Source: an uncultured Alphaproteobacteria bacterium (GTDB lineage: Bacteria > Pseudomonadota > Alphaproteobacteria > HIMB59 > GCA-002718135). From it: 51,731 bases of DNA. Positions 1 to 51,731 of this stretch are shown here, one piece after another. The notes below the pieces were generated by a model. The model was not told the DNA's origin and searched no databases. It saw nothing but the letters and a program-made list of their open reading frames with translations. Every line of letters starts with the position of its first letter. Position 1 is the first letter of the stretch. The translations under genes and the position numbers were made by a program. The stretch is from contig CACJZA010000002.1 of the NCBI GenBank assembly GCA_902597795.1, positions 1 to 51,731 on the forward strand, given 5' to 3'.

Positions 1-619
1 TTGATATTGGTATGAGGGAGTAAGTATTTAATTCCCTACCACAATAATTAGCATCATCATTATCTTGTCTTTCGTCTATAGTTCCGTCACAATTGACCAA
101 TCCTTTCAACGGCTCAACTCTTAATTTTAAACCATATTTAGAACTAATACCTAAAAGAAACAAAGGAGGAAATTCAGCAACACCACTATGGAATTGCAAA
201 ATATGGGGATCATATTTTTGCCATTGAGACCCTTCAGGAGCATTAAAACTATATGTTACCCAAACCTCACCCAATATTCCACCATCATCTATTTGCTTAG
301 CTTCTACTCTTTTGTAAGAACCCTCATTACGATCACAGTCTTCTTCTCTTTGGAAACATTCATCTCCTGGTGCCTGAATAAAAAATGCTGTTTTCCCTAA
401 ACGAGTAGGGTTATCGACAATAGAAAAAAGTTTTATCTTGTTTTTTTTCTCATATTTTTTTAATTGTTTTTTTCCTGTCACTCTCCATGCTTCCCAACCT
501 TGAAGTGTAGTATCACTTTTTTTTATGCCTAGATTTTTCTTGTATAAATCTTTGGCATTAGAGGGCATTACAAAACTGAAGGTTAATAAAATTATTAAGA
601 TGGCACTAATTGTTTTCAT
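1..619 (-). CDS. Exported polysaccharide-lyase-like protein (3' end outside window)
   Basis: A minus-strand reading frame is open from an ATG at 619 to the window edge, about 206 codons, and has no stop in the window. The first 22 residues form a signal peptide (MKTI..., hydrophobic core, ending SNA before KDLYKK), so the product should be exported. From about residue 65 the visible part has a beta-rich, Trp/His-containing stretch (EVWVTYSF, WQKYDPHILQFHSG, EFPPLFLLG) that resembles the heparin-lyase-I-like polysaccharide lyase fold (Pfam Polysacc_lyase type) as I remember it. The assignment is by pattern only, and the catalytic C-terminal part is mostly out of view. Several Cys residues (around 89, 96, 182 and 195) suggest disulfides. 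No clear Shine-Dalgarno sequence precedes the ATG. Repeat copy A lies 133 bp upstream. Existence of the gene is very likely; the lyase function is moderate. Confidence 0.6.
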   Translation of the reverse strand, partial: MKTISAILIILLTFSFVMPSNAKDLYKKNLGIKKSDTTLQGWEAWRVTGKKQLKKYEKKNKIKLFSIVDNPTRLGKTAFFIQAPGDECFQREEDCDRNEGSYKRVEAKQIDDGGILGEVWVTYSFNAPEGSQWQKYDPHILQFHSGVAEFPPLFLLGISSKYGLKLRVEPLKGLVNCDGTIDERQDNDDANYCGRELNTYSLIPIS

Positions 620-1004
620 AAGTAACTTACAAAATATATTTTTAGGATAAATCCTTCAATAAAAATACCTGATCTTCACGCGCCATATACGCGTAATTTA
701 AATTAATAATTGTATGTTTTAATTTACATATACTACGAACTTTTTTAAAAAAGAATAAGCGAATAATATAGAGAATGCTTAAATTTTTGGGTGTTCACTC
801 ACGCGTAATTGAATGAGGACTTGTTCACGCACCGAGCAACAGAACGCCCCACTATATTCTTAAATTTTGATTCATTTCTTTTGTTTTTTTATATACCCTG
901 AGTTTGTGCGTATTAAGAAAATTTTGTTAATTATATTGAAGCTTATAAATTGCACCTTCAAATAAGTAATAAGCTATTTTCAACTCATCAAAAGTTATAA
1001 ATGG
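620..1004. other. 385-bp intergenic stretch with repeat copy A
   Basis: No convincing coding frame. The stretch holds one copy of the 99-bp repeat (752-850) and an AT-rich leader between the repeat and the gene starting at 619. That leader contains a short ACGCG-rich patch (about 677-700) and a small palindrome (AGGAT-AA-ATCCT, about 644-655). From 851 to 1004 the sequence is AT-rich and contains a T-run (about 880-892). I see no strong terminator or promoter there. Confidence 0.6.
752..850. repeat. 99-bp imperfect repeat, copy A
   Basis: This segment aligns without gaps to 1486-1584 at a constant offset of 734. By hand count about 22 of the 99 positions differ. The differences cluster in the middle, while the last block (827-848) is identical over 22 bases. 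In minus orientation it sits 133 bp upstream of the exported lyase-like gene. In plus orientation nothing codes downstream of it. It could be a duplicated promoter or leader, a structured RNA, or a remnant of a mobile element. Confidence 0.8.
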
Positions 1005-1367
1005 TTAAAAAACTTTTCTATTTAGTTCATTATTTCCATTACAAGTAATTCTATGAACATAAATATTACCACCTAATATTTCGATGTTACCAATATATTT
1101 ATTAAATAATAAGAATTCTTTATTATTAAGAAATTCCTCTAATGTTTCATATTTAGTATAAGTATAACTTTGTCCTTCATAGTCACAATTATAGAAGACA
1201 CCTTTAGCGTATCCTTTATAAAATTCTTGAAATTTGCCAATTATACTTTCAGGCTTAGCATACCAAGCTTCTCCAAAATATTCTTTAACTTCCCATTTTG
1301 TTTCTACAAAATCAGCTCTAGCATGAAAACTTATTAAAAAGAAAAATAATAAATACAATTTTTTCAT
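1005..1367 (-). CDS. Small exported protein of unknown function
   Basis: A 120-residue product that I do not recognise. Residues 1-18 form a clear signal peptide (MKKLYLLFFFLISFHARA, cleavage before DFVETKW), so the mature part of about 100 residues is predicted to be periplasmic or secreted. It has two Cys (near 60 and 109) that could form a disulfide, many aromatic residues and no membrane segment. It reads in the same direction as the exported lyase-like gene to its left. Both are preceded at a similar distance (119 and 133 bp) by copies of the same 99-bp repeat, suggesting shared regulation or a joint duplication history. The ATG at 1367 is the only start that gives the signal peptide; no good ribosome binding site is visible. 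Confidence 0.65.
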   Translation of the reverse strand: MKKLYLLFFFLISFHARADFVETKWEVKEYFGEAWYAKPESIIGKFQEFYKGYAKGVFYNCDYEGQSYTYTKYETLEEFLNNKEFLLFNKYIGNIEILGGNIYVHRITCNGNNELNRKVF

Positions 1368-1485
1368 TTTTTTATTAATATCATCATCATAAAATATTTA
1401 TCCTAAAATCGTGCGTAAAATGTGTGTAATACAAATAATAATTCTCTCAAATCAAGGCAAGTATGATATAAAATTTCTTCACGAA

Positions 1486-1584
1486 AGAATGAGCAAATAA
1501 TAAAGGAAATGCTTAATCTTTTGGGTGTTTTGGTGTGCGTAATTAAACTTGCCATTTTTCACGCACCGAGCAACAGAACGCCGC
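1486..1584. repeat. 99-bp imperfect repeat, copy B
   Basis: Partner of 752-850. In plus orientation it ends 21 bp before the start of the rhodanese gene and could form its leader. In minus orientation it is 119 bp upstream of the exported-protein gene at 1367. In this copy GTGCGT (1535-1540) can pair with ACGCAC (1561-1566) across a 20-base loop. In copy A only about four of those pairs remain, so a conserved RNA hairpin is possible but not shown. Confidence 0.8.
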
Positions 1585-1605
1585 ATATTAATGAGGTGAG
1601 AAAAT

Positions 1606-1971
1606 ATGAAAAAATTTGAAGATTTAATGAGTGTAAAAAATGAAATTGAAAATATTTCTGCATCAGAAGCAAAAGAAAAACTCAATGATCCAAATGTACA
1701 ATTTATTGATGTTAGGGATAAAGAAAGTTTTACAAAAGAAACAATAGGAAATGCAATCCATTTGGATAGAGCTTTCCTTGAATTTTATTTAGCAGAAGGT
1801 AGCCCTTTAGAAAATAAATTTTTTAAAGAAAACCCAGATAAAGAATATATTGTATTTTGTGGTGTGGGTGGACAAGGAACTCTATCAACTAAAACAATGC
1901 AAGATATGGGTATTAAAAATATTAAGAATATTACCGGTGGTATGGCTGAATGGAAGAAGTTAGAAAAATAA
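1606..1971 (+). CDS. Single-domain rhodanese-like protein
   Basis: A 121-residue protein consisting of one rhodanese domain. FIDVRDKESF near residue 33 is the usual CH2A-type strand. The active-site Cys is residue 85 in the loop CGVGGQG, and the C-terminal NITGGMAEWKK (about 108-118) is the typical closing motif. There is no signal peptide, so it should be cytoplasmic. Rhodanese domains carry sulfane sulfur as a Cys persulfide; the acceptor here is unknown. A good ribosome binding site (GAGGTGAG, 1593-1600) supports the ATG at 1606. Repeat copy B ends just upstream. The loop differs from the Arg-containing CRxGxR type of classical sulfurtransferases, so substrate use may differ. Confidence 0.85.
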   Translation: MKKFEDLMSVKNEIENISASEAKEKLNDPNVQFIDVRDKESFTKETIGNAIHLDRAFLEFYLAEGSPLENKFFKENPDKEYIVFCGVGGQGTLSTKTMQDMGIKNIKNITGGMAEWKKLEK

Positions 1972-2021
1972 TTATTTTATTAATCAATTATTTTTCTAAA
2001 TAATTATGGTATAAATATCTT

Positions 2022-2570
2022 ATGTTAGTAGTTGATAATTTTATTAAAGATGAAATTTTTTTAGACGAACTAAGAAGTGAAAAATTTTGGAATAGCGTAG
2101 GTCAGTTAAATTGGTGGGATGGTTGGTGGAATGGTGACCCAAGGAATATTTGTGAACAATTTATTAAAAATGTATGGAAGCAATTCACAAGCTTAGAAAA
2201 TAAAATAGCAGGCTTTGAATATTGGAGCAACATCCATCAAACAGGAGATGGTTTGAATTGGCATGTAGATAAGGATGAAAAATTAAGTAAAGAAAAAAAA
2301 GAAATTGTAATGCCAAATATAGGATTGGTTTATTATGCAATATCTCATAATTTAGAGGGAGGCTATCTAGAAATAGCAAACAGTCCTGATAGAAATAATG
2401 TAGATCCAAGTAAAATAGAAAGACTAAGACCAATAGAAAATAGATTGATAATGTTTAATCCATCATTTCCACATAGGGTTAGTGGGATTACGAGTGGTAA
2501 AAGAAGAGCAATAATTGTTAACGCATGGCCAAGAAAACCATATACCTTCCAAGATTCAGATAGTATTTAA
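2022..2570 (+). CDS. 2-oxoglutarate/Fe(II) oxygenase, prolyl-4-hydroxylase-like fold
   Basis: A 182-residue protein. The facial triad is visible: His81 and Asp83 in NWHVDKDE and His151 in SFPHRVSG. Arg161 or Arg162 in SGKRRAI is placed to bind the 2-oxoglutarate carboxylate. This arrangement and length match small 2OG-Fe(II) oxygenases of the prolyl hydroxylase/SM-20 type. There is no signal peptide. The N-terminal half is rich in Trp (WWDGWW at 31-36), which may form the substrate pocket. It follows the rhodanese gene by 50 bp on the same strand and may be cotranscribed, but nothing links the two functions. The substrate cannot be told from sequence. Confidence 0.8.
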   Translation: MLVVDNFIKDEIFLDELRSEKFWNSVGQLNWWDGWWNGDPRNICEQFIKNVWKQFTSLENKIAGFEYWSNIHQTGDGLNWHVDKDEKLSKEKKEIVMPNIGLVYYAISHNLEGGYLEIANSPDRNNVDPSKIERLRPIENRLIMFNPSFPHRVSGITSGKRRAIIVNAWPRKPYTFQDSDSI

Positions 2571-2645
2571 AAATACATAAGAGTTTCAAGGCTGGTTGCA
2601 TAAATCATATAAATTCAAATATACTAAATTAACATATTTAAGAGA

Positions 2646-3152
2646 CTATTTTTTTTCTTTAAAAAATGGAACCATAGAAGACCAAACTCCATCTCTTCTT
2701 AAACGATGATATGTTGCAGCAACAATATGCACTCCTATAAACCAGTATAACAAATTTATTACTAATTCATGAATGCTAATTAAAATATTAATTAAAAATC
2801 CATTATTCATTGAAAACCAATACAACATTCCAATTAGTAGCCCTGATAGAGCTGTCATTGCAAGTAAGAAATACATTCCATTATGAACAAGTTTAGCAAT
2901 TTTTTTTTGGAATTTTGGTGTTGCTTCAGGTAATGATGATTTCTGGGTTTTTTTCATGTAGACAAAACGTATTAAAACAAGAATTAAAAAAATAGAACCA
3001 AAGATCATTTCAAATCGTAAAAATGAAATGTCTTCTAGTTGGTTGAGATCTTCAACCTGTTTTGCAATTCCATAAATGAAAATAGCAACAAAACCCCAAT
3101 GAAACAATTTAGCTAAATTACTATAATTAGAATTATTTTTATCTAGACTCAT
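2646..3152 (-). CDS. Cytochrome b561 family membrane protein
   Basis: Predicted 168-residue membrane protein with four hydrophobic segments (about 20-32, 47-66, 91-112 and 120-147). His residues are placed as in bacterial CybB-type cytochromes b561: His18 (KLFHWG), His90 (LVHNGMYF), His128 (SIHEL), His142 and His149 (VHIVAATYHR). These would bind two b hemes, moving electrons between quinol and a partner in the inner membrane. The start is placed at the ATG at 3152 because KLFHWG should lie close to the N-terminus. The longer frame starting at 3218 would add an unlikely extension and overlap sspB, which starts divergently at 3201. No Shine-Dalgarno sequence is seen. It converges with the oxygenase gene. 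Confidence 0.85.
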   Translation of the reverse strand: MSLDKNNSNYSNLAKLFHWGFVAIFIYGIAKQVEDLNQLEDISFLRFEMIFGSIFLILVLIRFVYMKKTQKSSLPEATPKFQKKIAKLVHNGMYFLLAMTALSGLLIGMLYWFSMNNGFLINILISIHELVINLLYWFIGVHIVAATYHRLRRDGVWSSMVPFFKEKK

Positions 3153-3200
3153 AATATTTAATAGAATATTTTTATGATATTCTAAATAAAAAAATAATAA

Positions 3201-3650
3201 ATGATACAATATCAACAAATATTAGATAAAAATATGTTAAATGTTCTTAAAGATATTTTAAAGAATATTAGAGATAATGGATTATCTAAGTATAATCATC
3301 TTTACATTACCTTTCTGACAAATCATCAAAAAGTAGTTGTTCCCAATTGGATTAAAGAAAAGTATGATGAAGAAATGACAATAGTAATTCAATATGAATA
3401 CTATGATCTTGAGGTAAATAAGAATAATTTCTCAATTACACTTTCATTTAGTGATATTAAAACAAATTTAATAATTGATTATAATTCAATTATCTCTTTT
3501 GCTGACCCTTCCGCTAACTTTGGTTTAATACTTAAAAAAAGTAAATTACAAAAAATAAGTAAAAAGAAATTAGAAGATAGTAAATCAAAAAAAGACAATA
3601 TTATAAATTTTTCAAATTACAAAAAAACTAATCTAAATAATAGTGATTGA
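3201..3650 (+). CDS. sspB: SspB family ClpXP protease adaptor (alphaproteobacterial type)
   Basis: A 149-residue protein. Residues 1-115 match the compact SspB-alpha fold: YNHLYITFLTNHQKVVVP, EEMTIVIQYEYYDLEV and FSITLSFSDI are the expected strands, and the domain closes with FADPSANFGL. SspB tethers SsrA-tagged peptides to ClpX for degradation by ClpXP. The last 35 residues are Lys/Asn/Ser-rich and probably flexible, ending in the segment that in this family docks on the ClpX N-domain. Its last 23 bases overlap the convergent gpmA gene (3628-3650). The start fits the usual N-terminus of a Tyr/Gln-containing first helix. Confidence 0.88.
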   Translation: MIQYQQILDKNMLNVLKDILKNIRDNGLSKYNHLYITFLTNHQKVVVPNWIKEKYDEEMTIVIQYEYYDLEVNKNNFSITLSFSDIKTNLIIDYNSIISFADPSANFGLILKKSKLQKISKKKLEDSKSKKDNIINFSNYKKTNLNNSD

Positions 3651-4257
3651 TTAGTTTGCTATTTTCATAATCCAAACACAATGGACTACCAGTTGGAATT
3701 TCTATAGAAGAAATTTCTTCAGGTTTATATAATCCAATTGTTATCATAATTGCTCTTAAAGAATTTCCGTGGGCTGCTATAAGTATATTTTTTCCATCAT
3801 TAATTAAAGGTTGAATAGTTTCAGTAAAATAAGGTGAAACTCTATCAACTACATCTTTAAGGCTTTCACCGTTTGGAGGAGGTGTATCATATGATCTTCT
3901 CCAGATATGTACTTGCTCTTTTCCAAATTTTTCTGCAGTTTCGGCTTTATTTAAGCCAACTAAATCACCATAATCTCTTTCATTAAGTCTTTGATCTTTT
4001 TCATAAATAAGCAATTCATTCTTGTACAAATTTTCTATTTCTGATGATCTTATAGCTATTTCTGCAGTTTTATTTGCTCTTTCTAAAACACTACTAAAAA
4101 TTTTATCAATTTTTATATTATTTTTTTTAAGTAAACGTCCTGCATTATTAGCTTCATTAATACCTTTTTCAGTTAAAGGAACGTCTTTCCAACCAGTAAA
4201 CCTATTTTCTACATTCCATTGACTTTGGCCATGTCTAAGCAAAACAAGTTTGTTCAT
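3628..4257 (-). CDS. gpmA: 2,3-bisphosphoglycerate-dependent phosphoglycerate mutase
   Basis: Glycolysis and gluconeogenesis enzyme interconverting 3- and 2-phosphoglycerate in the cytoplasm. The 209-residue protein has the phosphohistidine motif RHG at 8-10 (His9), the FTGWKDVPLTEKG block at 20-32, the acid ERDYG (Glu93) and the second active-site His163 in AAHGNSLRAI. The length fits the short alphaproteobacterial dPGM type. The start is the ATG at 4257 because NKLVLLRHG must begin the protein; an in-frame extension to 4380 would run into fumC and has no family support. It is divergent from fumC with only 41 bp between them, which must hold both promoters. It overlaps sspB at its 3' end. 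Confidence 0.93.
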   Translation of the reverse strand: MNKLVLLRHGQSQWNVENRFTGWKDVPLTEKGINEANNAGRLLKKNNIKIDKIFSSVLERANKTAEIAIRSSEIENLYKNELLIYEKDQRLNERDYGDLVGLNKAETAEKFGKEQVHIWRRSYDTPPPNGESLKDVVDRVSPYFTETIQPLINDGKNILIAAHGNSLRAIMITIGLYKPEEISSIEIPTGSPLCLDYENSKLINHYYLD

Positions 4258-4298
4258 AAGTTGTATATAATATGTTATAATGAATTTGTTAATAAATA

Positions 4299-5684
4299 AT
4301 GAAAAATAAAAAAAGAATAGAATTTGATAGCATAGGTTCAAAAAAAATTGATAAAAATAAACTTTGGGGTGCTCAAACACAAAGATCTTTAGAGAATTTT
4401 AAAATTGGTAGAGAAAAAATACCGACTGAATTAATAGTTGCTTTAGGGAAACAAAAAAAAGCTGCTGCAGAAGCTAATATAGAGCTTGGTGTTTTAAATA
4501 AAAAATTAGGATCGTTAATTATAAGTGCTTGTAATGATATAATTAATTTAAAACTTATTGAAGAGTTTCCGTTAGTAGTATGGCAGACTGGATCTGGTAC
4601 GCAAACAAATATGAATGCAAATGAAGTAATTAGTAATTATATAATTAAAAAATTAAAAGGTAAAATTGGAAGTAAAGAGCCTATCCATCCAAATGATCAT
4701 GTAAATTTATCTCAATCTTCTAATGATACATTTCCAACAATAATGAATGTAGCAATTAATGAATTATCAATTAAAAAACTAATTCCAGATCTAAAAGATT
4801 TGATAAAAGAGTTTCAAAAAAAGAAAAAGGTTTTTCAAAAAATAATAAAAATAGGAAGAACTCATACACAAGATGCAACTCCACTAACTTTAGGTGATGA
4901 ATTTTCTGCATTTCACTCTCAATTACAAAGCTGTTTAAGTAGAATTGAAATTTCACAATCAGAATTAAAATATCTCGCTCAAGGTGGAACTGCGGTAGGA
5001 TCTGGAATTAATGCACCGAATAAATTTGATAAAGTATTTTGCAAATATTTGAATAAACTTACTAAAGACAATTATAAACCTGCGCTAAATAAATTTGAAG
5101 CTTTATCATCACACGACTCACTAGTAAATTTTTCAAATTCCTTAAAAACTCTATCAATATCATTGTTAAAAATTATAAATGATATTAGGTTTTTAGCATC
5201 TGGACCAAGATCAGGTTTAGGAGAGCTAATAATTCCTGCTAACGAACCCGGGTCATCAATTATGCCTGGAAAAGTGAATCCCACTCAAATTGAAGCTTTA
5301 AGTATGGTCTGCGTTCAAGTAATTGGGAATAGTACTACTGTTGATCTTGCTGGTTCTAATGGTCATTTTCAACTTAATACATATAAACCAGTTATAGCCT
5401 TTAATATTATTCAGTCTGTAAACCTATTAAGCGATGGGATTAAAAGTTTTAATAATAACTGTTTGAAAGGATTAAAAGCAAACAAAGAAACTATTAATAA
5501 TCACTTAAATAATTCTTTAATGCTTGTTACCGCATTAAATAAAAGTATAGGATATGATAATGCAGCAAAAATTGCAAAAAAAGCATTTAATGAAAATTTA
5601 ACTCTTAAGGAAGCGGCTTTAAAATTAAAACTAATTTCAGAAAAAGATTTTGATAAAATAGTTGACCCAAAAAAAATGATTTAA
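4299..5684 (+). CDS. fumC: Fumarate hydratase class II
   Basis: TCA-cycle enzyme that hydrates fumarate to L-malate without an iron-sulfur cluster; family members are tetramers. The 461-residue length is standard. Visible family blocks are SGTQTNMNANEVISN (about 99-113), the helix around GRTHTQDATPLTLGDEFSA and the fumarase/aspartase signature GSSIMPGKVNPTQ. The catalytic Ser lies in the flexible GSS loop. The closely related aspartase and argininosuccinate lyase share the signature, but the N-terminal WGAQTQRSLENFKIG and the overall length favour FumC. It ends directly against lpxC (5684/5685), convergent, leaving no room for an intergenic terminator. Confidence 0.95.
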   Translation: MKNKKRIEFDSIGSKKIDKNKLWGAQTQRSLENFKIGREKIPTELIVALGKQKKAAAEANIELGVLNKKLGSLIISACNDIINLKLIEEFPLVVWQTGSGTQTNMNANEVISNYIIKKLKGKIGSKEPIHPNDHVNLSQSSNDTFPTIMNVAINELSIKKLIPDLKDLIKEFQKKKKVFQKIIKIGRTHTQDATPLTLGDEFSAFHSQLQSCLSRIEISQSELKYLAQGGTAVGSGINAPNKFDKVFCKYLNKLTKDNYKPALNKFEALSSHDSLVNFSNSLKTLSISLLKIINDIRFLASGPRSGLGELIIPANEPGSSIMPGKVNPTQIEALSMVCVQVIGNSTTVDLAGSNGHFQLNTYKPVIAFNIIQSVNLLSDGIKSFNNNCLKGLKANKETINNHLNNSLMLVTALNKSIGYDNAAKIAKKAFNENLTLKEAALKLKLISEKDFDKIVDPKKMI

Positions 5685-6560
5685 CTAAATGTATTCGTAA
5701 TTATTTTTATCAGCAAATAATGATCTCAATAATAAGTTATTCAAATGATGGCCTGATTTATTGCCTAAAAAATAACCTTGGATTGGTGCACCTGCTAAAT
5801 ACAAATCTCCAATTGAATCAAGAATTTTATGTCTCACAAACTCATCCTTAAAGCGTAAACCACCTGAATTGAGTATTTTGCTTTCTCCAACAACAACTGC
5901 ATTGTCCAAAGAACCACCCAGTGCTAAACCATTTGATCTTAACATATCGACATCTCTTTCAAACCCAAAAGTACGGGCTGAGGCAATATCAGTTTTATAA
6001 TTACCATTAACTAATTGTAAATGACAGCTTTGTTTACTAACTAACTTACTAGGAAAATCAATTTCGAAATCTATTGAAAACTGGTCATTAGGTTTTAATT
6101 CTACAGATGAATCGTTATTTTCTACTCTAATATTTTTATTAACTTTTAAAACTTTTCTTTTTTTATTTAAACTATGAGTAGAAGTTTTATTAATAAGATC
6201 AACAAACTTTATTGAACTGCCATCCATGATTGGTACCTCTGGTCCATCAATCTCTATTTTAACATTATCTATATGCAATCCTGATAAAGCACTCATTAAA
6301 TGCTCTATGGTTGATACACTAGTGCCATTTTGATTGCTTATAGTTGTACTTAATTTTGTACTGCTTACATTTGACCATAAAGCCTCAATCACATTATGAT
6401 CTTTGATATCTTTTCGAATAAACTTAATTCCGTAATCAACTTTAGCAGGATATAATTTCATAGTTACTTCAGTTCCAGTATGCAGTCCTATTCCACTTAT
6501 TGAAACTGGTTTACCAATTGTCTGTTGTTGATTGTTAAATGTGTTTGATATGTCTATCAT
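5685..6560 (-). CDS. lpxC: UDP-3-O-acyl-N-acetylglucosamine deacetylase
   Basis: Zinc enzyme for the first committed step of lipid A synthesis: removal of the acetyl group from UDP-3-O-acyl-GlcNAc in the cytoplasm. The 291-residue protein shows zinc ligands His87 (TIEHLMSAL), His244 and Asp248 (VRHKILDSIGDLYL) and the catalytic His271 (SGHHLNN). The start is the ATG at 6560; a frame from 6587 would need a GTG lying inside a terminator hairpin. It is the last gene of the dcw cluster, behind ftsZ, as in many proteobacteria. Oddly, the ftsZ terminator hairpin reaches to within a few bases of this ATG, so there is no room for a Shine-Dalgarno sequence. Presence of the gene means the outer membrane carries lipid A. 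Confidence 0.94.
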   Translation of the reverse strand: MIDISNTFNNQQQTIGKPVSISGIGLHTGTEVTMKLYPAKVDYGIKFIRKDIKDHNVIEALWSNVSSTKLSTTISNQNGTSVSTIEHLMSALSGLHIDNVKIEIDGPEVPIMDGSSIKFVDLINKTSTHSLNKKRKVLKVNKNIRVENNDSSVELKPNDQFSIDFEIDFPSKLVSKQSCHLQLVNGNYKTDIASARTFGFERDVDMLRSNGLALGGSLDNAVVVGESKILNSGGLRFKDEFVRHKILDSIGDLYLAGAPIQGYFLGNKSGHHLNNLLLRSLFADKNNYEYI

Positions 6561-6562
6561 TT

Positions 6563-6595
6563 TACAAAAAAGTGCTAAAATCAGCACTTTTTTTA
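6563..6595 (-). terminator. Rho-independent terminator between ftsZ and lpxC
   Basis: On the minus strand AGTGCT-GATTTT-AGCACT is a perfect 6-bp stem (plus coordinates 6571-6576 and 6583-6588). It is followed by a T-run and preceded by an A-run, so it could also act on plus-strand transcripts. It lies 75 bp after the ftsZ stop codon and ends almost at the lpxC start codon. It should end much of the dcw transcript while allowing some read-through into lpxC, or lpxC has its own promoter further upstream. Confidence 0.7.
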
Positions 6596-6663
6596 TTATA
6601 TATTTTTGGCGATCTTAACAACTAACCTAATGTTTCAGAATATTGCAAATAATTTCCTAATTA

Positions 6664-8304
6664 CTAGTTAGCTTGTCTTCTAAGGAAGGTGGGTATATCC
6701 AGAAGTTCTTCCTCAGTTTCCTGATTGAATTCATCATCAATTTCAGAAGATTCAGTCTCTTCACCACTAAACTCCTCTTTTTCATCAATGCTTGAATTAT
6801 TATCTTCTGACTGATTTTGCTCAATCTTTTCTTCTGAAGATGCAAAAACAGGTTCAGTCTTCGAAAGAACCTCATTTTCTGAAGCAATATCTTCAGATTG
6901 ATTTTTAGTAGAAAGAGTATCAAATAAGCTCAACCTTCTTACACTTGTTTCATTTGATTTTTCAATTTGTGGAGAAGAACTTGATACTTCATCAGAAATA
7001 TTATCATTTTCAATTAGGTCTGCAGCTTCTGTAACTTCATTTTGTTCAAATACTTTATCATCAATATCATCAATGTTTTCATCTAAACTTGCAGTCTCTA
7101 TTTGATTAATATTTGTTTGATCATCTAAATCAATTTTTTCAGAATTTAGATTATTATGAATTTCTTCATTTGAAATACCATTAACTTCTTCATTTAAGTT
7201 GCTTCCATCTTGTAAATGATCCTGCAAAACGTTACTTTCAGTCAATGACTCGGACTTTTCTATATCTTGTTTGTATATATCATTATTTATATTTATTGGA
7301 GCAAAGTTTTCTATTGGTTTAGCTAATATATTATTTTTTGCATCAATACCTGTAGCTACAATACTAACTCTTACAACACCTTCAAGTCTATCATCACATG
7401 TTGTACCATAAATAATGTTAGCTTCTTCATCAACTTCTTGTTTGATTCTATTTGCAGCCTCATCAACTTCATACAATGTAATGTCTTTGCCACCAGTAAT
7501 ATTTATTATTAGACCCTTTGCGCCTTTAAGAGAAACGTCATCAATTAATGGGTTTGCAATAGCTGCTTCTGCTGCTGCAATTGCTCTACCTTCACCTTGC
7601 GCTTCACCAGTACCCATCATAGCTTTACCCATTTCGGACATAACAGTTTTGATATCAGAGAAGTCCAAATTAATCATTCCAGGCTGAACCATAAGATCTG
7701 TTACGCCTCTAACACCTGCATATAAAACATCATCTGCCATCTTAAAAGCATCAGAAAAAGTAGTTTTTTCATTTGCGATTCTAAACAAATTTTGATTTGG
7801 TATAGTTAGTAATGTATCAACATACTGTTGTAGCTCTTCAATTCCTTTCTCAGCTAGTTTCATTCTTTGAGAGCCTTCAAAATGAAAAGGTTTAGTTACT
7901 ACACCAACAGTTAGAATTCCTTTTTCTCTTGCTAATTTTGCAATTACTGGAGCAGCACCAGTGCCAGTTCCACCACCCATTCCAGCGGCTATAAAAAGCA
8001 TATGACTACCTTCAAATTTTTCATTTAAATCTTGAATTGCTTCTTCTGCTGCTTGCCTTCCAATATCAGGTCTCATTCCTGCGCCTAAACCTTTAGTGCT
8101 GTTTAATCCTAATTGAATTTTATTTGGACAGCTTGAAATTTGCAAAGCTTGCGCATCCGTATTAGCTATTAAAAAGTCTACACCTTCTAAATTAGCATTA
8201 ATCATGTTGTTAACTGCATTTCCACCAGATCCACCTACTCCTAAAACTGTTATTTTAGGATGTAAGTTTTGTTCTACATCTTGTATTGAAATATTGATAG
8301 TCAT
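6664..8304 (-). CDS. ftsZ: Cell division protein FtsZ
   Basis: Tubulin-like GTPase that polymerises into the division ring at midcell. Residues 1 to about 320 are the GTPase core with the nucleotide-binding motif GGGTGTG at 110-116 and [11 protein letters not shown] at 21-31. Then follows an unusually acidic, Asn/Ser/Glu-rich linker of about 200 residues and the conserved C-terminal peptide DIPTFLRRQ, which binds FtsA and other membrane anchors. The total of 546 residues is long compared with gamma-proteobacterial FtsZ but normal for alphaproteobacteria, whose linkers are long. GGCGGAG provides a good ribosome binding site before the ATG at 8304. It is downstream of ftsA by 79 bp, a gap that seems to hold regulatory sites, and is followed by a terminator. 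Confidence 0.97.
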
Positions 8305-8320
8305 TGTAATCTCCGCCGTT

Positions 8321-8358
8321 TTAAATAGTTTTTAACGATTTATGTTCGAAATCGTCAA
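8321..8358 (-). promoter_or_regulatory. Candidate ftsZ promoter/operator region
   Basis: In the ftsA-ftsZ gap the minus strand has TTGACG (8353-8358), a good -35 hexamer. It partly overlaps the inverted repeat ACGATTT-N7-AAATCGT (8335-8341 and 8349-8355). Downstream lies TTAA-N7-TTAA (8321-8324 and 8332-8335), the spacing of the CtrA recognition motif of alphaproteobacteria. A clear -10 box is not seen. In such AT-rich DNA the TTAA pair may be chance; the inverted repeat is less likely to be. Confidence 0.35.
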
Positions 8359-8383
8359 TATAATTTACTATATATAGTATAAT

Positions 8384-9604
8384 CTAAATATACTGATCAA
8401 GCCAAGTAAAAAAGCTTGAAATTCCAGGTTTTTTTGAAGTTTTTGAATGATTAGCTAGAAAATCAATTCTAAATAAATCTTGGTCGTACAATATAGTTCC
8501 AATAATATCGCAAAAATTCGGTTTTTTGAAATTATTGTCTAGATTTAATTGTTCTAAGGGACTTGATACTCTTACGCCACTTGCAAAAATTGTTTCTACA
8601 TATTTTGAAATATTATCCATCATTGCCCCACCACCAGTTAAGACTACATTATTTAATTTTTTATTTCTTAAATTGTTGTCTCTAATTTTTTGCCATATCA
8701 ATTCTAAAGTTTCTTCAATACGCGGTCTAATGATAGCGTTTAAGTTTGATCTTGTTATTTGTTTAAATGTATTTTTATCACCTGAAATAATTGGGATTTC
8801 TATTATTTCATGATCATCGCTTGGTGATGAAACTAAGGAGCCATACAAAGTTTTTAATCTTTCAGCACTTGAAATTGTTGTTGATAAACCTCTAGCAATA
8901 TCTAATGTAATATTATTACTGCCAACACCAATTGCATCTCCATACACAAATTTATTATTCTCAAAAACTGATATAGAAGATGTTGAATGACCTAAATCTA
9001 TACAAATAGTCCCAAGTTCTTTTTCATCTTTTGTAAGTGATGATAAAGATGAGGATAATGGAGAAGGAATATAATTATCAATATTAAGTTTCAATTTTTT
9101 GATAACACTGGAAATATTATCTGAATATTTTTTTTGAATGTATATTTTATAAAAATTTATTTTAATATTATCTGAGTAATTTCCGATCGGAGCATTGAAA
9201 TATAAATTATTATCAATATCATACGAAGTAATGTTATTAAATATTTCAAATTTTTCACTTTGATTATTAAAATATTCTGATTGGTTAATTATTTTTTTCA
9301 GATGTAACTCTGATATTCTCTCATTTTTTAATTCAATTTCTGAGTTGTAGTAATGAGAATTAGAATTCAACAGAGATAAATTGAGATTAATTGAATTTAA
9401 TTTAGTTTGAGATTGTTTTTCAGCCTCTATTACTAAAGATTTAATTTGATCATGTAAATTTTCAAAATTTAGAATAATATTTTTTTTAATATTATTATTA
9501 GGAACACTAGCAATTGATAATAAATTAATATTTTCAGCATTCTTATAATCAGCAATGACACATGATATTTTTGAATTACCAATATCTAAACCAGCTTTAA
9601 TCAT
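8384..9604 (-). CDS. ftsA: Cell division protein FtsA
   Basis: Actin-like ATPase that anchors FtsZ filaments to the inner membrane. The 406-residue protein starts with the phosphate-1 motif DIGNSKISCVIAD (residues 7-19), has phosphate-2 IDLGHSTSSISVF near the middle and the adenosine motif LTGGGAMM near residue 325. The extreme C-terminus (SFFTWLDQYI) is an amphipathic helix that binds membrane, as in other FtsA proteins. Its ATG at 9604 overlaps the end of ftsQ by 8 bp, so the two are likely coupled in translation. ftsZ follows after 79 bp. Confidence 0.93.
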   Translation of the reverse strand: MIKAGLDIGNSKISCVIADYKNAENINLLSIASVPNNNIKKNIILNFENLHDQIKSLVIEAEKQSQTKLNSINLNLSLLNSNSHYYNSEIELKNERISELHLKKIINQSEYFNNQSEKFEIFNNITSYDIDNNLYFNAPIGNYSDNIKINFYKIYIQKKYSDNISSVIKKLKLNIDNYIPSPLSSSLSSLTKDEKELGTICIDLGHSTSSISVFENNKFVYGDAIGVGSNNITLDIARGLSTTISSAERLKTLYGSLVSSPSDDHEIIEIPIISGDKNTFKQITRSNLNAIIRPRIEETLELIWQKIRDNNLRNKKLNNVVLTGGGAMMDNISKYVETIFASGVRVSSPLEQLNLDNNFKKPNFCDIIGTILYDQDLFRIDFLANHSKTSKKPGISSFFTWLDQYI

Positions 9605-10370
9605 TTAAATTTATTAAAATTGTTTTTTTTAAATTTCTTAAATCATATGTTTGTATATTATTAATATCCGTTTCGCTAAGTTTATTTTGTATCGTAATAA
9701 AATTCTGAATAGATTTATTTGGATCTTCTTCTGAAAGCATTAATTTCACATCGCTGTATAAATTTATATTCCATCTTCTTTTATTAATAAATTCCAAACT
9801 CTGTATTTTAAATTTTTTTTCAAAATCATTATTTTTTAAAATATTAATTAGTGAATTAGCTTTTAAGTTTGAAGAATGACCCATAAAAATTAATAATGAC
9901 TGATAGGTGAAATCTGTAATGAAAATTTGATCTATAATTTTTCCATTTTCATCAAAAACAAAGTATTTCTCGTTAAAAAAATAAATTCCTATTGGTTTAT
10001 ATTCTTCAATAGTAATAAATAGAGTATCTTTGTAATTTGTGTGTAAATATATTTCTTTGACCCAATTATTTTCTTTTATTGAGTCATTAATTTGATCCAA
10101 TGGTAATAAAAAAATCGAAGATCCTAAATAATTTTGCAGTTTATCCTCTACAAATTTTAATTCAATTTTCTCCAAACCTGAAATATCAAATTTTGAAAAT
10201 TGGTATTGGAAGTTTTCTGAAAAACTCTGAATTGTATTTTTAGAAATCTGAATTAAATTATTTTTATTAAAATATAGTAAAATAGAAAAAATAATTAAAA
10301 ATAAAAAAATACAAATTAAAGTTAATGATTTAATACTTAAGACATATCTTCTTCTATTAATATTATTCAT
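9597..10370 (-). CDS. ftsQ: Cell division protein FtsQ
   Basis: Bitopic divisome protein that links early and late division proteins and interacts with FtsL/FtsB in the periplasm. The 257-residue product has a short cytoplasmic Arg-rich start, one membrane segment at about residues 14-32, a POTRA-like domain starting near FDISGLEKIELKFVEDKL-type sequence (about 57 onward), and a beta domain to the end. Sequence conservation in FtsQ is low, so the call rests on this layout plus position between ddl and ftsA, which is the canonical place. Gap to ddl is 1 bp; overlap with ftsA is 8 bp. Confidence 0.88.
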   Translation of the reverse strand: MNNINRRRYVLSIKSLTLICIFLFLIIFSILLYFNKNNLIQISKNTIQSFSENFQYQFSKFDISGLEKIELKFVEDKLQNYLGSSIFLLPLDQINDSIKENNWVKEIYLHTNYKDTLFITIEEYKPIGIYFFNEKYFVFDENGKIIDQIFITDFTYQSLLIFMGHSSNLKANSLINILKNNDFEKKFKIQSLEFINKRRWNINLYSDVKLMLSEEDPNKSIQNFITIQNKLSETDINNIQTYDLRNLKKTILINLND

Positions 10371-10371
10371 A

Positions 10372-11322
10372 CTAATAATTTAAATTTTTGATCAAAATAA
10401 AAATGATTTCTGAAAAAGGTAAACCTTTATAATTAGCTTGTTCAGGTAATAGAGATATAGGGGTAAGTCCAGGTTGAGTATTTGTTTCTAAAAAGAAAAT
10501 TTTATTTTTTTTTGTATCAAAAATAAAATCAGTCCTTGCAAGTGAATTACAACCTAAGAGTTTATGAGCTTTAGTAGCAAATTTAAGACATTTAGCATAA
10601 TTTATTTTATTTAACTTAGCTGGCAAAATATGTTTAGCGTAACCTTTTGAATATTTTGCTTTATAATCAAAGAAATTATTTTTTGATTTTATCTCTGTAA
10701 CAGCTAGTGCATGAATTTTTTTATCTAATTTAATAGTTGAAACTGTAAGCTCCTTTCCAGATATATACTCTTCTATTAAAATTTCTTTGTGATTATTAAG
10801 TTCCTTTTTAAATTCTTCTATATTAGAAATTAAATTATCAAATTCTTTTTGATTTTTGATTATTTTTATACCAAAACTTGAACCACTTCTATTGGGCTTA
10901 ATAACAAATTTTTTTAACTTACTTTTGATAGTAATTAATTTCTTCTCATTTAAATCATTTATATTTAAAAGATAAAATTTAGGAGACATTAATTTATTTT
11001 TAATAATTTCTCTCTTGGAGGCAGATTTATTAAAACATAAATTAGATGATTTTATATTTGAATGAGAAAAGGGAATCTTATTTTTTTTTAAAATTTTTTG
11101 AGTTTGTCCATCTTCACCAAAGGGCCCGTGTAAAGCATTAATACAAACAAAATTTTTATAATTAATTATTTTTTTATGAAAGTTTTTTGGATTAACTCTT
11201 AATATTTTAAACTTCAATTTATTTTGATTAAGAATTTTTTGAATTTCTCTAGAGGTTACTAAAGATACATCATGCTCTTCATTATTACCACCTTCTAAAA
11301 TTAAAATTTTTTTATTACTCAC
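10372..11322 (-). CDS. ddl: D-alanine-D-alanine ligase
   Basis: ATP-grasp enzyme joining two D-alanines to give the dipeptide that MurF adds to the peptidoglycan precursor. The 316-residue protein has the N-terminal GGNNEEHDVSLVTSREI block, ALHGPFGEDGQTQ (about 64-76), the ATP-binding VIKPNRSGSSFGI, and the C-terminal metal-binding FFLETNTQPGLTPISLLPEQA. The start is a GTG at 11322 that overlaps the end of murB by 8 bp; no ATG upstream fits. Some family members make D-Ala-D-Lac, and position within the dcw cluster makes D-Ala-D-Ala the expected product. Confidence 0.94.
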   Translation of the reverse strand: MSNKKILILEGGNNEEHDVSLVTSREIQKILNQNKLKFKILRVNPKNFHKKIINYKNFVCINALHGPFGEDGQTQKILKKNKIPFSHSNIKSSNLCFNKSASKREIIKNKLMSPKFYLLNINDLNEKKLITIKSKLKKFVIKPNRSGSSFGIKIIKNQKEFDNLISNIEEFKKELNNHKEILIEEYISGKELTVSTIKLDKKIHALAVTEIKSKNNFFDYKAKYSKGYAKHILPAKLNKINYAKCLKFATKAHKLLGCNSLARTDFIFDTKKNKIFFLETNTQPGLTPISLLPEQANYKGLPFSEIIFILIKNLNY

Positions 11323-12208
11323 CTATTATTTTTACCTCCCATTCTAATTTTACATTGAATTTGGCATATACTTTCTCAACAATACTTTTACCTAGGTTTT
11401 CTATATCTGTTGCTGAAGCACTTCCCATATTAATTAAAAAATTTGCATGTTTATCACTCACATATGCATCTCCAAAATTGGTACCTTTACATCCTGCTTC
11501 TTCAATTAGTTTTGCCGCATGAAGATTTTCAGGATTTTTAAAAGTACTACCAGAGGTTTTATTTTTTATTGGCTGAGATTCTAAACGTTTATTCTTTATT
11601 TTATTAATCTTATCTTTTATTAAATTTTGATCTCCATAATTAAAATTAAATATAGCTTTTGTAACTATATCTGTATTATTTATTTCTGAAGATCTATATT
11701 TTAGATTTAGTTTATCTTTTGTAATTATTTTTCTTTGACCATAATTATCACAAATCTCAATGCTATTTATAACATCTACAGTTTCCGAACCATAACATCC
11801 AGCATTCATTTTAACTGCTCCACCTATTGATCCTGGAATACCACTATAAAATTCAAAACCCTCTATATTTTGTCTCAATGCATAATTTGATAAATTAATA
11901 TCTAAAATACTAGCGCCAACTTCAAGTTTGTTATCATTGATTTTAATAGTATTAAAACCTTTGCCTAATTTAATAAGAGTTCCATTATAACCATTATCTC
12001 TAATTAATAGATTTGAGCCTGAACCTATTATATAAAAATTTTCATTATTTATTTCATTTAATATAATTTCTAACTCTAAATTATCTTCGACTATTGCAAA
12101 TATTTTTGCATTACCTCCTGTTCTAAACCAAGTATGTTTACCAGCATTATAATCTGAGTAAATTTTACTTTTAAGTTTATCGGCTAATTCTATAATTTTT
12201 TTTGACAT
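11315..12208 (-). CDS. murB: UDP-N-acetylenolpyruvoylglucosamine reductase
   Basis: FAD enzyme that uses NADPH to reduce the enolpyruvyl group to lactyl, giving UDP-MurNAc, the second committed step of peptidoglycan synthesis. The 297-residue length and lack of the extra C-terminal domain fit the type II MurB common outside Gammaproteobacteria. Visible blocks are TWFRTGGNAKIF (26-37), IIGSGSNLLIRD for FAD binding, SGIPGSIGGAVKMNAGCYG (about 122-140), and GSTFKNP with the Ser proton donor region. Its ATG overlaps the murC stop in TAATG, and its end overlaps ddl by 8 bp. Confidence 0.95.
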   Translation of the reverse strand: MSKKIIELADKLKSKIYSDYNAGKHTWFRTGGNAKIFAIVEDNLELEIILNEINNENFYIIGSGSNLLIRDNGYNGTLIKLGKGFNTIKINDNKLEVGASILDINLSNYALRQNIEGFEFYSGIPGSIGGAVKMNAGCYGSETVDVINSIEICDNYGQRKIITKDKLNLKYRSSEINNTDIVTKAIFNFNYGDQNLIKDKINKIKNKRLESQPIKNKTSGSTFKNPENLHAAKLIEEAGCKGTNFGDAYVSDKHANFLINMGSASATDIENLGKSIVEKVYAKFNVKLEWEVKIIGE

Positions 12209-13578
12209 TAGTTATTCAAATATTTTTTTGCAATACTTGATATTGAACCTGCACCCATAAAAATAATTGTATTTTGATGCAATGTATAAGGTTGCATTAA
12301 TTTATTTAAATCACCTATATTTTTTAAATATATAGCATTTTTATTTTTTTTTAATATTTTAGAATATATGTCTTTTGAAGTTGCGCCCTTGATAATCTTT
12401 TCTCCAGCTGAATAAGTTTCTAATAAAAATAAATAATCAACTTTAGATAAAACTTTTATAAATTCTCTAATTAGTATTTTAGTTCTAGTGTATCTGTGTG
12501 GCTGAAAAACAACTATTACTTTATTTTTTAGACTTTTAGCTGCACTTAATGTAGCTGCGATTTCTGTTGGATGATGTGCATAATCATCATACACAAAGGA
12601 ATTATTTTTTTTTCCAATAAATGAGAACCTTCTTTTTACACCTACATAATTAATCAAAGCATTATTAATATCTTTATTTTTAATTCCATTTAGTTTGGCT
12701 GCAATAATACTTGCAGTTGCATTTAAAATATTATGATTGCCAATTGCATTGATAGTAAATTTATAATTAGAAGAATGTATAATTTTATTGTTAATTTTTA
12801 ATTTAAAAGAAGTTTTTAGTTTGTTTTGTATAATATCAAAAATTAATACATCTGCTTTTTTATTTTTTATTGAATAAGTTAAAATATTTCTAGTTTTTAT
12901 TTTGTTAATTAGTAATTTAAGATTCTTATCATCATAACACATTATTGTGGTTCCATAAAATGGAAGCAGATTTATAAATTTTTCAAATGCATTAATTAAA
13001 TTTTTTTTTGATTTATAAAAATCCATGTGTTCAATATCTAAATTAGTAATAATTGATATCTGATGTGGAAGCTTTAAAAAGGTACCATCACTCTCGTCTG
13101 CTTCAACAATCATCCATTCACCTTTTCCATAACGATTATTATTAGAAAAAGAATTTATAATACCGCCATTTACAATAGTAGGATCTAAACCTGCTTCATT
13201 GAAAATATTTCCTACCAAACTAGTAGTAGTAGTTTTTCCGTGAGATCCAGCTATGGCAATAGATTTTTTATTTTTCATTAATTCAGAAAGCATATCAGCT
13301 CGAGAAAGAACTGGTATTTTTTTAATATATGCCTCTCTTATTTCAGGATTATTTTTTTTAATAGCTGATGAATAAACAATAGCATGAGCATTTTTAATAT
13401 TTTTTTTATTATGTCCTAAAAAAAATTTTATACCTTTTTTCTTTAATCTTTTAGTATTGTCATTTACTGATATATCACTACCCTGGATAGAATATCCTTT
13501 ATCTAGCATCAATTCTGCAATACCAGACATTCCTATTCCTGAAATACCTATAAAATGAATTTTACTGTTAATTTGCAT
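12208..13578 (-). CDS. murC: UDP-N-acetylmuramate-L-alanine ligase
   Basis: Adds L-Ala to UDP-MurNAc using ATP. The 456-residue protein starts with the UDP-binding GISGIGMSGIAELML (11-25), has the ATP loop GSHGKTTTT at 111-119, the VEADESDGTF block, and in the C-terminal domain DDYAHHPTEI and FQPHRYTRT, which are hallmarks of MurC as opposed to MurD/E/F. The start overlaps murG by 11 bp; the stop overlaps murB in TAATG. It is one of four Mur ligases in this cluster. Confidence 0.96.
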   Translation of the reverse strand: MQINSKIHFIGISGIGMSGIAELMLDKGYSIQGSDISVNDNTKRLKKKGIKFFLGHNKKNIKNAHAIVYSSAIKKNNPEIREAYIKKIPVLSRADMLSELMKNKKSIAIAGSHGKTTTTSLVGNIFNEAGLDPTIVNGGIINSFSNNNRYGKGEWMIVEADESDGTFLKLPHQISIITNLDIEHMDFYKSKKNLINAFEKFINLLPFYGTTIMCYDDKNLKLLINKIKTRNILTYSIKNKKADVLIFDIIQNKLKTSFKLKINNKIIHSSNYKFTINAIGNHNILNATASIIAAKLNGIKNKDINNALINYVGVKRRFSFIGKKNNSFVYDDYAHHPTEIAATLSAAKSLKNKVIVVFQPHRYTRTKILIREFIKVLSKVDYLFLLETYSAGEKIIKGATSKDIYSKILKKNKNAIYLKNIGDLNKLMQPYTLHQNTIIFMGAGSISSIAKKYLNN

Positions 13579-14653
13579 TTAGTATTAATTTATAAATTAA
13601 AGTATTAGAGTTTTTAACTTTAATCATATCAAATTTTTTATTCATTGATTCTAATTTACTTTCATTACTATATGTTTCATAAATATGTCTTTTTGCTTTG
13701 TCTAAATCATCATTATTTTGATCAAAAATTATGGCTAAGTCATGTTTAGTTAATATTTCAGCATTAAAAAATTGATGATTATCTTTTGAAGAAGGTAAAG
13801 GAATTAATATCGAGGGAAGTTTAAAGTTAATTAAATCAACAATTGTACCTGCTCCAGCTCTGCATATTGCTAAATTAGAATTAGCTAGTATTTCATCTAC
13901 ATTTATAAAAAAATCTTTCAAAATTATTGGTGATTTAATATTTTGTAATTCTTCTTCATATTTTTTTATCAAATGTTTAGAACACTGAAATATAAATTTA
14001 GCTTTTATAATTTTTTCGTCATCTATAATTTTAATTAGATTTGTTGCAAAATTTGATACAAATTCTGATCCTTGACTGCCGCCAGAAATAAAAATTGTAA
14101 AGTTACTCTTAGAATTTTTATTGCTTATGTTATTATTTTTTTGAAAATTATTTTCTGGAGAACCAACTACAAATATTTTATCTTTAAACTTTGAATTGAT
14201 TTTAGATTTAATATCAAAATTTAAAAATAATTTATTTGAAAAATTCAAAAAAAATTTATTCGTTCTTCCTACTATTGAATTTTGTTCATGTATATAAAGT
14301 TTAACTTTATAAATTGGTTTAAATAACATACATGTTAACATTGGAGAAAACGAAGCATAACTTCCAAAAGAAATAGAATGGGATGGTTTTAATAAAAATA
14401 TAATAATGAATGATTGAATTAATCCTAATAAAATTTGAAATATGCCAAAGATTTTAAATATTAGGTTTCCATTCAAATTTGACGAGCTAATTATATAAAT
14501 TTTTCCATTATAATTATCAAAGTATTTATAGCCTCTTTTGTCAGTTATAATTGTGCAATTTATATTTTTATTAGATAAATAATTAGCAAAATTTTTTGCT
14601 GGTATAACATGTCCACCTGTTCCTCCTGTAATTAGTAAAAAATTTTCTTTCAT
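13568..14653 (-). CDS. murG: Lipid II synthase (undecaprenyl-PP-MurNAc-pentapeptide GlcNAc transferase)
   Basis: GT-B fold enzyme on the inner face of the inner membrane that transfers GlcNAc from UDP-GlcNAc to lipid I, making lipid II. In 361 residues it shows the N-terminal glycine loop GGTGGH (10-15), HEQNSIVGRTNKF for lipid I docking, ISGGSQGSEFVS in the C-terminal domain, and CRAGAGTIVDLINFKLPSIL with the UDP-GlcNAc site. A hydrophobic patch around residues 73-92 is expected for membrane contact. It overlaps ftsW in ATGA and murC by 11 bp. Confidence 0.95.
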   Translation of the reverse strand: MKENFLLITGGTGGHVIPAKNFANYLSNKNINCTIITDKRGYKYFDNYNGKIYIISSSNLNGNLIFKIFGIFQILLGLIQSFIIIFLLKPSHSISFGSYASFSPMLTCMLFKPIYKVKLYIHEQNSIVGRTNKFFLNFSNKLFLNFDIKSKINSKFKDKIFVVGSPENNFQKNNNISNKNSKSNFTIFISGGSQGSEFVSNFATNLIKIIDDEKIIKAKFIFQCSKHLIKKYEEELQNIKSPIILKDFFINVDEILANSNLAICRAGAGTIVDLINFKLPSILIPLPSSKDNHQFFNAEILTKHDLAIIFDQNNDDLDKAKRHIYETYSNESKLESMNKKFDMIKVKNSNTLIYKLILNAN

Positions 14654-15711
14654 AATTCTTCATTTTTTTTGTTTGTAAGAGATAATAAAAAACCAAATAA
14701 AATTGCTATTGATATCATGGAAGAACCTCCATAACTTACAAATGGCAGTGTCATACCCTTTGTTGGTATAAGGCTCAGTGAGCTAAAGATATTAATTAAG
14801 CATTGTAATCCAAATGAACAAATTAAACCACTAATTGCTATAATTTTATATGGATCTTCAAGTTGTAGAACTTTTAATAAGCTTCTTATTATAATAGATA
14901 GAATTATAAAAATAATTATTAAACAAAAAATAAATCCTAATTCTTCTCCAGCAACAGCAAAAATAAAATCAGTGTTAGCATCAGGAATTTTTTCTTTTAA
15001 AATACCTTGCCCTGGACCCTTTCCAAGTAGCCCACCATTTTTGAAAGCTTGAATACTTAAATCTATTTGGTATGTATCAGTCCCACCTAATCCACCAAGA
15101 AATGAATTAATTCTTGTTTGAACATGATCAAAAATAAAATAAGAAAAAATTGAAATTCCTAATATAAATAAAAATGCAACTATAACTAAAAAAATTGATA
15201 AACCAGCAACGAATAACTGGCAAAAAAAAGTTGCTGACAGTAAAACTGTCATTCCCAAATCAGGCTGCATAAGTATTAAAGATAAAAGCAAGAAGAAAAA
15301 AACAAACAGTAAAGGTAAATAAAATTTTTTATCTTCTATAGATTTACTTATACACCATGCAGTCAATATAACAAAAATAGGTTTAATTATCTCTGAAGGT
15401 TGAAGTGTAAAGTTAAATATTTGAAACCATCTCTTAGCGCCATTAACTTCGTAATCTAAAAAAAGTATTAGCAGTATTATTATTAATAAAATAATAAATA
15501 AAAATAATGAAATTCTTCTTATATTTTTACTATCTAAGTCTGATAACGCAATAAGTAAGAAAACTGAAAAAAGAAAAAAAATAGAGTGTCTATTTATGGA
15601 TAAATTTTCATCTATGGAAAATGAAAGTATTAATCCCGTAAAACCCAATGATAATATTAATATAATATTAATTCTATCAATTGAACTCCACCAATTCTTT
15701 AAATATTCCAT
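14650..15711 (-). CDS. ftsW: Septal peptidoglycan polymerase FtsW (SEDS family)
   Basis: Polytopic membrane glycosyltransferase that polymerises lipid II at the septum together with FtsI. The 353-residue protein has about ten hydrophobic segments. SEDS landmarks are visible: GAKRWFQIFNFTLQPSE-type sequence after the third or fourth segment, MQPDLGMTVLL, the large loop with GPGQGILKEKIPDANTDFIF, and the C-terminal SLIPTKGMTLPFVSYGGSS. RodA is the closest alternative, but the location between murD and murG is that of FtsW. Two bp separate it from murD; the end overlaps murG by 4 bp. Confidence 0.94.
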   Translation of the reverse strand: MEYLKNWWSSIDRINIILILSLGFTGLILSFSIDENLSINRHSIFFLFSVFLLIALSDLDSKNIRRISLFLFIILLIIILLILFLDYEVNGAKRWFQIFNFTLQPSEIIKPIFVILTAWCISKSIEDKKFYLPLLFVFFFLLLSLILMQPDLGMTVLLSATFFCQLFVAGLSIFLVIVAFLFILGISIFSYFIFDHVQTRINSFLGGLGGTDTYQIDLSIQAFKNGGLLGKGPGQGILKEKIPDANTDFIFAVAGEELGFIFCLIIIFIILSIIIRSLLKVLQLEDPYKIIAISGLICSFGLQCLINIFSSLSLIPTKGMTLPFVSYGGSSMISIAILFGFLLSLTNKKNEEL

Positions 15712-15713
15712 GG

Positions 15714-17030
15714 TTAATTTATATAATTTTTAATTAATTTATTAAAATGTAGGCCTCTTTCTTCAAAATTTTTGTATTGATCATAAGAGGCACATGCAGG
15801 AGCGAATAGTATAGTTGATTGATTTGAATTTTTTTTAATATCCTTGAAGGCCTCTTTGATGACTGATTTTAAATTTGCCAATTTTTTTACAACCAATTCT
15901 TTTTTTAATTTTTTTTCAATGAATTTTCCTGATTTTCCGTAAGTATATACACAGCTAATTTTATTTTTATATTTTAGAAGAATTTCAAAATTTTTTTCTT
16001 TAGCTATTCCTCCTAGGATTAGGTAAATATTATTATAATTTACAACTGAATTTATTGTTGAATTTAAATTAGTAGATTTACTATTATTTACTATTTTTAA
16101 TTTATTATTTGTAAAAATTGTAGATGATCTAAATGGCAGACCCTTAAATGTTTTAATAACCTTAAGAAAATTAGATTCTGGAATTTTAAATATCTTGCTA
16201 CATATGTATGCTATTAAAATATTTTGAATATTAAAATTACCCTCTAAATCTTTTGAGATTTTTTTTATAAATAATTTTTTGTTTTTTTTGAAGTAATTAT
16301 CTAGAATATAATCATTGTTAGCGAAACAATCAGCTGATTTATCGACTAAAGAAAAACTAATTTTATTTTTAATTTTTTTTTGATTAAATATCTTTCTTGA
16401 ATAAATATCATCAATTGATAACAAATTAATTCCATTTTGAGTAATAATATTTTTCTTCTGACTAACATAATCACTAATACCTTTGTACCTATCTAAATGA
16501 TCAACAGATAAATTTGTTATTACTGATATTCTACTATCAAGTGACTTAACTGTTTCTAATTGAAAAGAACTTAATTCAATAACATGAACTTTATATTTTT
16601 TTTTAGGAAGAAAAGCATTGCATAATGATTCTCCAATATTCCCCCCAACAAATGTTTTAATTTTATTTTTTTTTAAAATGTCTCCTATTAATTTGGTTGT
16701 TGTTGATTTCCCATTTGTGCCAGTAATAGCTACAATCTTTTGATTTGTTAAATTCGAAATATATAAATTTAAATCTCTATTTACTTTTTTAGATATATTT
16801 TTTCTTTTAAATTTTTTTTGTCTTAAAGATATTCCTGGGCTAACAAAAATTTTTTTAAAATCATTCAAATTATCTTTTTTTATATTAAAAAAATAATCTT
16901 TATTGTAATTTTTTTTTATAGCCTTTCTTACTATTGGATTGTCATCCCACATCTTAAATTTTATTTTTTTATTTTCAAAATAATTTATTATAGAAAGTCC
17001 TGATTTTTGAATTCCATAAATTAAATACAT
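15714..17030 (-). CDS. murD: UDP-N-acetylmuramoylalanine-D-glutamate ligase
   Basis: Adds D-Glu to UDP-MurNAc-L-Ala. The 438-residue product (from the ATG at 17030) begins with a UDP-binding YGIQKSGLS motif, has the ATP loop GTNGKSTTT at 104-112, the VIELSSFQLE block, NLSVDHLDRYKG, and the MurD C-terminal LLFAPACASYDQYKNFEERG. A longer frame to 17087 would overlap mraY by 58 bp and add 19 residues with no family match; the ATG at 17030 overlaps the mraY stop in TAATG, so it is preferred. The protein is rich in Lys and Asn, reflecting the AT-rich genome. Confidence 0.94.
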   Translation of the reverse strand: MYLIYGIQKSGLSIINYFENKKIKFKMWDDNPIVRKAIKKNYNKDYFFNIKKDNLNDFKKIFVSPGISLRQKKFKRKNISKKVNRDLNLYISNLTNQKIVAITGTNGKSTTTKLIGDILKKNKIKTFVGGNIGESLCNAFLPKKKYKVHVIELSSFQLETVKSLDSRISVITNLSVDHLDRYKGISDYVSQKKNIITQNGINLLSIDDIYSRKIFNQKKIKNKISFSLVDKSADCFANNDYILDNYFKKNKKLFIKKISKDLEGNFNIQNILIAYICSKIFKIPESNFLKVIKTFKGLPFRSSTIFTNNKLKIVNNSKSTNLNSTINSVVNYNNIYLILGGIAKEKNFEILLKYKNKISCVYTYGKSGKFIEKKLKKELVVKKLANLKSVIKEAFKDIKKNSNQSTILFAPACASYDQYKNFEERGLHFNKLIKNYIN

Positions 17031-18118
17031 TATCTTATTCTTAAAGTTGCAAGACCTATCAAAGCTAATACAATAGTAATTATCCAAAAGCGAATAACTA
17101 TTGTTGACTCAGGCCATCCCTTTTTTTCAAAATGATGATGTAGTGGAGCCATTAAAAAAACCCTTTTTCCTGTTATTTTAAAAATGAATACTTGGATTAC
17201 TACAGACAAAGTTTCTAGAACAAATAAACCTCCTATTATTGCAAGAAGAATTTCATGTTTGCATATTATTGCTACTGAGCCTAAAGAGCCGCCTAATGCT
17301 AAGGATCCTGTATCACCCATAAAAACTTTAGCAGGTGGTGCGTTAAACCAAAGAAAACCTAAAGCGGCTCCAATTAAAGAACCACAAAAAACTGCTAATT
17401 CACCGGTTCCAGGAATATATTGGATAAGTAAATAATTAGAAAAAACTATATTACCTGAAACATAAGCTATGAAAGCAAAAGACATAGCAACTATCATTAC
17501 AGGGACAATTGCTAAACCATCAAGTCCATCAGTTAGGTTTACTGCATTAGCCGATCCAATAATTATAAATATGGAAATTAGAAAATAAAATATTCCAAAA
17601 TCTATAATTAAATTTTTAAAGAAAGGAAATGTCATAGATTTGCTTATACTTGGATCTAAATTGATTAGAATTGAATATGTAATGAAAAAAGAAAAAATGA
17701 TTTGAAATATAATTCTTATTTTTGATGAAATACCCTTACTGGTATTTGATTTGATTTTACTGTAGTCATCTGCAAAACCAATAGATCCAAAAATTAAAAT
17801 AGTTGAAAGTAAAATCCATATAAAAATATTTTGTAAATCAGCCCAAATAATTGTTGAAACAAAAACACTTAAAATAATCAACAGGCCACCCATTGTAGGA
17901 GTACCTTTTTTAGCAATTATATGTGACTCTGGACCATCATCTCTTATTGGCTGGCCAGTTGGCTGAACATTTGATAATTTGTTAATAATATAATTTCCAA
18001 ATATCAGAGAAAAAAATAATCCAGTAAGAATAGAGGCGCCAGTTCTAAATGTTATATAGCTAAAAATATTTAGAAAACTAAATAAAGATTGGTATTCAAA
18101 GGCCAAATATTTAATCAA
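17030..18118 (-). CDS. mraY: Phospho-MurNAc-pentapeptide transferase (lipid I synthase)
   Basis: Integral membrane enzyme that moves phospho-MurNAc-pentapeptide from UDP to undecaprenyl phosphate, forming lipid I. The 362-residue protein has about ten hydrophobic segments, the catalytic loop NLTDGLDGLAIVP with the Asp pair, FMGDTGSLALGG, and the cytoplasmic MAPLHHHFEKKGWPE. The start is a TTG at 18118 overlapping the murF stop (TTGA). It gives the expected N-terminus with YITFRTGASILTG after about 20 residues, and no ATG would. It ends in a TAATG overlap with murD. Confidence 0.96.
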   Translation of the reverse strand: MIKYLAFEYQSLFSFLNIFSYITFRTGASILTGLFFSLIFGNYIINKLSNVQPTGQPIRDDGPESHIIAKKGTPTMGGLLIILSVFVSTIIWADLQNIFIWILLSTILIFGSIGFADDYSKIKSNTSKGISSKIRIIFQIIFSFFITYSILINLDPSISKSMTFPFFKNLIIDFGIFYFLISIFIIIGSANAVNLTDGLDGLAIVPVMIVAMSFAFIAYVSGNIVFSNYLLIQYIPGTGELAVFCGSLIGAALGFLWFNAPPAKVFMGDTGSLALGGSLGSVAIICKHEILLAIIGGLFVLETLSVVIQVFIFKITGKRVFLMAPLHHHFEKKGWPESTIVIRFWIITIVLALIGLATLRIR

Positions 18119-19479
18119 ATCGATACCTGTTTTAATAATATTTTTGCAAACTTATTTATTTTTGTCGAGTTAGAACATTTAATTAAAATAATGTCATTAT
18201 TATGCACTTTCTCTTTTAAAAATTGCATAATTTTATTTGTATTTTTAAAATGGATAAATTCATTATTTGGATTCAAATTTTTTACAGATAATTCAAAGAA
18301 TTCGCCACATAAAATTACAAATTTAAAAATACTGGTATCTAATTGTTGTAGTAATTTATAATGAATTTTATAAGAATTATTTCCTAATTCATTCATTGTG
18401 CCTAGAATTATTATTTTTTTATTATTTTTTACTTTGATATTTTCTAAGTTTTTTATGCTTTGCAACATTGTATCAGGATTAGCATTATAAGATTCATCAA
18501 TAATATTTAATTTTTTTTTATTTAAAGAAATTTTATGAACTAATCCCCTACCTTCCACTGGTTTTAAAAACTTGAAACGATTTAGAACTGATTTAATGTT
18601 CAGAGAATTTTCATTATAAAATGCAAGACAAAATAATAAGTTATTTAATCTATGCATTACTATTGCATCAGTAACAATGTTAACCTTTTTTTTATTAATT
18701 GATAAAGTTACTTTATGCAATTTTTTATAGGGAGATATTTTTTTAATAAAATATTTTTTTGAAGAATTATCAATACGAATTATTTTAAGATTTTTTTCTT
18801 TTTTTGCTTTTGCGATTAAAATATTTTCAGATTTAGAAGAAACATTAAGATATAGATTTTTCCTATTATTATTATATTTAGAAATAAATATATCAGCTTT
18901 TTCTCTGGCAATATTATTTTTAGTTTGGAAATTTTCAAGGTGAGTAGATTGTATATTTGTAATAAATACCTCTGATGGTTTGACTAAATTACTAAGAAAT
19001 TTTATCTCACCAAAATTATTTGTTCCAATTTCAAAAATTGCATAATTTGATTTTAAATTTAAATTTAGTAAAGAAATTAATACACCTAAGTGATTATTAT
19101 AACTTTTCTTTGAGTAAGAAATGGTATAATCTTTTTTTAAAAAAAATGCTAAAGTTTCCTTTAAAGTAGTTTTACCAGCACTACCAGTAATGCCTATTAC
19201 TTTACCTTTGTATAAATCTCGTTTCATTTTTGCTATTTTTGAAAGATAGTTATAAATATTATTTACATATAAAATTTTTTTATTTTTTTTGAAATTTTTA
19301 TTATCAGTTACACAAAATTTCGCACCTTTATCTATTGCTTCATTTAAAAACTTGTTTCCATGAAACCTTTTACCTTTTAAGGCAAGAAATATATCGCCAC
19401 TTTTAATATCTTTACTTGATATTTGAATTTTATCTTTTTTAGATATTATATATTTCTCTAATTCATTTAATTCGATCAT
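18115..19479 (-). CDS. murF: UDP-MurNAc-tripeptide-D-alanyl-D-alanine ligase
   Basis: Adds the D-Ala-D-Ala dipeptide made by Ddl, completing the UDP-MurNAc-pentapeptide. In 454 residues it shows SGDIFLALKGKRFHGNKFL (27-45), typical of the MurF N-terminal domain, the ATP loop GSAGKTT (99-105), EIGTNNFGEI, and IDESYNANPDTM in the C-terminal domain. Its ATG overlaps the murE stop (TAATG) and its TGA overlaps the mraY TTG start. Sequence outside the motifs is strongly Lys/Asn-biased. Confidence 0.95.
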   Translation of the reverse strand: MIELNELEKYIISKKDKIQISSKDIKSGDIFLALKGKRFHGNKFLNEAIDKGAKFCVTDNKNFKKNKKILYVNNIYNYLSKIAKMKRDLYKGKVIGITGSAGKTTLKETLAFFLKKDYTISYSKKSYNNHLGVLISLLNLNLKSNYAIFEIGTNNFGEIKFLSNLVKPSEVFITNIQSTHLENFQTKNNIAREKADIFISKYNNNRKNLYLNVSSKSENILIAKAKKEKNLKIIRIDNSSKKYFIKKISPYKKLHKVTLSINKKKVNIVTDAIVMHRLNNLLFCLAFYNENSLNIKSVLNRFKFLKPVEGRGLVHKISLNKKKLNIIDESYNANPDTMLQSIKNLENIKVKNNKKIIILGTMNELGNNSYKIHYKLLQQLDTSIFKFVILCGEFFELSVKNLNPNNEFIHFKNTNKIMQFLKEKVHNNDIILIKCSNSTKINKFAKILLKQVSI

Positions 19480-20897
19480 TAATTTAATAATTGTTTAACA
19501 ACTGTAAAATCATCAAACTTAATTGTTTTATTTTTTAAAACTTGAAATTTTTCGTGCCCTTTACCTGCTACTATTAAAATTTCATTCATTTTTAATTCTT
19601 TAATAGCTAATTTAATTGCTTTTCTTCTATCAGATACTTCCATAGCTCTAGAACAATACTTTAGAATATTTTTCCTTATTTTAGATGGATTTTCATTTCT
19701 AGGATTGTCATCCGTTATATAAATTTTATCAGCATATTTATTTGCAATTAATGCCATAGATTTTCGCTTACTTTTATCTCTATCACCACCACAACCAAAT
19801 AAAATTGATGGTTTCATTTTTTTGATTTTATAAGCTAGTAGAATTTTTTTCAAAGCATCTGGTGTATGTGCATAATCAATAATAATTTTTGATTTTTTTT
19901 TCTTATACTCAATTGTTTGCAAACGACCTAATGGATTTGTAACTTTTGATAATACTCTTATAATTTTACTTTGACTAATATTAAGTGCTAAGCAACAAGT
20001 AATCGCGCATTCTAAATTTTCTAATTCTATATTTGTTTTAAGTTTTAGATTTTCTAGTTTATATTTTGTATTGTTAATATTCAAATATACAAAATCATTG
20101 ATTTTTATTAATTTGATATTTTTATTTCCGAAATATTTAAATTTTACGTTTTTTTTTATCAATGCTTTTTTTAATTCAGATAAGATGTTTAATCTTGAAT
20201 TAATTATAGCTAATCCAGAATTTACTAAATGATTAGAGAAAAGTTTAATTTTAGATTTTTTATAATTTGAGAATGTTTTATGGTAATCAAGATGATCTTT
20301 TGAAATGTTTGTAATAGCTGCAATATTTATTGGATAATTTCTTAACCTGTTTTGTTCTAGAGCGTGACTTGAAGCTTCAAAAATGAAAATATTTTTTTCT
20401 TTTTTATTCGAAGATCCATATCTAAATAATTCTTCATAGGCAGGTGTTGTTAAATTTATATCATTTATTTTTTTTCCGTTTACAAAATGTCCTAAAGTAC
20501 CAACCATTGTATTATTATATTTTAGTGAATTAAGAATTTTTGAAATATACCAAACAACTGATGTCTTTCCATTGGTACCTGTAACTGCTAGTGTTTTAAA
20601 GGGAAGATTACTATGAAGCTTAGTTAATAAATAATGTATCTCAAAATTAATATTAGATACAACAAATTGAGGAATTTTTAAGTTTTTAATATATTTATTT
20701 GAAATTATAGCAGGAGTTTTATTCTTAAGCACTTCATCTAAATAAATCTTTTTTACCTTTGTATTCTTGTCATAAACAAACAACGTTTTATTATTAGTAA
20801 ATTTTGAATTGGAAGTAATTGCAAAGAAATATTTATTTTTATTAAAGTTGTACGTTTTATTTACACTTATAACTTTTGATAAATTAGACAGTAGCAT
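19479..20897 (-). CDS. murE: UDP-MurNAc-L-Ala-D-Glu-meso-diaminopimelate ligase
   Basis: Adds the third amino acid of the stem peptide. The 472-residue product has the ATP loop GTNGKTS (107-113), ASSHALEQNRL, NISKDHLDYH, and the C-terminal DYAHTPDALKK. The specificity motif DNPR is present in TDDNPRNE, which marks meso-diaminopimelate rather than L-Lys as the substrate, so the wall should be the usual Gram-negative A1-gamma type. The first 14 bp overlap ftsI; the stop overlaps murF. Confidence 0.96.
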   Translation of the reverse strand: MLLSNLSKVISVNKTYNFNKNKYFFAITSNSKFTNNKTLFVYDKNTKVKKIYLDEVLKNKTPAIISNKYIKNLKIPQFVVSNINFEIHYLLTKLHSNLPFKTLAVTGTNGKTSVVWYISKILNSLKYNNTMVGTLGHFVNGKKINDINLTTPAYEELFRYGSSNKKEKNIFIFEASSHALEQNRLRNYPINIAAITNISKDHLDYHKTFSNYKKSKIKLFSNHLVNSGLAIINSRLNILSELKKALIKKNVKFKYFGNKNIKLIKINDFVYLNINNTKYKLENLKLKTNIELENLECAITCCLALNISQSKIIRVLSKVTNPLGRLQTIEYKKKKSKIIIDYAHTPDALKKILLAYKIKKMKPSILFGCGGDRDKSKRKSMALIANKYADKIYITDDNPRNENPSKIRKNILKYCSRAMEVSDRRKAIKLAIKELKMNEILIVAGKGHEKFQVLKNKTIKFDDFTVVKQLLN

Positions 20898-22533
20898 TTA
20901 ATTTTCTATATAAAAAATTTGTGTCTACTTTTAGAAGTTCATCGTTTTTATCTTTTGAAATATTAAGGAGTTTTATAATATTTATAATAATATCTTTTAC
21001 CAAAGGTGCATTTACTCTTGCTCCAGTCATTCTTTGTTTAGTACCTATTTCCTTTTTTGGATACTCAATAGCAGTGTAAACTACATATTTTGGATTATTT
21101 GTTGGAAATATTCCAATAAAAGATGTTAAGTTTCTATCATTGTAATATCCACCATTTGGATTTAGTAATTCTGATGTTCCCGTTTTACCTCCTACAAAAT
21201 AACCATCTACTTTTACTCTCGGACCAGTGTATTCACTTTTGAGAACTACAGAATTTAATAGATCAACAAAGAATTTTGATGATTCTTTATTATTAAGAAT
21301 TTGTTTTTGTTCATATTGTTTATTTAATTGAAGTGTAGGAAAGACCTCATTTCCATTATTTGCCAATGTGGCATAAGCTTTAACTAAGTGAAGAGGTGTA
21401 ATTGCAAAACCATGACCAAATCCTATAGTTGCTGTTTCTAATTTACCCCAATTATTTTTATTTCCTAAAGGAGCTGAGCTTTCTTTATTCTCTATATTTA
21501 TTTTTTTATTGAAACCTAATTTTTTAAAAAATTCTTTTTGGTTTTTTTTACCAATTAATGTTGCGATTTGAGCTATACCAATATTTGATGATTGAACAAT
21601 TATTTTTTCAACATCATAAATACCGTTATCTTTGTATTTATCGTGATCACTAATATTTAAGTATTTTTTTGTAACATCAAAGGTCATCTGAGTATTTATA
21701 ATATCTAAATCAAATCCTATCGTTGCAGTTATAGGTTTGAACGTTGATCCCATTTCATAATTAGACTGAAAAACTCTATTCATTAAGTTATTATCATTGA
21801 ATGATGATTTGTCCTCAGGGTTGTAATCAGGGAGACTTACCGATGATAAAATTTGTCCACTTGTAATATCCATAACTATAGCCAAGCCTGATTCAGCTTT
21901 GTAATTATTTATTGTTTTTAAGAGATTTTTTCTAACCAGTTGCTGTAAATTAGTGTCAATACTAATTATTATATCCTTTGATTTTGAGAGATCATTATCA
22001 AAATACCTTTCAATTCCACTTTGTCCGTTCTGATCAATATCTACATATCCAATAATATGCGATAAAGTATTTTTATAGGGATATAATCTTTTAAATTCCT
22101 TGTGAGCTTTGATGTTGATTTCACCTAAATTAATTATTTCTTGATATTCAATTGGAGATATATTTCTCTTTATCCAAACAAATTTACTTGTTGATGATAG
22201 TTTTTCTTCTATTTTTTTTATATCTAAATTAAGAATTAATCCCAATTTATTCGCAAGGTCTTGCTTATTTTTTATCTTATTTGGATTTATTGATAAAGAG
22301 ATGCTTTCAATTGAGGTTGCAATTATATTTCCATTCCTATCATAGATACTACCCCTAATATCCTTTTTTACATAATCAGAAGTTTTGTCAATAAACTCGG
22401 GAAACAGCATTATTGATGAAATTCTATAAATAGAAATAAAATAGACAAAGATAAAAATCGTAATTGAAAAAAAAACTCTTCTATGAAGTAACTTTAATGA
22501 ATCGCTATCAAATAATTGAAGTTTGCTAAACAT
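20884..22533 (-). CDS. ftsI: Septal transpeptidase FtsI (class B penicillin-binding protein 3)
   Basis: Bitopic inner-membrane protein whose periplasmic domain cross-links septal peptidoglycan with FtsW. The 549 residues comprise a short cytoplasmic part, one membrane segment at about 21-38, a PBP dimer domain (RGSIYDRNGNIIA at 60-72) and the transpeptidase domain with the active-site Ser in STFK (263-266), SSN (315-317) and KTGT (450-453). A mid-length class B PBP in this place is FtsI rather than PBP2 (MrdA). It follows ftsL by 3 bp and overlaps murE by 14 bp. Confidence 0.95.
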   Translation of the reverse strand: MFSKLQLFDSDSLKLLHRRVFFSITIFIFVYFISIYRISSIMLFPEFIDKTSDYVKKDIRGSIYDRNGNIIATSIESISLSINPNKIKNKQDLANKLGLILNLDIKKIEEKLSSTSKFVWIKRNISPIEYQEIINLGEINIKAHKEFKRLYPYKNTLSHIIGYVDIDQNGQSGIERYFDNDLSKSKDIIISIDTNLQQLVRKNLLKTINNYKAESGLAIVMDITSGQILSSVSLPDYNPEDKSSFNDNNLMNRVFQSNYEMGSTFKPITATIGFDLDIINTQMTFDVTKKYLNISDHDKYKDNGIYDVEKIIVQSSNIGIAQIATLIGKKNQKEFFKKLGFNKKINIENKESSAPLGNKNNWGKLETATIGFGHGFAITPLHLVKAYATLANNGNEVFPTLQLNKQYEQKQILNNKESSKFFVDLLNSVVLKSEYTGPRVKVDGYFVGGKTGTSELLNPNGGYYNDRNLTSFIGIFPTNNPKYVVYTAIEYPKKEIGTKQRMTGARVNAPLVKDIIINIIKLLNISKDKNDELLKVDTNFLYRKLNATV

Positions 22534-22536
22534 TAA

Positions 22537-22848
22537 TTAATTTTTTGAACTAACAAGCTTTACGTTCTTCTCTTGATTAGAAAATTTATCTATTTTTACT
22601 ATAAAAGGAATTTTATTTTGAGGCACATAAAAATACAATTCATACAGCATTTTTAAATAAGAACTATTTTGATGAGCAGATAATTCAACCTTATTAATTT
22701 TTAAATTTTCTGAGATCTTAGATATTTTTATTTTAAGATTATGATTATTTTTTTCAATTTCTCTAGTATTTTTAGCAATAAATATCATTGAAAAAACGAG
22801 AATTAAATTAAGAATTAAAAAAAAAATAATTGATTTAGTATACTTCAT
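22537..22848 (-). CDS. ftsL: Cell division protein FtsL
   Basis: Small bitopic divisome protein, 103 residues. A membrane segment spans about residues 7-25 (IIFFLILNLILVFSMIF), followed by a periplasmic stretch with heptad-like hydrophobic spacing to about residue 60, which would form a coiled coil with FtsB. FtsL sequences are barely conserved, so the call rests on size, topology and its position between rsmH (2 bp gap) and ftsI (3 bp gap), the canonical location. Confidence 0.82.
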   Translation of the reverse strand: MKYTKSIIFFLILNLILVFSMIFIAKNTREIEKNNHNLKIKISKISENLKINKVELSAHQNSSYLKMLYELYFYVPQNKIPFIVKIDKFSNQEKNVKLVSSKN

Positions 22849-22850
22849 TT

Positions 22851-23789
22851 CTAAACTTTCTGAGCTACCCGAAGTTTTGCTGATCTAGATCTGGGATTTT
22901 CAAAAATCTCAGAAGCTGATGGCAATATTGGTTTTTTGGTGATTATTTTAAGTTGAGTTGCCAGTTTATCAGGTAACTCCGGGTAGTGGCGGGAGGAACG
23001 CCATCGTTTACCACTATTGTGGTTAAAAAAATCTTTCACAATTCTGTCTTCTAGACTTTGGAAAGAAACTACTAAGATTAAACCATCTTTATTTAAAATT
23101 TTTAAAGTTTTGTCTAAACTTATCTTTAATTCACTTAACTCATCATTCACATAAATTCTAATTGCTTGAAACGTTTTTGTTGCAGGATGAATTTTATTTT
23201 TAACATGATTCTTTTTTGGTAAACATTTTCTAATGATATTTGATAATTCTAGTGTGGTATTTATAAATTTTATTTTTCTATTTTTTACTATTTCTCTTGC
23301 TATAACTCTTGAATAGTGTTCTTCTCCATATTGATAAATAATATCAGCTAAATTTTTTTCTTCATATTTATTAATAATTTCATAAGCATTTTTATCAGAA
23401 AGACCCATTTGCATATCAAGTGGTCCAGATTTAGTAAATGAAAAACCTCTTTTTGCGTCATCTATTTGATTAGAACTTGTGCCTAAATCAAAAATAATAA
23501 TATCAAATTTTTTATCTTTAAATTTTGAGTTTTTTACAATTTCTTCAATTCTACTAAATTTGTCATTAATAAGAGTAAAATTTGAAAATCTAGTTTCTAT
23601 TTCTTTTGAAAATATTTTTGAGATTGAATCTCTATCTATAGCTAATAATTGATTTACATTAATTTTTTCTAGAATAGTTTTTGAATAACCTCCGCCACCA
23701 AAAGTTGCATCTATAACATTTATTGATTTTGCAGATGGAATAAAGGATAATATTTCATTAATCATTACTGGTTTGTGTAAATTTTCCAT
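22851..23789 (-). CDS. rsmH: 16S rRNA (cytosine1402-N4)-methyltransferase
   Basis: SAM-dependent enzyme that N4-methylates C1402 in the 16S rRNA decoding centre (formerly MraW). The 312-residue protein has HKPVMINEIL at 5-14, the SAM loop DATFGGGGYSKTIL (27-40), FDLGTSSNQID, GPLDMQMG, and FQAIRIYVNDEL; the C-terminal RSRSAKLRVA is also typical. It lies 1 bp behind mraZ and 2 bp before ftsL, in the conserved mraZ-rsmH-ftsL order. Confidence 0.96.
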   Translation of the reverse strand: MENLHKPVMINEILSFIPSAKSINVIDATFGGGGYSKTILEKINVNQLLAIDRDSISKIFSKEIETRFSNFTLINDKFSRIEEIVKNSKFKDKKFDIIIFDLGTSSNQIDDAKRGFSFTKSGPLDMQMGLSDKNAYEIINKYEEKNLADIIYQYGEEHYSRVIAREIVKNRKIKFINTTLELSNIIRKCLPKKNHVKNKIHPATKTFQAIRIYVNDELSELKISLDKTLKILNKDGLILVVSFQSLEDRIVKDFFNHNSGKRWRSSRHYPELPDKLATQLKIITKKPILPSASEIFENPRSRSAKLRVAQKV

Positions 23790-23790
23790 A

Positions 23791-24252
23791 TTATTGTTGT
23801 TGTGTTAATATTGTTCGTAATGATTTTTTTTCTTCTAAAAGACGTTTTCTTGAGACTTCGGTATTTTTCAAACCTTGATTAGGCTCCCAAATTTGAAAAA
23901 AATACCCTTGCCCAAAAAAAGCTGCCTCTGTTTTAATACCTGCATATAATTTTAGTTCTTCAGGTATCAAAAACCTTCCTTCTTTATCAACGTTAGTAGT
24001 TACTATTTCAGAAAATATTGACGTTGAGAAATCATCATAATCTTCTGAAAAAAAATCTAAGTAATTAATTCTTTTTGCAATTTCTTTTAATCGTCCAACT
24101 CCACATCCTTCAATAGAAGGTGATTTTATAGATTTGTATAAAATTATTTCATTTCTACTAGCTTTTGGAAGTACGTTTCTAAAGCTAGATGGAAGAGAAA
24201 CCCTGCCCTTTTTATCTATTTTGTTAAAATATTTAGATACAAATAGATCCAT
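23791..24252 (-). CDS. mraZ: Transcriptional regulator MraZ
   Basis: DNA-binding repressor of the division and cell wall cluster. It has two AbrB-like half-domains, each with the DxxGR signature: KIDKKGRVSLPSSFR (about 10-24) and NVDKEGRFLIPEEL (about 85-98). From the ATG at 24252 the protein has 153 residues and begins MDLFVSKYFNKID, the usual MraZ N-terminus. An in-frame extension to 24288 is rejected because it would translate the TGGG operator array. No strong ribosome binding site precedes the ATG, since the array occupies that stretch, so MraZ binding could also affect initiation. Confidence 0.94.
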   Translation of the reverse strand: MDLFVSKYFNKIDKKGRVSLPSSFRNVLPKASRNEIILYKSIKSPSIEGCGVGRLKEIAKRINYLDFFSEDYDDFSTSIFSEIVTTNVDKEGRFLIPEELKLYAGIKTEAAFFGQGYFFQIWEPNQGLKNTEVSRKRLLEEKKSLRTILTQQQ

Positions 24253-24258
24253 ATATTG

Positions 24259-24292
24259 TGGGTTATCATGGGAATATATGGGCGTCAATGGG
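24259..24292 (-). promoter_or_regulatory. MraZ operator: four TGGG boxes with 10-bp period
   Basis: On the plus strand TGGG occurs at 24259, 24269, 24279 and 24289, exactly 10 bp apart, between the mraZ promoter and the mraZ start codon. Characterised MraZ proteins bind direct TGGGN repeats separated by 5 nt, i.e. the same 10-bp period, in the same place. This supports autorepression of the whole dcw cluster. Four boxes rather than the three of E. coli. Confidence 0.88.
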
Positions 24293-24300
24293 TATATGAT

Positions 24301-24331
24301 ATTATCTTAAATGTTCTTTGTATGTTCTCAA
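24301..24331 (-). promoter_or_regulatory. Candidate mraZ (dcw) promoter
   Basis: Minus-strand TTGAGA (24326-24331) and GATAAT (24301-24306) are separated by 19 bp, slightly long for a sigma-70 promoter. The predicted start would lie just before the first MraZ box, which fits repression. The -35 lies a few bases beyond the 3' end of rnpB. Confidence 0.45.
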
Positions 24332-24337
24332 CTAAAT

Positions 24338-24677
24338 AAAGATGGTGCATAAGCCGGGTTCTGTAATTTAATAAAAAATTGATGATCATTAATCTAGAAC
24401 AAATGTTACCATTTGTTTCAAGCGGTCTACCCGAACAGCACAGCTGGAACTGATTGCTGTTCCTATTTGACCTTGCTCCAAAAAGGGTTTGCCAAGCCTT
24501 ATTTGTTACCAAAAAAGCGGTAAGCTCTTACCTTACCATTTCACCCTTACCTTTTCAGGTGGTATATTTTCTGTTGCACTTTCCCTAAGCTTTCACTTGC
24601 CAGGTGTTACCTGGTTTTTTTTCCAGTGGAGCCCGGACTTTCCTCTTGATTACTCAAGCGATCATCGCACCATCTAA
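24338..24677 (-). ncRNA. rnpB: RNase P RNA (type A)
   Basis: Catalytic RNA of RNase P, which matures tRNA 5' ends. Universally conserved parts are visible on the minus strand: GAGGAAAGTCCGGGCTCC near the 5' end, GGTAAGGGTGAAA and GGTAAGAG in the middle, GAGCAAGGTCAAATAGG, and AACCCGGCTTAT near the 3' end. The ends pair as P1: AGATGGTGC (plus 24667-24675) with GCACCATCT (24340-24348). Length of about 340 nt is normal. Ends are estimates from P1. The gene lies directly upstream of mraZ, an arrangement seen in other alphaproteobacteria. Apparent ORFs across it on both strands are not real. Confidence 0.95.
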
Positions 24678-24681
24678 GCTC

Positions 24682-24709
24682 CTATTAAGTTTATTTAATC
24701 TTTCGTCAA
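24682..24709 (-). promoter_or_regulatory. Candidate rnpB promoter
   Basis: Minus-strand TTGACG (24704-24709) and TAATAG (24682-24687) with a 16-bp spacer place a start at about the predicted 5' end of RNase P RNA. The -35 lies inside the last codons of the upstream amidase gene. Confidence 0.5.
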
Positions 24710-25432
24710 CATAAATTTAAATAAATGTTTAAGTAAAACATGATAAATTAATTTAATTTTGTACTTTTTATTTAAGTATCTTTTTCCATATGCATTAATT
24801 AGTTTTTTATAAAGCTTAGAATTTCTATTAACTTTACGAGTATCATATCCTATTAAAGTAAGACCAAAAATTATAATCTTTTTTTTCGATCTTATATTAT
24901 TTTTGTTAAACCATTCCTCAATTATTTTTGCATCATTATCTTTTACCTTATCAAAGTTTAAAACACTATTTGATGAAAAAGATTTCCACGGAAAGTTTTT
25001 ACCAGGATCTATTTTTCTAAAAGGAGAAACATCTGAATGTGCTAGAATATTTTTTTTACTAATTTTATATTTTTTTTGTATTTTATTTACTAATAATTTT
25101 AATGCATTTATCATTTTTGGTGAAAATTTATTGTTCTTACCATATGGGCTATAATCAAGCTCTATTCCTATTGAAATTGAATTAACATCAGTAATGTTCT
25201 GCCAGAACGACTGACCTGCATGCCAAGCTCGAAATTTATCTTTCACTAAATTATATATTTTTCCATTTTGAGAAACTAGATAATGTGAGCTAACTTTCTT
25301 ATTCTTATTACATAAATAGAATATTGCATCCTCAGTATTTTGAAGTGCTGTATAATGAATTATAATTAGTTTAATTTTTGAATTTTTTCTTGAATTATAA
25401 TTTAGGGATTTATATTTATTTATATATTTCAT
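24695..25432 (-). CDS. N-acetylmuramoyl-L-alanine amidase, AmpD/AmiD-like
   Basis: A zinc amidase of the Amidase_2 fold, cleaving the bond between MurNAc (or anhydro-MurNAc) and the stem peptide. In 245 residues the zinc ligands are His26 (IIIHYTA), His132 (LAHSDVSPFRKIDPG) and Asp142, with Glu91 (GIELDY) as catalytic acid. RAWHAGQSFW (68-77) is the usual substrate-binding loop. The absence of a signal peptide suggests a cytoplasmic role in wall recycling, as AmpD. A Lys-rich C-terminal extension of about 80 residues follows, with a short peptidoglycan-binding-like helix pattern. It lies just upstream of rnpB and is divergent from bamD with 33 bp between. Confidence 0.87.
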   Translation of the reverse strand: MKYINKYKSLNYNSRKNSKIKLIIIHYTALQNTEDAIFYLCNKNKKVSSHYLVSQNGKIYNLVKDKFRAWHAGQSFWQNITDVNSISIGIELDYSPYGKNNKFSPKMINALKLLVNKIQKKYKISKKNILAHSDVSPFRKIDPGKNFPWKSFSSNSVLNFDKVKDNDAKIIEEWFNKNNIRSKKKIIIFGLTLIGYDTRKVNRNSKLYKKLINAYGKRYLNKKYKIKLIYHVLLKHLFKFMLTKD

Positions 25433-25465
25433 TCAAATTTTTAAATTAAAATATATAAAGAAATT

Positions 25466-26266
25466 ATGATAAAAAAATTTATCTGTCTAATATTATTATT
25501 ACTATGCATTAGCTGCTCTAATAATAATGTTAATTCAAGTTTTGATAACGATAAATTAAATAACCCAGAAACACTCTATAAATTAGCTAAAATAAATTTT
25601 GATCAACAAAACTTTGAAGATGCAAGAAATCAATTTTTGGAAATAATAAAATTATTCCCATTATCAAATGAAGCAATTCAATCAGAAATAATGATTGCCT
25701 TTATTGAATATGTTCAAATGAATTACGATAATGCAATTTTAAATTATAAAAAAATAATTAGTAAATATCCTTCTCATAAAGATTTAGATTATGTCTATTA
25801 CATGATAGCAATGTGCAATTATGAACAACTTAAGGATGCATCATTAGATGGGTATTACAATAATTTGGCTTTAAATTCTTTCTACCAAGTAATAAAAAGA
25901 TATCCAGATAGTAAATATGCAAAAGATAGTCGACAAAAAATCATTTTGGTAAAATCAAATATTGCAGCTAAACACATGGAAATAGGAAGATTTTATTTAA
26001 ATGATAAAAAAAATTTTGCAGCATTGAATAGATTTAAAATAGTTGTAGATGAATTTTCAATAACTAAATTTACACCAGAGGCTTTACATAGAATGGTTGA
26101 GGCATATTATGAAATGGGAATGTATGAGGAAAGTTATAAGACAGCAGCGTTATTAGGATATAATTATCCAGACTCAAAATGGTATAAATATAGTTATAAT
26201 TTAGTTAGTCAAATTGAAGGTGAAGAGACATTCTTAAGAAAAATTAGAAGTTTTTTTGATGGATAA
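25466..26266 (+). CDS. bamD: Outer membrane assembly lipoprotein BamD
   Basis: Essential lipoprotein of the BAM complex that inserts beta-barrel proteins into the outer membrane. In 266 residues it has a signal peptide with candidate lipid-anchored Cys17 (LLLLCISC), a less common lipobox with Cys at -3. Five TPR-like repeats follow: YKLAKINFDQQNFEDARNQF is the first, and FYQVIKRYPDSKYAKDSR, FYLNDKKNFAALNRF and YYEMGMYEESYKTAALLG are later ones. Length is normal. It overlaps ligA by 8 bp, so the two are cotranscribed; bamD-ligA adjacency after the dcw region is also found in other alphaproteobacteria, as I recall. Confidence 0.92.
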   Translation: MIKKFICLILLLLCISCSNNNVNSSFDNDKLNNPETLYKLAKINFDQQNFEDARNQFLEIIKLFPLSNEAIQSEIMIAFIEYVQMNYDNAILNYKKIISKYPSHKDLDYVYYMIAMCNYEQLKDASLDGYYNNLALNSFYQVIKRYPDSKYAKDSRQKIILVKSNIAAKHMEIGRFYLNDKKNFAALNRFKIVVDEFSITKFTPEALHRMVEAYYEMGMYEESYKTAALLGYNYPDSKWYKYSYNLVSQIEGEETFLRKIRSFFDG

Positions 26267-28271
26267 ACAAAAGAAAGTATTAAACAGATTAAGAGAACTT
26301 GCAGATTTAATCAAAAAACACAATTATAATTATCATACATTAGATAAACCAAAAATATCCGATCAAGAATTTGATAATTTAGTTAAAGAAAATGATATTT
26401 TAGAAAAAAAATATCCAAGTTTAATATTAAAAGATAGCCCTAATAAAAAATATGGTGGTAAAATAAAAGACAATTTCAAAAAAATAAAACATGACTCACA
26501 AATGTATTCACTTGCAAATGCTTTTGATAATAATGATATAAAAGAATTTATAAAACGCTCAGTAAAATTTTTAAATTTCGATAATGATGATGATATTCAA
26601 TATTTCTGTGAACCAAAGATTGATGGATTATCTTTAAATCTTGTTTACAAAAAAGGAAATTTAGTTTCAGCTGGCACAAGAGGTAATGGATTTATTGGAG
26701 AAGATGTAACTGAAAATATTTTAAACATAAAAAATATTCCATCCAAATTAAAAAAAAAAATTCCAGATTTTATTGAAATTAGAGGAGAAGTTTTTTTAAA
26801 TAAAAGTGATTTTGAAAAACTTAATTCTAAATTAAAAGATAAATCTAAATTTGCTAATCCAAGGAATGCAGCAGCTGGTAGCCTTAGACAACTTGATATT
26901 TCTGTAAGTCATAACAGACCTTTAAAATTCATTCCTCATGGTATTGGTAAATGTTCTATTAATTTTGATAAAATTGAAAATTATTATGAACAACTAAAGG
27001 ATTGGAACATTATACCTAATAATCTAAACAAAAAATGTCAATCAGTTGAAGAAATTATTAAATTTTATAACCATATAAAACAAGATCGATCAAATATTGA
27101 TTATGATATTGATGGATTAGTAGTAAAAATAAATAATTTTAAACTTCAAGAAAGATTGGGTTATGTAGGAAAAAATCCAAGATGGGCAGTTGCCATTAAG
27201 TTTTCCGCTGAAAAAGCTAATACTGTTATTCAATCAATTGATTACCAAGTTGGGAGAACTGGCGCAATCACTCCAGTCGCTAGATTACAACCTGTTAATT
27301 TAGGTGGTGTCATGATATCTAATGCTTCATTACATAATTTTGATGAAATAAATAAAAAAAATATAAATGTTTTAGATCTTGTTGAAATTGAAAGAGCCGG
27401 AGATGTCATTCCATATGTTACTAGATTAGTTAAGAAAAATAGTAAATTAAATACTAATATAAAACCTCCTAAGAATTGCCCTATTTGTAATAGTAATGTT
27501 TTAAAAGAAAAAGATGAGGCAATACTGAGATGTGCGAATACATACGGTTGTAGTTCACAAAAAATAGGGAGAATAATTCATTTTGTCAGTAAGAAAAGTT
27601 TGAATATTGATGGATTTGGAGAGAAACAAGTCAAACAATTGTTTAATTTAAAATATATAAATAAAGTAGAAGATATTTTTAGCCTAGAAAAATTCAAATC
27701 AGAAATAACTAAGTTAGATGGCTGGGGTGAATTATCTTTTTCTAATTTAATTAATTCTATTAATAATTCTAAAAAAATATCATTGGATAAATTTATCTAT
27801 TCACTTGGGATTAGATTTATAGGAGAAGTTAATTCTGAAATCTTAGCAAAGGAGTTTAAAGAGCTTGATGTATTTATCTCATCTTCAAATAATATAAGCT
27901 TGTTAGAAAATATAGATGGTTTAGGGCCAAAAGCAATTTATTCTATTATAGATTTTTTTTCTATAAATATAAATAAAGAGACAATTAAAAATTTAAAAAA
28001 TCATTTATCAATTACATTTATAGAGAATGAAATTTTGAATAATTTCTTTTTAAATAAACATTTAGTTTTTACTGGCACTTTATCTAAACTATCAAGAGAT
28101 GAAGCTAAGTACTTAGCAAAAAGTAAGGGTGCAAAAATATTGTCCAGTATTAGTAAAAAAACAGATTTTCTAATAGCTGGAGAAAAGGCAGGTTCAAAAA
28201 TAGATAAAGCGTTACAATTAGGAGTTAAAATTTTAAGTGAAAAAGAATTCCTAAAAAAAATTAATTTATAA
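26259..28271 (+). CDS. ligA: NAD+-dependent DNA ligase
   Basis: Joins nicks in replication and repair. The 670-residue protein carries an Ia domain with Tyr residues near 23-25 (HNYNYHTLD), the adenylation Lys120 in EPKIDGLS, an OB fold (VGRTGAITPVARLQPV), a four-Cys zinc finger (CPICNS...CANTYGC), helix-hairpin-helix repeats, and a C-terminal BRCT domain (HLVFTGTLSKLSRDEAKYLA). The start is the ATG at 26259; a TTG just before it would add one residue. It overlaps bamD by 8 bp and converges with uvrD, overlapping by 11 bp. Confidence 0.96.
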   Translation: MDKQKKVLNRLRELADLIKKHNYNYHTLDKPKISDQEFDNLVKENDILEKKYPSLILKDSPNKKYGGKIKDNFKKIKHDSQMYSLANAFDNNDIKEFIKRSVKFLNFDNDDDIQYFCEPKIDGLSLNLVYKKGNLVSAGTRGNGFIGEDVTENILNIKNIPSKLKKKIPDFIEIRGEVFLNKSDFEKLNSKLKDKSKFANPRNAAAGSLRQLDISVSHNRPLKFIPHGIGKCSINFDKIENYYEQLKDWNIIPNNLNKKCQSVEEIIKFYNHIKQDRSNIDYDIDGLVVKINNFKLQERLGYVGKNPRWAVAIKFSAEKANTVIQSIDYQVGRTGAITPVARLQPVNLGGVMISNASLHNFDEINKKNINVLDLVEIERAGDVIPYVTRLVKKNSKLNTNIKPPKNCPICNSNVLKEKDEAILRCANTYGCSSQKIGRIIHFVSKKSLNIDGFGEKQVKQLFNLKYINKVEDIFSLEKFKSEITKLDGWGELSFSNLINSINNSKKISLDKFIYSLGIRFIGEVNSEILAKEFKELDVFISSSNNISLLENIDGLGPKAIYSIIDFFSININKETIKNLKNHLSITFIENEILNNFFLNKHLVFTGTLSKLSRDEAKYLAKSKGAKILSSISKKTDFLIAGEKAGSKIDKALQLGVKILSEKEFLKKINL

Positions 28272-30489
28272 TTTTCAAGAACTTTAAATATACTTTTTTT
28301 GAAGAAAAATTTTCAAAATCAATTAAAGCTTTATCACCATCTAGTTTTATAATTTTACCATTACCAAATTTTTGATGATAAACTCTTTTTCCTTTAGATA
28401 TATTAACTTCATGCTCTAAATCTTGATTAAAGTCCCAATCTATATTATTTTTTTTTGAGTTTTCTAATAATCTCCTTCTACCAGGTGTAATTATTTCTTC
28501 ACTAAATGAGTCAGTTTCTAAAAAATTATCTAAAAAGTTATTATCTTGAATATATTTGGAGTCATTTATCTCTACTTTGTCTTCTGGAAGCTCGCTTATA
28601 AATCTTGAAGGTAAATTATAGTCATGAGATGCATAAGAATATCTATTTTGATTAACATAGGTAATATAGATTTTTTTTCTTGCTCTCGTTAATGCGACAT
28701 AGGCTAACCTTCTTTCTTCTTCTAAACCCTGATTACCAGACTCCTCTATTGATCTTTGACTTGGAAAAACTCCCTCCTCCCAACCAGCCAGAAATACATA
28801 ATCAAACTCTAATCCTTTAGCAGCGTGCATTGTCATAAGAGTTAGTGTTTCTTCTGATGTATTTGTTATATTTTCCATAACCAAAGATACATGTTCTAAA
28901 AAACCTTCAATATTTTCAAAATCTTTTAAACTTTCTATAAATTCATTTAAATTGTCTATTCTTGATAGGCTATCAGGTTTATTTGATTTTTCTTCTTCTT
29001 TTTTTAAGTAATCTAAATAACCAGAGTCTTCTATTATTACTTTCGCTAATTCAATATGGTCAAATTTCTTCTTAACTTTTTGCCATTTTAAAATTTTGTC
29101 AGTAAAATTATATAATTCTCCCCTAGCTTTAGAACTGCTCTTAAATGTCAGTTGTTGTGCAGATTCAAATAAAGAAATTTTATTCATTCTTGCATAGCTA
29201 ATAATTTTACTAACTGTAGATTTTCCTATTCCTCTTTTAGGTACATTAATTATTCTTTCAAAAGCCAAGTCATCAGATAGGTTATTTGTTAGTCTTAAAT
29301 ATGCAATAATATCTTTGATTTCTTTTCTTTCATAAAATCGTAATCCTCCAATTATTTTATAAGGAAGTCCCAGATTGATTAATCTTTCTTCAAAAGATCT
29401 AGTATGTGCAGCAACTCGAAATAATATTGAGATCTCGCTTAAATTTATTTTATCTTTAATTATATTTTCTATTTTATCTGTTACAAAAACCGATTCCTCT
29501 TTTGTTTCCCAAAATCCATTAATCGTAATTTTTTCACCAATCTGATTATTGCTCCATAATTCTTTTCCATATCTTCCTTTATTTTTAGCAATAAGAGTTG
29601 ATGCACAACTTAATATATTTCTTGTCGATCGATAATTTTGTTCTAGTCTTACAATAGTCACATTATCAAAATTTTTTTCAAAATTTAATAAATTAGTAAC
29701 ATCTGCTCCTCTCCAAGAATATATTGATTGATCATCATCACCAACACAACATATATTTTTATTTCCTTTATATAAAAAATGAATCCATTTTTGTTGTATT
29801 GGGTTAATATCTTGATATTCATCTACATGAATATATTTAAAAATTTTTTGATATTTTGATAATATATTATTATTTTTTTGAAAAATTTTTATACAAAATA
29901 AAATTAAATCACCAAAATCAACACTATTTAATCTAAGAAGTTCAGATTGATAAATACTGTAGATTTTTCGAATTTCTTTATCATTTTTCCGATATTTATT
30001 TTCATTCAATTCGTTAGAACTTACTCCTTTATTTTTTAAATTATCTATTGCTGATAAATAATACTTAGGTGAAGTTTCTTTTGTATCTATTTTTTCTGCC
30101 TCACAAATATTTTTTATTAATTTTAATTGATCATCTACATCAATAATTAAAAAATTTTTTCTCAATCCTACTTCCTCGTAATGTTGTCTAAGTATTCTTA
30201 GTGACAAAGAGTGAAAAGTTCCTACCCACATATTATCTATTGGAAAATTTAATGCATCTCCGATTCGTGACTTCATTTCACTAGCAGCCTTATTTGTAAA
30301 AGTTACTGCTAAAATTTGTCTTGGAGTTGCAAATTTTTTAATCAAAATATTCAAGATTCTGAAGGTTAATACCCTAGTTTTTCCACTACCAGCACCAGCT
30401 AAAACAAGTAATGAACCATCAGTTTTCTGAACGGCATTTCTTTGCTCTTTATTTAATAAATCAAGATAATTTTGCAAATTTTCTGTCAT
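28261..30489 (-). CDS. uvrD: ATP-dependent DNA helicase UvrD/PcrA
   Basis: Superfamily 1A 3'-5' helicase acting in nucleotide-excision and mismatch repair. The 742 residues include the Q-motif region LNKEQRNAV (12-20), Walker A GAGSGKT (32-38), motif Ia AVTFTNKAASEM, motif II DEYQD, motif III CVGDDDQSIYSWRGA, motif IV EQNYRSTRNI, motif V TMHAAKGLEFDYVFLAG and motif VI VALTRARKKIY. The C-terminus ends in a Tudor-like domain (GKRVYHQKFGNGKIIKLDGD), typical of PcrA/UvrD, which binds RNA polymerase. Rep is less likely because of that domain. Confidence 0.95.
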   Translation of the reverse strand: MTENLQNYLDLLNKEQRNAVQKTDGSLLVLAGAGSGKTRVLTFRILNILIKKFATPRQILAVTFTNKAASEMKSRIGDALNFPIDNMWVGTFHSLSLRILRQHYEEVGLRKNFLIIDVDDQLKLIKNICEAEKIDTKETSPKYYLSAIDNLKNKGVSSNELNENKYRKNDKEIRKIYSIYQSELLRLNSVDFGDLILFCIKIFQKNNNILSKYQKIFKYIHVDEYQDINPIQQKWIHFLYKGNKNICCVGDDDQSIYSWRGADVTNLLNFEKNFDNVTIVRLEQNYRSTRNILSCASTLIAKNKGRYGKELWSNNQIGEKITINGFWETKEESVFVTDKIENIIKDKINLSEISILFRVAAHTRSFEERLINLGLPYKIIGGLRFYERKEIKDIIAYLRLTNNLSDDLAFERIINVPKRGIGKSTVSKIISYARMNKISLFESAQQLTFKSSSKARGELYNFTDKILKWQKVKKKFDHIELAKVIIEDSGYLDYLKKEEEKSNKPDSLSRIDNLNEFIESLKDFENIEGFLEHVSLVMENITNTSEETLTLMTMHAAKGLEFDYVFLAGWEEGVFPSQRSIEESGNQGLEEERRLAYVALTRARKKIYITYVNQNRYSYASHDYNLPSRFISELPEDKVEINDSKYIQDNNFLDNFLETDSFSEEIITPGRRRLLENSKKNNIDWDFNQDLEHEVNISKGKRVYHQKFGNGKIIKLDGDKALIDFENFSSKKVYLKFLKIIN

Positions 30490-30568
30490 TTTTTTGCTAT
30501 AATAGAGATATATATAATGTAAATTATAAACTATATTAAATAATAGTTTAGTTATTAGTGATTAGTCT

Positions 30569-31354
30569 ATGAGTAAAAAAATTATAATTTTATTTTTTAT
30601 ATTTTTCAGCTTACTTTCTTTTAAGGTAATTGCTAATAGTGCAGACCAGGTAAATACAGACTCTGAGGATTTTGATACAACCACATTAGAGGATGAAATA
30701 TATGATCCTTTTGAACCGGTAAATAGAGCTATATTTAGTTTTAATAACGTAGCTGATAGAATTGTTTTAGAACCAATTGCAAAAGGCTACAAAAAATTAC
30801 CCTCTCCACTACAAAGTGGAATAAATAATTTTTTGAGCAATTTAAGGGCACCTTTAGTTGTTGTTAATCAATTATTACAAGGACAGGGTGAAAACGCCGT
30901 TCAATCTTCAGGAAGATTTATTGTCAATAGTACAGTAGGTGTATTTGGATTATTTGATGTAGCTGAAAGGATTGGGCTTGAAGAAAAAGAAGAAGATTAT
31001 GGGCAAACTCTTGCAACTTGGGGAGTTGGAGATGGTTTTTATATAGTGCTTCCATTGTTTGGACCTTCGAATCTGAGAGATACATCAGGTATGGTATTAA
31101 CAATGTTAACAGATCCGATAAATGCATATGCAGTAAGTGAAGGTGAAGCTTGGTTAGTGCCTATGAGAACAGCAGTTAATGCAGTTGATACAAGATCACA
31201 AATAATTGATGAAGTTAATGCATTAAGAGATAATTCAGTAGATTATTATGCTGCAGTCAGAAGTTCTTACTATCAAAACCGAAAAGCAGCAATTAATAAT
31301 GTGGATGACTCAGAATTAACACCTCTACCTCTAATTAGTATTGAATTTGAATAA
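30569..31354 (+). CDS. mlaA: Outer membrane lipid asymmetry protein MlaA (VacJ)
   Basis: Removes mislocalised phospholipids from the outer leaflet of the outer membrane and passes them to MlaC. In 261 residues it has a signal peptide (1-22), then the MlaA domain with YDPFEPVNRAIFSFNN, LRAPLVVVNQLLQGQ, RFIVNSTVGVFGLFDVAE, EDYGQTLATWGVGDGFYIVLP and FGPSNLRDTSG. Unlike the E. coli protein it has no Cys at the end of the signal peptide, so it appears to be secreted by signal peptidase I rather than lipid-anchored. The stop overlaps the mlaC start (TAATG). Confidence 0.93.
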   Translation: MSKKIIILFFIFFSLLSFKVIANSADQVNTDSEDFDTTTLEDEIYDPFEPVNRAIFSFNNVADRIVLEPIAKGYKKLPSPLQSGINNFLSNLRAPLVVVNQLLQGQGENAVQSSGRFIVNSTVGVFGLFDVAERIGLEEKEEDYGQTLATWGVGDGFYIVLPLFGPSNLRDTSGMVLTMLTDPINAYAVSEGEAWLVPMRTAVNAVDTRSQIIDEVNALRDNSVDYYAAVRSSYYQNRKAAINNVDDSELTPLPLISIEFE

Positions 31355-31956
31355 TGAAGTTTAAATTAATTATATTTTTTTTTATAATATTTTTTTCAAA
31401 AAATTTATATTCTGATGAAACTTCAGATTGGCTTAAAAGAGAAATAGACATTATTCTTGAAGCGTATAAAAATCAAAATCTCTCAAATGAAAATAGATTT
31501 CTTCTAATCGAAAAAACAATAAATAATAATTTTGCGGGGACTGGTATTGCTAAATTTGTTGCAGGAGAAGCTTGGAAAAAATCAGATAAGAGTACAAAAA
31601 AAATATATATTGATAATTTTAAAAGACATTTAGCTCTTAATATAGCGTCAATGATGCAAGGATATTCGGATCAAACTTATGAATTAACAAAATCAAATTA
31701 TGACATTAAAAATCAAGTTACCTTGATAGATATGGAAATTTTTTCAGATACTGGATCAGTTGTTGTAACCTGGCGAGTGAAAGAATCAAAAGATAGATTT
31801 TTTGTTATAGATTTAATTGTTGCAGATATCTCTTTAGTCGTAACAAAAAGATCAGAGTTTAATTCAATGTTAAAAAAAGTTGATAACGATCTTTCAAAAT
31901 TTAATGAAGTTTTATTTGATCAAAACCAATTAAGTTTTGAAAAAATAACTCAATAA
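31354..31956 (+). CDS. mlaC: Periplasmic phospholipid shuttle MlaC (Ttg2D family)
   Basis: Periplasmic protein that carries phospholipid between MlaA in the outer membrane and the MlaFEDB transporter in the inner membrane. The 200-residue product has a signal peptide (1-20, ending LYS before DETSDW), followed by the MlaC fold, with FAGTGIAKFVAGEAWKKSD, YIDNFKRHLALNIASMM and the strand block VVVTWRVKESKDRFFVIDLIVADISLV. Start overlaps mlaA. No mlaFEDB gene is seen in the window, so the inner-membrane part must be elsewhere. No terminator is seen after it. Confidence 0.88.
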   Translation: MKFKLIIFFFIIFFSKNLYSDETSDWLKREIDIILEAYKNQNLSNENRFLLIEKTINNNFAGTGIAKFVAGEAWKKSDKSTKKIYIDNFKRHLALNIASMMQGYSDQTYELTKSNYDIKNQVTLIDMEIFSDTGSVVVTWRVKESKDRFFVIDLIVADISLVVTKRSEFNSMLKKVDNDLSKFNEVLFDQNQLSFEKITQ

Positions 31957-31978
31957 CATCCTATAAAATTCTAAATAA

Positions 31979-33103
31979 TTAAATTTTTAAATTTTTTATT
32001 TCTTCTTCTGCTAATAATTTAGGTTGATTAGGATTAGTAGTTAATTGATAAGATTTGTTTTCCTCAGCCGATTTTATGATTCCATCCATAATCTCAAGGA
32101 CATGAAGAGATAATTCAAGGGAGCATCTTGCTTTTCGATTATTGGATATAGAATCAATCATTTCTGAGAGACCTATTCCTCTATAATTTGCTTTTTTGTT
32201 ACCTTCTCCATCACTTTTATTTGGAATACCTAATAACATCTTATCGTTATTAATAGTTTCCCATTCACTATCTTTTTGAGAAATTAATAAATCACCACTA
32301 AAAAAATTTGGATCGGGAACAATCATTGAGCCATCTAGTCCATAAAGTTCAATGGTTGAATGATTATTTTTCCAGACATCCCAAGTACAAAAAAACTGAA
32401 CTTTTGCGCTGTTTTGAAACTCTAAAGAACCCATAAGGGTAGTTGGTGTTTCGACTTTAATTTTATCTCCATATCTTGGTTGACTAGTTATTATTCTCTC
32501 ATTTGTTGCTGTTCCACTGATTGCATTTATTTGTTTAACTGGTCCAATTAAGTTAACTAATTGAGTTATATAATAAACACCAACATCAAAAACTGGTCCA
32601 GCCCCAGGTTTAAAGAAAAATTCTGGATTAGGATGCCAATGCTCCATTCCATGAGACATCAAATTAAATGTACCAAGAACAATTTTACCTATTTTATTGT
32701 CTTCAATTAATTTTCTAGCTTTTTGTCCTGCTGCTCCTAAAAATGTATCTGGAGCACAACCAACATACAAACCTTTTGCGTTTGCTAATTTTTCTATTTC
32801 TAAACCTTCTTGAAAATTCATTGCTAGGGGCTTTTCACTAAAACAGTGTTTTCCTTTTTCTAGTGATTTTATAATAATTTCTTTATGTGCAGCTGGAATT
32901 GTTAAATTAATAATTAAATCAATTTCATTATTTTCTAAAATTTCCTCAACTGATAGAGCTTTAACATTATATTTATATGCAGCATTAGATGCAGCCTCTT
33001 TATTTATATCTGCGCACGCAACTATTTTAAAATTATTAAAAATTTTTTGACACTCAAAATAAGTCTCAGAAATATTTCCACAGCCAACAATTCCAATATG
33101 CAT
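31979..33103 (-). CDS. Gfo/Idh/MocA family sugar dehydrogenase (operon 1)
   Basis: NAD(P)-dependent oxidoreductase of sugars or their derivatives. The 374-residue protein has an N-terminal Rossmann fold (GIVGCGNIS, 4-12), the family EKP motif with catalytic Lys91 (residues 90-92), and a C-terminal alpha/beta domain with GAGPVFDVGVYYI, whose Asp and nearby Tyr are expected active-site residues. It is the last gene of operon 1, overlapping the upstream isomerase-like gene in TAATG. Pairing of a Gfo/Idh dehydrogenase with a sugar-phosphate-isomerase-like barrel is common in pathways of inositol and of 3-keto-sugars. The exact substrate cannot be named. Confidence 0.85.
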   Translation of the reverse strand: MHIGIVGCGNISETYFECQKIFNNFKIVACADINKEAASNAAYKYNVKALSVEEILENNEIDLIINLTIPAAHKEIIIKSLEKGKHCFSEKPLAMNFQEGLEIEKLANAKGLYVGCAPDTFLGAAGQKARKLIEDNKIGKIVLGTFNLMSHGMEHWHPNPEFFFKPGAGPVFDVGVYYITQLVNLIGPVKQINAISGTATNERIITSQPRYGDKIKVETPTTLMGSLEFQNSAKVQFFCTWDVWKNNHSTIELYGLDGSMIVPDPNFFSGDLLISQKDSEWETINNDKMLLGIPNKSDGEGNKKANYRGIGLSEMIDSISNNRKARCSLELSLHVLEIMDGIIKSAEENKSYQLTTNPNQPKLLAEEEIKNLKI

Positions 33104-33876
33104 TAAATTTTTTCTAAATATTCTAAAGATTTGGTTGTGTATTCTTTATAATCTTTTGGATCATCGTGCTCTAAAACAAAAACTTCACATGATGTTTTTT
33201 TAACTTCTGCAAGAAGATTAGGCCAACCTATGAAACCTTCTCCTATAGCAGATTGTTCACTATGATCTAAAAGATTCTTTGTTTCATCAAAAAAATCTTT
33301 CAAGTGACATCCAATAATTTTATTTTTATATTTTCCTATCCATTCAAGTGGATCTGCTTTTCCAGCAACAGCCCATCCAAGATCGAGTTCCATTTTTAGA
33401 TTTTCATTGTGATCCATTACACATTCTATAGGAAACTTACCACTAGTAAGAGGTTTGAATTCAAATGAATGATTATGATAACCAAGAGTTAGACCATTAT
33501 CTTCATACGTTTGTACATATGATGAGAGATCTTTACCAAAGCTATTCCACGTATCTTCGTCAAGATCAAAATTTGAAGCAAAGTCTTTACTAAATTTTTC
33601 AGGCACAGAAGGTACTATAGCATGCTTAATATTTAGATATTTCATCCTCTTTATTGTATCTTCTGTATTTGTAATTGCTTGATAACTTATATGAGAAGAT
33701 TTTATAGAAATACTATTTTCTTCCATCATTGATTTAAAATTATCTAAATCGATTTTATCTAAATCAAATAATTCAATATTTTTAATTCCAGATTCAGATA
33801 GGAATTTAAATATTGGCTCGTAAGGTTGAAATTTTCTTGTGGTGTACAACTGCATTGTTACTTCGTTTCTATTCAT
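33103..33876 (-). CDS. Sugar phosphate isomerase/epimerase-like TIM barrel
   Basis: A 257-residue member of the xylose-isomerase-like TIM barrel superfamily (AP endonuclease 2 family), which contains sugar epimerases, isomerases and inosose dehydratase. Candidate metal ligands include Glu35 or so (IKNIELFDL), His in YHNHSFEF, the ELDLGWAVAGKADP block (Glu/Asp), His in GCHLKDF and Glu near LEHDDP. It overlaps its neighbours by TAATG on both sides, so it is strictly co-translated with the ABC ATPase and Gfo/Idh genes. Role: most likely rearrangement or dehydration of the sugar imported by the transporter of operon 1, or of its keto form made by the dehydrogenase. Confidence 0.82.
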   Translation of the reverse strand: MNRNEVTMQLYTTRKFQPYEPIFKFLSESGIKNIELFDLDKIDLDNFKSMMEENSISIKSSHISYQAITNTEDTIKRMKYLNIKHAIVPSVPEKFSKDFASNFDLDEDTWNSFGKDLSSYVQTYEDNGLTLGYHNHSFEFKPLTSGKFPIECVMDHNENLKMELDLGWAVAGKADPLEWIGKYKNKIIGCHLKDFFDETKNLLDHSEQSAIGEGFIGWPNLLAEVKKTSCEVFVLEHDDPKDYKEYTTKSLEYLEKI

Positions 33877-34949
33877 TAAATTCTCTCCTCAGATTTACTA
33901 TCAAATATTGAAGATTTTTTTATATCAAAAGAGATATTTATTTCATCATTTAAATTATAATTTGAGCTTCCTTCCAATCTAATAGATATTGGATTACCCT
34001 CAACACTAGTCCAAACAAGGGTATCTGCTCCCATAGGCTCCACTAATTCAACTTTACATTGAAATGAATTTGCATTTTTTTCTATGTTTATATTTTCAGG
34101 TCTTATTCCAAATAGAACCTCTTGATCATTGATGAAATTACTTATATTTTCATATTTAGAAATATCAATTTGTTTTTTGCCAACAATTATATTTTGATTT
34201 GATTTATCAAATTTAGCTTTTAAAAAATTCATACTAGGAGATCCAATAAACCCAGCCACAAATAAATTAGCTGGTTTGTTATAAATTTGTTTAGGTGTAT
34301 CTAATTGCTGTATTAATCCATCTTTCATTACAGATATTCGGTCAGCAAGAGTCATCGCTTCTATTTGATCATGAGTAACGTAAATCATAGTATTTGATAA
34401 ATCTCTATGAAGTTTTTTAATTTCATAGCGTAGTTCAGCTCTTAATTTTGCATCAAGGTTACTCAAAGGTTCGTCAAATAAAAAAACTTTCGCATCTCTA
34501 ACCAAAGCTCTACCAATAGCAACACGCTGCCTTTGGCCTCCAGAGAGTTGGGAAGGTTTTCTTTTTAGTAATTCATTTATTTGAAGGAGATTTGCAGCTT
34601 TTTTAATTTTTTCATTTATTAAATCTTTTGCCGTACCCATCATTCTTAAACCAAATGATAAATTTTTCTCAACAGTCATACTTGGGTACAATGCATAAGA
34701 TTGGAATACCATTCCTATGTGTCTATCTTTTGGTTCTTTCCATGTAACGTTATCATCTTCAATCCAAATCTGTCCATCAGTTAAATCCAAAAGGCCCGCT
34801 ATACAGTTTAATAAAGTAGTTTTTCCACAACCTGAAGGGCCAAGTAAAACCATGAATTCTCCTTCTTTAATATCGAGACTTAAATCATTTAATATTTCAG
34901 TTTTTCCATAACTGAAGGATATATTTTTTACTTCAACACTATTTTTCAT
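33876..34949 (-). CDS. Sugar ABC importer ATPase (UgpC/MsmK/MalK-type)
   Basis: Energises carbohydrate import. From the ATG at 34949 the protein has 357 residues: Walker A GPSGCGKTT at 37-45, Q-loop VFQSYALYPSMTVEKN, signature LSGGQRQRVAIGRAL, Walker B VFLFDEPLSNLDAKLR, switch His in YVTHDQIEAMTL, and a C-terminal TOBE domain (LFGIRPENINIE). GGGGTGAG just before ATG supports this start over a frame beginning at 34994. It lies 2 bp after the permease gene. It is the only sugar ATPase in the window, so it probably serves both transporters; MsmK/UgpC-type ATPases are known to be shared. Confidence 0.93.
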   Translation of the reverse strand: MKNSVEVKNISFSYGKTEILNDLSLDIKEGEFMVLLGPSGCGKTTLLNCIAGLLDLTDGQIWIEDDNVTWKEPKDRHIGMVFQSYALYPSMTVEKNLSFGLRMMGTAKDLINEKIKKAANLLQINELLKRKPSQLSGGQRQRVAIGRALVRDAKVFLFDEPLSNLDAKLRAELRYEIKKLHRDLSNTMIYVTHDQIEAMTLADRISVMKDGLIQQLDTPKQIYNKPANLFVAGFIGSPSMNFLKAKFDKSNQNIIVGKKQIDISKYENISNFINDQEVLFGIRPENINIEKNANSFQCKVELVEPMGADTLVWTSVEGNPISIRLEGSSNYNLNDEINISFDIKKSSIFDSKSEERI

Positions 34950-34951
34950 AC

Positions 34952-35833
34952 TCACCCCTTTATTGCCCCAGCTGCTATTCCACGCACAAACCATCTTCCA
35001 GAAATAAAATATACAAAAAGAGGAACTAGAGAAGTTAAAATTGTCGCTGACATATCTACGTTGTACTCAGCAACACCATAATCTACTTGCACAATATTAT
35101 TTAATTGAACTGTCATTGGTTGATTGTCTCTTCCTGCAAAAACTAATCCTAGAAGAAAATCATTCCAAATTCCTGTAACTTGAAGAATGACAGCTACAAT
35201 AGTTATAGGAGTAGACATTGGAATTATTACATAAAAAAATATTTTTATAAAATTACCACCATCTATTCTGGCAGCTTTAAAAAGATCTATAGGAAGACTC
35301 GCATAAAAATTTCTGAAGATAAGTGTTAGTATTGGCATACCAAAAATTGTATGAACAAGTATAATGCCTGGTAAAGAAGAATAAATACCTAAGAAATCTT
35401 CTATTTTTAAAAGTGGGTACACCATTACTTGATAAGGAATGAATGCCCCAAACATACATAGACCAAAAAAGAAGTATGCTCCTCTAAAACGCCAAAAAGC
35501 TAATGCATATCCATTTAGTGCACTTAAAGCTACGGATACAATTACACTAGGTACAGTTATCTTCACGGAATTAACAAAACCAGGCTTTAATCCCTCACAT
35601 ACAAATCCTGTACATGCTTGAGACCAAGCTTTAGGCCAAGCATAAAAACTAAGTTCTTTTGGGAGGTTTAAAATATTTGCAGCTCTTATTTCATCCATAT
35701 CTTTAAGAGAAGTAATGATCATTACATATAAGGGCATTAAAAAAAATAATGCGCACATAATTATAAAACAGTATAAACCTATTCTTCCAACTGTAAGGTG
35801 TTTTGGTCGAGGTCCTTTAGGAATAGTAGACAT
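34952..35833 (-). CDS. Sugar ABC importer permease, MalG-type (operon 1)
   Basis: Inner-membrane channel subunit of a carbohydrate ABC importer (CUT1 family). The 293-residue protein has six hydrophobic segments, starting at about residue 15, and a cytoplasmic EAA loop of the form KAARIDGGNFIKIFFYVIIP, where the ATPase docks. The C-terminus ends GIAAGAIKG, the typical MalG-type ending. Its ATG overlaps the stop of the MalF-type gene (TAATG). The extended segment between the first two membrane helices, with a Cys pair near 65 and 70, is a less usual periplasmic insertion. Confidence 0.92.
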   Translation of the reverse strand: MSTIPKGPRPKHLTVGRIGLYCFIIMCALFFLMPLYVMIITSLKDMDEIRAANILNLPKELSFYAWPKAWSQACTGFVCEGLKPGFVNSVKITVPSVIVSVALSALNGYALAFWRFRGAYFFFGLCMFGAFIPYQVMVYPLLKIEDFLGIYSSLPGIILVHTIFGMPILTLIFRNFYASLPIDLFKAARIDGGNFIKIFFYVIIPMSTPITIVAVILQVTGIWNDFLLGLVFAGRDNQPMTVQLNNIVQVDYGVAEYNVDMSATILTSLVPLFVYFISGRWFVRGIAAGAIKG

Positions 35834-36714
35834 TAGTTATTTGCGTATTTGTTTCTTAGATAAAATTCATAAAAAGCCCAAGGAGCAAGAATACATATAA
35901 CTGAAATAAACATTATTATAGAAGCAGCAAAAGCTTGTCCTAAATTTGCTCTACTAAAAAAATTCTCCATTACATACATTGCTGGAGTTGTAGTGGCATA
36001 TCCTGGTCCACCAGATGTAAGAGCTAATATTAAATCATAGACTTTTACGACACCTGCTGCAATCAAGACAATTGCAGTTACTACCATTGGTCTTAACATC
36101 GGCAAAATAACAAAAATATAAGATTTCCATTTAGCTACGCCTTCAATACTAAGTGATTTCCAAATATCTTCATCAATTCCTCTAAGTCCTGCCAACATTA
36201 ACACCATTACAAAACCAGCACCTTGCCAAACAGCAGCTATACACACAGCATAGATTGCAAGATCTCTATTTACCAACCAGTCTAGTTCAAACCATGTCAT
36301 ACCCCACATATGCATTGAATTCTCGAGACCAAATGTTGGGTTTAAAACCCATTTCCAGACTAAACCAGTAACAACGAAAGACATGGCATAAGGGTACAAA
36401 AAAATTGTTCTGAATAAACTCTCACCTCTTATTTTTTGATCAATCAAAACCGCTAATAAAAAACCAATAATCAGACACCCAATTGTAAATACAAAACCAT
36501 AAATAAAAATATTTTCTACAGCTACATCCCATTTTCGTTGTTTAAATAATCTTTCGTATTGATCAAAACCAACATAGTTCATTACTGGAACTAATTTCGA
36601 ATTTGTTAGAGAATAAACAAAAGAATAGATAATGCATCCGACAAAGACAGTTAAAGATATAACTATCATCGGTAACAGTGCTATTTTTGCAGCTATATTT
36701 CTATAAAAAGACAT
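35833..36714 (-). CDS. Sugar ABC importer permease, MalF-type (operon 1)
   Basis: Partner channel subunit. The 293-residue protein has six hydrophobic segments, the first at about 12-34, and an EAA loop (WKSLSIEGVAKWKSYIFVIL). It lacks the large second periplasmic domain of E. coli MalF, as usual in CUT1 systems outside the enterics. The layout and the block FRTIFLYPYAMSFVVTGLVWKW resemble glucose/mannose-type importers (GtsB-like), as I judge it. It follows the binding-protein gene after 47 bp containing a strong hairpin. Confidence 0.92.
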   Translation of the reverse strand: MSFYRNIAAKIALLPMIVISLTVFVGCIIYSFVYSLTNSKLVPVMNYVGFDQYERLFKQRKWDVAVENIFIYGFVFTIGCLIIGFLLAVLIDQKIRGESLFRTIFLYPYAMSFVVTGLVWKWVLNPTFGLENSMHMWGMTWFELDWLVNRDLAIYAVCIAAVWQGAGFVMVLMLAGLRGIDEDIWKSLSIEGVAKWKSYIFVILPMLRPMVVTAIVLIAAGVVKVYDLILALTSGGPGYATTTPAMYVMENFFSRANLGQAFAASIIMFISVICILAPWAFYEFYLRNKYANN

Positions 36715-36722
36715 AAAATGTT

Positions 36723-36752
36723 AAATGGCAGGATAAATTAATCCTGCCATTT
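36723..36752 (-). promoter_or_regulatory. Intercistronic hairpin between binding-protein and permease genes (operon 1)
   Basis: A perfect 12-bp inverted repeat, AAATGGCAGGAT at 36723-36734 and its complement at 36741-36752, with a 6-base loop. On the minus strand it lies 10 bp after the binding-protein stop codon and is followed by only a weak T-run. Such hairpins behind binding-protein genes (classically malE-malF) stabilise the upstream mRNA or partly terminate transcription, giving far more binding protein than permease. Confidence 0.75.
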
Positions 36753-36761
36753 CGTATATAT

Positions 36762-38006
36762 TTAAAGCCCGCTTGTTAAAACGCCTTCTAAGTCATCCAT
36801 TACTTGAGCAACAGTATAATTAGGATCATTTCTAAATTCAGAAATAATATCATCCCATGCAGCAGTAAATGCAGGAGTATTCCAATCATCACTTTCTCTC
36901 ATAATCGCATCTGGATTTTGAATTAAATCTAAACCCATTTGCATACAAGCGTCAGCAGCTGAAGTATCAACGTCAAGTCTCATTGGAAGAGATCCCTTAG
37001 CATTGTTAAACTTAGCTTGCACAGTTGGATTTACCATCATACTAGCCATTGCAAGTTGAACATCTTTTACTTTTGGATCATCATTTTTAGGGAAAACAAA
37101 CACGTCACCACCAAGGGCTACATATTTTTCTTTTCCTGGAATTATACAAGAATAATCAACCATTGCCTCTTTTCCAGCAACAGCAAATTCACCTCTTGCC
37201 CAGTCACCCATAACTTGCATTGCAGCTTTACCTTCGATGACCATTGCAGTAGTATCATTCCACAATCTTCCTGGAGAACCCTCATCAGTAAATGCATTAA
37301 GTTCTCTATAAGTATTTAAGACATCTGCAAATCTTCCATCTCTTAGAGTATCAACATCTTTATCTCTAAATATTTTTTGCATGTGAGGGAAGCCTAGAAT
37401 TGAAGATGATACAACTCCAAACATTCCAGACTCTTGCCATGTTTGTCCACCAAGAGCTAGAGGAATAATTCCTGCTTCTTGTATTTTTGGAGCACCAGCT
37501 AAAAATTCTTCAAATGTTTGAGGAACAGGAAGACCAACTTGTTTATATACATCGTTGTTAATCCACATCCATTGCCAGCTGTGAATATTTACAGGTACGC
37601 AATAAAATTCACCTTCAAATTCACAAGTTTCAATTAATTCAGGTGGGTAAATAAAATCCCTCCAACCCTCAGCAGAAGCAACTTCTTCAAGTGATTGAAG
37701 TAAACCTTGCTCAACTAAGTCTACAAATTGTTTTGATACATTGAACTGTGCTGCAGTTGGTGGGTTTCCACCAATAATTCTGTTTACAGTAGTTCCTCTT
37801 GCATTATCACCACCAGTAATTGCAGTGTCAATCCAAGTATTACCCATTTCTTCCCAAGCTTTAGCAAATTCTGAAATTGCAGCTTGTTCTCCACCAGAAG
37901 TCCACCAATGGATAACCTCAGCTTCCATATGACCAGCAGCCTTAGAAGCATTAGTAAAAGATAGGGGTACAAAAATAGTTAATAATATTGAAAAAAATTT
38001 TTTCAT
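36762..38006 (-). CDS. Sugar ABC importer solute-binding protein (operon 1)
   Basis: Periplasmic sugar-binding protein of the COG1653 type. The 414-residue precursor has a signal peptide (1 to about 23, ending in the ASKA region) and a mature part beginning EVIHWWTSGGEQAAISEFA, the hallmark of glucose/mannose-type binding proteins. NIHSWQWMWINNDVYKQVGL and ALGGQTWQESGMF carry the Trp residues expected to stack on a sugar ring. GGGAGG six bases before the ATG is an excellent ribosome binding site, and codons are richer in G+C than its neighbours, consistent with high expression. It is first in operon 1 and divergent from lacI. Confidence 0.92.
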   Translation of the reverse strand: MKKFFSILLTIFVPLSFTNASKAAGHMEAEVIHWWTSGGEQAAISEFAKAWEEMGNTWIDTAITGGDNARGTTVNRIIGGNPPTAAQFNVSKQFVDLVEQGLLQSLEEVASAEGWRDFIYPPELIETCEFEGEFYCVPVNIHSWQWMWINNDVYKQVGLPVPQTFEEFLAGAPKIQEAGIIPLALGGQTWQESGMFGVVSSSILGFPHMQKIFRDKDVDTLRDGRFADVLNTYRELNAFTDEGSPGRLWNDTTAMVIEGKAAMQVMGDWARGEFAVAGKEAMVDYSCIIPGKEKYVALGGDVFVFPKNDDPKVKDVQLAMASMMVNPTVQAKFNNAKGSLPMRLDVDTSAADACMQMGLDLIQNPDAIMRESDDWNTPAFTAAWDDIISEFRNDPNYTVAQVMDDLEGVLTSGL

Positions 38007-38030
38007 TATTTTCCTCCCTTTTTAAATAAA

Positions 38031-38062
38031 TTGACAATTTAGTAAAACGTTTTACTTGTCAA
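38031..38062. promoter_or_regulatory. LacI-type operator within divergent promoters
   Basis: GTAAAACGTTTTAC (38042-38055) is a perfect 14-bp palindrome with the central CG step typical of LacI/GalR-family operators. It is flanked by TTGACA on the plus strand (38031-38036) and TTGACA on the minus strand (38057-38062), so consensus -35 boxes face outward on both sides with the operator between. The -10 boxes are poor by eye. Binding should control both lacI and the transporter operon. Confidence 0.85.
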
Positions 38063-38104
38063 GCCAAATAGTATTATTTAATTTAATTAATAGATTTTAG
38101 TATT

Positions 38105-39142
38105 ATGAAGAAAAACAAGAAAATAAATATTGTTAGTTTATCTCAAAAATTAGGTTTATCAGTAAGTTCAGTATCAAGAGCATTGAATGGCTACGACAAT
38201 ATATCACAGAAAACAAAAGATAAAATTTTTAAAACAGCTAAGAAATATAACTACTTTCCCGATTTAAATGCAAAAAGATTAGCTTCCAAAAAAAAAGATA
38301 CAATTGCTTTTATATCATCCATAGATCCAGACGCACCTGATCACGTTGTTTTGCAGTTTCTTGCAGGAATTACTCTTGGGATAAAAAATACAAATACTGA
38401 ATTAATAACAAAATTTTGCTTAAATGAGGATGAAGAAATGAATTATTTCAAAAAACTCATTAGCACAGGTCAAGCAGATAAATTTATTTTTTATAAAATT
38501 AAAAAAAAAGATGAGAGAGTTGATTTCTTAAATCAAAAAGGAATAAAATTTGTGACTTGGGGAAGAACAAATAATCAAAAAGAGCATGCTTGGATTGATC
38601 TGGATAATAATAAAAGTATTGAAATGTTAATGGATAAACTTTCAAATAATGGCCATAAAAAAATTGCTTTTATCAATGTTCATCGAAGTTTTAATTATGG
38701 AGCACAACGAAAAGTTGCTTATGAAAGTTCAATAAAAAATTTACAACTTCAATTTTCAAAAGAGTATTATCAGGATAGTTTAATTGAAACTGTTGAGTCA
38801 GGATCAGCGATTACAAAGTATTTATTAAGTTTAAAAAAACCTCCCACAGCCATAATTTGTTCACATCTTCGTTTTTTTACTGGTTGTTTATTAAGATGTC
38901 AGGATATGAAATTAGAAATTGGTAAAGATATTTCTGTGGTAGGATTTAATGACCAGGATAGTTATTTAAGTTCTCAAAATCTTACATATATTTCACACCC
39001 ATTAATGGAAATGGGGAAACAATCTGTAAAAATTTTACAGAACTTAGAAGAAAATATGTCAAAAAAAAAAGTTTCTACTTTGATTGAGCCAATATTAAAT
39101 GAAGGGACAAGTCACAAAATCAAAAAGATTAAATTAAGATAA
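38105..39142 (+). CDS. LacI family transcriptional regulator
   Basis: A 345-residue repressor-type regulator. Residues 6 to about 55 hold the helix-turn-helix and hinge helix (VSLSQKLGLSVSSVSRALNG, then NAKRLASKKK), and the rest is a periplasmic-binding-protein-like sensor domain (TIAFISSIDPDAPDHVVLQF, KIAFINVHRSFNYGAQRK, ISVVGFNDQDSYLSSQNLTYI). The divergent transporter operon and the palindrome just upstream make local control of sugar uptake the obvious role, with the imported sugar or a catabolite as inducer. The last 9 bp overlap the convergent aldo/keto reductase gene. Confidence 0.92.
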   Translation: MKKNKKINIVSLSQKLGLSVSSVSRALNGYDNISQKTKDKIFKTAKKYNYFPDLNAKRLASKKKDTIAFISSIDPDAPDHVVLQFLAGITLGIKNTNTELITKFCLNEDEEMNYFKKLISTGQADKFIFYKIKKKDERVDFLNQKGIKFVTWGRTNNQKEHAWIDLDNNKSIEMLMDKLSNNGHKKIAFINVHRSFNYGAQRKVAYESSIKNLQLQFSKEYYQDSLIETVESGSAITKYLLSLKKPPTAIICSHLRFFTGCLLRCQDMKLEIGKDISVVGFNDQDSYLSSQNLTYISHPLMEMGKQSVKILQNLEENMSKKKVSTLIEPILNEGTSHKIKKIKLR

Positions 39143-40090
39143 ATTTAACCAATTAATTTCCTCTTTTGTTAACTCTATATTTAAGCAAGGTAATGTTGTA
39201 TCAAGCTCTTCAATTGTTCTTGGTCCAATTAATGCAAATGAGGGAAAAGATTGATTAATGGTCCAACTAGCAGCAATATTATGGGCTGAGCATCCTTTTT
39301 TTTCTGCTAATTCTAAAGCCCTTTTTTTTCTTTCTCTATTATCTTTGCTGTCGTAACAACTAATAGGACCACTTGAGTGTTCTCCTGGTTGTCTCCAGGT
39401 TTCATCTTTAGTAATTTTTTCTTCAATTTTGTTTGTAATATCATCGTCTAAGAAATATCCTCTTGCTTGGCTGGACCAAGACATATGTGATTTTTTTGTT
39501 TTTTCTAAATAACGTAATATATCATGATCATTTGAAGATAAACAGCCGCTCCAAAGTGGTTTTATCATTTTTGCCAATGCTAGGTTATTATTTAATATAG
39601 ACATTTCATTTTTATTATTGTTTTTTGCCCATTCATTTGCTTTTTTAAAACGATCTAAAGTCCAATTAGATCCTCCAAATACTTTTATTCTTCCTTTATC
39701 CTTTTCTATATTTAAAACATCAACAAATTCATCAACATTATATTCATCATTATCTCTATGCATAATGTATATATCAACATAATCAGTGTTCATCCTATCT
39801 AATGATTCATCTAATTGGGATGTAATAGCTTCAGGATTACAATTAGGAGTATGTGCTCCTTTTCCTAAGATAACAATTTGTTCTCTAATATTATTCTGTT
39901 TTAACCATTCACCAAAAACCTTCTCATGATTTCCTCCCCCGTATGTATATGCTGTATCAAAAATATTTCCTCCAACGTCAATCCAATGATCCCATAATTT
40001 TGATGCTTCATTTAAATCATTTTGATTATCAACACCCATAACAAGTTTTGATATTTTTTTATTTACACCTTCTATTTCTCCATATTTCAT
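39134..40090 (-). CDS. Aldo/keto reductase
   Basis: NAD(P)H-dependent oxidoreductase with a TIM barrel. The catalytic tetrad is visible in 318 residues: Asp45 and Tyr50 (FDTAYTYGGG), Lys77 (ILGKGAH) and His111 (IMHRDND). IKVFGGSNWTLDRFKKA and the C-terminal ALIGPRTIEELDT (cofactor pocket) are as in sugar-related AKRs. It is the last gene of the second cluster, overlapping the upstream Gfo/Idh gene by ATGA. It could reduce a keto-sugar or oxidise an aldose; the direction depends on pathway and is not known. Confidence 0.87.
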   Translation of the reverse strand: MKYGEIEGVNKKISKLVMGVDNQNDLNEASKLWDHWIDVGGNIFDTAYTYGGGNHEKVFGEWLKQNNIREQIVILGKGAHTPNCNPEAITSQLDESLDRMNTDYVDIYIMHRDNDEYNVDEFVDVLNIEKDKGRIKVFGGSNWTLDRFKKANEWAKNNNKNEMSILNNNLALAKMIKPLWSGCLSSNDHDILRYLEKTKKSHMSWSSQARGYFLDDDITNKIEEKITKDETWRQPGEHSSGPISCYDSKDNRERKKRALELAEKKGCSAHNIAASWTINQSFPSFALIGPRTIEELDTTLPCLNIELTKEEINWLNLS

Positions 40091-41130
40091 ATGTCATCCT
40101 GTGGTAGTTTATAATTAATCATATCTCTCCATGTATCAAGAGCTTTTAGATTCCCTAAAGTATCTTCCCAAGTCATTGCAGGATGAGGGGGTTGTATTTT
40201 TTCCTTCACGATACACTGACTTGCCAATTCTCCTTCAAAGAAAAAAAGATGTTCCGGGCCTTTAAGCTCAATAATTTCTTCCTCACCATTTTTTTTTATT
40301 ATTATTTTTGCTTTATAAGGACCACCATTTCTTCCAGGCATCCACGGATCAGGTAATTCAATTATACCGTTAGAACCTAAAATACTGGCATTATTTTTCA
40401 TACTTTCTCTAATGGCAGTAGATACTTCAGCTTTAATTCCATTTTTGAATTCTAGTTTTGCGTGTGCGACTTCATCAACACCAGTTTCTCCTATTCTACC
40501 TTTAGCATTTATAAAGTTTGGTTCTAGAAATTTTTCACCAGTTGCAACTCCTGCAATTAATCTAGCAAAAGAAATTGGGTATAAACCAACATCTAGTATA
40601 GCTCCACCAGTTAATTCCTTGTTAAATATACGTGACTCTGGAATTGTTTTACCAGTATCATAACCAAAAGAAGATTTAATTGATTCAATTTCACCAATAG
40701 TTTTATTTTTTATTAACTCTAAAAGTTTTGGAATTTGTGGATGACAACGATACATAAAGCCTTCCATATAAAAAACTCCAGCTTCCTTTATAGACTCAAT
40801 AATTTTTTTTCCTTCGTTTAAATTTACAGCTCCAGGTTTTTCACAGAGAACGTGCTTTCCTTTACCTGCAGCTTTAATTGTCCATTCAGCATGTAAATTA
40901 TGTGGTGTAGAAATATATATAGCATCAATATGCTCAGAATTTATTATATCTTCATAAGAATCAAATCTAAAATCAGAATGTATATTATATTTATCACCAA
41001 AGTTTTTTCGACGATCTTCATTATTACTTGCTATTGCTACAAGTTGACCAGAGTAAGAACTTTTTAAGCCATCTGCAAAATTATTTGCTATATTTCCAGG
41101 GCCAATAATTCCCCATTTAATTTTTTCCAT
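40087..41130 (-). CDS. Gfo/Idh/MocA family sugar dehydrogenase (operon 2)
   Basis: The 347-residue protein has a Rossmann fold (GIIGPGNIANNFA, 7-19), EKP at 97-99 with catalytic Lys98, MEGFMYRCHPQIPKL (about 120-134) and TGGAILDVGLYPISFARLI with the active-site Asp/Tyr. The MEGFMYR block places it near glucose-fructose oxidoreductase, D-xylose dehydrogenase and dihydrodiol dehydrogenase rather than inositol dehydrogenase. It differs clearly from the other Gfo/Idh protein in the window, so the two are not a recent duplication. It overlaps the AKR gene by 4 bp and is 1 bp after the PhyH gene. Confidence 0.87.
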   Translation of the reverse strand: MEKIKWGIIGPGNIANNFADGLKSSYSGQLVAIASNNEDRRKNFGDKYNIHSDFRFDSYEDIINSEHIDAIYISTPHNLHAEWTIKAAGKGKHVLCEKPGAVNLNEGKKIIESIKEAGVFYMEGFMYRCHPQIPKLLELIKNKTIGEIESIKSSFGYDTGKTIPESRIFNKELTGGAILDVGLYPISFARLIAGVATGEKFLEPNFINAKGRIGETGVDEVAHAKLEFKNGIKAEVSTAIRESMKNNASILGSNGIIELPDPWMPGRNGGPYKAKIIIKKNGEEEIIELKGPEHLFFFEGELASQCIVKEKIQPPHPAMTWEDTLGNLKALDTWRDMINYKLPQDDI

Positions 41131-41131
41131 T

Positions 41132-41962
41132 TTATAAAGTGCTCGGTGTTAGTACTTGTTCGTGAGGCATAACTATTTTTCTCTGAGTTTTTGTAAGTTT
41201 AGACAAAAGTTTTTTTGATGGTCTATAAGGATGTCTAAAAAAACCCCATGAAGGTCCATAACGAAATACAACTATTCTTCTCTCACCATTATTAGTTCTT
41301 TTTGCAGATCCATGGCATAAAGAATCAACAAATAACAATCCATCTCCTGCATTTAAGTAAATTTCTTTTGAAGCTGTCATCATCTCTGCAGATGTAAGTT
41401 TACCTTGCTTCATTTTATTTTTTTGAAATTCAGGATGTTCTATGTTTGATTTGTGTGAGGATGGAATAATTACTGTTCCACCATCTCCAGGTCCTATATC
41501 ATTTAATGCAAGCAGTATATTCACTTGAGAACAATGAAATTTCCCATCTTGATATCTATAGTGATTTCTTTGAAGTCCCTCGTGGTGTCCTGAATGTATT
41601 CCTATTGCCTCACCAGGACCTCTAAAGTTAGCAAAATTCTCATCTATAAAAACTGGTCCATGATGTTGATCAAATGTTCCTTTTCCTCCAACAAAATGCA
41701 TCATATGATTTATCCATGAAGGATGATCAATCAAGTTCTGAAAAGGTTTCCCAGCCTCATAAATTTGTTGAACATTAAGGCCATCTTTTGTTCCATAGTT
41801 ATGCCCATGAGCATAACCATACCATTCATTATTTTTTAATTTTTTTAATTTATCTAATATTTTATTGATACTTTGAATTTCTTTTTTATTTAACGCATTT
41901 TTGATTATTAAGTATCCATTTAGATCAAACAGATACTCTTGAAGTTTTGTAACTTTATTCAT
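41132..41962 (-). CDS. Phytanoyl-CoA dioxygenase (PhyH) family protein
   Basis: A putative Fe(II)/2-oxoglutarate oxygenase of 276 residues. The family blocks are the N-terminal YLFDLNGYLIIKNALNKKEI, VNILLALNDIGPGDGGTVIIPSSHKSN (about 147-173) and the distal His217 with Arg222 or Arg228 (LCHGSAKRTNNGERR). The usual proximal HxD is not obvious; the nearest candidates are His123 and His126-x-Glu128 in GIHSGHHEG, so iron binding may be non-standard. Its location between aldolase and dehydrogenase genes suggests a role on a sugar-linked compound, not on phytanoyl-CoA. Inference only. Confidence 0.8.
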   Translation of the reverse strand: MNKVTKLQEYLFDLNGYLIIKNALNKKEIQSINKILDKLKKLKNNEWYGYAHGHNYGTKDGLNVQQIYEAGKPFQNLIDHPSWINHMMHFVGGKGTFDQHHGPVFIDENFANFRGPGEAIGIHSGHHEGLQRNHYRYQDGKFHCSQVNILLALNDIGPGDGGTVIIPSSHKSNIEHPEFQKNKMKQGKLTSAEMMTASKEIYLNAGDGLLFVDSLCHGSAKRTNNGERRIVVFRYGPSWGFFRHPYRPSKKLLSKLTKTQRKIVMPHEQVLTPSTL

Positions 41963-42007
41963 GATTTAATTTTATGAAAAAATCCAATAAATTCAATAAA
42001 AATTTAA

Positions 42008-43072
42008 CTAATTAACGATAGTTTTAAATTCTCCAGATTTATATTTAGTAGCCATATTTCCTAGAGATATAGTCTCTATTGAAGAAGCATTACCTGCAGT
42101 TCCAAATTCTTGCAATCTACTTTTAACAACCTCTTTCATAGCATCCTTAGAAAGTAATAAATATTTACGAGGATCAAACTCTGATGGATTTTCATTAAAA
42201 TATTTTCTAACTGCTGCAGTTGCGGCTAATCGAAGATCTGTATCTACATTAACTTTTCTTACTCCATTCTTAATGCCTTCTTGAATTTCTGAAATTGGCA
42301 CACCGTAAGTCTCTTTTATTTTTCCACCATATTGATTAATTGTTTTAATTAAGTCTTGAGGGACAGAAGATGAGCCATGCATTACCAAATGTGTATTTGG
42401 AAGTTTAGAATGAATTTCCTTAATTCTATCTATAGCTAGTATATCACCAGTAGGAGGTCTTGAAAATTTATATGCTCCGTGACTTGTTCCTATTGCAATT
42501 GCTAATGCATCTACGTTTGTTTCTTTAACGAAGTCAGATGCTTCATTTGGATCTGTTAATAATTGATCATGATCAAGTTTACCTTCAGCACCAACACCAT
42601 CTTCTTTTTCTCCAGTTCCAGTTTCTAATGAACCTAAACAACCAATTTCTCCTTCTACAGAAACACCAAGAGCGTGAGCCATATTAGTTGTTTCTTTTGT
42701 AACTCTTACATTGTAATCAAAATCAGAAGGTGTTTTTTGATCTTCTTTAAGTGATCCATCCATCATGACTGAAGTAAACCCTAAATCTATACAAGTTGCA
42801 CAATCTTTTGGAGAACCTCCATGATCTTGATGTAAAACAGTAGGAATATCTCGAAACTCACTCATTGCAGCCTCTACTAATTTTTTTACAAATATAGGAC
42901 CTGCATATTTGCGAGCTGCTCCAGATGCCTGAAGAATTACAGGACTATTTAATTCTTTAGCCCCTTCCATAATAGCTCTTATTGCCTCAAGATTATTTAC
43001 ATTAAATGCTGGAACGCCATAATTATTTTCTGCTGCATGATCCAATAGTTGTCGTAATGAAATTAATGACAT
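42008..43072 (-). CDS. fba: Fructose-bisphosphate aldolase class II (long type IIB)
   Basis: Zinc aldolase splitting fructose-1,6-bisphosphate (or a related ketose bisphosphate) into two trioses. The 354-residue protein has HQDHG at 81-85 (catalytic Asp83, zinc ligand His84), [22 protein letters not shown] (signature), [13 protein letters not shown] and VMHGSSSVP with further zinc and phosphate ligands, and NVDTDLRLA. Length and the insert after GCLGSLETG fit the type IIB (CbbA-like) aldolases. It lies in the sugar cluster, 85 bp after the permease gene, and may be the main glycolytic aldolase of the cell or a cluster-specific one. Confidence 0.93.
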
Positions 43073-43157
43073 TTATACTTCTAATTAAACATTATAAAAA
43101 TTAATTCAATGAAACAGTGAAAAAAATTGAAAGTATTCAATTAATTTTAAAAAAACC

Positions 43158-44009
43158 TTATCCCTTTACTGCACCAAAAGTAAGTCCGTTTATAAAATGT
43201 CTTTGCATTAAAAAAAACATTATGACTGGTGGCAATGCAGCAATGACTGAACCTGCAGAAATTAAATTATAGTTTGCAACCCATTGACCTCTCATATTAT
43301 CTAATCCTACAGTGACTGGTTTAACACCATCTCCTTGAGATAAAATCAAAGCCCAAAAATAATCGTTCCAAATAAAAGTAAATTCAAGCACTCCAAGTGC
43401 AGCAAGAGCTGGTACAATAAGTGGTAAAATAATTTTTCTATAAATCATCCATTCAGTGGCTCCATCTGCTCTTGCAGCTTCAATTAACTCAAATGGTAAT
43501 TCTTTTATAAAATTTCTCAAAAAAAATGTACAAAAACCAGTTTGAAATGCAATATGAAATATAATTAATCCATAATAGGTATTATAAATGCCAAGATCTA
43601 CGGTCAACCCTCTGACTGGTATCATTAAGATCTGAAAAGGGACAAAGTTACCCGCAATAAACATACAGAAAAGTAAAATATTTAACTTAAATCTGTGCAT
43701 TGCTAAAGAGAACCCAGCCATGGAACTCAAAAGCAAAGTTCCAAAAACTGTAGGTAAGGTAATAATCATACTGTTTAAAAAATATCTCGCCATCCTCCCG
43801 TCTTCAAAAATTGCTGCATAATTTTCAATTGCTGCAATGTCTTTTGGCCAACCCCAATAATTACCCGCTAGAATATCGTCATATGTTCTTATTGATGTTA
43901 GCATTACTGCTATCAAGGGCATTAGCCATATAAATAATGTTACTATTAATGCCACTCTGTATAAAATGTTTACAGGGATTGAATATTTCTGAATAGGTGT
44001 TGGAAACAT
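43158..44009 (-). CDS. Sugar ABC importer permease, MalG-type (operon 2)
   Basis: The 283-residue inner-membrane protein has six hydrophobic segments (first at about 17-37), an EAA loop EAARADGATEWMIYRKIILP, and the end HFINGLTFGAVKG. Blocks such as PFQILMIPVRGLTVDLGIYNTYYGLI fit the AglG/alpha-glucoside-type branch of CUT1 permeases. It is translationally coupled to the MalF-type gene (TAATG). It shares only family-level similarity with the permease of operon 1, so the two transporters are separate systems. Confidence 0.92.
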   Translation of the reverse strand: MFPTPIQKYSIPVNILYRVALIVTLFIWLMPLIAVMLTSIRTYDDILAGNYWGWPKDIAAIENYAAIFEDGRMARYFLNSMIITLPTVFGTLLLSSMAGFSLAMHRFKLNILLFCMFIAGNFVPFQILMIPVRGLTVDLGIYNTYYGLIIFHIAFQTGFCTFFLRNFIKELPFELIEAARADGATEWMIYRKIILPLIVPALAALGVLEFTFIWNDYFWALILSQGDGVKPVTVGLDNMRGQWVANYNLISAGSVIAALPPVIMFFLMQRHFINGLTFGAVKG

Positions 44010-44926
44010 TATTTTTCAGTACTTTCGCGCTTAAATAATCTATACAAAAACCAAGCAATATAAATATCCATCAAAATGAATAGTATTACTGCTGTGGATG
44101 CTCCATAACCCATTCTAAAATTAAAAAGTGAATCCTCATACATTTTATATGCTAGAACATTTGTACTTCCCCAAGGGCCACCACCAGTCATGACTGCAAT
44201 TAAATCAAAACTTCTCAATGCTCCTACAATTGTTACAACTACTGCAATTAAGGTTGCCGGCCTTAATTGTGGTAGTATTATATTCCAAAACATTGTGAAA
44301 CCTGAAGCACCATCAATTCGACCAGCTTCAATCATGTCCTTACTTACTGCAGTCAGACCAGTAATATAAATAATCATTGTGTAAGCAATTCCAGGAAATA
44401 ATGAAGCTACTATAATTCCGTATGTAGCATAATTTTCATCTGATAAAATTGGAAAAGGTTCCATACCAAAAAAACCTAATAAGTAGGTTAAAGAACCATA
44501 CTTAGGATTATAGAACCAAGTAAAAACTATACCTATAACAACAGCATTAATTACAAAAGGAAAATAAAAGAACGACTTAACCCATCTTATACCAAGTATT
44601 TGTTGGTTTAAAAATAAAGCTAATAGAATTCCAAATGGTATTGCTATTAAGCTAAAGAAAAACCATTTTATATTATTAAAAACAGATACATAAAACTCAT
44701 CATCATTAGTGAATAAATAAATATAATTATCTAGACCTACCCATTTAAAGTTTTTCAAATTTCCTTCATCATCTACAGCGTATCTATTTACACCAGACCA
44801 TTCATGAAAACTTACCCAAATAGAGTCAGCAATAGGATATATTACAAATAAAAGAAACAAACCAACAGCAGGTGAAAGAAAAAGAAAAGGTGCTAATTTT
44901 AATTGATTACGTTCCCAAAAAGTCAT
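44009..44926 (-). CDS. Sugar ABC importer permease, MalF-type (operon 2)
   Basis: The 305-residue partner subunit has six hydrophobic segments (first at about 11-30) and an EAA loop of the form EAGRIDGASGFTMFWNIILP. A longer periplasmic loop follows the first helix (HEWSGVNRYAVDDEGNLKNF). It lies 66 bp after the binding-protein gene, with a strong hairpin between. No ATPase gene follows in this operon. Confidence 0.92.
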   Translation of the reverse strand: MTFWERNQLKLAPFLFLSPAVGLFLLFVIYPIADSIWVSFHEWSGVNRYAVDDEGNLKNFKWVGLDNYIYLFTNDDEFYVSVFNNIKWFFFSLIAIPFGILLALFLNQQILGIRWVKSFFYFPFVINAVVIGIVFTWFYNPKYGSLTYLLGFFGMEPFPILSDENYATYGIIVASLFPGIAYTMIIYITGLTAVSKDMIEAGRIDGASGFTMFWNIILPQLRPATLIAVVVTIVGALRSFDLIAVMTGGGPWGSTNVLAYKMYEDSLFNFRMGYGASTAVILFILMDIYIAWFLYRLFKRESTEK

Positions 44927-44954
44927 TAGTTTTCATAAATTTTTTTTAATTAAA

Positions 44955-44983
44955 ATCAAGAGGCGTAATTAACGCCTCTTGAT
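44955..44983 (-). promoter_or_regulatory. Intercistronic hairpin between binding-protein and permease genes (operon 2)
   Basis: A perfect 11-bp inverted repeat, ATCAAGAGGCG at 44955-44965 and its complement at 44973-44983, around a 7-base AT loop. It starts 9 bp after the binding-protein stop codon. On the minus strand it is followed by TTTT and then a mixed AT tract, so it may be a weak terminator or an mRNA-stabilising structure. It has the same position as the hairpin of operon 1 but unrelated stem sequence. Confidence 0.75.
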
Positions 44984-44992
44984 AATTTTTAT

Positions 44993-46213
44993 TTAAAGAG
45001 GTCCGTGTATACGTTCTCTTTCTTTTTCAACTCGTGCTCTAATCTTTGCCTCTCTGTCAGGTTTAACCATAAACTCCTGGAAACCTTCCATTGCAGTTTT
45101 TGCCATGTCAGGATTAGCATCCCTATCAAAGAACTGTGCAATTCCATAAGCGTTATTTAATACATTAACACCTTTTAGTTGGAATCTATCACTTGGAGGT
45201 TCAGCATTAGAATTTGGACTTAAAAAGCTTCTAGCATTAGCCCATTTAGTTGCTGCTTCTGGATTAGATAAAAATCCTAAAAACTTTTTTGCATCCTCTA
45301 TGTTTTTAGCACCAGCAGGGATATGAATTGTATCTGTTGGAGCATCCTCTGATAAAGGAACACCATCAACTATTTTAGGAAACTGAAAGTAATCAATATG
45401 ATCTAAAACTCCAGCTGTATTTAAGTTACCAGTAATGAAATTACCAAGCAAATACATTGCAGCTTCACCATTAATCATTGGTGTTAATCCATCTTCCCAT
45501 CCAAATGAAGCATGGTCTTCTAGATAACAATCTGCATTTATAAGTTCTGCCCATTTATCAAAAACCATATCTAGTCTTGAATCTTCATAACTTACTTTAC
45601 CAGCGGCTAAATCCATATGAAATTCATAGCCATTGATTCTCATATTTAAATAATCAAACCAACCAGCAGCAGTCCATAAGTATCTTGTACCAATAGCAAC
45701 AGGTGTAATGTTATTTTCTCTTAGCGTAGAACAAGCAGCAACTAATTCTTCAAAGTTAGTTGGTACACTTAATCCAACTTTATCAAAAATATCAGTTCTG
45801 TAATACATTCCCCATTGGTAATAACCCCAAGGAACACCATATTGCTTATCATCAACCGTCACTGATAGTCTAGATGAAGCCATTGAGTCATAAAGACCAT
45901 ATTCTTCCCAAACATCACTAACATCTCTGAATAAATCTTGATCGACAAAAAACTTCATTCTGTTACCTGCAAACCAAAGAGCGACATCTGGTGTTTCAGA
46001 AGTTAAAAAGTTTCTGATTGCAACTTTATACGATTCACTTTCAAATTCGTTTAAAACAACTTTTACATCAGGATGAGCAGCTTCAAAATCAGCAATGTAT
46101 TCTTTTAGTGCTGCAGCAGCTTCCGCACCTGACTGGTTACTATTGACAATAAGAGTACCAGCTGATGCAACAGATGAGATAAATAAAGTTAAAATTATTA
46201 TTAATTTTTTCAT
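44993..46213 (-). CDS. Sugar ABC importer solute-binding protein (operon 2)
   Basis: Periplasmic binding protein of 406 residues from the ATG at 46213. GGGAGG five bases upstream and the signal peptide MKKLIIILTLFISSVASA, which must be N-terminal, fix this start; a frame from 46249 would put 12 residues before it. The mature part starts GTLIVNSNQSGAEAAAALK. GVPWGYYQWGMYYRTDIFDKVGL and WFDYLNMRINGYEFHMDL carry aromatic residues suited to stacking on sugars. It looks like the COG1653 binding proteins linked to alpha-glucosides and other oligosaccharides. Codon use suggests high expression. The C-terminal tail is Arg/Glu-rich. Confidence 0.9.
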   Translation of the reverse strand: MKKLIIILTLFISSVASAGTLIVNSNQSGAEAAAALKEYIADFEAAHPDVKVVLNEFESESYKVAIRNFLTSETPDVALWFAGNRMKFFVDQDLFRDVSDVWEEYGLYDSMASSRLSVTVDDKQYGVPWGYYQWGMYYRTDIFDKVGLSVPTNFEELVAACSTLRENNITPVAIGTRYLWTAAGWFDYLNMRINGYEFHMDLAAGKVSYEDSRLDMVFDKWAELINADCYLEDHASFGWEDGLTPMINGEAAMYLLGNFITGNLNTAGVLDHIDYFQFPKIVDGVPLSEDAPTDTIHIPAGAKNIEDAKKFLGFLSNPEAATKWANARSFLSPNSNAEPPSDRFQLKGVNVLNNAYGIAQFFDRDANPDMAKTAMEGFQEFMVKPDREAKIRARVEKERERIHGPL

Positions 46214-46245
46214 TTTTCCTCCCATGAAAATTATAATTTTTTCTA

Positions 46246-46259
46246 ACATATAGATATGT
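46246..46259. promoter_or_regulatory. Inverted repeat upstream of operon 2
   Basis: ACATAT-AG-ATATGT forms a 6-bp inverted repeat 33 bp upstream of the binding-protein start and 37 bp after the tRNA 3' end. It could be an operator or part of a leader. It is unlike the palindrome of operon 1, so the LacI regulator of operon 1 need not control this operon. In AT-rich DNA the match may be chance. Confidence 0.25.
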
Positions 46260-46295
46260 AAATAAAATAGTTATTTTAGAGGATTTATATATATA

Positions 46296-46372
46296 TGGTG
46301 GGCCCTCAGGGACTTGAACCCCGGACCACCCCGTTATGAGCGGGGCGCTCTAACCAACTGAGCTAAGAGCCC
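46296..46372 (-). tRNA. tRNA with anticodon CAT, probably tRNA-Ile2 (lysidine type)
   Basis: A 77-nt cloverleaf on the minus strand. The acceptor stem GGGCTCT pairs with AGGGCCC with one G-U, the discriminator is A and the CCA end is encoded (46296-46298). The D-arm has AGCTCAGTTGGTTAGAGC, the anticodon stem is CCCCG/CGGGG with loop CTCATAA (anticodon CAT), and the T-loop is GGTTCAAGT. GGGCTCTTAGCTCAG at the 5' end resembles minor isoleucine tRNAs, whose C34 is changed to lysidine by TilS to read AUA. Elongator tRNA-Met is the alternative; it is not an initiator, which would have a mismatched first pair and GGG pairs in the anticodon stem. Confidence 0.93.
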
Positions 46373-46501
46373 TTTAAAAAAACCTTATTACACTGAGTAT
46401 ATTAATTGACAATATTTTATTTTTGTAGATCATTAATACTAGAAAAAATAACAGATAGGCGTCTTTATCATTAAGACTTCGTTCTGATTGGGAGTACAAA
46501 A

Positions 46502-47863
46502 TTGACAAAACTTACAATTATTGGAGCAGGCAGTGCTGTATTTACAAAAAATATTTTCACTGATTTGATGTTTATTGATGAGTTTAAGAAAATGGATATT
46601 GCACTTGTCGATATTGATAAGAAAAGATTAAAAATTTCTCATGAATTATTGGATGTAATTGCAAAAAAATTAAATGCTTCACCTAATATAAAATCATATA
46701 CAGATAGAAGAGAAGCATTAGTTGGTTCTGATTTTATACAATCAACTATTCAAGTCGGTGGATACAAACCTTCTACCGTTATAGATTTTGATATACCTAA
46801 ACAATTTGGATTGAAGCAAACAATTGCTGATACTCTTGGTATTGGAGGAATAATGAGAGGCTTAAGAACAATACCTGTTTTAGTAGATATTGGTAAAGAT
46901 ATTATGGATTTATGTCCTAACGCTTTATGGTTGCAATATGTAAATCCAATGTGCTCAAATATGATAGCAATAAATAATGCCTGCAAAGGAATTAAATCTG
47001 TTGGATTGTGTCATTCAGTTCAAGGAACAGCAGAAATGCTTGCAAAAGATTTGAATGAAAAAATTGAAGATATTGATTATTTATGTGCTGGAATTAATCA
47101 CATGGCTTTTTATAAAAAATTTACAAAAAAAAATAATAACGGTGGAGAAGATCTGTATCCTAGATTAAAAAAAATAGCCGAGGATATTGTTACTGATAAA
47201 AAAATATCATCGAGAAGTTTAAAAAAAGATAATGAGTCAGATAAAATTCTCCACGAGAAAGTTAGGTATGAAATTTTAAGACGATTTGGTTTTTTTGTTA
47301 CAGAATCTAGTGAACATTTTGCAGAATATGTTCCATGGTTTATAAAAAATAATAGGCAGGATTTAATTGATAAATATAAAATTCCAATAGAAGAGTATAT
47401 TGATAGGTGCGAAAATAATGTTGAGTTATGGAATAACTTAGAAAAAGATATGACACCGATACATAATCAACCTTTAAAAAGAAGCAACGAGTATGCCTCA
47501 TATATTATGGATGCGGTCGCAAATAATAATGAAGTTACAATTAATGGTAATGTGATGAATGATGGATATATTGATAATTTGCCTTCAAACTGTTGCGTTG
47601 AAGTTCCATGTTTAATTAATTCAAATGGTAACCAGCCTCAAAGCACAGGTCGACTTCCAGAACACTTAGCAGCTCTAATGAGAACAAATATCAATGTGCA
47701 AATATTAACTGCTCAAGCCGCATTAACAAATAAGAAAGAGCATATTTATCATGCTGCAATGCTAGATCCATTAACTGGAGCAAATCTATCTATCGATGAG
47801 ATTTATTCAATGGTTGATAATTTAATTGAAGCACATAAAAATTACCTACCTAAGTATAATTAA
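46502..47863 (+). CDS. Glycoside hydrolase family 4 (alpha-galactosidase/alpha-glucosidase-like)
   Basis: NAD+- and Mn2+-dependent glycosidase that cleaves by an oxidation-elimination-addition route. The 453-residue protein has a Rossmann start (IIGAGSAVF, 6-14), acidic VDID (36-39), QYVNPM (145-150), GLCHS (168-172) with metal ligand Cys170, and GINHMAF with metal ligand His200. The CHS form and NHMAF resemble the MelA/LplD branch (alpha-galactosidase, alpha-galacturonidase) more than 6-phospho-glycosidases. There is no signal peptide, so it acts on imported glycosides. The start is TTG at 46502, with GGGAG seven bases before it. It overlaps the PanB-like gene by 1 bp (TAATG). Confidence 0.9.
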   Translation: MTKLTIIGAGSAVFTKNIFTDLMFIDEFKKMDIALVDIDKKRLKISHELLDVIAKKLNASPNIKSYTDRREALVGSDFIQSTIQVGGYKPSTVIDFDIPKQFGLKQTIADTLGIGGIMRGLRTIPVLVDIGKDIMDLCPNALWLQYVNPMCSNMIAINNACKGIKSVGLCHSVQGTAEMLAKDLNEKIEDIDYLCAGINHMAFYKKFTKKNNNGGEDLYPRLKKIAEDIVTDKKISSRSLKKDNESDKILHEKVRYEILRRFGFFVTESSEHFAEYVPWFIKNNRQDLIDKYKIPIEEYIDRCENNVELWNNLEKDMTPIHNQPLKRSNEYASYIMDAVANNNEVTINGNVMNDGYIDNLPSNCCVEVPCLINSNGNQPQSTGRLPEHLAALMRTNINVQILTAQAALTNKKEHIYHAAMLDPLTGANLSIDEIYSMVDNLIEAHKNYLPKYN

Positions 47864-48690
47864 TGTCTAAGCTTACAGTTAAAGATTTATTTGAAAAAAA
47901 AGGAAAAGTTAAATTAACTGAATTATATGTGACTAATGCATTAGAAGCATATGCAGCTGAACAAGCAGGTATTGATATTCAAATTGTTTCTTTTAAAAAA
48001 GATACACTAAGAACAGGCATTCCAACAAACAAATGGTTTAGAGATGCACATGTTAAAGATATCAGAGAAGCAGCTCCAAATACATTTATGATTTATGGTC
48101 TCGGACAAATGTCATCACCAGAAAAAGTAATTGATGCTGCACTTATAGCAAGGGATAATGGCGCAGATGCTGTTTATTGTGGTAATAGTCCAAAATATAT
48201 AGAAGCTCTTCGAAATGAAGGTTTGCCAGCAGTAAGTCACATTGGTTTAATTCCATATAAAAGTACATGGACCGGTGGCCTCAAAGCAGTTGGAAAAGAT
48301 GCTACATCTGCATTCAAAGTTTATGAAGATGCATTAATGTATGATCAAGCAGGAGCAATTGGTCTTGAGGTGGAATGTGTGCCAGATAGAGTTGCAGAAA
48401 TTATTACAAAAAAAGTAAATTTACTCACATTATCCATGGGAAGCGGTCCTAAATGTGATGTAGAATTTTTATTTATTCAAGACGTTATAGGAACAAATAC
48501 GGATAGAGTTCCCCGACATGCTAAAGTATTTAAGGATACAAATAAATCTTATGAAAAACTTTTAGATGATACAATAGAAGGACTTAAAAGATTTGTTAAA
48601 GAAGTAAATACTAACAAATTTCCAACTCAATCAAATATTGTTGAAATTAAAGATGAAGAATTTGAAAAATTTTTAAATAAGATCAGTTAG
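47863..48690 (+). CDS. PanB-like (ketopantoate hydroxymethyltransferase fold) protein lacking metal ligands
   Basis: A 275-residue protein aligned by eye with PanB over its length. The second half keeps the family pattern: SHIGLIPYKSTWTGGLKAVGK, IGLEVECVPDRVAEII with the catalytic Glu171, and MGSGPKCDVEFLFIQDVIG. The three residues that bind Mg2+ in PanB (Asp45, Asp84 and Glu114 of the E. coli enzyme) are replaced: VGDS by IVSF, ADLPF by IYGLGQM, and KIEGG by VYCGNSP. It is therefore probably not a pantothenate enzyme. Co-translation with the GH4 glycosidase suggests a role on the sugar product or on a keto acid derived from it. The stop overlaps the convergent hydrolase gene by 4 bp. Confidence 0.8.
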   Translation: MSKLTVKDLFEKKGKVKLTELYVTNALEAYAAEQAGIDIQIVSFKKDTLRTGIPTNKWFRDAHVKDIREAAPNTFMIYGLGQMSSPEKVIDAALIARDNGADAVYCGNSPKYIEALRNEGLPAVSHIGLIPYKSTWTGGLKAVGKDATSAFKVYEDALMYDQAGAIGLEVECVPDRVAEIITKKVNLLTLSMGSGPKCDVEFLFIQDVIGTNTDRVPRHAKVFKDTNKSYEKLLDDTIEGLKRFVKEVNTNKFPTQSNIVEIKDEEFEKFLNKIS

Positions 48691-49514
48691 ATATTAATTG
48701 TTAATAAATCTTCTCCAATTATTGGCTCTTTACCAAAATCTTGTTTTACAATTTTCTTTAATCTTAAAGCATTAAACCTCGTTGGAACAAAATGTGTTAA
48801 AACAAGTTTTTTACAGTTTGTTAATTTTGCTACTTTACCAACGAGATTACTTGGTGTGTGATATTCTTTAACATTATGTAATGTATTTTTAGTTCTCAAT
48901 TTTGATGTTTTATTCATTTCATATTCTATAAAAACTTCATGAAGTAAGACATCTGAGTTACGTGCATTCTGCATTAAACTCTCGCATGGTCTTGTATCTC
49001 CGCTAATCGTTAATTTCTTATTTTTGTAAAAAAATGAAAAACCATAAGCAAATTTTACTGGCTTATGATCTACTTCAAAATATTTAATTTTAATATCATT
49101 TATAGCTATTGATCCAGTTTTATGAAATTCATAAACTTTATATTTAAGAGCTTTTTTTGATTTTCTTTTTTCATAGGATATTCTCAATTCACGTTCACTT
49201 TTCCAAGCCACAAAAATTTGATCAACAAATTTTTTTGTTCCTTTTGGTCCATATATTCTCCATATTGAATCTCTATCAGAATGCCAAGATGATATAATAA
49301 GTTGATACAAATCTATAACATGATCACTATGTAAATGAGTAAGAAATAATGCATCAATATCTGCTGAAGTATTGCCAGATTCATTTAATCTTTGAGTTAC
49401 ACCAGATCCACAATCAACCAATATATTAGTTTTTTTTGTAGTTATCAAATTTGATGAACCACACCTTTTATAATCAATTGAAGGGCACCCAGTTCCAAGA
49501 AGCGTTAGCTTCAT
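48687..49514 (-). CDS. Metallo-beta-lactamase-fold hydrolase, RNase Z-like
   Basis: The 275-residue protein has the RNase Z-type beginning KLTLLGTGCPSIDYKRCGSS, the zinc motif HLHSDH (His60, His62, Asp64, His65), a second zinc block with GDTRPC (bridging Asp) and LTHFVPTR for the last His. These are the features of the RNase Z/arylsulfatase-like branch of the MBL family. The exosite arm typical of true tRNase Z is not evident, so the activity may be on a phosphodiester or a sulfate ester rather than on tRNA precursors. Its ATG overlaps the rpoD stop (TAATG), so it is cotranslated with rpoD, an unusual pairing. Confidence 0.82.
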   Translation of the reverse strand: MKLTLLGTGCPSIDYKRCGSSNLITTKKTNILVDCGSGVTQRLNESGNTSADIDALFLTHLHSDHVIDLYQLIISSWHSDRDSIWRIYGPKGTKKFVDQIFVAWKSERELRISYEKRKSKKALKYKVYEFHKTGSIAINDIKIKYFEVDHKPVKFAYGFSFFYKNKKLTISGDTRPCESLMQNARNSDVLLHEVFIEYEMNKTSKLRTKNTLHNVKEYHTPSNLVGKVAKLTNCKKLVLTHFVPTRFNALRLKKIVKQDFGKEPIIGEDLLTINI

Positions 49515-51709
49515 TATTCGTCAAGAAATGTTTTTAACTTCCTAGCTCTAGTTGGATGCTTTAATTTTCTTAAAGCTTTAGCCTCGATTTGTCTTATTCG
49601 TTCTCTTGTGACACTAAATTGTTGACCGACTTCCTCCAAGGTATGATCGCTATTCATACCTATACCAAATCGCATTCTCAAAACCCTCTCCTCTCTCGGT
49701 GTAAGAGAAGAAAGTATTCTAGTAGTTGTATCGCGGAGTGAACTTTTAACAGCTGCATCTATTGGAATTAAAGCATTTTTATCTTCAATAAAATCTCCTA
49801 AAGAACTATCTTCTTCATCCCCAACAGGTGTTTCTAAACTGATAGGTTCTTTAGCAATTTTAAGAACTTTCTTTACTTTATCAAGAGGCATATGAAGTCT
49901 ATCAGCTAATTCGTTAGGTGTAGGCTCTCTTCCAATTTCAGACATTATTTGTCTTGTAGTTCTTACTATTTTATTGATTGTTTCTATCATATGCACAGGA
50001 ATTCTGATTGTTCTTGCTTGATCTGCAATTGATCTTGTAATTGCTTGTCTGATCCACCATGTAGCGTAAGTTGAAAATTTATACCCTCTACGATATTCAA
50101 ATTTATCTACTGCTTTCATAAGACCAATGTTACCTTCTTGTATCAGATCTAAAAATTGTAAGCCTCTGTTGGTATATTTTTTTGCAATAGAAATAACAAG
50201 TCTCAGGTTAGATTCTATCATTTCTTTTTTTGCCCTGTTAGCAGATCTCTCACCTTGCTGTACTGTACCTACAATTCTTCTAAATTCTGATAATGGTAAT
50301 TCAGACGCATCTTGTATTTCTTTTATTTCAGCTATATTTTTATTTATTTCGATATGATTTCTATTGATAAATTTCTCCCAATTTTTATCTTTTGTTGCAA
50401 GAAGGCTTTGTATCCAATTTTTTTCAAAATTAAAATTTAGGTACTGAGAAACAAAATCTTCTCTTTTAACCCCTGAACTAGTTGCCATACGTAACATCTT
50501 TCCTTCTCTTAAAAGAAGTTTTTTATTTAGCTCATATAAAGCTTCCATGAGGGCTTCAATAGTCGTTGAATTAAAGTGAACGGCCTTCATAGCAGCAACC
50601 ATTTCTTTTTGAACTTTCAGATATTTTTTTTCTAATGCGTTAAATATTTTTTCGTTTTTTTTGTCTGCATTAATTAATTCGTGACTATGTTTTTGAAGTT
50701 TCTTAAACAATTTTGTTATGTCATTAAAATCACTTAATACCTTTGGTTTTAATTTTTCTTCCATTGCAGCAAGAGAAACATTTAAACTATCATCATCTTC
50801 ATCATCCTGTTGTTGCTCGTCTTCATTTTTTACTTCTTCATTTGACTCATTTTCTTTTTTTGAATTCTTATCATCATCTTTATTATTATTTCCACTTTCA
50901 ATTAGCTTAAATGTATCTTCAAGTTTAGATTCAGAAATATCTGACATATCATATGTAGCTTCCAAATCTACAATGTCTCTTAGTAACATAGTGCCATCTT
51001 TTATTGAATCTTTCCAATTAATTATTGATCTTATTGTCATTGGGCTTTCACAAATTGCACCAATCATTTTTTCTCTTCCAGCTTCAATCCTTTTAGCAAT
51101 AGCAATTTCTCCTTCTCTACTTAAAAGTTCTACAGCACCCATATCCCGTAGATATAGCCTTACTGGATCATCAGTCTTTCCTGTTTGTTTTTTCTCTTGA
51201 TCATCTGCACCTTCATCAGTTTTTGCAGTTTGTTCTTTTGCTAATGAGATTAATTCTTGTGCCTCTTCCTCCGAATATATTTTTATATTATTTGAAGAAA
51301 TGAATTCATTAAATTTTTTTATATTTTCTTCCAGTCTAAATTTTTTAGGAATTGCTTTTTCAATAATTTTTTGGGTATAAATTCCATCAACTTTATGTTT
51401 ATTAATTAATTTGGAAAAGATTTCTTTAATTTTTTCTTCGAAACCAGAAATAGCTTTAGGTATTTTTTTTGGTTTTTCATCTTTGCTGGTTTTAAATATA
51501 TTTTTTTTAGATAACTTATTTGTGACAGTTTTTTTTGTTTTTTTTAATGGTTTAGATTTAATGTTTTTAGAATTTTTTTTTATTGTTTTTTTACTTATTG
51601 ATTTTTTTTTGTTAGCAGATTTTTTTTTGCTAATAGATTTTTTATTAGTAGATTTTTTTTTAGATAAAGTTGTTTTTTTCTTAGCTACTTTTTTTTTCTT
51701 TTTTACCAT
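49514..51709 (-). CDS. rpoD: RNA polymerase primary sigma factor (sigma-70)
   Basis: Housekeeping sigma factor directing RNA polymerase to -35/-10 promoters. The 731 residues include region 1.2 ([18 protein letters not shown]), an acidic non-conserved region (Asp/Glu/Asn/Gln-rich near 270-310), region 2 ([31 protein letters not shown]), region 3 ([12 protein letters not shown]) and region 4 ([35 protein letters not shown]). The first 80 residues are unusual: 36 are Lys, with Ser/Thr/Asn between, before a sigma 1.1-like stretch. The start is the ATG at 51709, with weak AAGTAAGA upstream. The promoter lies beyond the window edge or upstream genes cotranscribe it. Confidence 0.96.
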
Positions 51710-51731
51710 AATCTTACTTAATTATTTCTTC

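Follow-up and report, generated by a model that had tools for sequence, protein, structure and literature searches.

Very small inserts probably bounded by tmRNA 3'-end copies at a locus of a HIMB59 ocean bacterium

The repeat and its relation to the tmRNA gene

In this study, we analyzed a stretch of 51,731 nucleotides from an uncultured alphaproteobacterium of the HIMB59 lineage (contig CACJZA010000002.1; the window) that carries a diverged repeat near its left end. Two minus-strand genes precede a plus-strand rhodanese gene (PF00581; 1606..1971), which forms the chromosomal flank to the right of the repeats. The first gene (2..619) is cut by the contig end and codes for an exported protein of at least 206 aa, whereas the second (1005..1367) codes for a complete one of 120 aa; both open with a signal-peptide-like sequence, in agreement with the initial annotation. 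The repeat copies (752-850, copy A; 1486-1584, copy B) aligned without gaps and differed at 23 of 99 positions, close to an earlier hand count of about 22, and 17 of the 23 mismatches fell at element positions 32-72, which confirmed their reported clustering in the center. A perfectly conserved block was indeed present near the right end, but it comprised 25 bases (TTCACGCACCGAGCAACAGAACGCC) instead of 22. Similarity between the copies reached leftwards to 738 and 1472 (113 nt, 28 mismatches). In a whole-genome search with copy A, copy B was matched at E = 4e-17, which ruled out chance. A third copy, missing from the initial annotation, lies on another contig of the same genome (C32:1937-2048; 92% identity to copy A). 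The minus-strand genes start at 619 and 1367, 133 and 119 bp away from the repeat copies, and the rhodanese gene starts 21 bp beyond copy B; thus, the upstream position of both copies and the adjoining of copy B to the rhodanese gene were correctly described.

The initial annotation could name no matching element and suggested nucleotide and covariance-model searches, which gave matches in related genomes and to the alphaproteobacterial tmRNA (RF01849), respectively. Using cmscan, copy A showed a match to alpha_tmRNA that was weak when taken alone and strongest over the last ~30 nt; the Rfam scan of the region otherwise returned one chance match and no other family. Among 60 related genomes, nucleotide searches revealed matches of 106-115 nt in some and of 22-35 nt in many others, and most of the short ones corresponded to the 3' terminus of a complete permuted tmRNA gene (ARAGORN; RF01849). 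The same 23 nt terminate full tmRNA genes of sister genomes that score up to 233 bits with RF01849, and the tmRNA end (...GGGGCACCGAGCAACAGAACGCCCCA) could be aligned to the end of copy A (...TTCACGCACCGAGCAACAGAACGCCCCA). These alignments identify the conserved block as the 3' terminus of the permuted tmRNA gene (ssrA) of alphaproteobacteria. This core lies at 829..851 (plus strand) in copy A and at 1563..1585 (plus strand; GCACCGAGCAACAGAACGCCGCA, one change from tmRNA) in copy B, and the ~80 nt preceding the core of copy A are insert-specific and unrelated to tmRNA. The window copies contain merely the last ~23 nt of tmRNA rather than the full tRNA-like domain and tag frame of an RF01849 gene, and ARAGORN detected no tmRNA gene in the window. 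The genome's own tmRNA gene was not found in the 70.7%-complete assembly (best score 20.7 bits versus a cut-off of 50), and neither was folA/thyA.

Gene order in relatives was folA/thyA, tmRNA, a variable region, rhodanese, cytochrome b561-like, SspB-like, phosphoglycerate mutase, fumarase, lpxC and ftsZ, with all names except rhodanese assigned by eye. In sister genomes, the same rhodanese gene is preceded by an intact tmRNA gene. Empty sites, which are the standard proof of insertion and lie outside the requirements of Islander, were found in two of them (G027 and G001), where the tmRNA end CGCCCCA runs directly into the rhodanese leader and ATG; other sister genomes contain one or more small inserts at this point. 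In the window, the flank corresponding to the rhodanese leader of G027 and G001 comes after copy B. The window opens with a contig end (C2) that falls within the variable region, and the left junction and the tmRNA gene are outside the assembly. Islander defines an island by an intact proximal tDNA, a displaced distal tDNA fragment and an island-encoded integrase (PMC4383910). The intact proximal gene and the displaced fragment were both observed in sister genomes, whereas only distal tmRNA fragments are assembled in the window genome. Some tmRNA islands (L084 and L085) had no recognizable distal core. At L049 (G028), a block comprising arm, core and rhodanese gene has the reverse orientation with respect to tmRNA. 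The commonest plus-strand gene right after tmRNA, present at L033 (2177-2704) and many sister loci, codes for a protein of 175 aa with no Pfam assignment (MNYESELTGGHPNSLGNTIKV...), and may represent either cargo or an ancestral neighbor.

Inserts, arms and paired end motifs

Cutting at every core yielded 31 inserts between consecutive cores, and 23 of them had good cores at both ends (542-3761 bp, median 1408). No more than one ORF of at least 90 aa was present in 14 of these 23 clean inserts; 33 of their 39 ORFs were on the minus strand, and a crude rule assigned a signal peptide to many insert ORFs. The cargo ranged from trypsin-like proteases, a uracil-DNA-glycosylase-like protein, methyltransferases and bactofilin to many unknowns. 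The insert gene lists included no integrase gene at the tmRNA locus, unlike the islands defined by Islander. Related exported trypsin-like proteases recur as cargo under different arm types (L033:1-1831, L035, L037, L040, L044 and L055), and the L033 protease matches PADLOC RT-Protease models via its protease domain only.

The window contains one complete single-gene insert, or cassette, of 734 bp (849..1582) with the 120-aa protein as cargo, for which no match was found in Pfam, PADLOC or PHROGs and no viral relative. A homologous insert of 746 bp is present in L038 (cargo 93% and arm 91% identical) with its own arm and different neighbors: it is the first insert there, adjoining tmRNA with another insert after it, whereas the window insert is the last unit before the rhodanese gene. 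Thus, the same insert occupies different array positions. On its right side, the 734-bp insert ends in copy B (1472..1585, plus strand), which consists of arm and core. Copy A (738..851, plus strand) is the corresponding right end of the upstream insert, and is 90-91% identical to the arms of L033 (the third copy of this genome), L035 and L036.

Several types of right arm (~75-95 nt) are joined to one common core, and the window's type was represented by 14 aligned rows, two of them from one locus. A dyad, TAAGC-N14-GCTTA (756-781), is nearly invariant in this arm type and might be a site for a dimeric protein. The left ends, too, can be grouped into families common to inserts with unrelated cargo; that of the 734-bp insert (849..925, plus strand) belongs with the left ends of L038, L041, L034, L042 and L063. 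Arms that are 98-99% identical flank unrelated cargo twice in L041 and in L036 versus L035.

Both ends of one insert carry a matching, insert-specific motif of 8-12 nt. In the 734-bp insert it is TGTGCGTA, with a left copy at 905..912 and a right copy at 1534..1541 (both plus strand); other examples include ACGCGTC, GTGCGTAAT, GCGACTTCT, TCGTCGTAATCT and TGTGCACA. In most cases, the left motif copy lies 55-72 nt into the insert, and the right copy precedes the end of the core by ~46-51 or 77-103 nt. When ends were randomly re-paired in 5000 permutations, a test that ignores relatedness between genomes, the summed motif length was 181 for all inserts compared with 84±17 after permutation (0/5000), and 121 compared with 72±12 within the window's arm group (0/5000). 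About a third of the inserts, mostly those with degenerate cores, had no common end motif. Lambda-type tyrosine integrases use arm-type sites, that is, matched motifs on both sides of the core. By analogy, we infer that the paired motifs, including the left copy at 905..912, are arm-type sites of a tyrosine recombinase.

Origin of the inserts and source of the recombinase

Because they end in a tmRNA 3'-end core, bound inserts absent from sister genomes and share an arm among unrelated cargo, the two copies are best regarded as recombination ends, and very probably represent att junctions formed by very small integrative elements that insert at the tmRNA 3' end. Among the functions suggested initially (structured RNA, regulatory leader or recombination site), the last one is the reading that stands. 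An insert would comprise a left end with its specific motif, the cargo, an arm with the same motif and the tmRNA 3'-end core, the cargo often being one minus-strand gene for an exported protein. Integration at the tmRNA 3' end would regenerate tmRNA while placing a copy of the core at the distal end, and successive insertions could thereby build an array between tmRNA and rhodanese. The reaction would be performed by a tyrosine recombinase supplied in trans by a helper element or the host, and comparison among genomes suggests that the inserts may still be mobile. Instead of being a regulatory RNA, the repeat would thus mark a hot spot of gene swapping in a streamlined ocean bacterium, which would explain how single exported-protein genes are exchanged at one fixed point.

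The inserts might alternatively derive by decay from larger prophages or satellites that formerly had their own tmRNA integrase, with dead units now shuffled only by homologous recombination between arms. This scenario shares the site origin of the integrative-element model and differs from it in present mobility. The degenerate cores of some inserts (3-4 mismatches) and the lack of an integrase at the locus would be expected after such decay; on the other hand, cores are perfect and single genes intact in many inserts, the paired ends are retained, and compact units that preserve both ends are found repeatedly, in many genomes as well as in a second family. A purely decayed origin is possible but rather unlikely.

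With regard to the recombinase of the proposed integrative elements, Pfam PF00589 searches of the genus placed none of the integrase matches at the tmRNA locus of the examined genomes; all were elsewhere. Most genus genomes have one divergent tyrosine recombinase of 354-384 aa, beside a SIR2 gene where this was looked at, with catalytic-type motifs visible by eye. The same searches detected no apparent XerC/XerD-type recombinase in the genus (including G211, 96% complete, and G000:C17:7575-8636). It is conceivable that the cassettes are worked by this fixed SIR2-linked enzyme of ~355-369 aa, in an integron-like manner but without linkage, as it is carried by 29 of 37 mostly incomplete genus genomes (one copy being merely 47% identical). 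However, several arm types with one core in a genome are unexpected for a single enzyme, and the enzyme may simply substitute for Xer. Moreover, it is missing from the sister family f2, most of whose members have two Xer-like genes and where an insertion at tmRNA with a duplicated core nevertheless occurs (L091 versus the empty L092). We consider this fixed enzyme an improbable candidate, and the observations in f2 make a helper element acting in trans the likelier source. Scans of viral contigs for core and arm patterns gave no matches, or chance ones in coding or higher-GC sequence, and a blastn search against phages gave one marginal match; no phage or plasmid source was found. Additional integrases occur in some genomes, next to tRNA-Gly or tRNA-Leu in G003, G030 and G002. 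In the tRNA-Gly island of G030 (L144, contig C4), which has two full and one partial tRNA-Gly copies, one unit carries an integrase and the next does not; further along lie a stray tmRNA core and the 175-aa MNYESEL gene.

Regulatory explanations appeared far weaker. If the repeat were a shared promoter or operator serving merely cargo expression and duplicated by ordinary homologous recombination, the usual position of the arm on the 5' side of minus-strand cargo would be accounted for, as would its AT-rich sequence and the presence of a dyad, a possible target for a dimeric protein. Such an origin, which we regard as very improbable, accounts neither for the tmRNA core and the empty sites nor for the occurrence of matching motifs on the far (3') side of the cargo and of several unrelated arm types on one core; an additional promoter inside the arm is possible. 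A cis-acting structured RNA or riboswitch-like leader of the exported-protein genes, suggested by the distance of 119-133 bp to the minus-strand genes and by the dyad that RNAalifold draws in the 14 arms, was dropped as exceedingly improbable, since the compensating changes proposed as a check in the initial annotation occurred in 0 of 26 predicted pairs, fold energies were ordinary (z-scores -1.2 to 0.1; -1.2 and -0.9 for the plus-strand copies), the conserved block is the tmRNA end, the Rfam matches were tmRNA and a chance match alone, and the gene beside the core is oppositely oriented at L053 and L057.

Breadth and comparison with known systems

In a draw of alphaproteobacterial genomes, similar units were found in a second AT-rich marine family, f10. 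In one of its genomes (G068), the tmRNA end is followed by four more core copies spaced 0.9-1.5 kb apart. Here the units carry an arm of their own and direct repeats, and their left end restores a terminator-like hairpin. The f10 arm-core-left-end sequence was matched in 26 of 32 family genomes and 9 of 12 genera, up to seven times per genome, some of these matches being the tmRNA end itself. Independent arrays of cassettes attached to tmRNA were observed in f10 at L123, L124 and L148-L167, where the arms differ and every left end has a terminator-like hairpin. No such repeats were detected in 17 other genomes at the sensitivity used.

In integrons, gene cassettes are lined up in arrays; most hold a single gene, every cassette has a recombination site of its own, and the recombinase is encoded outside the cassette. 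In contrast with integrons, the insertion point here is the tmRNA 3' end, and each unit has two conserved ends instead of one attC. PF00589 searches revealed no tyrosine recombinase (intI) near the array, no attC ends (GTTRRRY / RYYYAAC) were seen by eye in arm or core, and the DNA folds no better than shuffled sequences. It is possible, although doubtful, that streamlined ocean alphaproteobacteria of at least two distantly related families use a gene-capture system that is anchored at tmRNA and comparable in function to integrons, with mostly one-gene cassettes bearing two matched ends being moved by a recombinase encoded elsewhere. The matched end motifs offer a direct handle for identifying it.

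Islands attached at tmRNA are well known (PMC4383910, PMC3146451, PMC12595487). Similar in layout are the ssrA-specific islands of Dehalococcoides, which lie in tandem downstream of tmRNA, each with a ~20-bp ssrA 3'-end copy and adjoining conserved sequence at its boundaries, and in about half of the cases have no integration module (PMC3146451). Unlike the inserts described here, however, they are multigene, with rdhA cargo, their modules carry the serine-recombinase genes dsiB/dsiA, and the available parts of that report describe no insert-specific paired end motifs (PMC3146451). The Pseudomonas islands I23, I44 and I55 are likewise immediately downstream of tmRNA with direct repeats at both ends and have no transfer genes, one having been shown to be transferred by a helper jumbo phage, but each encodes a tyrosine integrase and defence systems, and all are far larger (PMC12595487). 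Very small additive units with tRNA repeats are described for 'Ca. Methylopumilus', also a streamlined aquatic bacterium, whose fGI-2 islands range upward from 330 bp with one CDS and similarly contain mostly unknown genes; they use tRNA-Lys rather than tmRNA, and an arm or paired-motif anatomy is not among the features given in the available parts of that study (PMC10872708). The same parts describe tycheposons, at second hand, as tyrosine-recombinase-based cargo elements at tRNA genes of marine bacteria; these are 4-200 kb long and occupy tRNA sites, so that inserts of 0.5-3.8 kb at tmRNA without a recombinase fall outside this group (PMC10872708). A published study of HIMB59 islands does not mention tmRNA. 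Since island searches that require an integrase, such as Islander (PMC4383910), miss such units, this route of gene exchange may be undercounted in abundant marine lineages. Compared with the tmRNA islands known from the open-access literature, the small size of these inserts, the lack of an integrase, the matched end motifs and the use by two families are unusual.
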